A stretch of 37,597 nt of DNA from Cyanobacteria bacterium SW_9_44_58. GTDB taxonomy: Bacteria; Cyanobacteriota; Cyanobacteriia; Cyanobacteriales; Rubidibacteraceae. The notes under the pieces are model-generated. The model was not told where the DNA came from. It saw nothing but the letters and a program-made list of their open reading frames with translations, and did not search any database. Positions within the stretch are counted from its first letter, which is position 1; each line of letters opens with the position of its first letter. Where the stretch lies: positions 1,992-39,588 of the forward strand of contig PXPI01000029.1 of the NCBI GenBank assembly GCA_003021905.1, in the 5' to 3' direction. Made by a program: the position numbers and the translations under genes. Positions 1-37,597 of the stretch are shown piece after piece.

Positions 1-92
1 AATTATCGGTTTGCCCGGGTTCAAGATATCGAGTCTTTCAGCCCGGCGCGCCTTATATCCAAGGTCTAAAGACGCTTGGTTTTACGGCGCCT
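1..92 (-). mobile_element. Left end (LE) of an IS200/IS605-type element running off the window
   Basis: Read on the minus strand, this stretch resembles the left end of the TnpB element at 34451. Both share GCCGTAAAACCAAG, then a hairpin, then GGATATAAGGCG. The hairpin occupies 59-79: CCAAG/CTTGG plus GTCT/AGAC with a single bulged base and a 2-nt loop. A second stem pairs 13-19 with 42-47 (CCGGG/CCCGG core). The body of the element, with any transposase or TnpB gene, would lie to the left of position 1 on the minus strand and cannot be seen. The outer boundary near 92 is an estimate from the alignment of the two ends. Confidence 0.65.
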
Positions 93-109
93 TTCTATAG
101 CAGATACAG

Positions 110-158
110 AGGACTAAAGTCCTTGTTCGCCATTCATCCATCCGTTTCAAACGGATGG
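110..158. repeat. Two short palindromes between IS end and antiporter gene
   Basis: AGGACT/AGTCCT with a 2-nt centre lies at 110-123. A perfect 10-bp inverted repeat CCATCCGTTT/AAACGGATGG with a 1-nt centre lies at 138-158. They sit just outside the IS left end and upstream of the antiporter. No T-run follows on either strand, so they are not typical terminators. They may be remnants of dispersed palindromic repeats. The function is unknown. Confidence 0.5.
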
Positions 159-253
159 CTTTCTGACTGGTTTACTGTAACCATAACATTTTCAACATAG
201 AATTCACTCCTTTATGATGAGAGTTAATATTAGTGATTAATTAAATCAAGACC

Positions 254-2347
254 TTGTTATCCTTTTTCCCTGATAGTCCGCTGGTTGAATTTACGATTCT
301 TTTACTGGTCAGCCTAACCATTCCGCCGCTATTTGAGCGTTTACGTCTGCCTGGGTTAGTCGGGCTGCTGGTGGCTGGAATAATCTTGGGCAATGATGGG
401 CTGCAACTGCTCAACAAAGACAGTGAAACCATGAAACTGCTGTCTGATGTGGGCAAGATCTATTTAATGTTCGTTGCCGGACTAGAAATTGATTTAGCCG
501 AATTCCGTCAAAAGAAAAATCGCTCTCTGGGGTTTGGTCTAGCCACCTTTGCATTTCCCTTATTGGTGGGAATTGCTATTGCCCAAGGATTTAATTATGG
601 GTGGAATGCTTCAGTTTTAATTGGTTCTTTGATTGCCTCTCACACTTTGCTTGGCTTTCCCATCGTTAACCGCTTAGGGGTGAGCAATCAGGAGTCAGTT
701 ATTGTCACCATTGGTGCAACAATTTTTACAGATATTGCCGCCCTTCTTGTCTTAGCAATATGTGTTTCGATTCATGCCGGAGATTTTTCGACATTGACAT
801 TAACGGCACAGTTATTGGGATTGGGAATCTATGCCGCTTTAGTATTATTTGGGGTTGACTGCGCAGGAAAAGAATATTTTCGACGCACAGGAGATGAGGA
901 AAGCAATCAGTTTTTATTTGTCTTGTTCGTCGTTTTTTTAGCCTCAGTGGGCGCCCAACTCATTAATGTGGATAAAATTGTGGGCGCTTTTTTAGCAGGT
1001 TTAGCAGTTAATGATGTGGTAGGACGCAGCCCAGTAGAAGAAAAAATGGAATTTGTCGGCAGTACTCTATTTATTCCTTTCTTTTTCGTTTCTATGGGGC
1101 TTCTGTTGGATATTCCGGTTTTCATCGACACCATCCGATTTAACTTTGCTTTTCCTTTAGCAATGCTGGCAGGATTATTTGTATCCAAATTTTTAGCAAC
1201 TTTAGCGACTAAGATTCTCTATGGCTATTCGTGGGATGAAACCTTAACCATGTGGTCGTTATCGCTTCCGCAAGTAGCGGCCACTTTAGCAGCAGCTTTG
1301 GCAGGAGTACAAGCCGGACTAATTCCGCAAGAGGTATTTAATACGATAATTGTATTGATGTTCGTCACCTCTTTGCTAGGTCCGCTGTTAACAGAACGCT
1401 TTGCTAGAAAATTACCCATAGCAACGACAGGAGTACAAACCAGTGAGGACTGGGTATGGCGGGAACAGGTAGAGGAAGCCCTGCAACAGGAAACGGTTAA
1501 CTCGCCTTTTGAAAAAACCCGGAGAAATCGCGTTACCGTGGTAGTTTCGGTTTGTAATCCTGTAACCGAGCGATATCTCATGGAAATGGGGGCATTATTA
1601 GCGCGTCGCGAGTCTGGGATGGTGGTTCCCTTAACCATTGTTCAAGCCCATGTTCATATGGATGAACCGGAATTGTCAGTTTCCATTCAACGACAGGAAA
1701 AACTGTTGAAAAAAGCCCAGCACTATGGTCAAGAGTTTGAAATTCGCGCCAATCCCTTGCTGCGCATTGATGATGATATTGCAGAAGGCATTACTCGCAC
1801 TGCTAGAGAACAAAAAGCCAATTTAATTGTCATGGGATGGAGTGAGACAACAACAGCCCTGCGATCGCGCTTATTTGGCAATTTAATCAACAATGTTGTC
1901 TGGTCGGCTCATTGTCCTGTTGTCGTTACCCAATTACTCGATGAACCGACAAATTTACGGCGCATTCTAGTCCCGGTAAAAAACTTAACGATTCAATCCG
2001 TCCGAGCTATCCGGTTTTCGCAGTTCTTTGCCGCTACCCATAACTGCTCTGTCACTTATCTCCACGTTTGTGAAGCCAGAACCGCCAAGGAACAAATTCA
2101 TGCATTTGAACAGGAAATTGAACAAGTCTTAAAACAAGGCAACTTAAATATCAATTATCGCATTAAAACCATTAGCCATGATCAAACGGCAGAGGTAATT
2201 ATTCGGGCAGCGCGATCGTTTGATTTAGTGGTATTGCGTTCGTTGCGCCGTCGCACTGCCGGTGGATTAGTAGTTAGCGATGTAACAACGGAAGTCATTA
2301 ACTCCCTTGCCTGTTCTCTGATTTTATTTGGGGAACCCCATTCCTAA
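254..2347 (+). CDS. CPA2-type cation:proton antiporter with C-terminal UspA-like domains
   Basis: This is a 697-residue protein. The first ~385 residues are a run of hydrophobic segments typical of the Na+/H+ (or K+/H+) exchanger family CPA2, beginning with LVGLLVAGIILG. They include the acidic motif region FTDIAALLVLA and SLPQVAATLAAALAG. The soluble tail (~residues 425-697) contains two universal-stress-protein-like repeats: VVVSVCNP...LIVMGWSE...CPVVVTQL, then RRILVPVKN...LVVLRSLRRR. It is expected to exchange cations for protons in the plasma or thylakoid membrane, with the tail sensing nucleotides or stress. The start is TTG at 254: an in-frame stop lies at 242 and no ATG precedes the first membrane helix. 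The gene stands alone, with IS debris directly upstream. The ion is not predictable from sequence. Confidence 0.88.
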   Translation: MLSFFPDSPLVEFTILLLVSLTIPPLFERLRLPGLVGLLVAGIILGNDGLQLLNKDSETMKLLSDVGKIYLMFVAGLEIDLAEFRQKKNRSLGFGLATFAFPLLVGIAIAQGFNYGWNASVLIGSLIASHTLLGFPIVNRLGVSNQESVIVTIGATIFTDIAALLVLAICVSIHAGDFSTLTLTAQLLGLGIYAALVLFGVDCAGKEYFRRTGDEESNQFLFVLFVVFLASVGAQLINVDKIVGAFLAGLAVNDVVGRSPVEEKMEFVGSTLFIPFFFVSMGLLLDIPVFIDTIRFNFAFPLAMLAGLFVSKFLATLATKILYGYSWDETLTMWSLSLPQVAATLAAALAGVQAGLIPQEVFNTIIVLMFVTSLLGPLLTERFARKLPIATTGVQTSEDWVWREQVEEALQQETVNSPFEKTRRNRVTVVVSVCNPVTERYLMEMGALLARRESGMVVPLTIVQAHVHMDEPELSVSIQRQEKLLKKAQHYGQEFEIRANPLLRIDDDIAEGITRTAREQKANLIVMGWSETTTALRSRLFGNLINNVVWSAHCPVVVTQLLDEPTNLRRILVPVKNLTIQSVRAIRFSQFFAATHNCSVTYLHVCEARTAKEQIHAFEQEIEQVLKQGNLNINYRIKTISHDQTAEVIIRAARSFDLVVLRSLRRRTAGGLVVSDVTTEVINSLACSLILFGEPHS

Positions 2348-2435
2348 AAAAAGGATGACCAGAACCTCCTTCTCAGGTTACAATTCACTTTGGTGTATTA
2401 AACAGTAACTAATCGTTTAACTAGGGAACGACTCT

Positions 2436-3743
2436 ATGATCCAAGACATTTTCATGCCTGCCCTGAGTTCAACCATGACGGAAGGAAAAATCGTCTCTTG
2501 GGCCAAATCTCCAGGCGATAAAGTTCAGAAAGGAGAAACCATCCTGGTAGTGGAATCAGACAAAGCAGATATGGATGTGGAGTCGTTCCATGATGGCTAT
2601 CTCGCAACAGTTTTTGTGGAAGCAGGGGAACAAGCCCCCGTTGGTTCTACCATCGGTTTTCTTGCAGAAACCGAAGAAGAAATCGAAACGGCGAAACAGC
2701 AAGCAAGCAAGCAAGAGGTTCCCACCACCAGTTCCAGTTCCGATCCTATTTTAGGAGATACTCCCGCAGCGCCCTCCTCAAGCCCGGAACCTGCGAAACC
2801 ATCAGTTGCTCAATCAACCTCAAATCAGAAAAAAAGAAGCGGTCGTATTGTTGCCTCTCCCCGCGCCCGCAAATTAGCCAAAGAAAAAGGAATTGATTTA
2901 GCAACATTAGAAGGAAGCGGCCCTCATGGACGCATTGTTGCTTCTGACGTAGAAGCGGCGATAGGGCAGCCAGCTGCTGCCCCTGCCTCGACATCCACAG
3001 CAGAATCGACGCCCGCACCAACTGCAACACCAGAAGCGAGTCCTAGTGCAACTCCCAGTCAAACTCGCGCCGGAGAAACAGTTCCCTTTACAACGTTGCA
3101 AAGTTCAGTGGTGCGGAACATGACAGCAACCGTCCAAGTTCCCACCTTCCATGTTGGTTACACCATTACGACTGATGAACTAGACCAACTCTATAAACAA
3201 ATTAAGTCAAAAGGGGTAACCATGACTGCCTTATTAGCAAAGGCAGTTGCTACAACGTTACAAAAACATCCCATTGTCAATGCCAGTTACAGTGAACAAG
3301 GCATTCAATATCATGGTTCCATTAATATAGCAGTTGCTGTGGCCATGGAAGATGGGGGATTAATTACCCCTGTTTTGAGAAATGCAGCTGAACAAGACAT
3401 TTATACCCTTTCTCGAAACTGGAAAGACTTAGTCAAACGGTCTCGCAGTAAACAACTCCAGCCTGAAGAATATAGTACCGGAACCTTTACGATTTCTAAC
3501 TTGGGAATGTTTGGGGTTGATCGGTTTGATGCCATTTTACCCCCAGGACAAGGAGGGATTCTTGCAATTGGCGCCTCTCGTCCCCAAGTTGTTGCTACCA
3601 ATGATGGCATGTTTGGTGTTCGTCGTCAGATGAGTGTTACTATCACCTGCGACCATCGCATTATTTATGGTGCCCATGCAGCAGCGTTCTTGCAAGATTT
3701 AGCGCAGTTGATTGAAACTGATCCGCAATCGCTAACGTTATAG
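2436..3743 (+). CDS. odhB: Dihydrolipoamide acetyltransferase (E2) of pyruvate dehydrogenase
   Basis: E2 transfers the acetyl group from E1-bound hydroxyethyl-TPP through lipoate to CoA, forming acetyl-CoA. The 435-residue protein has an N-terminal lipoyl domain (lipoyl lysine in VESDKADMDVES, ~residue 44). It then has a Ser/Pro/Ala/Thr linker and a peripheral-subunit-binding domain (ASPRARKLAKEKGIDLATLE, ~residues 140-175). A second linker leads to the catalytic CAT domain (~residues 215-435), with the active-site motif TCDHRIIYGA near the end. The length fits cyanobacterial E2 with a single lipoyl domain. The ATG at 2436 follows AGGGA at suitable spacing. It is monocistronic; truB converges 8 bp downstream. 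The symbol odhB follows common cyanobacterial annotation; pdhC is an alternative name. Confidence 0.93.
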   Translation: MIQDIFMPALSSTMTEGKIVSWAKSPGDKVQKGETILVVESDKADMDVESFHDGYLATVFVEAGEQAPVGSTIGFLAETEEEIETAKQQASKQEVPTTSSSSDPILGDTPAAPSSSPEPAKPSVAQSTSNQKKRSGRIVASPRARKLAKEKGIDLATLEGSGPHGRIVASDVEAAIGQPAAAPASTSTAESTPAPTATPEASPSATPSQTRAGETVPFTTLQSSVVRNMTATVQVPTFHVGYTITTDELDQLYKQIKSKGVTMTALLAKAVATTLQKHPIVNASYSEQGIQYHGSINIAVAVAMEDGGLITPVLRNAAEQDIYTLSRNWKDLVKRSRSKQLQPEEYSTGTFTISNLGMFGVDRFDAILPPGQGGILAIGASRPQVVATNDGMFGVRRQMSVTITCDHRIIYGAHAAAFLQDLAQLIETDPQSLTL

Positions 3744-3751
3744 ATTGAGAA

Positions 3752-4645
3752 TCATTGAATAACAGTTTTGGGTTTGAGGGTTTTCGGGGGAACCGCTTCC
3801 CCAATCCCTAGAAATAATCCATTATCTTGGTAGACAGCTAAGAAATTGCTTTCGGCAATTGACTCCGGTAATGTTAAAAATTGTCCCTGACACCATCGTT
3901 TAGCTTGTTCAGCGGATAAATTGATCTGATATAGATGCTGTAAAGGAGAGTCAGGAGGAACGAGACTAACAGTTTGCTCTTTTAATTGCATTTCCAGAGT
4001 TGAAAGGGAGAGACTGTTTTGAATATCAAAGCCGCTGCTTTCAGCACGTCGCAGTTTTGCCAGTGTTCCGCCAACTTGCAAAGCATTTCCTAAATCCCGG
4101 GCAATAGAACGAATATAAGTGCCGCTTTTGCAGTGAATGCTTAAGGTGAGCTCGGGAAATTTGCCACTTTCCCAATGTAAAACTTCAATCTTATCGATTT
4201 CCACTTCTCTTGATGGCAAATCTAGTGATTGCCCTGTCCGAGCTAACTCATAGGCTCGCTTCCCTTGTTGTTGAATAGCACTATACAGGGGAGGAACTTG
4301 AGTAATCTTTCCAATAAACTGTTGTAAATAAGGTTTAATGGCTTCTAAGGTTAACTCTGAAGCAACCGTTTGCTCAAGGATTTTTCCTTCAAGATCATCA
4401 GTAGCAGTACGCCAACCAAACCGGATAGTTGCTTCGTAAGCCTTGGTATTAGCAAGAAATTGTAATAAACGAGTTGCTTTTCCGACAGCAATGGGCAAAA
4501 CTCCCGTCGCTGCAGGATCTAAAGTTCCACTATGCCCAACGCGTTTGATTTTAGTCAAGCGTCTGATTTTTGCAACGCAATCATGAGACGTGATATTAAC
4601 TGGTTTATCAATGTTAAGAAATCCTAACAAAAGCTGATTATTCAC
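3752..4645 (-). CDS. truB: tRNA pseudouridine(55) synthase TruB
   Basis: TruB converts U55 of the tRNA T-loop to pseudouridine. The 297-residue protein starts LLLGFLNIDKPVNITSHDCV, followed by the catalytic motif GHSGTLDPAATGVLPIAVG (catalytic Asp in GTLDP). It also has FIGKITQVPPLYSAIQQQG and the RNA-contact motif CKSGTYIRSIARDLG. These are all hallmarks of the TruB family, and the length is normal. The start is a GTG at 4645. It overlaps the end of the upstream ribbon-helix-helix gene by 8 bp, so the two are probably translationally coupled. The 3' end faces the E2 gene. Confidence 0.95.
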   Translation of the reverse strand: MNNQLLLGFLNIDKPVNITSHDCVAKIRRLTKIKRVGHSGTLDPAATGVLPIAVGKATRLLQFLANTKAYEATIRFGWRTATDDLEGKILEQTVASELTLEAIKPYLQQFIGKITQVPPLYSAIQQQGKRAYELARTGQSLDLPSREVEIDKIEVLHWESGKFPELTLSIHCKSGTYIRSIARDLGNALQVGGTLAKLRRAESSGFDIQNSLSLSTLEMQLKEQTVSLVPPDSPLQHLYQINLSAEQAKRWCQGQFLTLPESIAESNFLAVYQDNGLFLGIGEAVPPKTLKPKTVIQ

Positions 4646-4871
4646 TCTGAGTTTCTGATATTTCGTTTTTTTTAGTATTCAATGCTGATTCTACTTCAGA
4701 AAGACGTTGCTCAACTTCAGTAAGACGTTGATGACAAGAAGGCATGTCTAAATAGGTTTCTAGGGCAGCAATCACAATTTCCGATTTACTCTGTCCCGTT
4801 TGTTTCATGCGATCAATAATCGCCTGTTCAATTTCTGGCGGAATTCTAACTCCGAGGAATGGATTAGGCAT
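4638..4871 (-). CDS. Small ribbon-helix-helix (CopG/Arc-like) protein
   Basis: This is a 77-residue protein. The N-terminal part (GVRIPPEIEQAIIDRMKQTG then SKSEIVIAALETYL) fits a ribbon-helix-helix DNA-binding fold: a short strand followed by two helices. The C-terminal part (RLTEVEQRLSEVESALN) is a heptad-like coiled coil. Such proteins usually bind operators as dimers. No toxin gene is adjacent; the downstream partner is truB, overlapped by 8 bp, so an antitoxin role is not supported. It may autoregulate the pair, but the target is unknown. The ATG at 4871 sits at the edge of the AT-rich 4872-5307 spacer. Confidence 0.75.
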   Translation of the reverse strand: MPNPFLGVRIPPEIEQAIIDRMKQTGQSKSEIVIAALETYLDMPSCHQRLTEVEQRLSEVESALNTKKNEISETQSE

Positions 4872-5084
4872 TAGTCCCTCAATCAGCTATCGGGGCTAAG
4901 GTATAGGAAAATATAATAACAGTCGTCGATAAATCATAATTCAATTGCCTTACTGAATGAATTAAAACTCAACTAAAATTTAAGTAAATACTGCAATAAT
5001 AATAAATAAAAATTACAAAAACTTTTCAAAATTGCTTTTTTATGATAATGAGATGTTTACTTAAGCGACAATAATGAAAACTTA

Positions 5085-5112
5085 TGTTATCATTGTGATA
5101 ACAAATCACAAT
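5085..5112. promoter_or_regulatory. Overlapping palindromes in the AT-rich rpaB upstream region
   Basis: TGTTATCA/TGATAACA (5085-5092 and 5096-5103) is a perfect 8-bp inverted repeat with a 3-nt centre. It interlocks with ATTGTGA/TCACAAT (5092-5098 and 5106-5112), a 7-bp repeat with a 7-nt centre. The second resembles a CRP-type TGTGA...TCACA site but its spacer is 7, not 6. The site lies about 200 bp upstream of the rpaB start and 230 bp upstream of the divergent ribbon-helix-helix gene, so it could serve either. The rest of 4872-5300 is AT-rich without a recognisable gene. Confidence 0.4.
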
Positions 5113-5224
5113 AATTCTTAACCCAAAAGCGGTTGACAGTGGTATCAATCTATTATCAAAGGAGTTACTATCCTGAAAAAAATGTGAGCCACTGGGCAAT
5201 CAATAGTTTGAGTTAATAACATCA

Positions 5225-5266
5225 TTTGTCTAGAAAAGCTCAAAATTTTTGAGTTAATTAGACAAA
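5225..5266. promoter_or_regulatory. Nested inverted repeat in the rpaB leader
   Basis: The outer arms TTTGTCTA (5225-5232) and TAGACAAA (5259-5266) are perfect 8-bp complements. Inside them CTCAAAA (5239-5245) and TTTTGAG (5247-5253) form a 7-bp palindrome around one base. Together they make a long interrupted hairpin, 27 nt before the Shine-Dalgarno AAGGAG at 5294-5299. This could be an operator (auto-regulation) or a structured 5' leader. Confidence 0.5.
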
Positions 5267-5307
5267 CTGAAGTTCAATGTTAAGTAATTTCGCAAGGAGT
5301 GTTAAGC

Positions 5308-6048
5308 GTGGCAAACCACATGGAAAAAATTCTCGTGGTCGATGATGAAGCAGCCGTTCGTAGAATTTTGGAAACGCGCCTTTCTATGGTGGGATATCAA
5401 ATTGTAATTGCCGCTGATGGAGAAGAAGCCTTAAAGGTATTTGCTGCAGAACAACCGGACTTAGTGGTATTGGATGTGATGATGCCAAATGGTGACGGTT
5501 ATTTTACTTGTAAAGAACTAAGAAAGGAATCCAATGTTCCCATTATTATGTTGACTGCTTTAGGGGATGTTGCTGATCGCATTACTGGATTGCAAATTGG
5601 TGCTGATGATTATCTGGTGAAGCCGTTTTCTCCTAAAGAATTAGAAGCAAGAATTAATACTGTTTTGCGGCGTTTGAAAAAACATGCTGATGCCGCTATC
5701 CCTGCTTCCGGTGTGATTCAAGTCGGGGAATTACAAATTGATACCAATAAACGGCGAGTATATATGGGAGATGAATTAGTTCGACTCACCGGTAGAGAAT
5801 ATAACTTGTTGGAATTGCTGGCTAGTCATTCGGGAGAGTCGATTTCTCGCACAGAAATTCTCAAACGGATTTGGGGATATGCGCCGCAGCGTCATGGGGA
5901 TTTGCGAGTGGTGGATGTTCATGTTTCTCGCTTGCGAGGAAAAATTGAAACAGATCCCAAAAATCCTGAGTTAATTCTTACAGAACGGGGAACTGGTTAT
6001 CTATTTCAACGCGCTAAAGTGATAAAAAGTGCTGAAGCCTGTTTATAG
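5308..6048 (+). CDS. rpaB: OmpR-family response regulator of the RpaB (Ycf27) type
   Basis: This is a 246-residue response regulator. The receiver domain (~residues 5-120) has the acidic pocket VVDDE, the phospho-acceptor Asp in LVVLDVMMP, MLTALGD and the Lys in DDYLVKPFSP. The winged-helix DNA-binding domain (~residues 140-240) contains RLTGREYNLLELLASHSGE, RVVDVHVSRLRGKIE and GTGYLF. The overall sequence matches RpaB/Ycf27, which binds HLR1 sites and controls high-light and photosystem I genes with the NblS kinase. The receiver is slightly divergent at MMPNGDGYFTC. GTG at 5308 is chosen because AAGGAG (5294-5299) lies 8 nt upstream; a further in-frame GTG at 5299 overlaps that site. No kinase gene is adjacent. 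A paralogue cannot be excluded. Confidence 0.85.
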   Translation: MANHMEKILVVDDEAAVRRILETRLSMVGYQIVIAADGEEALKVFAAEQPDLVVLDVMMPNGDGYFTCKELRKESNVPIIMLTALGDVADRITGLQIGADDYLVKPFSPKELEARINTVLRRLKKHADAAIPASGVIQVGELQIDTNKRRVYMGDELVRLTGREYNLLELLASHSGESISRTEILKRIWGYAPQRHGDLRVVDVHVSRLRGKIETDPKNPELILTERGTGYLFQRAKVIKSAEACL

Positions 6049-6074
6049 ATAGTTTTTCGGTAATTATATCAGTT

Positions 6075-6118
6075 GCGCTGTTAAAATAAGCCTAGGTTAT
6101 TTTTATAATTAACAGCGC
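6075..6118. terminator. Hairpin between rpaB and the M23 peptidase gene
   Basis: The perfect 10-bp arms GCGCTGTTAA (6075-6084) and TTAACAGCGC (6109-6118) enclose a smaller stem AAAATAA/TTATTTT around GCCTAGG. The structure lies 27 nt after the rpaB stop and 28 nt before the next start. There is no T-run after the outer stem. It may be a terminator, an mRNA 3' stabiliser, or an operator for the downstream gene. Confidence 0.45.
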
Positions 6119-6145
6119 GATCGCGATAGAAAGAGTGAAATAAAG

Positions 6146-8353
6146 ATGAATTACCAATCTTGTACCCCTAATTCTCAATTATCTTCTTCAAAAGGACAAT
6201 ATCATTTGTTATTATTACGAGGCATTGGTTACTTACTTCCGCTCAGTTTATTGGGTAGCGGCATTGCATTTCCTCAGTCTTCTCCGAATTCACAACCGCA
6301 ATCTCTACAAAATGTGAACCAAGGGGCATCATCCTCTTCTTTGGAATCTCTTCAAGCTTCTCAGGAAAAACAGGAATCAGCTTTACCTGATTATGAGTCT
6401 GTTCCTGCAATGCAGATTAATGATTCAGAGAACCAAAACAAACAAGGTTCATCCTCACCGCAATCTTCCTCGCAAGAGCAACAGCAAGCTTCCTCTCAAT
6501 CCCAAGCGCTTTCTCAATCCAAGCAACAGCAAGCTTCATCGCCATCGCAATCTTCCTCGCAAGAGCAACAGCAAGCTTTTTCTCAATCCCAAGCGCTTTC
6601 TCAATCCAAGCAACAGCAAGCTTCATCGCCATCGCAATCTTCCTCGCAAGAACAACAGCAAGCTTCCTCCCAATCCCAATCGCCTTCCCAATCATCTCAG
6701 GGACAATCAAACTTAAAACCAATTCAACCGCTGGATAATTCTTCTTCTCCGAGTCCTCAAACTTCTTCCCAGAACAATTCTGCTCAGCGGAAATCCGATT
6801 CTCCTCAAAAAACGACTAATTCTGCCAATGACAGTTCAACACCAACCGTAGAACTGGAACAGCGCGAATCGGAACAATCAAGTAATAGCACAACGGCACA
6901 ATCAAAACAATCGCCGTTGCCCAAACTTGATAATTCTAAGCCCCAAGAAAAATCAACTCGCAACAGTGCTAGCCAAGATTTCATCGATTCTAATACCTAT
7001 CCCCAACAAGAAGAAAGAAGTCTGCCAGCACCAAAAGTAGAAGTCAGCGATCGCGAGTCAAACTGTAAGACAGTCATTGAAAACGGTAAACTGGTTAGCG
7101 GCAGCTGTAATAACGTTTCTCAAGGGGCAACCAATTCAGGACAATCTAGTTCAGAGCAAGCTGGTTCTGAACAAGCTCGCGTTAAACCGGAAAAACTGCC
7201 TGAGTTGCCCAAAAACTTTGAACAGCCTAATCCTTCTAATAACCAGCCTAATCCTTCTAATAACCAGCCTAATCCTTCTAATAACCAACCTAATCCTTCT
7301 AATAACCAAGAGAGAGTTAAAAGTACTTATACGCCGCCAGAGGATTTACCTAAGTTAAAGCTTCCTGGTAACGGCGATTCACAGCTATTATTTCCTCTTG
7401 TCGCCGCCAGTGCCATTAGTGCTGACTATGGTTGGCGCTTACATCCTGTTGTTGGCGAACGTCGCTTCCATACCGGCACCGATTTTGCCGCTCCAGAAGG
7501 AACGCCAGTGGTTGCCGCCAAATCAGGGCGAGTCAGTTTAGCCGACTATCGCAGCGGCTATGGCTTAATGGTAGGATTGCGACACAATGACAAAAATGAA
7601 TCCCGTTATGCTCACCTCTCACAAATTCATGTGCGACCAGGACAATGGGTAGAACAAGGCACTGTAATTGGTCGTGTTGGCAATACAGGATTATCCACAG
7701 GACCTCATTTGCATTTTGAATGGCGCATTCGTAAAGGGTCGCGTTGGGTAGTTGTTAATGCGAAAGAACAATTGTTAGCAGCAAGAGATAATTTGGATTC
7801 TAGCCAACTTGCTTATAGTGCTGCGGGAAAAGGTAATAAAGAATTGCAAGGCGGAAATTTCTTCGCCAATTTACCTAAAGTTTTTGCTTCTCTTCCAAAA
7901 CAGCCTGCATCTTGGATGTCTCTTCCTCAATTGGACTTTCTGAAAAATGGTGATTTTGATCGCGCCTATGAACGCCAAGCCCCGCTGAGCAATTTTTCTC
8001 AACGCGCCAAGTCGGTATTAGTTTTACCGTTGTCCTTGCCAGACGTACTAGCTTCCGTGTTAAATTGGCAACCTCCGCAATTATTTGCGGAAGAAACTTT
8101 GCAAAGAGTGCCTACCCAATCTCAAACAGGATTTGGAGAAGAATTTGTTTATCGCGCTCCTTCTCCTAGCAACCAAACCGTGACAGAAAACTATCCTGAA
8201 ATTGCCCGTCAATCGCCAAAAACTATAGAATCGGCAACGAATATGGAAGCACTAGGAACGCTGAATTTTTCGGCGCCTCGTCCAGGCAATCCCCAAAAAT
8301 TATCCGATTCTTCCCTTAAAGATAGCCATGTTCTGCCAAGAAGGATACAGTAA
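6146..8353 (+). CDS. Secreted M23-family peptidase with long low-complexity linker
   Basis: This is a 735-residue protein. A hydrophobic N-terminal segment (~residues 20-45, LLLLRGIGYLLPLSLLGSG) suggests export. A Ser/Gln/Pro/Asn-rich linker (~residues 45-410) holds two tandem repeats. The M23/LytM domain (~residues 415-545) carries the zinc-peptidase signatures RRFHTGTDF, YAHLS and GPHLHFEW, so the metal and catalytic His/Asp residues are present. The C-terminal ~190 residues are unrecognised. Such enzymes cut cross-linking peptides in peptidoglycan or activate amidases during division. The linker may span periplasm or cell wall. The 3' end overlaps the convergent riboflavin synthase gene by 38 bp. 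It follows rpaB after a hairpin, so co-transcription is uncertain. Confidence 0.85.
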   Translation: MNYQSCTPNSQLSSSKGQYHLLLLRGIGYLLPLSLLGSGIAFPQSSPNSQPQSLQNVNQGASSSSLESLQASQEKQESALPDYESVPAMQINDSENQNKQGSSSPQSSSQEQQQASSQSQALSQSKQQQASSPSQSSSQEQQQAFSQSQALSQSKQQQASSPSQSSSQEQQQASSQSQSPSQSSQGQSNLKPIQPLDNSSSPSPQTSSQNNSAQRKSDSPQKTTNSANDSSTPTVELEQRESEQSSNSTTAQSKQSPLPKLDNSKPQEKSTRNSASQDFIDSNTYPQQEERSLPAPKVEVSDRESNCKTVIENGKLVSGSCNNVSQGATNSGQSSSEQAGSEQARVKPEKLPELPKNFEQPNPSNNQPNPSNNQPNPSNNQPNPSNNQERVKSTYTPPEDLPKLKLPGNGDSQLLFPLVAASAISADYGWRLHPVVGERRFHTGTDFAAPEGTPVVAAKSGRVSLADYRSGYGLMVGLRHNDKNESRYAHLSQIHVRPGQWVEQGTVIGRVGNTGLSTGPHLHFEWRIRKGSRWVVVNAKEQLLAARDNLDSSQLAYSAAGKGNKELQGGNFFANLPKVFASLPKQPASWMSLPQLDFLKNGDFDRAYERQAPLSNFSQRAKSVLVLPLSLPDVLASVLNWQPPQLFAEETLQRVPTQSQTGFGEEFVYRAPSPSNQTVTENYPEIARQSPKTIESATNMEALGTLNFSAPRPGNPQKLSDSSLKDSHVLPRRIQ
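6461..6697 (+). repeat. 87-bp tandem repeat in the M23 peptidase linker
   Basis: Two full 87-bp units (6461-6547 and 6548-6634) are followed by a partial, more diverged third (from 6635). The period of 87 is a multiple of three and encodes a 29-residue Ser/Gln/Ala-rich unit beginning QSSSQEQQQ. Near identity of the first two copies at the DNA level suggests recent duplication. Confidence 0.9.
7226..7309 (+). repeat. Four 21-bp tandem repeats encoding PNPSNNQ
   Basis: Units start at 7226, 7247, 7268 and 7289. The first two are identical; the last two differ only in the final CAG/CAA codon. They lie in the linker shortly before the M23 domain and could vary in number by slippage without changing the frame. 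Confidence 0.92.
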
Positions 8354-9002
8354 TCTCACTTTCTGAGTTATTCGCAACCGGATGATTCAGCAGTTTATTA
8401 ACATACTTGCCAAGAATGTCGCTTTCTAAATTCACCCAGTTACCTTCTTCAAGCATAGATAAGTTGGTTTCTTCATAAGTAAGCGGAATGACGGCACATT
8501 GAAACCAACTCCCCTGGGGATCGCAGTCAGCAATGGTTAAGCTGATGCCATTGACGGCTATACTCCCTTTGGGGATTAAATAGCGGGCAATATGGTCTTG
8601 CCAAGATTCAGACAGAGGGTTTAGGGGGCCAAATGTCATTTCCCAGGAGCGTTCCGCAGCAACTGATTGTTTTAAACATGCCACTCCATCAACATGACCT
8701 GTAACAAAATGGCCGCCCAGTTTCGAACCGACTTGCAAAGAGGGTTCTAAATTGACATAAGAACTGGTTTCACTGCGACTTCCCAACGTGGTTCGTTCCA
8801 GTGTTTCTGGAGAAGCTGTAACAATAAAGCTATCCGGCAACAGCTTCTCGACAGTTAAGCAAACCCCATCCACGGCAATGCTATCTCCTTTAACCAATTC
8901 GTGAAGGAAAGAATGATTTTGCGCTGGGGCAATACTAATTTTAAAGCGATCGCGCCCTTCTGGGGAAATGATTCCTTGTGCTTGAATTAATCCTGTAAAC
9001 AC
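8316..9002 (-). CDS. ribE: Riboflavin synthase, alpha subunit type
   Basis: The enzyme dismutates two 6,7-dimethyl-8-ribityllumazines to riboflavin and a pyrimidine. The 228-residue protein has two lumazine-binding repeats. The first includes FTGLIQAQG, KGDSIAVDGVCLTVEKL and GGHFVTGHVDGVA. The second includes KGSIAVNGISLTIAD and PLTYEETNL. GTG at 9002 is chosen because it gives the canonical MFTGLIQ N-terminus and normal length. The frame stays open upstream to 9146, but that would add a non-homologous hydrophobic stretch. The last 38 bp overlap the end of the M23 gene on the other strand. Some databases use the symbol ribC for this activity. Confidence 0.93.
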   Translation of the reverse strand: MFTGLIQAQGIISPEGRDRFKISIAPAQNHSFLHELVKGDSIAVDGVCLTVEKLLPDSFIVTASPETLERTTLGSRSETSSYVNLEPSLQVGSKLGGHFVTGHVDGVACLKQSVAAERSWEMTFGPLNPLSESWQDHIARYLIPKGSIAVNGISLTIADCDPQGSWFQCAVIPLTYEETNLSMLEEGNWVNLESDILGKYVNKLLNHPVANNSESEITVSFLAEHGYL

Positions 9003-9193
9003 GAGTGTTATCTTGGGTTTTTCTCTTGAAACAATGGATAATGGATAATTAGACCCGATTTTAACGCAGGAATTGATTAGGAGTAGAGACAAGGAAGAAA
9101 GTACAATAGGGATTGATCGGTGCTTTAGTTTAGTGTACCGCATCACCCAAAAGAAACATCAATGCTGACAGCAGTGGAAAAGAGGCTAAGCTG

Positions 9194-9703
9194 ATGATTG
9201 AAATGAATGTTGCTGGAATTGCTTTAGATGCCGTAACGCGAAGCCCGATCGCGTTGTTGAAAGATGGTTCCGAGCGCAGGGCGTTGCCCATTTACATTGG
9301 ACAAGATCAAGCCAAATCAATTATGGGAGCAATTGAAAAACAAATGCCGCCGCGCCCTCTCACCCACGATTTAATGGTGAATATCTTTGAAGCTTGGGAA
9401 ATGAGCGTTACTCGCATTATTATTCACGCTCTGCAAGATAACACCTTCTATGCCCTTTTGTGTCTTGAACAGGGAGAAAATACCTGGGAAATCGATTGTC
9501 GCCCCAGTGACGCGATCGCGATCGCCGTTCGTACCGGCAGCCCCATTTGGGTGATGGAAGAAGTAATTGCAGAAGCCTCCATTCCTGTCGATCGGGATGC
9601 GGATGAACAAGAAAAACAAGCCTTTAAAGAATTTATTGCCAATCTCAGTCCTGAAGATTTTATTCGCGGCAGTTCTTCCAAAAATAATGAAGAATCGAGT
9701 TAA
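9194..9703 (+). CDS. Bifunctional nuclease family protein (DUF151)
   Basis: This 169-residue protein matches the bifunctional nuclease (BFN/DUF151) family. Seen motifs are LPIYIGQDQAKSIMGAI, RPLTHDLM and DCRPSDAIAIAVRTGSPIWV. Plant and some bacterial members are reported to have DNase/RNase activity, but the role in cyanobacteria is not settled. The ATG at 9194 gives a typical N-terminus (MIEMNVAGIALD). It ends 2 bp before the aldo/keto reductase start, so the two very likely form an operon. Confidence 0.85.
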   Translation: MIEMNVAGIALDAVTRSPIALLKDGSERRALPIYIGQDQAKSIMGAIEKQMPPRPLTHDLMVNIFEAWEMSVTRIIIHALQDNTFYALLCLEQGENTWEIDCRPSDAIAIAVRTGSPIWVMEEVIAEASIPVDRDADEQEKQAFKEFIANLSPEDFIRGSSSKNNEESS

Positions 9704-9705
9704 TC

Positions 9706-10833
9706 ATGCAATATCGGCGATTCGGAAAAACCAATTTCCCGGTTTCCGTATTTTCTCTGGGGACGATGCGCGGGTTAAGCGACCCGAGCGTTTTCACTGA
9801 AATTCTCCAACAAGCCATCCAATATGGCGTTAACCATATTGAAACCGCTAGCGCCTATGGCAATAGCGAACAATATATTGGGGAAACGCTCCAACACCTT
9901 GATGTAGCTAGAAAAGACCTTTATATCACCACAAAACTCCCGCCAGTACCAGATCCGCAACAAATGGAGGCGAATCTGGATGCCAGTCTCCAACGGTTGC
10001 AAATTGATTATCTTGATAATGTTGCCATTCACGGACTCAATACCTGGGAACATTTCCATTGGGTAACAGGAGACAATAATTGTTTGGCTCCTCTCTACCA
10101 AGCTCAAAAGCAAGGAAAAATCAAACACATTGGTTTTTCTACTCATGCACCGTTAGAGATTATTCTCGCCGCCATTGAAACCAACTTATTTTCCTTTGTT
10201 AATCTTCATTACTACTATTTTTGGCAACGGAATGAACCGGCAGTTGCGGCTGCCCATAAACATGATATGGGTGTTTTTATTATTTCTCCTACTGATAAAG
10301 GCGGACAACTATATGCCCCACCTGAAAAACTCCAAAAACTCTGTGCTCCGTTTTCGCCACAAGTACTCAATTACCGCTTTCTTCTCAGTGATCCCCGAAT
10401 TACAACCCTGAGTCTTGGCGCTGCCGTTCCTTCTGAACTATTCCCTGCTCTTGAAATTGCCGATCAAACTAATCCCCTAACCTCAGAAGAACAATCCATA
10501 TTTACTCGCTTAGAAACACAATTGGAAACGGCGTTGGGAACCGAACAATGTCGTCAATGTTATGAATGTTTACCCTGTCCAGAAGCAATTAATATTCCAG
10601 AAGTACTGCGATTGCGAAATTTAGCAATTGCTTATGACATGACTGGCTTTGGTCAATATCGTTATGGCATGTTTGAAAATGCCGGTCATTGGTTTTGGGG
10701 CAATAAAGGCAATCGCTGTACGGAATGTGGAGACTGTCTTCCTCGTTGTCCGGAAAATTTAGATATCCCGAGGCTATTGCAGGATACCCATGAACGACTC
10801 AATGGTTCTCCGCGACGGCGACTTTGGGAGTAA
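9706..10833 (+). CDS. Aldo/keto reductase fused to a 4Fe-4S ferredoxin-like domain
   Basis: This is a 375-residue protein. Residues 1-~270 form an aldo/keto reductase barrel: RRFGKTNFPVSVFSLGTM at the start, then IETASAYGNSEQYIGE with the catalytic Asp/Tyr region replaced by Ala-Tyr, then KLPPV and GFSTHAP. The C-terminal ~90 residues contain CRQCYECLPCP and CTECGDCLPRCPENLDIP, two cysteine clusters expected to bind iron-sulfur centres. This architecture is common in bacteria. It suggests a redox enzyme taking electrons from ferredoxin-like partners; the substrate is unknown. The gene is tightly linked (2-bp gap) to the bifunctional nuclease gene. Confidence 0.85.
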   Translation: MQYRRFGKTNFPVSVFSLGTMRGLSDPSVFTEILQQAIQYGVNHIETASAYGNSEQYIGETLQHLDVARKDLYITTKLPPVPDPQQMEANLDASLQRLQIDYLDNVAIHGLNTWEHFHWVTGDNNCLAPLYQAQKQGKIKHIGFSTHAPLEIILAAIETNLFSFVNLHYYYFWQRNEPAVAAAHKHDMGVFIISPTDKGGQLYAPPEKLQKLCAPFSPQVLNYRFLLSDPRITTLSLGAAVPSELFPALEIADQTNPLTSEEQSIFTRLETQLETALGTEQCRQCYECLPCPEAINIPEVLRLRNLAIAYDMTGFGQYRYGMFENAGHWFWGNKGNRCTECGDCLPRCPENLDIPRLLQDTHERLNGSPRRRLWE

Positions 10834-10849
10834 AGCAACTTTTCTAAAA

Positions 10850-11086
10850 CTAAGGACTGTCAAGGTAGGAATCTTCCTTGATAAGGAGGTTAGAGTTTTG
10901 TTCTAGCTTATTCTCAGAGTCCTCGCTTGGCAAAGTTTGGAATCTTATCCGGTTATGCTCTATTTCGTTTTTACCGACAAGATCACGTGTTGCTTCGGAA
11001 ATAATGGCAATTATAGCAATAGTATAAATCACTAAACTAATGCCTATAAACAGAATAGCAATTAAAATAAATAGAAAAATAACCAC
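10850..11086 (-). CDS. Small single-pass membrane protein, unrecognised
   Basis: This is a 78-residue reading frame from a GTG. The first ~30 residues are strongly hydrophobic (IFLFILIAILFIGISLVIYT), followed by a charged, Ser/Glu/Asn-rich tail. This is consistent with a single-pass membrane protein with a short cytoplasmic tail. There is no strong Shine-Dalgarno and I do not recognise a family. The gene lies between the convergent aldo/keto reductase and the amylase gene on its own strand. It could be a real small protein or a chance frame. Confidence 0.45.
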   Translation of the reverse strand: MVIFLFILIAILFIGISLVIYTIAIIAIISEATRDLVGKNEIEHNRIRFQTLPSEDSENKLEQNSNLLIKEDSYLDSP

Positions 11087-11238
11087 GATGTTTATAAATT
11101 TTGGAAAGTTTTTCTGACATATCTCAAAGGTGAGCTACTTTGATTCTAGCTACTTTTATCTAAGTGTCAAAATTCCTCTTTCCCTGATATATCGATAATA
11201 CTTCGTAGTTACTTATACTACTGATGCAATGCCTCCTA

Positions 11239-13290
11239 TTATTCCAAAACAAACACTTTGGCTTCTTCCGGCTGCAACGTAACCGGTAGCATCCCATTAA
11301 CTAATTCCAGTTTTTCCTTGGTTTCGACAACACGACTCTGTTTCACCCCTTCTTTGGCAAAGGAAAGCAAGAACTCTCCTCCATGAGTGGAATAAGCATA
11401 AAGAATGCGGGGACTATTCGCATCAGCCTCTTCTGCTGGTTCTCGTACCATGAAGATATCTTCCTTTTTATTTGCTCCTTCGGGAAAGAGATAACGGGTT
11501 TCTCCGTAACGCAATACAGGATACTCTGTCCGTAAATGGGCCATGCGTTTAGTGGTTTGATGAATCTCTTCTTTCCATCCCTTATGCCCTGGCCAAATCA
11601 TCATAGGACGATTAAAGGGATCGCCCCCGACACCAAATAAACCTTCATGTTCAGTATGATAGGGAATTCCTAATGCTGTTTCTGTGCCATACATAATCAA
11701 AGGCACCCCTCGGGCTGTAAACTGAAACTCAATTAGACTTTGATAGGCTTCATCGGACATATTAGGATAATAGGTTTTTAAACGAGGTTTATCATGGTTT
11801 TCCGTAAATGTTACCCAGGCTTTTGCTTGTTCATTGGATATCGCATCCAGAGAGTCTTTGGGAATTTCTAAGGTTTCTGCCGGATTTAAAACCCAATGGA
11901 GAAACCGATTGAAAGAATTATAGTTGTAGTAAGTTCCTTTGCGTCCTAACGTGGTTTCCCGCAGAATATAGGTCCGTCCATCCCACTCGCGATCGCGTGC
12001 AAAAAAGCGTCGCGCTGCTTCACTCAAATTAAAATCATACTGGCTAATGTCGTCGGTTTCCTTAAGAAAATAAATACTGTCCTCAGCTCGATAGCCGCCG
12101 CCAAAATATTCCCCTAACAAGATCGTATCGGGATTAATGGAGAGAACAAAGTCTTCAAACTCTTTCCAAAAGCTTTCATTAATATGTTTGACTGCATCTA
12201 AGCGAAAGCCGGCAATGGAATATTGGTCTTCATTAAAGGTCAACCAAAATTTCGCCGCATCAAATAAATATTGCTTCACTTGGGGGGCATCTTGATTCAA
12301 ATCGGGCATTCCCCCGCTAATTTGTCCCGTTTCAATCAACTCTTTCGAAGCTGTATCAAAATCCCAGATAATTTTCGGTTCATGAAACCATCCTTGGGGA
12401 TCGCGTTCTCCGGTTTTCGGATCCCAATGCGTCGCGACTCGTTCCCCGTGACGATAAACATCGCCATTATCGGCAAACCAAGATTCCCCAAACAAAAAAC
12501 CGCCAGTCCCTAAATTGGGCGGTTCAGTGGAAATATGACCAGGGGCGGTTTGATTCATGGTTAAATCTAAGATGATCCCAATACCGCGCTTACCGGCTTC
12601 ATTCAGCAATTTCCGAAAGATGCGATAGCGATCGCGCCCTTCATCATCTGGGGAGCGAAAATGTTCATCAATTTCAAACCAATCTTTTGTCCAATAACCG
12701 TGATATGGGGTCGAAACATGGGTATAAAACTCATTTTTTACTTTTTCGGTTTTATCGCGGTAGAGATAGGTCTGAATATCGGGGTGGTAAAACAACCCAT
12801 TGGAATTATCTTGAATCGGAGAAAGAACCAGTTTGGTAACCCCTAAATCTTTCAAGTAATCCAATTTTTCAATGACCCCCTCCAAATCGCCGCCCCAATA
12901 CATTCCTATATAACGGTGAGTGGGATCATAAGTATGCCGAAGCAAGAGTTTATTCATTTCGTTATACACGCGCTGTTCCGGGTCTGAGGCAGATTTCTCA
13001 AAGGCAAACTCAGGAACATTATTTCTGAGATCGGCATCATGAAAGCGGTCAACCACAATGTAATACAGGACATCATTTTCTAAATTTCCTATTCCTATAC
13101 TATTGCGATGAGGTTCACCACTTATCTGACGTTGTTCTAAGGAGGAAGAGGAAGAGACTTCTCCAGCCAAAGCGCTTGCTGGCGCAATCCACAATAACAG
13201 CCAGAAAACAACGGCAACTGCTAACAATACAATTAACGAAACTGAAACTCCGAGTATAGAGATAAAAACTCCTCTTCGGCAACTTTCCAT
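11239..13290 (-). CDS. Exported GH13 alpha-amylase family glycosidase
   Basis: This is a 683-residue protein. A long hydrophobic N-terminal segment (~residues 10-38) ending ASALAGE looks like a signal peptide, possibly retained as an anchor. The catalytic (beta/alpha)8 domain follows from DVLYYIVVDRFHD. Region II GFRLDAVKHI holds the nucleophile Asp. Region III LLGEYFGG holds the acid/base Glu. Region IV FTENHDKPR holds the stabilising Asp. Region I reads DLTMNQTAPGH, with Gln where His is usual. It probably degrades alpha-1,4-glucans outside the plasma membrane. The AGGAAAG ribosome site precedes the ATG at 13290. The start is 21 bp after the stop of the upstream membrane-protein gene, so the two are probably one operon. 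Confidence 0.87.
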   Translation of the reverse strand: MESCRRGVFISILGVSVSLIVLLAVAVVFWLLLWIAPASALAGEVSSSSSLEQRQISGEPHRNSIGIGNLENDVLYYIVVDRFHDADLRNNVPEFAFEKSASDPEQRVYNEMNKLLLRHTYDPTHRYIGMYWGGDLEGVIEKLDYLKDLGVTKLVLSPIQDNSNGLFYHPDIQTYLYRDKTEKVKNEFYTHVSTPYHGYWTKDWFEIDEHFRSPDDEGRDRYRIFRKLLNEAGKRGIGIILDLTMNQTAPGHISTEPPNLGTGGFLFGESWFADNGDVYRHGERVATHWDPKTGERDPQGWFHEPKIIWDFDTASKELIETGQISGGMPDLNQDAPQVKQYLFDAAKFWLTFNEDQYSIAGFRLDAVKHINESFWKEFEDFVLSINPDTILLGEYFGGGYRAEDSIYFLKETDDISQYDFNLSEAARRFFARDREWDGRTYILRETTLGRKGTYYNYNSFNRFLHWVLNPAETLEIPKDSLDAISNEQAKAWVTFTENHDKPRLKTYYPNMSDEAYQSLIEFQFTARGVPLIMYGTETALGIPYHTEHEGLFGVGGDPFNRPMMIWPGHKGWKEEIHQTTKRMAHLRTEYPVLRYGETRYLFPEGANKKEDIFMVREPAEEADANSPRILYAYSTHGGEFLLSFAKEGVKQSRVVETKEKLELVNGMLPVTLQPEEAKVFVLE

Positions 13291-13311
13291 AACAAAACTT
13301 TCCTAAATCTT

Positions 13312-14556
13312 CTACATATTTGTATCTGCTTCGGATTCCTTCATCACAGAAGGAGCATCATCTAAAGCAATATTCTCCAATTGTGTTTCTGGTGTATAGA
13401 GGGCTTGCCAAAACTCTGGGAATCGGGAAATGACAACTTCTGAATTAGGGAGATTAAGTTGATCGGAAACAGAGGGTTCGATTTGCGCTACTTGCACTTG
13501 ATCGACTTCTCCCATGCGATTAAACCAGAGATCGCTCATATTATTTCCCACAGAAAACATAACATCAGAAACACTAGGGGCAATAATAACCACTGCAAAA
13601 ACACCACTGACAGTGGTCAATAGCCATTTGCGACCAATCCCATATTGACCTAAAAACCTCTGAAGTTGCCATAAGTAACCATACTTGATATTTTGCCAGG
13701 CCAACTTGAAAGATTCTGATAGATGATACAACCTCACTGAGAAGTTTGGACTTTCCCGGGACGAATCATCAACCGCACGGATTTGTTTTCGTTTCCAACG
13801 GGAGAGACGTTCTTCCAAAGCAGATATAAGGGTCTCAATTCCTTCTCCAATGTTATAGCCAATGATAAAGCCATAAGTATTCACCAGATAAAAGGTGAGC
13901 ATCTGGAAAAACGCAAATTGGATAACAGGGGCAAAATTCATTTCTCCAGACTGGAAAAAGAAAATTCCCACATTGTAAAGCGACCAACTGAGAACTAATC
14001 CCCCATAATCGACAAAAGGCTTTAGAAAGATTTGTCTGAGGGGAACATATTCATTGGTAACATTCAAATCTTCATGGAGATATTTGGATAAAAGCTGTTT
14101 CCACCAAGGTCGGGGTTGTGGCGTTACGGGATTACTGGAGGATTGACTAAACGGATTCAGTTGCCCATCCACTAACATCCGCCGTCCAATTAAAAAATAG
14201 ACAAAGTATTGCGCGATTGTATAGGGAAGCAGCCCTGACCAGGTAAATGCCCGTTCCCAAGGCCCCATACCTGTCACAATCAAGAAAAATCCTAAATCGC
14301 ATCCCACTTTCCAAGACAGGAAGCCAACCGTTTGGTCAAAGATTTTCGGCAAATCACTGCGAAATTGATTAAAAAATGAGTTGTCTGGAAGAATTTGGTT
14401 AAATTTTTCAATAATTTGCTTTTTAAGGACCAGTTTTTTTAGGAATAAGTCGCGTAGCACCATATAACTGGTGAGCGGTACTAAAATTTGAAATAATTTA
14501 CTGGACCCATAACGGATTCCCATTGGGTCAATGGGAAGGCTAGACAAATCGATCAT
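13312..14556 (-). CDS. Multi-pass membrane protein of unknown function
   Basis: This is a 414-residue protein that I do not recognise. It has a basic/amphipathic N-terminus, then hydrophobic segments at about residues 95-120, 130-150, 190-215 and 222-250. A soluble cytoplasmic-looking stretch is rich in Arg/Lys. Another hydrophobic segment lies near 318-335 (LLTTVSGVFAVVIIAPSVS), and the tail is acidic. The ATG at 14556 is the first in-frame start. It is transcribed with the exported amylase gene (21-bp gap), hinting at a role in envelope glucan handling or in amylase placement. That link is inference from position only. Confidence 0.65.
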   Translation of the reverse strand: MIDLSSLPIDPMGIRYGSSKLFQILVPLTSYMVLRDLFLKKLVLKKQIIEKFNQILPDNSFFNQFRSDLPKIFDQTVGFLSWKVGCDLGFFLIVTGMGPWERAFTWSGLLPYTIAQYFVYFLIGRRMLVDGQLNPFSQSSSNPVTPQPRPWWKQLLSKYLHEDLNVTNEYVPLRQIFLKPFVDYGGLVLSWSLYNVGIFFFQSGEMNFAPVIQFAFFQMLTFYLVNTYGFIIGYNIGEGIETLISALEERLSRWKRKQIRAVDDSSRESPNFSVRLYHLSESFKLAWQNIKYGYLWQLQRFLGQYGIGRKWLLTTVSGVFAVVIIAPSVSDVMFSVGNNMSDLWFNRMGEVDQVQVAQIEPSVSDQLNLPNSEVVISRFPEFWQALYTPETQLENIALDDAPSVMKESEADTNM

Positions 14557-14731
14557 AAGTTCAATTTGTGAATTGGATTATTATTGGTGAACTATGTGAG
14601 TTTGTGAACATTTCTTATCTTACCAGTGTCGATTTAATTTTAAAGTATAATTATATAATAAAAAATTAAAACAAATAAATTATCTAGCTCGAAAATTGGT
14701 TAATCCCACAACTGCAAAGCATAACCAAGCT

Positions 14732-14973
14732 GGCTTTAAAGCAAGCCTTTTGAGGGAAACATTCACTTAGCAAGGAAGAAGTGTTTTCTAGATTTAACAT
14801 CATGAAAACTATAACTTGAGCTATAAATTACGGTTTTCCGACCGGATTATAGGAGATTATCTTTTAAGATAACAATAGGAGGTGGTATGGTAATTGGAGA
14901 CAATCACTCTTACCGTTAGAGTGGCAGTCACGACTAATATCATCCAAACTGAGTCATTAGGAACTCAATTTTT
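14732..14973 (+). promoter_or_regulatory. Possible attenuator-like leader upstream of cysH
   Basis: The 14557-14975 gap starts AT-rich with no gene seen. It then holds GGCTT/AAGCC followed by TTTT (14732-14751), TTATCTT/AAGATAA (14857-14872), and an excellent ribosome site AGGAGGTGG (14877-14885) directly before a 10-codon frame (14887-14919). CACTCT/AGAGTG (14905-14923) overlaps that stop codon. TGAGT/ACTCA followed by five Ts (14950-14973) comes last. The order of ribosome site, mini-frame, hairpin and weak terminator is what a leader-peptide attenuator looks like. The peptide is not cysteine-rich, so the signal is unclear. Confidence 0.35.
14887..14919 (+). CDS. Possible 10-residue leader peptide
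   Basis: ATG at 14887 is preceded at 1-2 nt by a near-perfect Shine-Dalgarno block AGGAGGTGG and encodes MVIGDNHSYR before TAG. The spacing is very short for efficient initiation. The frame overlaps a hairpin at 14905-14923. It lies about 150 bp before the cysH start. It may be a regulatory mini-frame or chance. Confidence 0.25.
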   Translation: MVIGDNHSYR

Positions 14974-15068
14974 GCATGAATCAAATCAATTCCAAATGTT
15001 CTTCTAACTCCCCTCATCTCCCACACAATCATGACGGCAATTCAGACAATAATGAGGAGTTACCCCAA

Positions 15069-15827
15069 ATGAGCGTTGCAACGTTAGAGCAACCCCAACT
15101 AGATTTAGAGACACTCAATCATCAATTTGCCGATGCCGATGCGAAAGAGGTCATTAAATGGGCTGGAGAAACCTTTGGCGATGGCTTGGTGATGAGTACC
15201 AGTTTTGGAATTCAATCAGCCTTAATGTTGCATCTCGTTACAAGCATCATTCCTGATATTCCAGTTATTTGGGTTGATACTGGCTATTTACATGCCGAAA
15301 CTTACCGCTTTGCTGAAGAACTTACCCAAAGACTAAATCTCAACTTAAAAATTTATCAATCTCCCATGTCTCCAGCACGGATGGAAGCTTTGTATGGAAA
15401 ACTTTGGGAAAAGCAAGATGTCGAGTCGTTAAACCTTTATGATCAAATCCGTAAAGTAGAACCCATGGAACGGGCGTTGAAGGAATTAGGCGCCACGGGT
15501 TGGTTAGCGGGATTGCGGCGGGATCAAACCCAGCACCGTCAACAACTTCCTCGGATTTCGATGCAATCGGGGATTTATAAAATTTTACCGATTTTGAATT
15601 GGCATTCTCGAGATGTGCATCGTTATTTGACCGAATATAATTTACCCTACCATCCCCTATTTGATCAAGGCTATATGACGGTTGGAGACTGGCATTCCAG
15701 TCGCCCCATTTCGCTGCAAGATGAGCATGAACGAGATACTCGCTTTCAGGGAGTTAAGCAAGAATGTGGTCTTCATCTCCCAAAAACATCGGGGGAAGCA
15801 CAAAGTTTTGATTCCAGTTCGTTATGA
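15069..15827 (+). CDS. cysH: Phosphoadenylyl-sulfate (PAPS) reductase, thioredoxin-dependent
   Basis: The enzyme reduces PAPS to sulfite in assimilatory sulfate reduction. The 252-residue protein has the PP-loop-like [13 protein letters not shown], then [28 protein letters not shown] and [17 protein letters not shown]. The catalytic C-terminal ECGLH motif is present. The Cys-Cys pairs that ligate the Fe-S cluster in APS reductases are absent, so PAPS is the likely substrate. ATG at 15069 is chosen because GAGGAG lies about 9 nt upstream and the N-terminus then matches the family. An in-frame ATG at 14976 would add 31 Asn/Ser/His-rich residues. The stop overlaps the next start (ATGA). Confidence 0.92.
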
Positions 15828-17098
15828 TGAAAGTTCTACATGTCTCTGATATTCACCTGGGAAGCGGTTTATCTCATGGTCGTACCAATCCTGAAACAGG
15901 TCTGAATACAAGATTGGAAGATTTTATTCAATCTCTGCGAACTTGTATTGATCGCGCTCTCAGTGAACCAGTAGATTTAGTGTTGTTTGGCGGCGATGCT
16001 TTCCCCGATGCTACCCCCGCTCCCTACATCCAACAAGCCTTTGCCAAGGAATTTCGCCGTTTAGTGGAAGCCCAAATTCCTACCCTGTTGCTGGTTGGCA
16101 ACCATGACCAACACTCTCAAGGCAAAGGGGGAGCAAGTTTATCCATTTATCGCACTCTTGGCGTCCCCGGCTTTATTGTTGGCGATCAAATCGAAACCCA
16201 CTGCATTACAACGGCCCATGGAAAAGTGCAAGTCATTACCCTGCCTTGGCTAACCCATTCGGCATTGCTTACCCGCCCGGAAACAGAAGGGTTATCTCAA
16301 GAGGAAGTAAATCAGTTATTGCTTAACAAATTACAGCCCATTTTAGAAGCAGAAATTCGTCGCCTTGATCCCAACCTTCCGACTGTTCTATTAGGGCATT
16401 TAATGGCCGATCGCGCCGAGTTAGGGGCAGAACGCTTTTTAGCAGTGGGAAAAGGGTTTACCATTCCCATGTCTTTTTTGACCCGTTCTGAGTTTGACTA
16501 TGTTGCCTTAGGCCATGTTCATCGCCATCAGAATTTAAATCCCCAAGGACAACCGCCAGTGGTTTATCCCGGCAGTATTGAACGGGTGGACTTTAGCGAG
16601 GAAAAAGAAGAAAAAGGCTATGTTTTAATTCATTTAGAAAAAGAAAACCCAAAATGGGAATTCTGCCCGCTGCCAGTGCGGCCATTCTTAACAATTGAAG
16701 CGGATGCTAGCAAACAAGAAGATCCCCAGCAAGCAATTCTAGACGCGATCGCGCGTAAAAAAGTTCCCAATGCTGTAGTACGCCTCATCTATAAACTCCG
16801 CTCGGAACAACTGGAAGCAATTAATACCCGCAGTTTGCAAAAAGCCCTTAGTTTTGCCCATAGTTATACCATTTATCCAGAATTGGTTAGTCAGCTAGCA
16901 CGTCCTCGCGTTCCAGAATTTGGAGAACAGGTCACCCTGGATCCTAGGGAAGCCTTAAAAACTTATCTCGATAACCGCGATGATTTGCAAGACATTTCCG
17001 AGGAGATGTTAGAAGCTGCAGAACAATTATTAACTGGAGAAATAGAACAACCCCCCGATCTCGGTAAAAGTAAAGATCAGTTAAATTTATTACAGTGA
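15824..17098 (+). CDS. SbcD/Mre11-type DNA repair exonuclease subunit
   Basis: This 424-residue calcineurin-like phosphoesterase carries the SbcD/Mre11 metal-binding motifs in order: [38 protein letters not shown] and [10 protein letters not shown]. Mre11-type nucleases process double-strand ends and hairpins with an SbcC/Rad50 ATPase. No sbcC gene is adjacent. The start ATG overlaps the cysH stop by 4 bp; a second ATG at 15827 gives MKVLHVSD and is equally possible. The overlap implies translational coupling with cysH, an unusual pairing. The C-terminal region (~300-424) is the less conserved capping part. Confidence 0.85.
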
Positions 17099-17264
17099 TA
17101 TCAACAGAATTGTTAATTAATTATTGCATTTTGTAACAAATTAAGAACTTAACCTTGACTTTATAGAAATCCTAAACAAACTACAATTGTCATTTCATCA
17201 AGTTTTGAAAATACTTTAAGTATTGTTAACTCCCCTCAACAGTTATCGAATCCACCCTCTATTA

Positions 17265-17283
17265 TTGACAAATGAGGTACATT
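17265..17283 (+). promoter_or_regulatory. HLR1-like RpaB site upstream of psaA
   Basis: TTGACAAA (17265-17272) and GGTACATT (17276-17283) each match the published HLR1 half-site (G/T)TTACA(T/A)(T/A) at 7 of 8 positions. They are separated by 3 rather than 2 bases. TTGACA may double as a -35 element. The site is about 140 bp before the psaA start. It is a candidate only; the rest of the 17099-17419 gap is AT-rich. Confidence 0.35.
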
Positions 17284-17301
17284 AGTGGACCGTTAAAAAG
17301 G

Positions 17302-17333
17302 CTCAATTGTTGTATCGAAAGGCAACAATTGAG
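17302..17333. promoter_or_regulatory. Strong inverted repeat in the psaA leader
   Basis: CTCAATTGTTG (17302-17312) and CAACAATTGAG (17323-17333) are perfect 11-bp complements around a 10-nt loop. No T-run follows, so it is not an intrinsic terminator. It lies 86 nt before the psaA ATG and a few bases after a possible -10 region. It could be an operator or an mRNA 5' stabilising stem. A smaller repeat ATTGTT/AACAAT follows near 17353. Confidence 0.6.
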
Positions 17334-17419
17334 ATCATAAATTTACGAAATGATTGTTGTTTAACAATTAATTCCTATCATGGGAAGAACAGTTAAAACT
17401 GTCTAGAGAGGAGAGCCCT

Positions 17420-19672
17420 ATGACAATTAGTCCTCCCGAAAATGAGGAAAAAGTCAGGGTAGCAGTGGATAAAGACCCGGTTCCAACTTCTTTCGAGAAG
17501 TGGGGGCAACCAGGTCATTTTGACCGCACCCTGTCAAAAGGACCCAAAACCACAACCTGGATTTGGAATTTACACGCAGACGCGCATGACTTTGATAGTC
17601 AAGGCAATCTAGAAGATATTTCCCGTAAGATTTTTAGTGCGCACTTCGGTCACTTAGCAATTATCTTTATTTGGCTAAGTGGCATGTATTTTCATGGTGC
17701 TCGCTTTTCCAACTACGAAGCTTGGTTAAGCGATCCCACCAACATCAAACCCAGTGCGCAAGTGGTTTGGCCGATTGTTGGCCAAGAAATTCTCAACGCT
17801 GATGTCGGCGGCGGTTTCCAAGGAATTCAAATTACCTCTGGATTCTTCTACCTCTGGCGAGCGTCAGGCTTTACGGATAGCTTTCAGCTCTATTGCACTG
17901 CCATTGGCGCCTTAGTCATGGCAGCGCTGATGCTGTTTGCTGGGTGGTTCCACTACCACAAACGGGCTCCAAAACTGGAATGGTTCCAGAATGTAGAGTC
18001 GATGCTGAACCATCACCTCGCCGGATTGTTAGGGTTAGGCTGTTTATCCTGGGCTGGTCACCAGATTCACGTAGCATTGCCCGTGAATAAGCTTTTAAAC
18101 TCTGGTGTCGCTGCCGAGGATATTCCCTTGCCCCACCAATTTATTTTGGATAGAAGTTTAATGGCAGAACTCTATCCCAGTTTTGAACAAGGGTTAAAAC
18201 CTTTCTTTACCTTGAACTGGGGCGAGTATGCCGACTTCTTGACCTTCAAAGGCGGACTGAACCCAGAGACGGGCGGTTTATGGTTAACTGACACCGCACA
18301 CCACCACTTAGCCTTAGCGGTGCTCTTTATTATCGCGGGCCATATGTACCGAACCAACTGGCGCATTGGCCATAGTTTGAAAGAAATTTTAGAGGCACAT
18401 AAAGGCCCCCTTACCGGTGAAGGGCACAAAGGGCTTTTTGAAACGTTGACCACTTCCTGGCATGCGCAGTTGGCAATTAACTTGGCAATGCTCGGCTCGG
18501 TAACGATTATCGTGGCCCAGCATATGTATGCCATGCCGCCGTATCCTTACTTGGCAACGGATTATCCAACGCAATTATCCCTGTTTACCCACCATATGTG
18601 GATTGGGGCATTCTTAATTGTCGGTGCCGGAGCGCACGGGGCAATTTACATGGTGCGAGACTATGACCCATCCCAGCATGTTAACAACTTGCTGGATCGG
18701 GTTTTGCGTCAACGGGATGCCCTAATGTCCCACTTGAACTGGGTCTGCATTTTCTTGGGCTTCCATAGTTTCGGGCTATATGTCCACAACGACACCATGC
18801 GCGCCTTGGGTCGTCCTCAGGACATGTTCTCGGATAATGCCATTCAACTGCAGCCCATTTTTGCCCAGTGGATTCAAAATCTGCATACGATCGCGCCCGG
18901 GGGAACTGCTCCCAACGCGATCGAGCCAGCAAGCTATGCGTTTGGCGGCGAAATGATTACGGTGGGCAACAAAATTGCCATGATGCCCATTGAATTAGGC
19001 ACTGCTGACTTTATGGTGCATCATATCCACGCCTTTACCATTCACGTCACCGTACTCATTCTTCTCAAAGGCGTGTTGTACTCCCGTAATTCGCGCCTTA
19101 TCCCAGATAAATCCGAACTCGGATTCCGCTTTCCCTGTGACGGACCCGGCCGCGGCGGTACTTGCCAAGTTTCCAGCTGGGACCACGTGTTCCTCGGTTT
19201 ATTCTGGATGTATAACGCCCTCTCGATTGTGATTTTCCACTTCAGCTGGAAGATGCAATCGGATGTTTGGGGAACAGTGTCACCAGACGGCACGGTTTCC
19301 CACATTACCTCCGGAAACTTTGCCACCAGTGCAATTACCATCAACGGCTGGCTCCGCGACTTCCTATGGGGACAATCCGCTAACGTGATTAACTCCTACG
19401 GTTCGGCGCTGTCGGCCTATGGATTGCTCTTTTTAGGAGCACACTTTGTTTGGGCCTTTAGCTTGATGTTCTTGTTCAGTGGCCGCGGCTATTGGCAAGA
19501 ATTAATCGAGTCAATTGTCTGGGCTCATAATAAACTGAAAGTAGCTCCTGCGATTCAACCCCGTGCTCTCAGCATTGTTCAAGGACGTGCTGTGGGGGTT
19601 GCCCACTACTTGCTAGGCGGAATTGTAACCACTTGGTCGTTCTTCTTAGCCCGAATAATTGGCGTCAGTTGA
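17420..19672 (+). CDS. psaA: Photosystem I core protein PsaA
   Basis: PsaA forms one half of the photosystem I reaction-centre heterodimer in the thylakoid membrane. It binds P700, the A-branch chlorophylls and phylloquinone, and shares the Fx 4Fe-4S cluster with PsaB. The protein has 750 residues with eleven membrane helices expected. The Fx loop [19 protein letters not shown] (~residues 570-588) has both cysteines. Many histidines for chlorophyll are visible ([20 protein letters not shown]). It ends FLARIIGVS as usual. AGAGGAGAG precedes the ATG by 5-6 nt. It is followed by psaB after 174 bp. The codon use is GC-richer than in neighbouring accessory genes, as expected for high expression. 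Confidence 0.98.
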
Positions 19673-19731
19673 CGGCCGAAACCATAAACGGTAACACTGG
19701 TTTAAAAAAATCGGTGCACCGTTAATAAGGA

Positions 19732-19763
19732 CTGAACCCTAGAACTTCAGTTCTGGGGTTCAG
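19732..19763 (+). promoter_or_regulatory. Long hairpin in the psaA-psaB intergenic gap
   Basis: Positions 19732-19746 pair with 19749-19763 over 15 bp with a single T-G wobble, leaving a 2-nt loop (core CTGAACCC / GGGTTCAG). There is no T-run downstream. The stem is therefore a candidate RNA processing or stability element that could set the psaA to psaB ratio. A palindrome CGGTGCACCG sits just upstream at 19712-19721. Confidence 0.65.
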
Positions 19764-19846
19764 CCAAACCCAAACTTAACAAGAATGAGTTTTCACGAAA
19801 CTGAATTTGCTCATTGACATCTGTAAAGAGGATTTCCTGAAAGGCT

Positions 19847-22063
19847 ATGGCAACCAAATTTCCAAAATTTAGCCAAGACCTTGCTCAAGATCCAACAACT
19901 CGTCGGATTTGGTACGGGATTGCAACTGCCCACGATTTTGAAAGCCATGATGGCATGACAGAGGAAAATCTTTACCAAAAGATTTTCGCCTCTCACTTTG
20001 GACACATTGCCATCATCTTTCTGTGGACTTCCGGAACCTTATTCCACGTTGCTTGGCAAGGTAACTTCGAACAATGGATTAAAGACCCCTTAAATGTCAG
20101 TCCCATTGCTCACGCAGTTTGGGACCCTCACTTCGGTGAACCTGCTGTTGATGCATTTACCCAAGCAGGCGCTTCCAACCCGGTCAATATTGCTTATTCC
20201 GGTGTTTATCACTGGTTCTATACCATTGGCATGACCAGCAATTCCGAGTTGTATCAGGGAGCGGTCTTCCTGTTGTTGCTGTCAGCGGTATTCTTATTTG
20301 CTGGGTGGCTCCACTTGCAACCCAAGTTCCGTCCTAGCCTCTCTTGGTTCAAGAGTGCGGAACACCGTCTCAACCACCACTTAGCTGGTTTGTTTGGCGT
20401 TAGTTCCTTAGCTTGGGCTGGTCACTTAGTTCACGTGGCGATTCCTGAATCCCGTGGTCAGCACGTCGGTTGGGACAACTTCCTGTCTGTGAAACCGCAC
20501 CCGGCAGGTTTAGGACCCTTCTTTAGCGGCAACTGGGGGGTCTATGCCCAAAACCCTGACACGGCAAACCACATTTTTGGCACCTCAGAAGGCGCTGGAT
20601 CAGCCATCTTGACCTTCCTAGGCGGTTTCCATCCGCAAACGGAATCGCTGTGGCTAACTGATATGGCGCACCACCACTTAGCCATTGCGGTTATTTTCAT
20701 CATTGCCGGCCATATGTACCGGACGAACTTCGGGATTGGCCACAGCATCCGCGAAATGCTCGATTCCAAAGATGGCCTCATCGGCAATAAGAGCGAAGGG
20801 CAATTCAACCTGCCTCACCAAGGGCTCTATGACACCATTAATAATTCCCTACACTTCCAGTTAGCATTAGCACTGGCTGCATTGGGAACGGTGACTTCCT
20901 TGGTGGCACAGCACATGTATTCCTTGCCGCCTTACGCCTTCATTGCCCGGGATTACACTACCCAAGCAGCGCTTTATACCCATCACCAGTACATTGCTGG
21001 CTTCATTATGGTGGGTGCCTTTGCCCACGGGGCCATCTTCTTAATCCGCGACTATGACCCCGAGCAAAATAAAGGAAACGTCCTGGATCGCGTGCTGCAA
21101 CATAAAGAGGCAATTATTTCCCACTTAAGCTGGGTATCCCTCTTCTTAGGCTTCCACACCTTAGGACTTTACGTTCACAACGACGTTGTGGTTGCTTTCG
21201 GAACACCGGAAAAACAAATTCTCATTGAGCCGGTCTTTGCCCAGTTTGTGCAAAGCGCTCACGGAAAAGCCTTGTACGGCATGGATGCATTGCTTTCCAA
21301 TGCGGATAGCGTCGCTTCCAACGCTGGTGCGGCTTGGTTGCCGGGTTGGCTAGATGCCATCAATAGTGGGGATAATTCCTTGTTCCTCACCATTGGCCCT
21401 GGCGACTTCTTAGTTCACCACGCGATCGCGCTCGGACTGCACACCACTACTTTAATTCTGGTGAAAGGCGCCTTAGACGCACGGGGTTCCAAGCTGATGC
21501 CCGACAAGAAAGACTTCGGCTACAGCTTCCCCTGTGATGGTCCGGGCCGTGGCGGTACTTGCGATATTTCCGCTTGGGACGCCTTCTATCTTGCTGTGTT
21601 CTGGATGCTGAACACCATCGGCTGGATTACCTTCTACTGGCACTGGAAGCATCTCGGCGTCTGGCAAGGCAACGTTGCTCAGTTCAATGAGTCTTCCACT
21701 TACCTCATGGGCTGGCTGCGGGATTATCTGTGGCTCAACTCTGCCCAGTTAATCAACGGCTATAACACCTTTGGCATGAACAACCTGTCTGTCTGGGCTT
21801 GGATGTTCCTCTTTGGACACCTGGTTTGGGCAACAGGATTTATGTTCCTCATTTCCTGGCGCGGCTACTGGCAAGAGTTAATCGAAACGATCGTGTGGGC
21901 ACACGAACGGACACCTCTTGCCAACCTCGTTCGTTGGAAAGACAAGCCCGTTGCACTCTCTATTGTGCAAGCCCGTTTAGTGGGATTAGCCCACTTCGCA
22001 GTGGGTTATATCCTGACTTACGCCGCCTTCCTCATCGCTTCCACGTCATCCATGTTTGGTTGA
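19847..22063 (+). CDS. psaB: Photosystem I core protein PsaB
   Basis: PsaB is the partner of PsaA in the photosystem I heterodimer. It carries the B-branch cofactors, half of the P700 pair and half of the Fx ligands. The 738-residue protein starts [20 protein letters not shown], the classic PsaB N-terminus. The Fx loop [19 protein letters not shown] (~residues 558-576) has both cysteines. It ends [10 protein letters not shown]. The length is normal. The ATG at 19847 follows a GAAAGG ribosome site. It lies in the same orientation as psaA and they are expected to be co-transcribed, as in other cyanobacteria. Confidence 0.98.
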
Positions 22064-22101
22064 CGAGCCCTAGAAGCATCTGGCTAGGCTAAACGAACTC
22101 C

Positions 22102-22133
22102 CCCACTCCTGGCAGTGGGTGATTAATTCTTAT
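22102..22133 (+). terminator. Probable psaB terminator hairpin
   Basis: CCCACT (22102-22107) pairs with AGTGGG (22114-22119) around a 6-nt loop, followed by the T-rich stretch TGATTAATTCTTAT. It starts 38 nt after the psaB stop. The T-run is interrupted, so termination may be partial. The shape also recalls right-end hairpins of IS200/IS605 elements, but no matching element body is present. Confidence 0.5.
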
Positions 22134-22192
22134 ATTCCCCCCTCAGTTAGAGCGGGACTGTTTCATTCTCGGAATAAAATCTTAAAAGACTG

Positions 22193-22315
22193 ACGCGATC
22201 GAGCTACTCAATGAGATAATCGATCGCGTAACTTTTAAACAAATTCATATTCAGGAAAATCTCCGAACAGAAATTAGTCACAGCCCTGCCCCAAACGGGA
22301 TGCGCCTGCTGTGAC
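22193..22315. promoter_or_regulatory. Two inverted repeats upstream of the exporter operon
   Basis: ACGCGATCGA (22193-22202) and TCGATCGCGT (22220-22229) are perfect 10-bp complements enclosing the small palindrome CTCAATGAG (22207-22215). Further down, GTCACAGC (22277-22284) and GCTGTGAC (22308-22315) are perfect 8-bp complements, ending 46 bp before the HlyD start. They are good operator candidates for a local repressor (exporters of this type are often TetR-controlled), but no regulator gene is adjacent. The first repeat contains HIP1-like GCGATCG cores, which are common in this genome. Confidence 0.45.
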
Positions 22316-22361
22316 CATTTTTAAGTGCTATTTGTCGCTCCTGAAGAGTATAAATACTATC

Positions 22362-23621
22362 ATGCAAAATACGACTATTTCCAAATTTGATAATTCATCA
22401 GATGTTTCTTCTAACAAACAACGCCGAGTGCAATGGTTAATTCCTTTGGCTGCTGTGTTGGTAGGAGTGGGTGTGGGTGTCAAATACTACTTCTTTTCCC
22501 CTGCTGAAGATACAGCCATTGAATTGAGCGGGCGAATCGAGGGTTACGAAACGGATGTGGGAACGACTGTATCCGGTCGCGTAGAAGCTATTGCCGTGAG
22601 AGAAGGCGATCGCGTCCAAGCCGATCAAACCATTGCCCAACTCGATGATGATGAATTGCAAGCCCGACTGCGGGGAACGCAAGCTAGGTTAGACAATAGG
22701 CAACAACAAGTTAAGCAAGCGCGATCGCAGATTGAGGTGATTCAGAGCAACATTCGAGAAACGAAGTTAAATCGGCAACAAGCCCAAGATAATTCTCAAG
22801 GCAGTATTGAACAAGCCCAAGCCAACCTAGAAGCTGCTACTGCCCAACTGGAACAAGCCCAAGCCCAAAAGCAAGAAGCCCAAGCCCAATTAAAATTGGC
22901 CAAAGCGGATCGCGATCGCTTTCAACGCTTGTGGGAACAGGGAGTCGTGCCAAAACAGCGATACGATCAAGCCCAAACGGAATGGGAAAGTTTGCAAGCA
23001 ACAGTTCAAGCCCGCCAATCGGCAGTGAATGCTGCTCAACGCCAGGTCAACGCTGCCCGAGGCCAATTAAGACAAGCCAAAACTAGCAATTTGAATCCCG
23101 AAATTTTTACGGAAAAACTCCAAGGACTGCGAGAACAACTGGAACAGGCGCGATCGCGCTTAGAAGCTGCCCAAGCAGATGTGGCTGATGCCCAAGCCAA
23201 TAAAGACCAAATCCAAGCGCAATTGGATGATTTAGCTATTACCAGTCCCATTGACGGCTTTGTGTTGGATCGAATCGCAGAACCGGGAGAAGTGCTGAGT
23301 TCGGGAAAACTTATTCTTACCGTGATGGATTTAGATGAAGTCTATCTACGCGGCTACGTTCCCGAAGGGCAAATTGGCAAGATTCGGGTTGGTCAACCCG
23401 CCCACATTTATCTAGATTCTAACCCCGAGCAACCCTTAGATGCCACGGTTAGCGCCATCGACAATCAAGCCTCCTTTACGCCGGAAAATATCTATTTTAA
23501 GCGCGATCGCGTGAAACAAGTTTTTGGAATTAAACTCAGCATTGACAATCCTCAAGGATTTGCCAAACCAGGAATGCCCGCCGATGCCGAAATTATCCTC
23601 GACTCAGAATCAACTAATTAA
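22362..23621 (+). CDS. HlyD-family membrane fusion protein (YbhG-like)
   Basis: This 419-residue periplasmic adaptor begins with one N-terminal membrane anchor (~residues 25-45, WLIPLAAVLVGVGVGV). A biotinyl-lipoyl-like half GRIEGYETDVGTTVSGRVE is followed by a very long Gln/Ala-rich coiled-coil hairpin (~residues 95-280). The second lipoyl half and beta-barrel follow (TSPIDGFVLDRIAEPGEVL). It should link the inner-membrane ABC transporter to an outer-membrane channel. ATG at 22362 is preferred; a GTG at 22311 would add 17 residues. The gene is first in a four-gene operon. Its end overlaps the ATPase start by 38 bp. Confidence 0.9.
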   Translation: MQNTTISKFDNSSDVSSNKQRRVQWLIPLAAVLVGVGVGVKYYFFSPAEDTAIELSGRIEGYETDVGTTVSGRVEAIAVREGDRVQADQTIAQLDDDELQARLRGTQARLDNRQQQVKQARSQIEVIQSNIRETKLNRQQAQDNSQGSIEQAQANLEAATAQLEQAQAQKQEAQAQLKLAKADRDRFQRLWEQGVVPKQRYDQAQTEWESLQATVQARQSAVNAAQRQVNAARGQLRQAKTSNLNPEIFTEKLQGLREQLEQARSRLEAAQADVADAQANKDQIQAQLDDLAITSPIDGFVLDRIAEPGEVLSSGKLILTVMDLDEVYLRGYVPEGQIGKIRVGQPAHIYLDSNPEQPLDATVSAIDNQASFTPENIYFKRDRVKQVFGIKLSIDNPQGFAKPGMPADAEIILDSESTN

Positions 23622-25545
23622 AAAAAACACAGCGTCCTTTTTTTCCTCTCCCATCCTCCAAGTAGAAGGATTATCCAAACAATACGGAAACGTCACTGCC
23701 ATCAATGGCATCAACTTTACCGTTGGCCAAGGAGAGATTTTTGGTTTAATTGGCCCTGATGGGGCCGGAAAAACCACAACATTCCATATTTTAGCCGGTG
23801 TCATGGAAGCAACTAGCGGCCGCGTTGAAGTCTTAGGAAAGTTGCCGCAGCAAGTGCAGTTGCAAATCGGCTATTTAACACAAAAATTTTCTCTCTATTC
23901 CGATTTGAGTGTGGCAGAAAACATTGCTTACAATGCCCGTGTTCGCAGATTGCCGGAAAACCAATTTCAACCTCATGCCCAAGCCTTATTGCAGCAAGTA
24001 GGATTGGCAGACTTTCAAAATCGCCTTGCCGAACAACTTTCAGGAGGGATGAAACAAAAACTGGCACTGTGTTGCGCCTTAGTTTCTCAACCGAAAGTGT
24101 TGCTGTTGGATGAACCGACGACAGGGGTAGATCCGGTTTCACGACGGGAATTTTGGGATCTGCTTGCTTCTGTAGCAGCGCAAGGGGTAACTATTGTAAC
24201 GGCAACGCCCTATTTAGATGAAGCCGAACGTTGTCATCGGATCGCGCTGATTTACAAGGGAGAAATTCAACAAATGGGAACCCCTTCCCAGTTGCGGGAT
24301 AGTTTGGGATTAGCCCGTTTAGAACTCCGCTGCGATGATGTTTTCCAAGCAGAAACAGTATTAACAGAAGCAATGTCGCAAGGAGAAACAACTTTCTGTG
24401 ATGTGCAATCCTTCGGCGATCGCGTGGATGTTTTAACCCCAGATCAGGAGATCGGAAAACAACAAATTCACCAGCATCTAAAAAACCATAGCATTGCCGC
24501 GGAAACAATTGATGTTAACGACCCCACCTTAGAAAATGTCTTTGTCAGCAGTCTTCGCACTTCACAATCCGATCCGCCCTTTATTCCCTTCCCGCGCGAT
24601 CGTTATAGAAAAACAGAAGCTGAAATTGCCATTGGTGCCTACAATCTCCAGAAAAGTTTTGGCAATTTCCAAGCCGTTAAAGGCATTGACCTAGAAATTA
24701 AATATGGGGAAATTTATGGCTTATTAGGGGCAAATGGCGCCGGGAAAACCACGATGATTAAAATGCTATGCGGGTTATTGCCGCCAAGCGATGGCGAAAT
24801 GACGCTGGCAGGGAAAACCGAAAATTTGCATAGCAGCCAAATTAGATCGCGCATCGGCTACATGAGTCAAAAGTTCACCCTCTATGACGATCTCACCATT
24901 CTCCAAAATCTGCGTTTCTACTGTGGCGTTTACGGCGTTCCCAGCAAACTCCGTTCTAAGAAAATTGAATGGGTACTGAAAACTTGTGGCTTAGAAGGCA
25001 AAGAAAACACCCTCACCGGCAAACTGCCAGGGGGTTGGAAACAACGAGTTGCCTTTGGGGCATCTGTGATGCACGAACCGGAAATTTTGTTTCTTGATGA
25101 ACCCACCTCAGGGGTGGATCCCTTGGGCAGACGACAATTTTGGCGGTTAATTCGGGATTTTGCTCAACAAGGAACGGCAATTCTGGTAACCACGCACTAC
25201 CTAGAAGAAGCAGAAAACTGTAATCGCATGGGCTTTATGGTAGCAGGGGAAGTGGTAGCGCAAGGATCGCCCACTCAAATTAAAGCCGAACAACCGGGAC
25301 AATTAATTGAACTGAAAACGAATCATGCACAAGCCGCTGCCAATTGTTTGAAGGAAGCATTTGCAAGTTGGCGCGTTGCCATTTTCGGCGATGCGGTGCA
25401 TTTAGTTCTCGATAATGCGGAACAACAATGGCCGCAGGTGGAACAGCGTTTAGAACAAGCTAGTATAGAGATTTACAGCCACCGCTGGATTCCCTTTTCG
25501 TTAGAGGATGCGTTTATTGGGATTGTTCAGCGCAGCAAGAACTAA
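23584..25545 (+). CDS. Tandem-domain ABC exporter ATPase (YbhF-like)
   Basis: This 653-residue protein has two fused nucleotide-binding domains. The first (~residues 25-250) has Walker A GPDGAGKTTT, signature LSGGMKQKL and Walker B LLLDEPTTGVDP. The second (~residues 335-560) has Walker A GANGAGKTTM, the altered signature LPGGWKQRV and Walker B LFLDEPTSGVDP. Both retain the catalytic Glu. It powers export of drugs or lipophilic compounds with the two adjacent permeases and HlyD partner. ATG at 23584 is preferred, with AGGA about 11 nt upstream; a TTG at 23524 lies further inside the HlyD gene. The stop overlaps the next start as TAATG. Confidence 0.92.
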   Translation: MPKLSSTQNQLIKKNTASFFSSPILQVEGLSKQYGNVTAINGINFTVGQGEIFGLIGPDGAGKTTTFHILAGVMEATSGRVEVLGKLPQQVQLQIGYLTQKFSLYSDLSVAENIAYNARVRRLPENQFQPHAQALLQQVGLADFQNRLAEQLSGGMKQKLALCCALVSQPKVLLLDEPTTGVDPVSRREFWDLLASVAAQGVTIVTATPYLDEAERCHRIALIYKGEIQQMGTPSQLRDSLGLARLELRCDDVFQAETVLTEAMSQGETTFCDVQSFGDRVDVLTPDQEIGKQQIHQHLKNHSIAAETIDVNDPTLENVFVSSLRTSQSDPPFIPFPRDRYRKTEAEIAIGAYNLQKSFGNFQAVKGIDLEIKYGEIYGLLGANGAGKTTMIKMLCGLLPPSDGEMTLAGKTENLHSSQIRSRIGYMSQKFTLYDDLTILQNLRFYCGVYGVPSKLRSKKIEWVLKTCGLEGKENTLTGKLPGGWKQRVAFGASVMHEPEILFLDEPTSGVDPLGRRQFWRLIRDFAQQGTAILVTTHYLEEAENCNRMGFMVAGEVVAQGSPTQIKAEQPGQLIELKTNHAQAAANCLKEAFASWRVAIFGDAVHLVLDNAEQQWPQVEQRLEQASIEIYSHRWIPFSLEDAFIGIVQRSKN

Positions 25546-26654
25546 TGATTATGTTGTCTCGAATTATTGCCCAATGTCGAAAAGAATTAGCGCAATTTAA
25601 GCGCGATCGCGTAACGGTGGCCCTCGCATTCCTCTTACCATTAGGGGTAATGCTGATTTATGGATTCGCGATTCGCCTGGAAGCCCAGAACCTTCCGCTT
25701 AGCATCTATGACTACGATAATAGTCCCCTTTCTCGGAGTTATGCGGCACGTTTATTTGCGACCAATCAGTTTGTTCCGGTTGCAAGGGGCGATTCTCCTA
25801 CAGCAACTCTGGATTCGGGAAGCGCGATCGCGTCAGTGGTCATTCCTCCAGACTTTTCTCGTCAGATTAAAGCTAAAAAGTCGGTTGATGTGCAAGTTCT
25901 CGTCGATGGGACCGATGTTAATAATGCAAGGATTGTAGAGAATAGTATTCGCGCGACAACAAACTTTTTTCTTCAAAGCCGGCAGCTACAATCATCGCAA
26001 CCGACTGTCCAAGCAGATGTCCGTTTATGGTTTAATCCTGGTGGCGAAGAATCGTTGTATATTGTTCCAGGGGCATTTGCATTAGTATTGTGGATCTTTC
26101 CTTCAATGTTAAGCGCGATCAGCATCGTTCGGGAAAAGGAACTAGGAACAATTTTGCAAGTTTATGCTTCTAACTTAACAGCATGGGAATGGCTACTCGG
26201 GAAAGTATTCGCTTATGTGTCGGTTGCTATCGGAGAAACTCTAATTGTCATGGGAGTAGCTGCCTTAGTGTTTGGTTTGCGGTTTGCAACTGAACCCACT
26301 CCTTTAATTGCTGGTACTCTTGTTTATTTATTCACCAGTGTGTGTTTTGGTGTATTTGTTGGTTCCCGTTCCAGCAATCAAAATGCGGCGGTACAAGGAA
26401 CTGCGATCGCGGGATTTATTAGTGCCTTTTTATTATCAGGATTTATCTATCGTACTGAGAACTTTCCCGCTATTCTCTCTCTACTGTCTCGTATTATCCC
26501 AGCACGCTATTATCTGCTGATTACTCGCGATGCCTTTGTTCGTGGAACAGGTTGGCCGGGGGTGTGGCATGCTCCCTTAATTATCGGCGCGATCGCGCTT
26601 TTGCTGTTTTTCGCTTCCAGCAAAGTTATGTCAAAAATGCGATTGAAAGACTAA
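25545..26654 (+). CDS. ABC-2 type permease, first of two (YbhS/YbhR-like)
   Basis: This is a 369-residue ABC-2 permease. It has an N-terminal helix (VALAFLLPLGVMLIYGFAI) and a large periplasmic domain (~residues 45-175) containing VQVLVDGTDVNNARIV. Five or six C-terminal helices include the conserved cytoplasmic coupling motif IVREKELGTILQVYASNL. It forms the membrane channel with the next permease. The start ATG shares one base with the ATPase stop (TAATG), so translation is coupled. An alternative ATG lies at 25551. Confidence 0.9.
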   Translation: MIMLSRIIAQCRKELAQFKRDRVTVALAFLLPLGVMLIYGFAIRLEAQNLPLSIYDYDNSPLSRSYAARLFATNQFVPVARGDSPTATLDSGSAIASVVIPPDFSRQIKAKKSVDVQVLVDGTDVNNARIVENSIRATTNFFLQSRQLQSSQPTVQADVRLWFNPGGEESLYIVPGAFALVLWIFPSMLSAISIVREKELGTILQVYASNLTAWEWLLGKVFAYVSVAIGETLIVMGVAALVFGLRFATEPTPLIAGTLVYLFTSVCFGVFVGSRSSNQNAAVQGTAIAGFISAFLLSGFIYRTENFPAILSLLSRIIPARYYLLITRDAFVRGTGWPGVWHAPLIIGAIALLLFFASSKVMSKMRLKD

Positions 26655-26787
26655 AAATAAATGATGAGAAAGGGCATTTCTCGAAATATCTTTCCTTAAC
26701 TAAAGCGTTTTTCTACTCTAGACAATCAAAAAATAGCTTATTGAATAACGGCATTTTCGATTAGTTTGATACTATTATTTATACAAA

Positions 26788-27912
26788 ATGATACTGATTA
26801 GTCGTTTTTTTGAAACTCCCTTTTGGTCACTTCTTATTAAAGAAATTCAACAAATTTTAAGTAGTAAGCAAATTATTTTTTTACTTATTTTCCCCCCAAC
26901 AATGCAACTATTAATACTCGGATTTGCTCTGAATCCAAATGTGACAGAAATCAGTTTAGGTGTTCTCGATTATTCTCAAAGTAAGCAAAGTCGAGAATTA
27001 GTTTCTTCTTTTACTAAAAACCAAATTTTTCAAGTAAAAGCTTATTCCATAAAAGAAAAATCATTAGTTAAAAAAGTTCGTACTGGCCAAGTCAAAACAG
27101 GTATTATTATCCCTACTGATTTCCGAAAAAAAATTCTTGAAAATCAAACAACTAATGTTCAAGTATTAATCGATGCTGTTGATGCAAACACCGCTCAAAT
27201 TGCTAAGGGTTATGTTCAACAAATTATTAGAAATTATAATAAAGAAATCAACGTCGCTTTATCTCAGCCTTTAATCAATTTAAAAGTTAATTTCTTATAT
27301 AATCCAGGATTAATTAGCAGTTGGTTTTTTGTGCCTGGTGTAATGGGATTAGTATTTACATTAACCGGTTCTTTGGTTTCTTCTGTTACTATTATTCGAG
27401 AAAAAGATTTTGGTACCTTAGAACAATTACTGATGACTCCCGCTTCGGCTTGGGAAATTTTAGCAGCCAAAATCACACCTTTATTTATTTTATTAATGGG
27501 AGATGTTTTACTCGCATCCACTATTGCTTGGTTAGTTTTTAATCTTCCTTTCCGGGGCAACTTAGCTTGGTTTTTACTATTTTCCAGTTTTTATATATTT
27601 GTCGTCATTGGTTTAGGAATGTTGCTTGCCACGATATCAAAGACTAAGCAACAAGTGGTATTACTATCTTTCTTTTTTAATGTTCCCATTATTCAACTTT
27701 CTGGTGCCGTTGCCCCCATTGAAAGTATGCCTCCTTTCTTCCAGTTGCTTTCTTTGCTTGATCCCATGCGACACTTTATCGCGATCGCGCGACATATGAT
27801 TGTCAAGGGAAGCAGTATTGAACCCATTTTGCTGAATGCCATAATTTTAGTAATTTTTGCCAGTATTTTATTAGGAGTTAGTATTAATCGGTTTCGTTCC
27901 CAATTGAATTAA
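26788..27912 (+). CDS. ABC-2 type permease, second of two (YbhR/YbhS-like)
   Basis: This 374-residue permease has the same architecture as the previous gene: one N-terminal helix (IIFLLIFPPTMQLLILGFAL), a periplasmic domain with VQVLIDAVDANTAQI, then helices with TIIREKDFGTLEQLLMTP and PRH-type motif DPMRHFIAIARHM. It pairs with the first permease. It is noticeably more AT-rich in codon use than the three genes before it and is separated by a 133-bp AT-rich gap without a clear gene or hairpin. It may therefore have had a different history from the rest of the operon. The ATG at 26788 has no strong ribosome site. Confidence 0.88.
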   Translation: MILISRFFETPFWSLLIKEIQQILSSKQIIFLLIFPPTMQLLILGFALNPNVTEISLGVLDYSQSKQSRELVSSFTKNQIFQVKAYSIKEKSLVKKVRTGQVKTGIIIPTDFRKKILENQTTNVQVLIDAVDANTAQIAKGYVQQIIRNYNKEINVALSQPLINLKVNFLYNPGLISSWFFVPGVMGLVFTLTGSLVSSVTIIREKDFGTLEQLLMTPASAWEILAAKITPLFILLMGDVLLASTIAWLVFNLPFRGNLAWFLLFSSFYIFVVIGLGMLLATISKTKQQVVLLSFFFNVPIIQLSGAVAPIESMPPFFQLLSLLDPMRHFIAIARHMIVKGSSIEPILLNAIILVIFASILLGVSINRFRSQLN

Positions 27913-27916
27913 TTGC

Positions 27917-28591
27917 TTAAAACTCAGCCCATTTTCTCAACAAATTAGAGCAAGTTTTCGCTACTAAATCAAATTCTTGCGTTTTCCCATATTTTTGGAA
28001 AAGGGTTTGACGGGTTGTTTCCAAATCAAACATAATTTCCCGTTCATTGGGATCGCGAATTAAACTTTGAACCCAACTGACTGCCACTAAACGTACCCCT
28101 TTTGTTACTGGCTCTACCCGATGCATCGTGGTAGACGGATAAGTCACCATTGCCCCAGCATCCAATTTAAAAGATTGTTCTCCTTGGGTTGTTTCCATAA
28201 CTAATTCTCCCCCGTCATATTCTTCAGGAGAATTGAGAAAGAGGGTAAAAGAAATATCGGAACGCATTAAATTATTTCCCTGTCCCATTAACGCATTATC
28301 GACATGAGTCCCATAGGACATGCCTTCTTGATAGCGACTAATAAGAGGGGAACGAATATTTTTCGGTTTTACTGCCATCCGAAATAACTGACTACGATAT
28401 AAGCCTTTGGTTACTATCTCTTTGACCGATTTCGCAACAGTATCCTTTGTTGACAGTTGCTGGTTTTGTTTCACCTGTTTGGCATACCTTCCTGCCGTTA
28501 GCTTGCCGTCCACAAATTCCGCATTAGCAAGGGAAGAATGAATTGATTGCAACTCTTCTGCTGTCAAAACGTTATCAATACAGAGAATCAT
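27917..28591 (-). CDS. PiuC-like Fe(II)/2-oxoglutarate dioxygenase (PKHD-type)
   Basis: This 224-residue protein is of the PKHD-type hydroxylase/PiuC family, found near iron-uptake genes in many bacteria. The iron ligands are visible as GTHVDNAL (His, Asp) and TTMHRVEPV (distal His). The 2-oxoglutarate-binding Arg follows in KGVRLVAVSW. The N-terminus ILCIDNVLTAEELQ is typical. The substrate is unknown; links to siderophore or iron metabolism are from genome context in the family. It is divergent from futA across a 203-bp gap and ends only 4 bp from the second permease stop on the other strand. Confidence 0.88.
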   Translation of the reverse strand: MILCIDNVLTAEELQSIHSSLANAEFVDGKLTAGRYAKQVKQNQQLSTKDTVAKSVKEIVTKGLYRSQLFRMAVKPKNIRSPLISRYQEGMSYGTHVDNALMGQGNNLMRSDISFTLFLNSPEEYDGGELVMETTQGEQSFKLDAGAMVTYPSTTMHRVEPVTKGVRLVAVSWVQSLIRDPNEREIMFDLETTRQTLFQKYGKTQEFDLVAKTCSNLLRKWAEF

Positions 28592-28742
28592 AATTTATGT
28601 GTCATGTTGTCAACTACTGAAATAGTTTCTCAAGTCTAAGTCATTGTCTCAGGTTCTGACAAGAATAGGAAGATTGCAAATTAATTCCGCTTTAGGTATT
28701 CTCTAAATTAAGCAGACTTGTTGATTTGCCAGTTTAATGCAA

Positions 28743-28779
28743 TGATATTTCAGTTGAAAGTGATTAAAAAGAAATATCA
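28743..28779. promoter_or_regulatory. Inverted repeat in the futA leader
   Basis: TGATATTTC (28743-28751) and GAAATATCA (28771-28779) are perfect 9-bp complements with a 19-nt spacer. The right arm ends 15 nt before the futA ATG. Inside, TTTC/GAAA could pair alternatively. TGATATT resembles a Fur half-site (TGATAAT), but the spacing does not match a standard Fur box. No better Fur site was seen in 28592-28794. Confidence 0.5.
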
Positions 28780-28794
28780 ACAAAAACCAACGCT

Positions 28795-29844
28795 ATGAAA
28801 TTAACGAGACGAGTTTTTATTGGTGCAGGAACCGCTACCGCGATCGCGACAATAAGTCAACTCGCCCGAACCAAGCCCAGTTATGCCAAAAATGGCGAAA
28901 TTAATCTTTACTCTTCTCGCCATTACGATACCGATGAACGCCTTTATAAGAACTTTACTGAACAAACTGGCATCCGCGTTAATGTTTTAGAAGGAAATGC
29001 CGATGAACTAATTACGCGCATTAAAAATGAAGGGCGCAATAGCCCTGCCGATGTTTTAATTACGGTGGATGCGGCAAGATTGTGGCGGGCAGAAGAAGCA
29101 GGCATTTTCTCTCCCGTCTCTTCTCAGGTGTTAGAAGGCAGTATTCCTGAAAACCTCCGTCATCCCGAAGGATTATGGCTTAGTTTAACTAAGCGGGCGC
29201 GGGTCATTATGTATAACAATACCCAAGTTGATCCTTCCCAATTGTCCACTTATGAGGATTTAGCCACCGAACAATGGCGCGATCGGTTAGCCATTCGTTC
29301 TTCCAACAATGTTTATAATCAATCCTTAGTTGCCTCTCTCATTGCCCATTTGGGAGAGAAAGAAGCCGAACAATGGTGTCGAGGCATTGTTAAGAATATG
29401 GCGCGTCCGCCTCGTGGCGGCGATATGGATCAAATCAAAGCAGCCGCTTCGGGAATGGCGGATCTGGCTGTTGCCAACACTTACTATTTTGCTCGTTTTG
29501 CCCCTGGTCGTGCAGCGAGCAATCCCAATATTTTCAATCGCATCGGTGTCTCCTTCCCCAATCAAAATGGTCGCGGTGCCCACGTTAATGTCAGCGGCGG
29601 CGGGGTGGTAAAAACCGCCCCCAATCGTGAGGGCGCGATCCGCTTTTTGGAATATCTAGCCAGTCCCTCGGCACAAGCAATTTTTGCTCAGAGCAACAGT
29701 GAATATCCCGTAGTGCCCAATGTTCCTTTAGATCCGGTAGTTGCTAGATTTGGCGACTTTAAAGAAGACAAGGTAAATGTAGCGCAATTAGGCCGTAACA
29801 ATCCCTTAGCGGTAAAAATTATGGATCGCGCGGGATGGGCGTGA
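28795..29844 (+). CDS. futA: Ferric iron ABC transporter substrate-binding protein (FutA-like, Tat-exported)
   Basis: This 349-residue periplasmic Fe(III)-binding protein begins MKLTRRVFIGAGTATAIAT, a twin-arginine (Tat) signal, with likely cleavage near PSYAKNG. The mature part starts INLYSSRHYDTDERLY, a hallmark of FutA/Fbp proteins. The C-terminal lobe contains NTYYFARF, with the tyrosine pair expected to bind iron. It delivers iron to a FutB/FutC ABC transporter whose genes are not in the window. It is divergent from piuC, supporting an iron-response context. The last 39 bp overlap the convergent egtD gene. Confidence 0.92.
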   Translation: MKLTRRVFIGAGTATAIATISQLARTKPSYAKNGEINLYSSRHYDTDERLYKNFTEQTGIRVNVLEGNADELITRIKNEGRNSPADVLITVDAARLWRAEEAGIFSPVSSQVLEGSIPENLRHPEGLWLSLTKRARVIMYNNTQVDPSQLSTYEDLATEQWRDRLAIRSSNNVYNQSLVASLIAHLGEKEAEQWCRGIVKNMARPPRGGDMDQIKAAASGMADLAVANTYYFARFAPGRAASNPNIFNRIGVSFPNQNGRGAHVNVSGGGVVKTAPNREGAIRFLEYLASPSAQAIFAQSNSEYPVVPNVPLDPVVARFGDFKEDKVNVAQLGRNNPLAVKIMDRAGWA

Positions 29845-30882
29845 GCTACCGATGTTCTGCTTAACTTGACACAACAAAAGTGCAAACCAATCTTCAGGAT
29901 CAGTCCAAGTGTTTAAAATTTTCAATCCTTCTTGGGCAAGTTCTTGTTCCATCTGTTGCAAATTAAACTTACGGGAAATTTCCGTGCGGATGGTTTCTCC
30001 TTCCCCAAATTCTACGGTTAAATCCAGGGCTTTTAACTGCACAGTTTGGGGTTGCGTGGAACGGAGATAGGTTTCAATTTGCCCCAGTTCGCTGTTATAA
30101 AAGGTCCAATGTTGGAAGTTTTGGCGGTTAAAATTTCCGTCAAAGCGACGATTCAGGTGATCGAGCAGGTTATAGTTAAATTCGGCAGTAACACCTTGGC
30201 TATCGTTGTAAGCAGGTTCGAGAATGTCTTTGGATTTTTGCAGATCCAGCCCCAACAGAAAATAATCCTCTAGATTAAGAGCGTTTGTTACTTCTTGGAA
30301 GATTTCTTGACATTGTTTCGGGGCAAAATTCCCCAGGGAACTTCCTAAGAAAAAGACCATGCGTTTCGGTAAAGGTGAGGAGGGCAGATGTTGCAGGGCT
30401 TGTTCATAGGTTCCCACTAAGCCGCGAATTTGCAGCGTGGGATACTCCCTTAAAAGTTCTTTGGCACTGGCTTCTAACATGCCGGCACTGACATCAATGG
30501 GAATATAATGGAGAGGATAACCGAGAGATTGATAGGCATCGAATAAAAGCCGGGTTTTGGCAGAACTGCCACTGCCCAATTCAATCAGTTCACAGTTGCC
30601 TGTTGTTTGCGCGATCGCGCTCCCATTTTCTCGTAAAATTTTGGCTTCAGTGCGGGTGGGATAATATTCGGGCAACTCACAAATCTGTTCAAATATTTCA
30701 GAGCCGCGATCGTCATAAAGATAGTGACAGGGAATGGTTTTTTGTTCCTGAGTTAATCCGGCAATTACATCCGAACCGTCATTAGTGGAAGCCGTTACGT
30801 TGGGATCGCTTAAATGTTTAATTTGTAAGCGTTCAGGATAGGTAGCTGACTCCTGATTCGCGGTTGGAAAAGAAATGGACAT
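29806..30882 (-). CDS. egtD: L-histidine N-alpha-methyltransferase EgtD
   Basis: EgtD makes hercynine (trimethylhistidine) from histidine and three SAM, the first step to ergothioneine. The 358-residue protein has YLYDDRGSEIFEQICELPEY near the N-terminus, the SAM-binding ELGSGSSAKTR, FFLGSSLGNF (Asn for histidine), YNDSQGVTAEFN, and IRTEISRKF with the Glu and Ser known to recognise the histidine substrate. The catalytic set is therefore intact. GGAG precedes the ATG at 30882. The last ~17 residues run past the usual end into the futA 3' end (39-bp overlap). No egtB or egtA gene is adjacent, so ergothioneine synthesis cannot be confirmed here. Confidence 0.92.
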   Translation of the reverse strand: MSISFPTANQESATYPERLQIKHLSDPNVTASTNDGSDVIAGLTQEQKTIPCHYLYDDRGSEIFEQICELPEYYPTRTEAKILRENGSAIAQTTGNCELIELGSGSSAKTRLLFDAYQSLGYPLHYIPIDVSAGMLEASAKELLREYPTLQIRGLVGTYEQALQHLPSSPLPKRMVFFLGSSLGNFAPKQCQEIFQEVTNALNLEDYFLLGLDLQKSKDILEPAYNDSQGVTAEFNYNLLDHLNRRFDGNFNRQNFQHWTFYNSELGQIETYLRSTQPQTVQLKALDLTVEFGEGETIRTEISRKFNLQQMEQELAQEGLKILNTWTDPEDWFALLLCQVKQNIGSSRPSRAIHNFYR

Positions 30883-30897
30883 GAAATTCTCCGTTTT

Positions 30898-30926
30898 GGC
30901 TAAATTGGCTAAATTTAGGGCTAAAT
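30898..30926 (-). repeat. Three direct repeats just upstream of egtD
   Basis: GGCTAAAT occurs at 30898-30905, 30907-30914 and 30919-30926 (ATTTAGCC on the egtD strand), 16-44 nt before the egtD ATG. The start-to-start spacing is 9 and 12 bases. They could be iterated protein-binding sites or a slippage product. The rest of 30927-31127 shows nothing recognisable. Confidence 0.5.
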
Positions 30927-31127
30927 GCTAGTTCACCACATGGCATCGTTGTTTTGCCTTCACCTAAAGTAGTATCTTTTGTTACCAACTGTCTAATGGT
31001 TTTGCCCTAAATCTGGAGATTGCCATTGATAAAACTGACTCGGTGTTGCTTCGCCAACCATTTTCGCGATCGATTAGCATTGAATCAAGGCGAACCTAAC
31101 CCCCTTGAGTGAGCTAAATTATAGAGT

Positions 31128-31733
31128 ATGACTTATCAATTATCTCCTGAGATTTCCCAACTGCAACTTGCTGTCCAAGAAACAGGAAAATCTCGACCAA
31201 AACCAGCAGAAATTGTCACCGCCTTGGTTAAGTTAGAAAAAGCAGGAAAGAAAACTAAGGAAACAGTTTCCTATCAGCAATTGCTCGGAAAGTGGCGTTT
31301 ATGGTTTATAACAGGAACCAAAAAAACGCGTCAACGAGCGGGAGTAATGTTAGGGGCAGGACGATATTTGCCGCCCGCAATCAAAGTTTATTTATCTTAT
31401 TCAAAAAATCCTGAGGTTACGCTAGCTGAGGGAGAAGCTGGAAAAGTAGAAAATTCCGTCAGCATTGCCGGTTTTAATTTAATTTTATCAGGGCCAACGA
31501 AGTTTTTTCCAAAACAGAAATTATTAGCCTTTGATTTTACAAAATTAACGATTAAATTATTTGGAAAAACCATTTATTCTGGAAACATTCGGGGTGGAAA
31601 AAATAGTATGGAAAACTTTTATCAACAGTCCATTAAAAAACAAGCTTTTTTTCGTTATTTCCTGATTGAAGACAATTTAATTGCTGCCAGAGGAAAAGGG
31701 GGCGGTTTGGCATTTTGGCGGCGGGAAGAATAA
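31128..31733 (+). CDS. Plastid-lipid-associated/fibrillin-like protein
   Basis: This is a 201-residue protein. LLGKWRLWFITGTKKTR and the C-terminal IAARGKGGGLAFWRR resemble the PAP/fibrillin domain, a lipocalin-like barrel of thylakoid and plastoglobule-associated proteins. The region between is beta-rich with alternating hydrophobic residues. No signal peptide or membrane helix is seen. Fibrillins are linked to photoprotection and lipid or quinone storage; the exact role here is unknown. It is monocistronic, with the convergent acetolactate synthase terminator directly after its stop. Confidence 0.6.
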   Translation: MTYQLSPEISQLQLAVQETGKSRPKPAEIVTALVKLEKAGKKTKETVSYQQLLGKWRLWFITGTKKTRQRAGVMLGAGRYLPPAIKVYLSYSKNPEVTLAEGEAGKVENSVSIAGFNLILSGPTKFFPKQKLLAFDFTKLTIKLFGKTIYSGNIRGGKNSMENFYQQSIKKQAFFRYFLIEDNLIAARGKGGGLAFWRREE

Positions 31734-31737
31734 TGGT

Positions 31738-31769
31738 AAAAAATCCCTCAACTGGGCAAAGCTGAGGGA
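31738..31769 (-). terminator. Intrinsic terminator of the acetolactate synthase gene
   Basis: On the minus strand TCCCTCA (31769-31763) and TGAGGGA (31750-31744) form a 7-bp stem, extended by 2 bp past a mismatch. It is followed directly by six Ts (31743-31738). It lies about 33 nt after the ilvB stop. On the plus strand there is no T-run, so it serves ilvB rather than the fibrillin-like gene. Confidence 0.8.
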
Positions 31770-31802
31770 GTAGAATGGGACGAAATCCGTTACTGATGAA
31801 AA

Positions 31803-33680
31803 TTACAGCTTGGTGCCGCACTCAGGGCAGAATTTATTAGTAGTCGGGTTTTTGGCGCGGCAATTGCTGCAATAAATGACCTCTACTGCTTGATCTAATT
31901 GCTTGAGTTCAGGTAAGCCCAGCATTTGCGCATTGCTTTTGCCAGGGGCAACCATGGGATAGCAGTTTTCGTCTTTCTTGACTTGGGCATCCAGCACCAC
32001 TGGTCCGTCATGATTAAGCATTTCTGTGATGGCATCAGCTAACTCAGCGCGATCGCGCACCACAATTCCTTTGATGCCATAGGCTTCGCATAACTTGACA
32101 AAATCCGGCATGCCCACCTGCATATTCGAGGCGGAATAGCGCTCTTGGAAAAAGGTCTGTTGCCATTGACGCACCATGCCTTGCCAACCATTATTAATCA
32201 GGACGGTTTTGACATTAATGCCATACTGTGCCAATGTTCCCAACTCTTGGATATTCATTTGGAAACTGGCATCTCCGCTAATGCAAATGACTTCTTCCTC
32301 GGGAACCGCCATTTTTGCACCCATAGCAGCAGGCAAACCATAGCCCATGGTGCCTAATCCGGAACTGGAAATCCAGCGACGGGGACCAAACTGAATAAAC
32401 TGCGCGGCCCACATTTGATGCTGTCCCACATCAGAGGAATAATAAGCATAGGGGGCTTGGTTCCCCACTTCGACAATGACTTCTTGCGGGGATAAATAAT
32501 CGTCATAGCGAGGCACAACTAAGGGATAAATTTCCCGCCAGCGATCAATTCGCGCTAACCAGGACTTGGTGCGCTCATGATTGGGGGGAATGCCCATTTC
32601 CTCAATGCGGTTCAGCATTTGCTGCAGACAGGTGCGAACATCGCCCACCACCGGCACATTGGGAGCACGGTTTTTCCCAACTTCTGCCGGGTCAATATCA
32701 ATATGAATCACTTTCGCTTTCGAGGCAAATTCGTCGAGTTTCCCGGTAACGCGATCGTCAAATCGGGCTCCAACTGCAATTAATAAATCGCACTCACTAA
32801 CCGCATAATTGGCATAGGCAGTACCGTGCATTCCCAGCATGGAAACCGAGAGGTGATGGTTTTCATCAAATGCCCCTAGGCCCATTAACGTGGTTGTAAC
32901 TGGAATTTGGAAATGCTCGGCGAGCTGGCGAATTTCTTCATGAGCGCCTGAGGTAATTGCCCCGCCGCCAACATAGAGTAAGGGGCGTTCTGCCTCTTCA
33001 ATCAACTTAATGGCTTGGGAAAGGGCACGGATGTTGCCCTTTTGCGTGGGACGAAAACCAGGCAGATTCACTTGTCCCGGCAATACCGGAACATAATCGC
33101 ATTCTTCAAAGCCCACATCCTTGGGAATATCAATTAGAACCGGCCCTGGACGCCCCGTACTAGCAACATGAAAGGCTTCCGCAATGGTTTGTGCCATGTC
33201 GCTGGCTTTCCGAACGACATAAGAGTGTTTCACAATGGGGAGGGTAATGCCAAAAATATCCGTTTCTTGGAAAGCATCGGTGCCAATGGCAGGTCGGGCC
33301 ACTTGTCCTGTAATGGCAACAATGGGAATGGAATCCATGTGAGCCGTTGCCAATCCTGTCACCAGGTTGGTTGCCCCGGGACCGGAAGTGGCAAAACAAA
33401 CACCCACTTTTCCGGTGGCACGGGCATATCCGTCTGCAGCATGGGCAGCAGCTTGTTCATGACGGACTAAAATATGGTTTAGTTCTCCCCTAGCTTCAAA
33501 CCGGTGCAATTCATCATAAATCGGAAGAATGGCACCGCCAGGATAGCCAAAAATATGTTCAACCCCATGCCGCTTTAAACTGTCCATTAAGGCAAATGCA
33601 CCCGTGCATCGCTGGACAGGTTCAGATGTTTCGGTTTCGGGTGGTGTTGTAATTGGTTGTATCTGATTTGTATAACCCAC
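31803..33680 (-). CDS. ilvB: Acetolactate synthase large subunit with C-terminal zinc ribbon
   Basis: The enzyme makes acetolactate (or acetohydroxybutyrate) for branched-chain amino acid synthesis. The 625-residue protein has the TPP pyrimidine domain with the catalytic Glu in [36 protein letters not shown], a central FAD-type domain ([10 protein letters not shown]), and the TPP pyrophosphate domain ([14 protein letters not shown]...[15 protein letters not shown]). After the normal end (~residue 600) it adds [10 protein letters not shown] and [11 protein letters not shown], a CxxC/CxxC zinc ribbon. GTG at 33680 follows AAGGAAAAGG. The regulatory subunit (ilvN) is not adjacent. A terminator follows. 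Confidence 0.93.
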
Positions 33681-33913
33681 TGCTCAAACCTTTTCCTTAC
33701 GACTTAACTGTACAATCTAAATTTTATAGTTGTTATTTATACTACAACTTTTTAACAAAAGTTGAATAGGATTTGCTAGCGGTTACTCGTTTTTGCTTTT
33801 CTAATAGATACTGTTAGCAGATAAAAACCTTAATTAATCAAAGCTAAGCAACCAATAGCAAGTAACAAATGATATTGGGTTTTGTCTTCTTCACCCAAGC
33901 AATTTTTATGAAT

Positions 33914-34429
33914 TTAAGCAACAACGCTATTGATCATTTTTGCAACCGAACAACGTTTATGACAACCGAGCTTAATTTCCCACCAACCCAAGGCTTTGTC
34001 AGGACTTTGCCATAACTTTAAATGAGAAACTGGCGGCGAACAATAGAAATTTTGATCTCCGCCTCCTAGTAATTGGGAGGTATAGTGAGTGAAGCTGTCA
34101 TGGCTAATCCGGTAAATGGGAAAAGATCCGAATAAGGGGACTCCCCAACCATCGATGGCAATCAATGTCTTGACAGTGCCCCCCTTTTGTTGCCAACTCA
34201 GAGCAGTTCCAATGACACCAACCACACCGGCACTAAAGCCAAGAAAAGATAGAAAAGTTTGCGGAGACAGTTGCTGAGACAACCATTGATCAATGGCAAG
34301 GAAGTCATAAGGGGGGATTGTGCTGGGAAGGATGAAATAATCTATATGAGACGTTTCTTGCCATCCCATAGCTGTAATAAAGTCATCCGTTAACTGTGGG
34401 GAATGAAAGCCAGGACAAATAATAATCAC
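33914..34429 (-). CDS. Small alpha/beta-hydrolase-like protein
   Basis: This 171-residue protein begins with a beta strand and oxyanion-like motif (IIICPGFHSPQLTDDF). It contains FLGFSAGVVGVIGTAL, a GxSxG nucleophile elbow, then LIAIDGWGVPLFG. This fits a small alpha/beta-hydrolase fold seen in conserved cyanobacterial proteins. A catalytic His is plausible in the region ISHDSFTHY, but the acid is unclear. The start is GTG. It stands alone beside the TnpB element. The 233-bp gap to ilvB shows no gene. Confidence 0.6.
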   Translation of the reverse strand: MIIICPGFHSPQLTDDFITAMGWQETSHIDYFILPSTIPPYDFLAIDQWLSQQLSPQTFLSFLGFSAGVVGVIGTALSWQQKGGTVKTLIAIDGWGVPLFGSFPIYRISHDSFTHYTSQLLGGGDQNFYCSPPVSHLKLWQSPDKALGWWEIKLGCHKRCSVAKMINSVVA

Positions 34430-34468
34430 GATATTAGGGATAAGCTTATCAAAGAAGTCGCCGTAAAA

Positions 34469-34533
34469 CCAAGTGGCTTTAGCCCTTGGATATAAGGCGA
34501 GCTAACTGAAAGGTTCAACACCTTGAAGTTAGC
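34469..34533 (+). repeat. Left-end hairpins of the TnpB element
   Basis: Hairpin 1 pairs CCAAG (34469-34473) with CTTGG (34485-34489) and GGCT (34475-34478) with AGCC (34481-34484), leaving one bulged T and a TT loop. Hairpin 2 pairs GCTAACT (34501-34507) with AGTTAGC (34527-34533), with an inner AGG/CCT stem. Both have counterparts of the same shape but different sequence at 1-92. Confidence 0.75.
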
Positions 34534-34578
34534 AAATCCGTCTATTTTGTGTTAAAATAATACTGTACTCTTTAATGA

Positions 34579-35705
34579 ATGATAATGTTAAAAGCGTTCA
34601 AGTATAGAATCTATCCCACTCAAGAGCAACAAGTCTTGCTTGCCAAGTCTTTTGGCTGTTGTCGGTTTTTCTATAACTACGCTTTGAATCGAACCTCCCA
34701 AACCTACAAAGAAACGGGCAAGGGGTTGAGCCGCAATCAAATCATTAATCTTCTTCCTGATCTGAAAAAAGAATATGAATGGTTAACTAAAGCTCCTTCT
34801 CAAGCTCTCCAACAGGTAGCTCTGAATTTGTCCAGCGCTTTCCTCAATTTCTTTGAGGCTCGGGCAAGGTATCCCCGATTCAAAAAGAAACAGAACCGTC
34901 AATCATTAAGACTCCCTCAAGGTTTACGGTTTCTCAAACACCATCGGGGCAATACTATGCCAGTTGCCTATTTGATGATGGAAAGGAGATACCAGAGAAA
35001 AGTGCTGATGGAAAAGCAATTGGAATAGACCTTGGCTTAAATGAATTTGCTATCACCAGCGATGGGAGCAAGCATGGCAGTCCCAAATCCTATCGGAAGT
35101 ATGAGCGGAAGTTAGCCAGCAAACAGAAAGACCTTAGTCGTAAGCAAAGAGGTTCCAATCACCGTAGAAAGGCACGAGTGAAAGTAGCGAGAGTCCATGA
35201 AAAGATTACTCGCTGTCGAGAAGATTTTTGCCACAAACTAAGCCGCAATTTAGTTGACGAAAACCAAGTCATCGTGGTGGAAAATTTGGCAGTGAACAAT
35301 CTGGTACGGAACTCAAAACTAGCTAAGTCAATCAGCGATGCTGGTTGGGGTCAGTTTTTAACCATGCTCAAATATAAGGCAGAGTGGGAAGGAAAAACCT
35401 ATATTGAGGTTGACCGTTTCTTTCCCAGTTCTAAAACCTGTCATCACTGCTTGTATCAAGTGGACTCACTACCTCTAGAAATCAGAAATTGGGAATGCCC
35501 TAGCTGTGGAACTCAACACGATAGGGATATTAACGCAGCTAGAAACATCCGAAATGAAGGATTGCGGAGTTTGCAAGTGCGTAATTTCGAGGTTTCCTCG
35601 AAATGCAAGACGCACTCAAGACAGGCGGCGGGGCGCGTCGCAGCAGCTTCTGGACAGCGAGTAAGACCAGCTAAAGGCACTGCTTTTAGTAGCATCGCTG
35701 GATGA
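34579..35705 (+). pseudogene. tnpB: TnpB-type RNA-guided nuclease gene, frame-disrupted
   Basis: The N-terminal frame from 34579 reads MLKAFKYRIYPTQEQQ...FFYNYALNR...YPRFKKKQNRQS, the classic TnpB wedge/helical region. Near 34920-34929 the sense frame changes. The second frame runs from about 34929 (VSQTPSGQYYAS) through the RuvC-I motif IGIDLGLNEFA, RKARVKVARVHEKI, RuvC-II VIVVENLAV, and zinc finger CHHC...CPSC. It continues to RuvC-III DRDINAARN, ending at 35705. All three catalytic acids are present. Compared with full-length relatives (~400 residues), roughly 30-45 residues before the TVS/QTPSG strand seem to be missing, which explains the frame switch. A single functional protein is therefore unlikely. 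Confidence 0.85.
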
Positions 35706-35764
35706 AGGAAGAATCCCACTGCCTTCAGGCGTGGGAGTCGTCAATAGCACTCGCCGTTTGGAGT
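35600..35764 (+). ncRNA. Inferred omega (re) RNA region of the TnpB element
   Basis: In TnpB systems the guide RNA scaffold comes from the tnpB 3' end and right end, with the guide being the flank just after the element. Here the scaffold would cover roughly 35600-35744, including the right-end hairpin 35714-35736 (TCCCAC/GTGGGA plus GCCT/AGGC with one bulged T). The guide would begin at 35745. The placement is by family rule only; no promoter was seen and both limits are approximate. Confidence 0.35.
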
Positions 35765-35857
35765 CGAAATTGGTGGGGATGTTGGGCAATTATTCCGATT
35801 GGCTTAGTTCTGATTTGGATGTGGATCAATCTAAAACCCATTTGGGTTTTTGGTTGA
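35702..35857 (+). pseudogene. Truncated membrane-protein gene fused to the IS right end (DUF6653-like)
   Basis: A 51-codon frame starts at an ATG inside the IS right end (35702) and reads through the element boundary into ALAVWSRNWWGCWAIIPIG then LVLIWMWIN. The flank part is a hydrophobic hairpin that resembles the transmembrane region of DUF6653-family proteins from memory. The normal N-terminal half is not found left of the IS. It is likely the broken 3' part of a gene hit by the element, now truncated again at ~35830 by the reverse transcriptase fragment. The family name is tentative. Confidence 0.45.
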
Positions 35858-35963
35858 TACATTGATATAACGCTCCACTCGCATCATGGGTTGAGCGTCC
35901 CAGTCTGAATCCATAGCTATTAGGCTCGAACTTAGCCTCCCATTCTGGTTCTAATGCCAGTTT
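35826..35963 (-). pseudogene. Fragment of a group II intron reverse transcriptase/maturase
   Basis: The minus strand encodes 45 residues beginning KLALEPEWEAKFEPNSYGFR and continuing GRSTHD, then NQKPKWVLD before a TGA. This is the diagnostic stretch before the first catalytic Asp block of group II intron reverse transcriptases (usual form EPNSYGFRPGRS...VLDADI). The stop falls just where the catalytic block should start. The remaining RT, maturase domain and ribozyme are absent. It is a relic, not a working intron. Positions 35964-36079 contain AT-rich spacer only. Confidence 0.8.
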
Positions 35964-36079
35964 ATCGTTGTGATAAACACCATTTTTATAATCACAGTAA
36001 AAATCAAGGTGTAAATTTGGAGGTTTTATAATATCCTAATTAAGCGTTATTATCTATTTTAGATTAAAAAAAATTATCA

Positions 36080-36697
36080 ATGAGCCATTTATTATACTAT
36101 CACCCTCAATCCAACTTTTCTCGCAAAATTCGGATTTTGTTAACTGAAAAACAAATCAATTTTGAACTGGGAAAAATTGACTTAAGATCGAAACCGGAGC
36201 ATTTTTTGAAACTTTCTCCCATTGGTAAAGTTCCCGTTTTTGTTGATGAAGATGGTACTGTCATTTGGGATTCTTCTTTAATTGCTGAGTATTTAGAGGA
36301 AAAGTATCCTGAACCCAGTTTTTGCCCCAAACCATTTCAAGAACGCTTTGCTTGTCTCAAGTGGGAAGAATTAGCAGATATTTTGGGAGAACACATCATT
36401 AATTTATGGGCGCAGGGTTTATGGAATCCAGGTGAAGAAACTAAGTATAAATCACTTTTAAGACAAAAAATTGCTCGCTTGATTCTTGTATTTGAAGAAC
36501 AACTTAGTCAAACTGATTATTTATTAGGGGGAGACACTTGGTCGCTTGCTGATATTTCAGCCTTATGTTCTTTTGGATATTATGATTTACGCTTGGGGGA
36601 AAACTGGAGAACTGCCTATCCCCATATTGCATCCTGGTTCAATAAATTGCATCAGATTAACTCTGTTCAATCCACCGTTCCGCCCTCAACTCCCTAA
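36080..36697 (+). CDS. Glutathione S-transferase family protein
   Basis: This 205-residue protein has an N-terminal thioredoxin-like domain: LLYYHPQSNFSRKIRILLTE, with Ser in the usual catalytic region, then LSPIGKVPVFVDEDG with the cis-Pro and WDSSLIAEYLEEKYP for the gamma-glutamyl contact. The C-terminal helical domain contains LLGGDTWSLADISALC, with the N-capping Asp. Members conjugate or reduce compounds using glutathione; the specific substrate is unknown. The gene is AT-rich and stands alone between mobile-element remains. A MITE-like sequence begins right after its stop codon. Confidence 0.88.
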   Translation: MSHLLYYHPQSNFSRKIRILLTEKQINFELGKIDLRSKPEHFLKLSPIGKVPVFVDEDGTVIWDSSLIAEYLEEKYPEPSFCPKPFQERFACLKWEELADILGEHIINLWAQGLWNPGEETKYKSLLRQKIARLILVFEEQLSQTDYLLGGDTWSLADISALCSFGYYDLRLGENWRTAYPHIASWFNKLHQINSVQSTVPPSTP

Positions 36698-36798
36698 TAT
36701 AGCAGTCAGGAATGATTCATGAGAAAGAAAGTATATTAGTATCCAGTAAATGAGCAACAGGGAAATCAGCTTCTCACAACTGATTCCATATTGCTATA
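36698..36798. mobile_element. MITE-like element with ~30-bp imperfect terminal inverted repeats
   Basis: Left end 36698-36727 starts TATAGCAGTCAGGAATGATT. The reverse complement of the right end (36769-36798) starts TATAGCAATATGGAATCAGT. About 22 of 30 positions agree, including the first 7 and a shared TGAGAA. TA at both outer edges is compatible with insertion at TA by an IS630/Tc1-type transposase. The 41-bp interior is non-coding. It lies directly after the GST stop. The remaining 36799-36879 has nothing recognisable. Confidence 0.55.
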
Positions 36799-36879
36799 GT
36801 TTCAGTTAAAAATAGTTAGCTAGAGCAATTCAATTTTCAATTCGATATTAGAGACGATCGCGCTTTAATCTGAAAGCGA

Positions 36880-37484
36880 TTAATTCTTTACACGTAAGTC
36901 CTGATTCAGTCGTAGCTCAATATTATCACCAGGTTCCAGTGCAATCAGTGTAGAACGATACCCCTGACGGTCATTGTCTAGAATTTGTTCCATAATCACT
37001 TTTGCCGCTTCAGTGATAATATCCGCGTCTGAGAGGTCTCGTCGGAGGTTTCGATTGCCATCAATAACCTGCGACGTTGCATCCAGGCGATAGCGTCTGC
37101 CATTGCACAATTCGATATAACGGGCAAAAAACCGTACGCCCTCTCCGGCAGGGCGAAATTCTCCCCTAATTGGCGCACCTTCGGGGATTACAATTTCATT
37201 GGATCTTCCTCACAGACTGTTATTTAAATAAAGGGTCAGTTCATACCGTTCATTCCGGCGAAAAACCACCGACCGGTTACCGCGATATTCTGTATCGAAA
37301 AATCTACCGGATTCGATGGGTCCAACGCGATATTTCGATCATCCTTATACTCATCACGATTGTCGTAGCCATTATCATAATCTTCTCTGCCGCGATCGCG
37401 ATTTAAACGGTCGCAAGCCCGTTCATTTCCTTTGAATTTGACGCTCCAACGGAAGCCAGCGCGTTGGATTCTTGAGCTAATCAC
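36880..37484 (-). pseudogene. Broken gene of unknown function at the right edge
   Basis: The C-terminal frame (36880 to 37209) encodes NEIVIPEGAPIRGEFRPAG, RRYRLDATSQVIDG and the end LRVKN. Directly upstream in the same frame is a TGA at 37212-37210, then another coherent stretch (RGNRSVVFRRNERYELTLYL) back to a stop at 37341. A further coherent Asp/Arg/Asn-rich stretch up to 37484 lies in a different frame. Joining these needs one read-through and one frameshift; the run of five Ts (minus strand, 37302-37298) is a likely slip point. The IPxGxxIxG pattern resembles beta-rich secreted cyanobacterial proteins. Pseudogene or sequencing error cannot be separated here. The tail 37485-37597 shows nothing recognisable. 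Confidence 0.5.
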
Positions 37485-37597
37485 TGCCCTTTTGGGTTGC
37501 CCCTACTGAGGTCTGACACGATTCTGTCCGACCCGAACCTACTAGAATATCACTTGCTATCTAGATGTCCGCTTGAGGGTAGCTCTCCAAGCGTTGT

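Follow-up and report, generated by a model that had tools for sequence, protein, structure and literature searches.

A covarying second hairpin and an outer helix in the left ends of cyanobacterial IS200/IS605-type elements

Left ends and their elements in the window

The window, i.e. the whole stretch of 37,597 nt that was analysed (positions 1992-39588 of contig C29 of G000, hereafter the own genome), contains two left ends (LEs) of different IS200/IS605-type elements. Copy A lay at the left edge of the window (1-100, minus strand), and copy B opened a tnpB-only, IS1341-like element on the plus strand (34446-35744), made up of an LE, an interrupted tnpB and a right end (RE). In both, the two successive hairpins placed there by a first-pass annotation, hp1 and hp2, folded with the stems it had described; what it overlooked was a third, outer helix, P1, which encloses hp1 and a guide-like GTAAAA. 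According to a MAFFT alignment and folding of 15 own-genome copies, the order on the top (tnpB-sense) strand was tetranucleotide, linker, P1 5' arm, GTAAAA, hp1, ATATAA, P1 3' arm and, with no gap, hp2.

In copy A (minus strand throughout), the likely cleavage/target tetranucleotide was CTAT (97-100), assigned by comparison with the remaining LEs of the own genome, most of which have TTAT at the corresponding site. A 6-nt linker separated it from the P1 5' arm GCGCC (86-90), which folded with GGCGC (48-52) into a helix that covaries. The alignment placed GTAAAA (80-85) in the internal loop between P1 and hp1; its role as a guide is proposed by analogy with IS608 as described in the Figure 1 legend of PMC5934647. 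Folding, alignment and covariation all identified hp1 as CCAAG-C-GTCT-TT-AGAC-CTTGG (59-79). The hp2 of copy A (13-47; CCGGG/CCCGG), defined by folding and own-genome comparison, looks like a slightly damaged version of the 8-position stem with a G-G mismatch found in its relatives L007 and L012. The single-stranded fold had an energy of -17.0 kcal/mol with z = -2.7 under DNA parameters, and z = -3.1 under RNA parameters.

The element behind copy A is short: its middle is an N-run directly left of the window, followed by the RE, and ~290 nt separate the two ends with the N-run counted at face value. Neither tnpA nor tnpB was present in the assembled parts, and since the interior is an N-run and the RE is ~290 nt away, copy A does not, to the extent that it is assembled, belong to a tnpB element. 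A further short element of copy A's type had its RE at 37438-37471 (minus strand); this third copy bounds the window at the right, and its RE half covers 37438-37597. The window is cut out between the N-runs of these two same-type elements (window 1-92 and 37438-37597), whose copies may have been collapsed in the assembly.

The LE of copy B (plus strand throughout) began with TTAT (34446-34449), likely the cleavage/target tetranucleotide; TTAT and TCAA are among the sites given in the consulted part of PMC9956272, with TTAT as an LE cleavage site. After a linker of 8 nt followed the P1 5' arm TCGCC (34458-34462), GTAAAA (34463-34468), hp1 CCAAG-T-GGCT-TT-AGCC-CTTGG (34469-34489), the P1 3' arm GGCGA (34496-34500) and hp2 GCTAACT-GA-AAGGT-TCAAC-ACCTT-GA-AGTTAGC (34501-34533). 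The outer hp1 stem, CCAAG/CTTGG, is therefore common to both copies, while the inner stem is GTCT/AGAC in copy A and GGCT/AGCC in copy B. A promoter was predicted at 34529-34558 (-35 TTAGCA and extended -10 TGTTAAAAT, 9 of 12 consensus letters), the -35 hexamer (34529-34534) overlapping the 3' arm of hp2; this was one of three promoter-like sites in the copy B stretch, where 0.6 were expected, and the other two lay on the opposite strand. The interrupted tnpB (34579-35705) comprised two ORFs, 34579-35028 with the Pfam domain HTH_OrfB_IS605, and 35178-35705 with Cas12f1-like_TNB and OrfB_IS605. The RE (35711-35744) consisted of GAATC, the hairpin CCCAC-T-GCCT-TC-AGGC-GTGGG and TCAA, and formed a single hairpin within the 46 nt folded. 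The LE of copy B folded at -20.4 kcal/mol with z = -5.1 under DNA parameters. No terminator-like site was found in the copy B stretch, and an intrinsic terminator was rejected on this ground.

The annotation had also taken hp1 for a TnpA-type recognition hairpin, and we agree. The stem is bulged and follows the same plan as the RE hairpin of copy B, so that this element has subterminal hairpins at both ends, and a guide-like foot lies 5' of the stem. Sister copies carry a Y1 TnpA: a home-made profile detected an antisense tnpA close to the LE in nine copies (copy B has tnpB only), and Y1_Tnp (PF01797) was found in all three antisense ORFs tested. There was also a sequence match to the ISHp608 transposase structure and to 2xm3 (ISDra2). 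TTAT or TTAC stood ahead of many LEs, and the GTAA beside hp1 could pair with them (seen by eye, uncounted). Of the 40 tnpB-first copies, 25 had the RE motif GAATC-hairpin-TCAA at a distance of 1171-1347 nt past the model match. It was not found in the other 15, some of which lie in loci that stop short or may have a different motif. We also observed 33 matches to the TnpB C-terminus in the own genome vs 8 to TnpA, the best of the latter with an internal stop and the others fragmentary; own-genome transposition may rest on few TnpA proteins or on one from outside.

Covariation and the forms of hp2

Two sequences prove little, and therefore 21 BLAST matches in the own genome and 102 matches to a covariance model were examined. 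In the own genome, 14 of 24 pairs were changed on both sides vs 6.3 after shuffling (10 chosen copies, 9 of them distinct). When 120 genomes from the nearest relatives were searched with the model built from these 10 copies, 36 had matches (E ≤ 1e-3), one of them being the own genome with 29. A second draw, of 388 genomes from the class, gave 32 with matches (E ≤ 1e-4), the own genome once more among them. The set analysed comprised 100 loci, namely 10 own-genome BLAST loci, 30 loci from 30 genomes (one per genome) and 60 further stretches of those genomes selected from the model matches. The 102 model matches that they gave include two antisense readings of palindromic parts (L148 and L159, plus strand).

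Pairing filled 92.6% of the paired cells in this alignment (102 rows, 96 distinct, 30 genomes) vs 69.9% after shuffling. The covariation score was 0.524 vs 0.162 shuffled, and at most 0.078 when one side was slid by 1-3 columns. Changes on both sides were seen in 5/5 pairs of P1, 6/8 of hp1 and 11/11 modelled pairs of hp2. Being fitted to the model, the alignment is biased toward it, and the shuffle comparisons ignore kinship among copies. A second set, free of structure-fitted alignment, was chosen by the loop T[TC][AG]A[TC] at a constant offset from P1. With the two antisense matches dropped, 40 of 100 rows qualified (31 unique 33-mers), some of them one base out of register. In it, 79% of the 12 hp2 stem positions were Watson-Crick paired vs 48% with arms swapped, the maximum in 1000 swaps being 56%. 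An outer stem of hp2 with at least 7 contiguous pairs (G-T allowed) was present in 61 of 100 copies vs 7.2 expected from dinucleotide shuffles, and 46 copies had the modal length of exactly 7. This contiguous-stem count replaced a laxer one (at least 7 pairs anywhere; 91/100 vs 53.0 expected), which was rejected as too weak.

P1, hp1 and hp2 thus covary, and the folded top strand is conserved. The collection of further copies proposed in the annotation supported its claim that selection acts on the structure of hp1 and hp2 alike, and the hp2 pairs held among the 102 matches from 30 genomes. In 84 dereplicated rows, hp2 cells contained 31 G-T vs 8 A-C (24/6 in the outer and 7/2 in the inner stem), and the inner stem of the fixed-offset set 13 vs 2. 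Because G-T pairs exceed A-C, the top strand is the likely folded strand, with the proviso that the model itself tolerates G-U. This preference fits single-stranded transposition and sense RNA alike, and covariation alone cannot discriminate between ssDNA and RNA.

In the commonest form of hp2, a 7-bp outer stem was followed by a tandem opposed GA/GA, 5 bp of inner stem and the loop TCRAY. The class GTGAGTT/AACGAAC allows, by eye, another GA/GA within its outer stem. Another class (L143, L075, L079 and L176) is paired throughout, with 13-16 bp ahead of the loop, and a short class, GGTTAGC-GTAGGTACGTA-GCTAACC (L067, L070 and others), has 7 bp (6 bp in L069) and an 11-nt loop without TCRAY. In the loop-position set, the loop and the G-A step are conserved and the stem sequences vary. 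Positions 54 and 60 at the loop edges (T-A 16, T-G 8, C-G 5 and T-C 2 of 31) pair and covary, so that the loop proper has five bases. The B-box-like GGTTCRANNCC in hp2 had prompted the idea of a tRNA T-arm or RNase P substrate mimic. A T-arm would call for a 7-nt T-loop with T54 and a 5-bp stem on a 7-bp stem; the idea was rejected in view of the covarying pair at the loop edges and the variable stem lengths.

Conservation of the loop and of the G-A step goes beyond what masking of bases would need and hints at contact with a protein. They raise the question of whether hp2 is a left-end identity mark, with TCRAY loop, tandem G-A and near-constant length read by TnpA or another protein. The 13-16 bp of the fully paired versions and the single hairpin in the RE of copy B would suit such a mark; the short subfamily, which has no TCRAY loop, speaks against it, and we regard this explanation as improbable.

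Not every copy has an intact hp2. Apart from L013, L017 and L019, the 20 LE copies of the own genome (L020 and L021 being one) carry it, as judged by eye. The same inspection showed that hp2 is gone from L013, where the -10 is kept, that the inner stem is poor in L017, and that the type of copy A (L009-L011) is slightly damaged. In L019, and similarly in L064 and L139 from other genomes, the outer stem is by eye unpaired because the arms belong to two different sequence types, as if the copies had recombined with one another. Overall, hp2 was absent or broken in L013, L019, L064, L139, L154, L161, L081 and others. We also noticed by eye an extra hairpin-rich insert in L019, L020, L083 and L166 (three genomes), at a similar point in the interval between hp1 and the P1 3' arm.

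At the Rfam gathering score there were no matches within the window, and a scan of 17 LE loci at E ≤ 1 returned only two sub-threshold intron matches beside L002. A known structured RNA (HEARO or another Rfam family) was rejected, the LE itself having no match. The weak matches, to group II introns, adjoin the LE of L002 at a contig end (1608-1694, minus strand).

An LE-core pattern retrieved at least 118 stretches from Psychrobacter, Treponema, Desulfovibrio, Clostridiales, Chloroflexi and others, with a few from cyanobacteria. Among the matches listed, the one P1 pair not fixed by the pattern was Watson-Crick in 65 of 94 unique stretches vs 36.8 after shuffling (maximum 53 in 2000), from which we conclude that P1 with hp1 spans phyla. 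An hp2 with at least 7 contiguous pairs was found in 17 of 89 of the matches listed vs 12.6 expected, under somewhat laxer spacing limits than in the 61/100 count, and two of the 17 (L212 and L219) are cyanobacterial. As this is barely above chance, hp2 as a trait outside cyanobacteria was rejected. To the eye, the Selenomonas-type L209 and the Veillonellaceae L192 were similar here. Psychrobacter LEs such as L180, L186 and L226 showed, also by eye, a small CGACA/TGTCG hairpin that uses bases of the P1 3' arm, which makes this hairpin and P1 mutually exclusive.

hp2, gene content and the promoter-like -10

Beside the LE we found a sense tnpB, an antisense tnpA (then mostly with tnpB as well), or neither, according to home-made TnpB and TnpA profiles; the antisense tnpA near L138 was detected weakly. 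Elements with neither gene showed no evident cargo genes in the 19 loci viewed by eye, only ordinary-looking neighbours. In the antisense-tnpA set (9 copies), the covariation score was 0.626 vs 0.186 shuffled, with 8/11 hp2 pairs changed on both sides. The gene-less set (17 copies with an RE within 400 nt) scored 0.427 vs 0.154, with 10/11 hp2 pairs changed on both sides, and three of its copies (L133, L161 and L081) had no clear hp2.

An extended -10 (TGnTAnnnT) was located 20-85 nt past P1 in 28 of 40 tnpB-first copies vs 3.5 expected from shuffling. It was present in 14/14 gene-less copies examined vs 0.9 expected, a list that omits L161 and L081 by choice and L007, which is outside the 100 loci. 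In the antisense set it occurred in 0/10 copies, counting L143, in which tnpA was undetected and which joined the set by resemblance to L075 only. Where the motif was present, it lay 48-51 nt past P1 in 13 of the 28 tnpB-first and 10 of the 14 gene-less copies (23/42 together). hp2 is upstream of it and goes with the end, independent of any one gene and of the promoter-like -10.

These data bear on two alternative roles of hp2. The annotation had suggested that hp2 could act in control of the tnpB mRNA. In a broader form of that proposal, incoming transcripts would fold hp2 and as a result be blocked, cut or left untranslated for tnpB, as the 5' structures of IS200 reportedly do for tnpA. That precedent, together with a top strand in the mRNA sense, the excess of G-T over A-C and the strong RNA fold of copy B (z = -5.7), makes an RNA role conceivable. 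Against it stands the location of hp2 ahead of the predicted promoter: with the start site as predicted, an mRNA begun there would lack hp2, which ends before the predicted -10. Moreover, copy B has no terminator-like site, and covariation of hp2 extends to elements without genes and to those with an antisense tnpA. These observations do not support control of the tnpB mRNA, and we consider a role in RNA, including control through read-through transcripts, unlikely in general.

The second alternative places hp2 in the promoter region as duplex DNA or a cruciform that tunes transcription of tnpB or of a short-element RNA. The narrow placement of the extended -10 in the 23/42 copies and the overlap of the predicted -35 with hp2 in copy B are compatible with this. 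Yet the antisense-tnpA set keeps hp2 with no -10 in any of its 10 copies, the stem letters vary freely while pairing holds, unlike those of a duplex binding site, and L013 has by eye the -10 without hp2. We find tuning of transcription hard to reconcile with these data and give it little credence.

A separate observation concerns the short gene-less elements (L018:1583-1840, L007, L012, L121, L131, L166 and L147), which combine the LE module and the extended -10 with a conserved interior of ~210 nt, insertions left out. In most rows this interior ends with GATGAATTAAGAATCC ahead of the RE hairpin, and copy B ends similarly with GATGAAGGAAGAATCC. The own genome has 18 matches to the L018 interior, and Rfam gave no match to L007, L012 and L018, the elements scanned. 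Judged by sequence, these look like stand-alone omegaRNA-type guide elements without tnpB.

Interpretation and comparison with known systems

We propose, with a probability of about 60%, that the feature is the LE of an IS200/IS605-clade element working as folded single-stranded DNA, with hp2 as the counterpart of the second hairpin of IS608 in a cyanobacterial form accompanied by P1. On the exposed strand, TnpA would bind hp1, and P1 would hold the guide, within GTAAAA, in an internal loop. hp2, abutting P1, would mask the bases 3' of hp1 and stabilise the fold; as the part of the IS608 literature consulted proposes, it would slightly aid TnpA binding and keep the masked bases off the target DNA. 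With the bases past hp1 masked, only the short guide would then set the target.

The annotation had called hp2 not a standard part of such ends, and on this point the literature differs. The part of PMC5934647 consulted describes a second LE hairpin at +46 to +60 in IS608, present also in ISDra2 and in IS605 of H. pylori, which contributes little to TnpA binding and may limit target pairing. According to the same source, it is dispensable for cleavage and transfer in vitro; when added to an engineered junction it made a complementary target less often selected, whereas the wild-type junction with this hairpin opened showed no marked rise in such selection. In the consulted part of PMC2806898, cleavage and joining in vitro are described for an oligonucleotide of 59 nt that includes the first 39 nt of the ISDra2 LE, and the Halanaerobium IS605 has, in the part of PMC7290912 seen, a single LE hairpin. 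The second LE hairpin is therefore of a known kind; what looks new is its cyanobacterial form, along with P1. In the literature searched, which covers subscription journals thinly, we met no description of P1 or of second-hairpin covariation; with such coverage this is weak evidence of novelty.

Covariation, near-constant shape and retention in gene-less copies lead us to conclude that natural selection retains hp2 in cyanobacteria, and for this reason hp2 likely matters in vivo. Since, in the sources as far as seen, the IS608 second hairpin is dispensable in vitro and a 39-nt ISDra2 LE suffices for cleavage and joining in vitro, this selection exceeds the known role. These in vitro results count against our reading, as do the copies with hp2 absent or broken and the near-chance count of hp2 across phyla. 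One may speculate that P1 and hp2 form a composite ssDNA scaffold in which P1 clamps the guide and a protein recognises the left end by its hp2; the two ends would thereby be distinguished, and target choice would remain short and loose. We advance this tentatively, as possible rather than probable. P1 surrounds the target guide with an additional helix and bears on the choice of sites by elements that carry the TnpB nuclease. The covariance model itself provides a means to find the LEs of tnpB-only and gene-less elements.

Compared with IS608, as far as it is described in the source consulted, hp2 likewise lies just 3' of the main LE hairpin on the same strand. By description, it differs from the second hairpin of IS608, ISDra2 and H. 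pylori IS605 in the ~11 nt between hp1 and hp2, the last five of which belong to P1, in its commonest form (7 + 2 + 5 pairs with a conserved loop and a tandem G-A step) and in covariation across many genomes. The bulged hairpins (in copy B at both ends), the guide-like 5' foot and the TTAT-type left and TCAA right sites are those of IS200/IS605 ends; what sets the present LEs apart from those described in the literature searched is P1, in which the stretch from cleavage site to guide pairs with nucleotides beyond the 3' side of hp1.

IS200 also has stem-loops near its left end, and according to Beuzon and colleagues (1999) these 5' structures reportedly repress tnpA. The IS200 structures act in the tnpA mRNA, whereas hp2 lies ahead of the predicted promoter, whatever genes the element carries. 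Finally, the element of copy A, short, gene-less and with both ends present, resembles the palindrome-associated elements (PATE) of the IS200/IS605 family, of which a PATE-like element is described in the part of PMC7290912 consulted. Unlike PATE, as far as described there, the gene-less elements reported here keep a promoter-like -10, and one type has the conserved ~210-nt interior.
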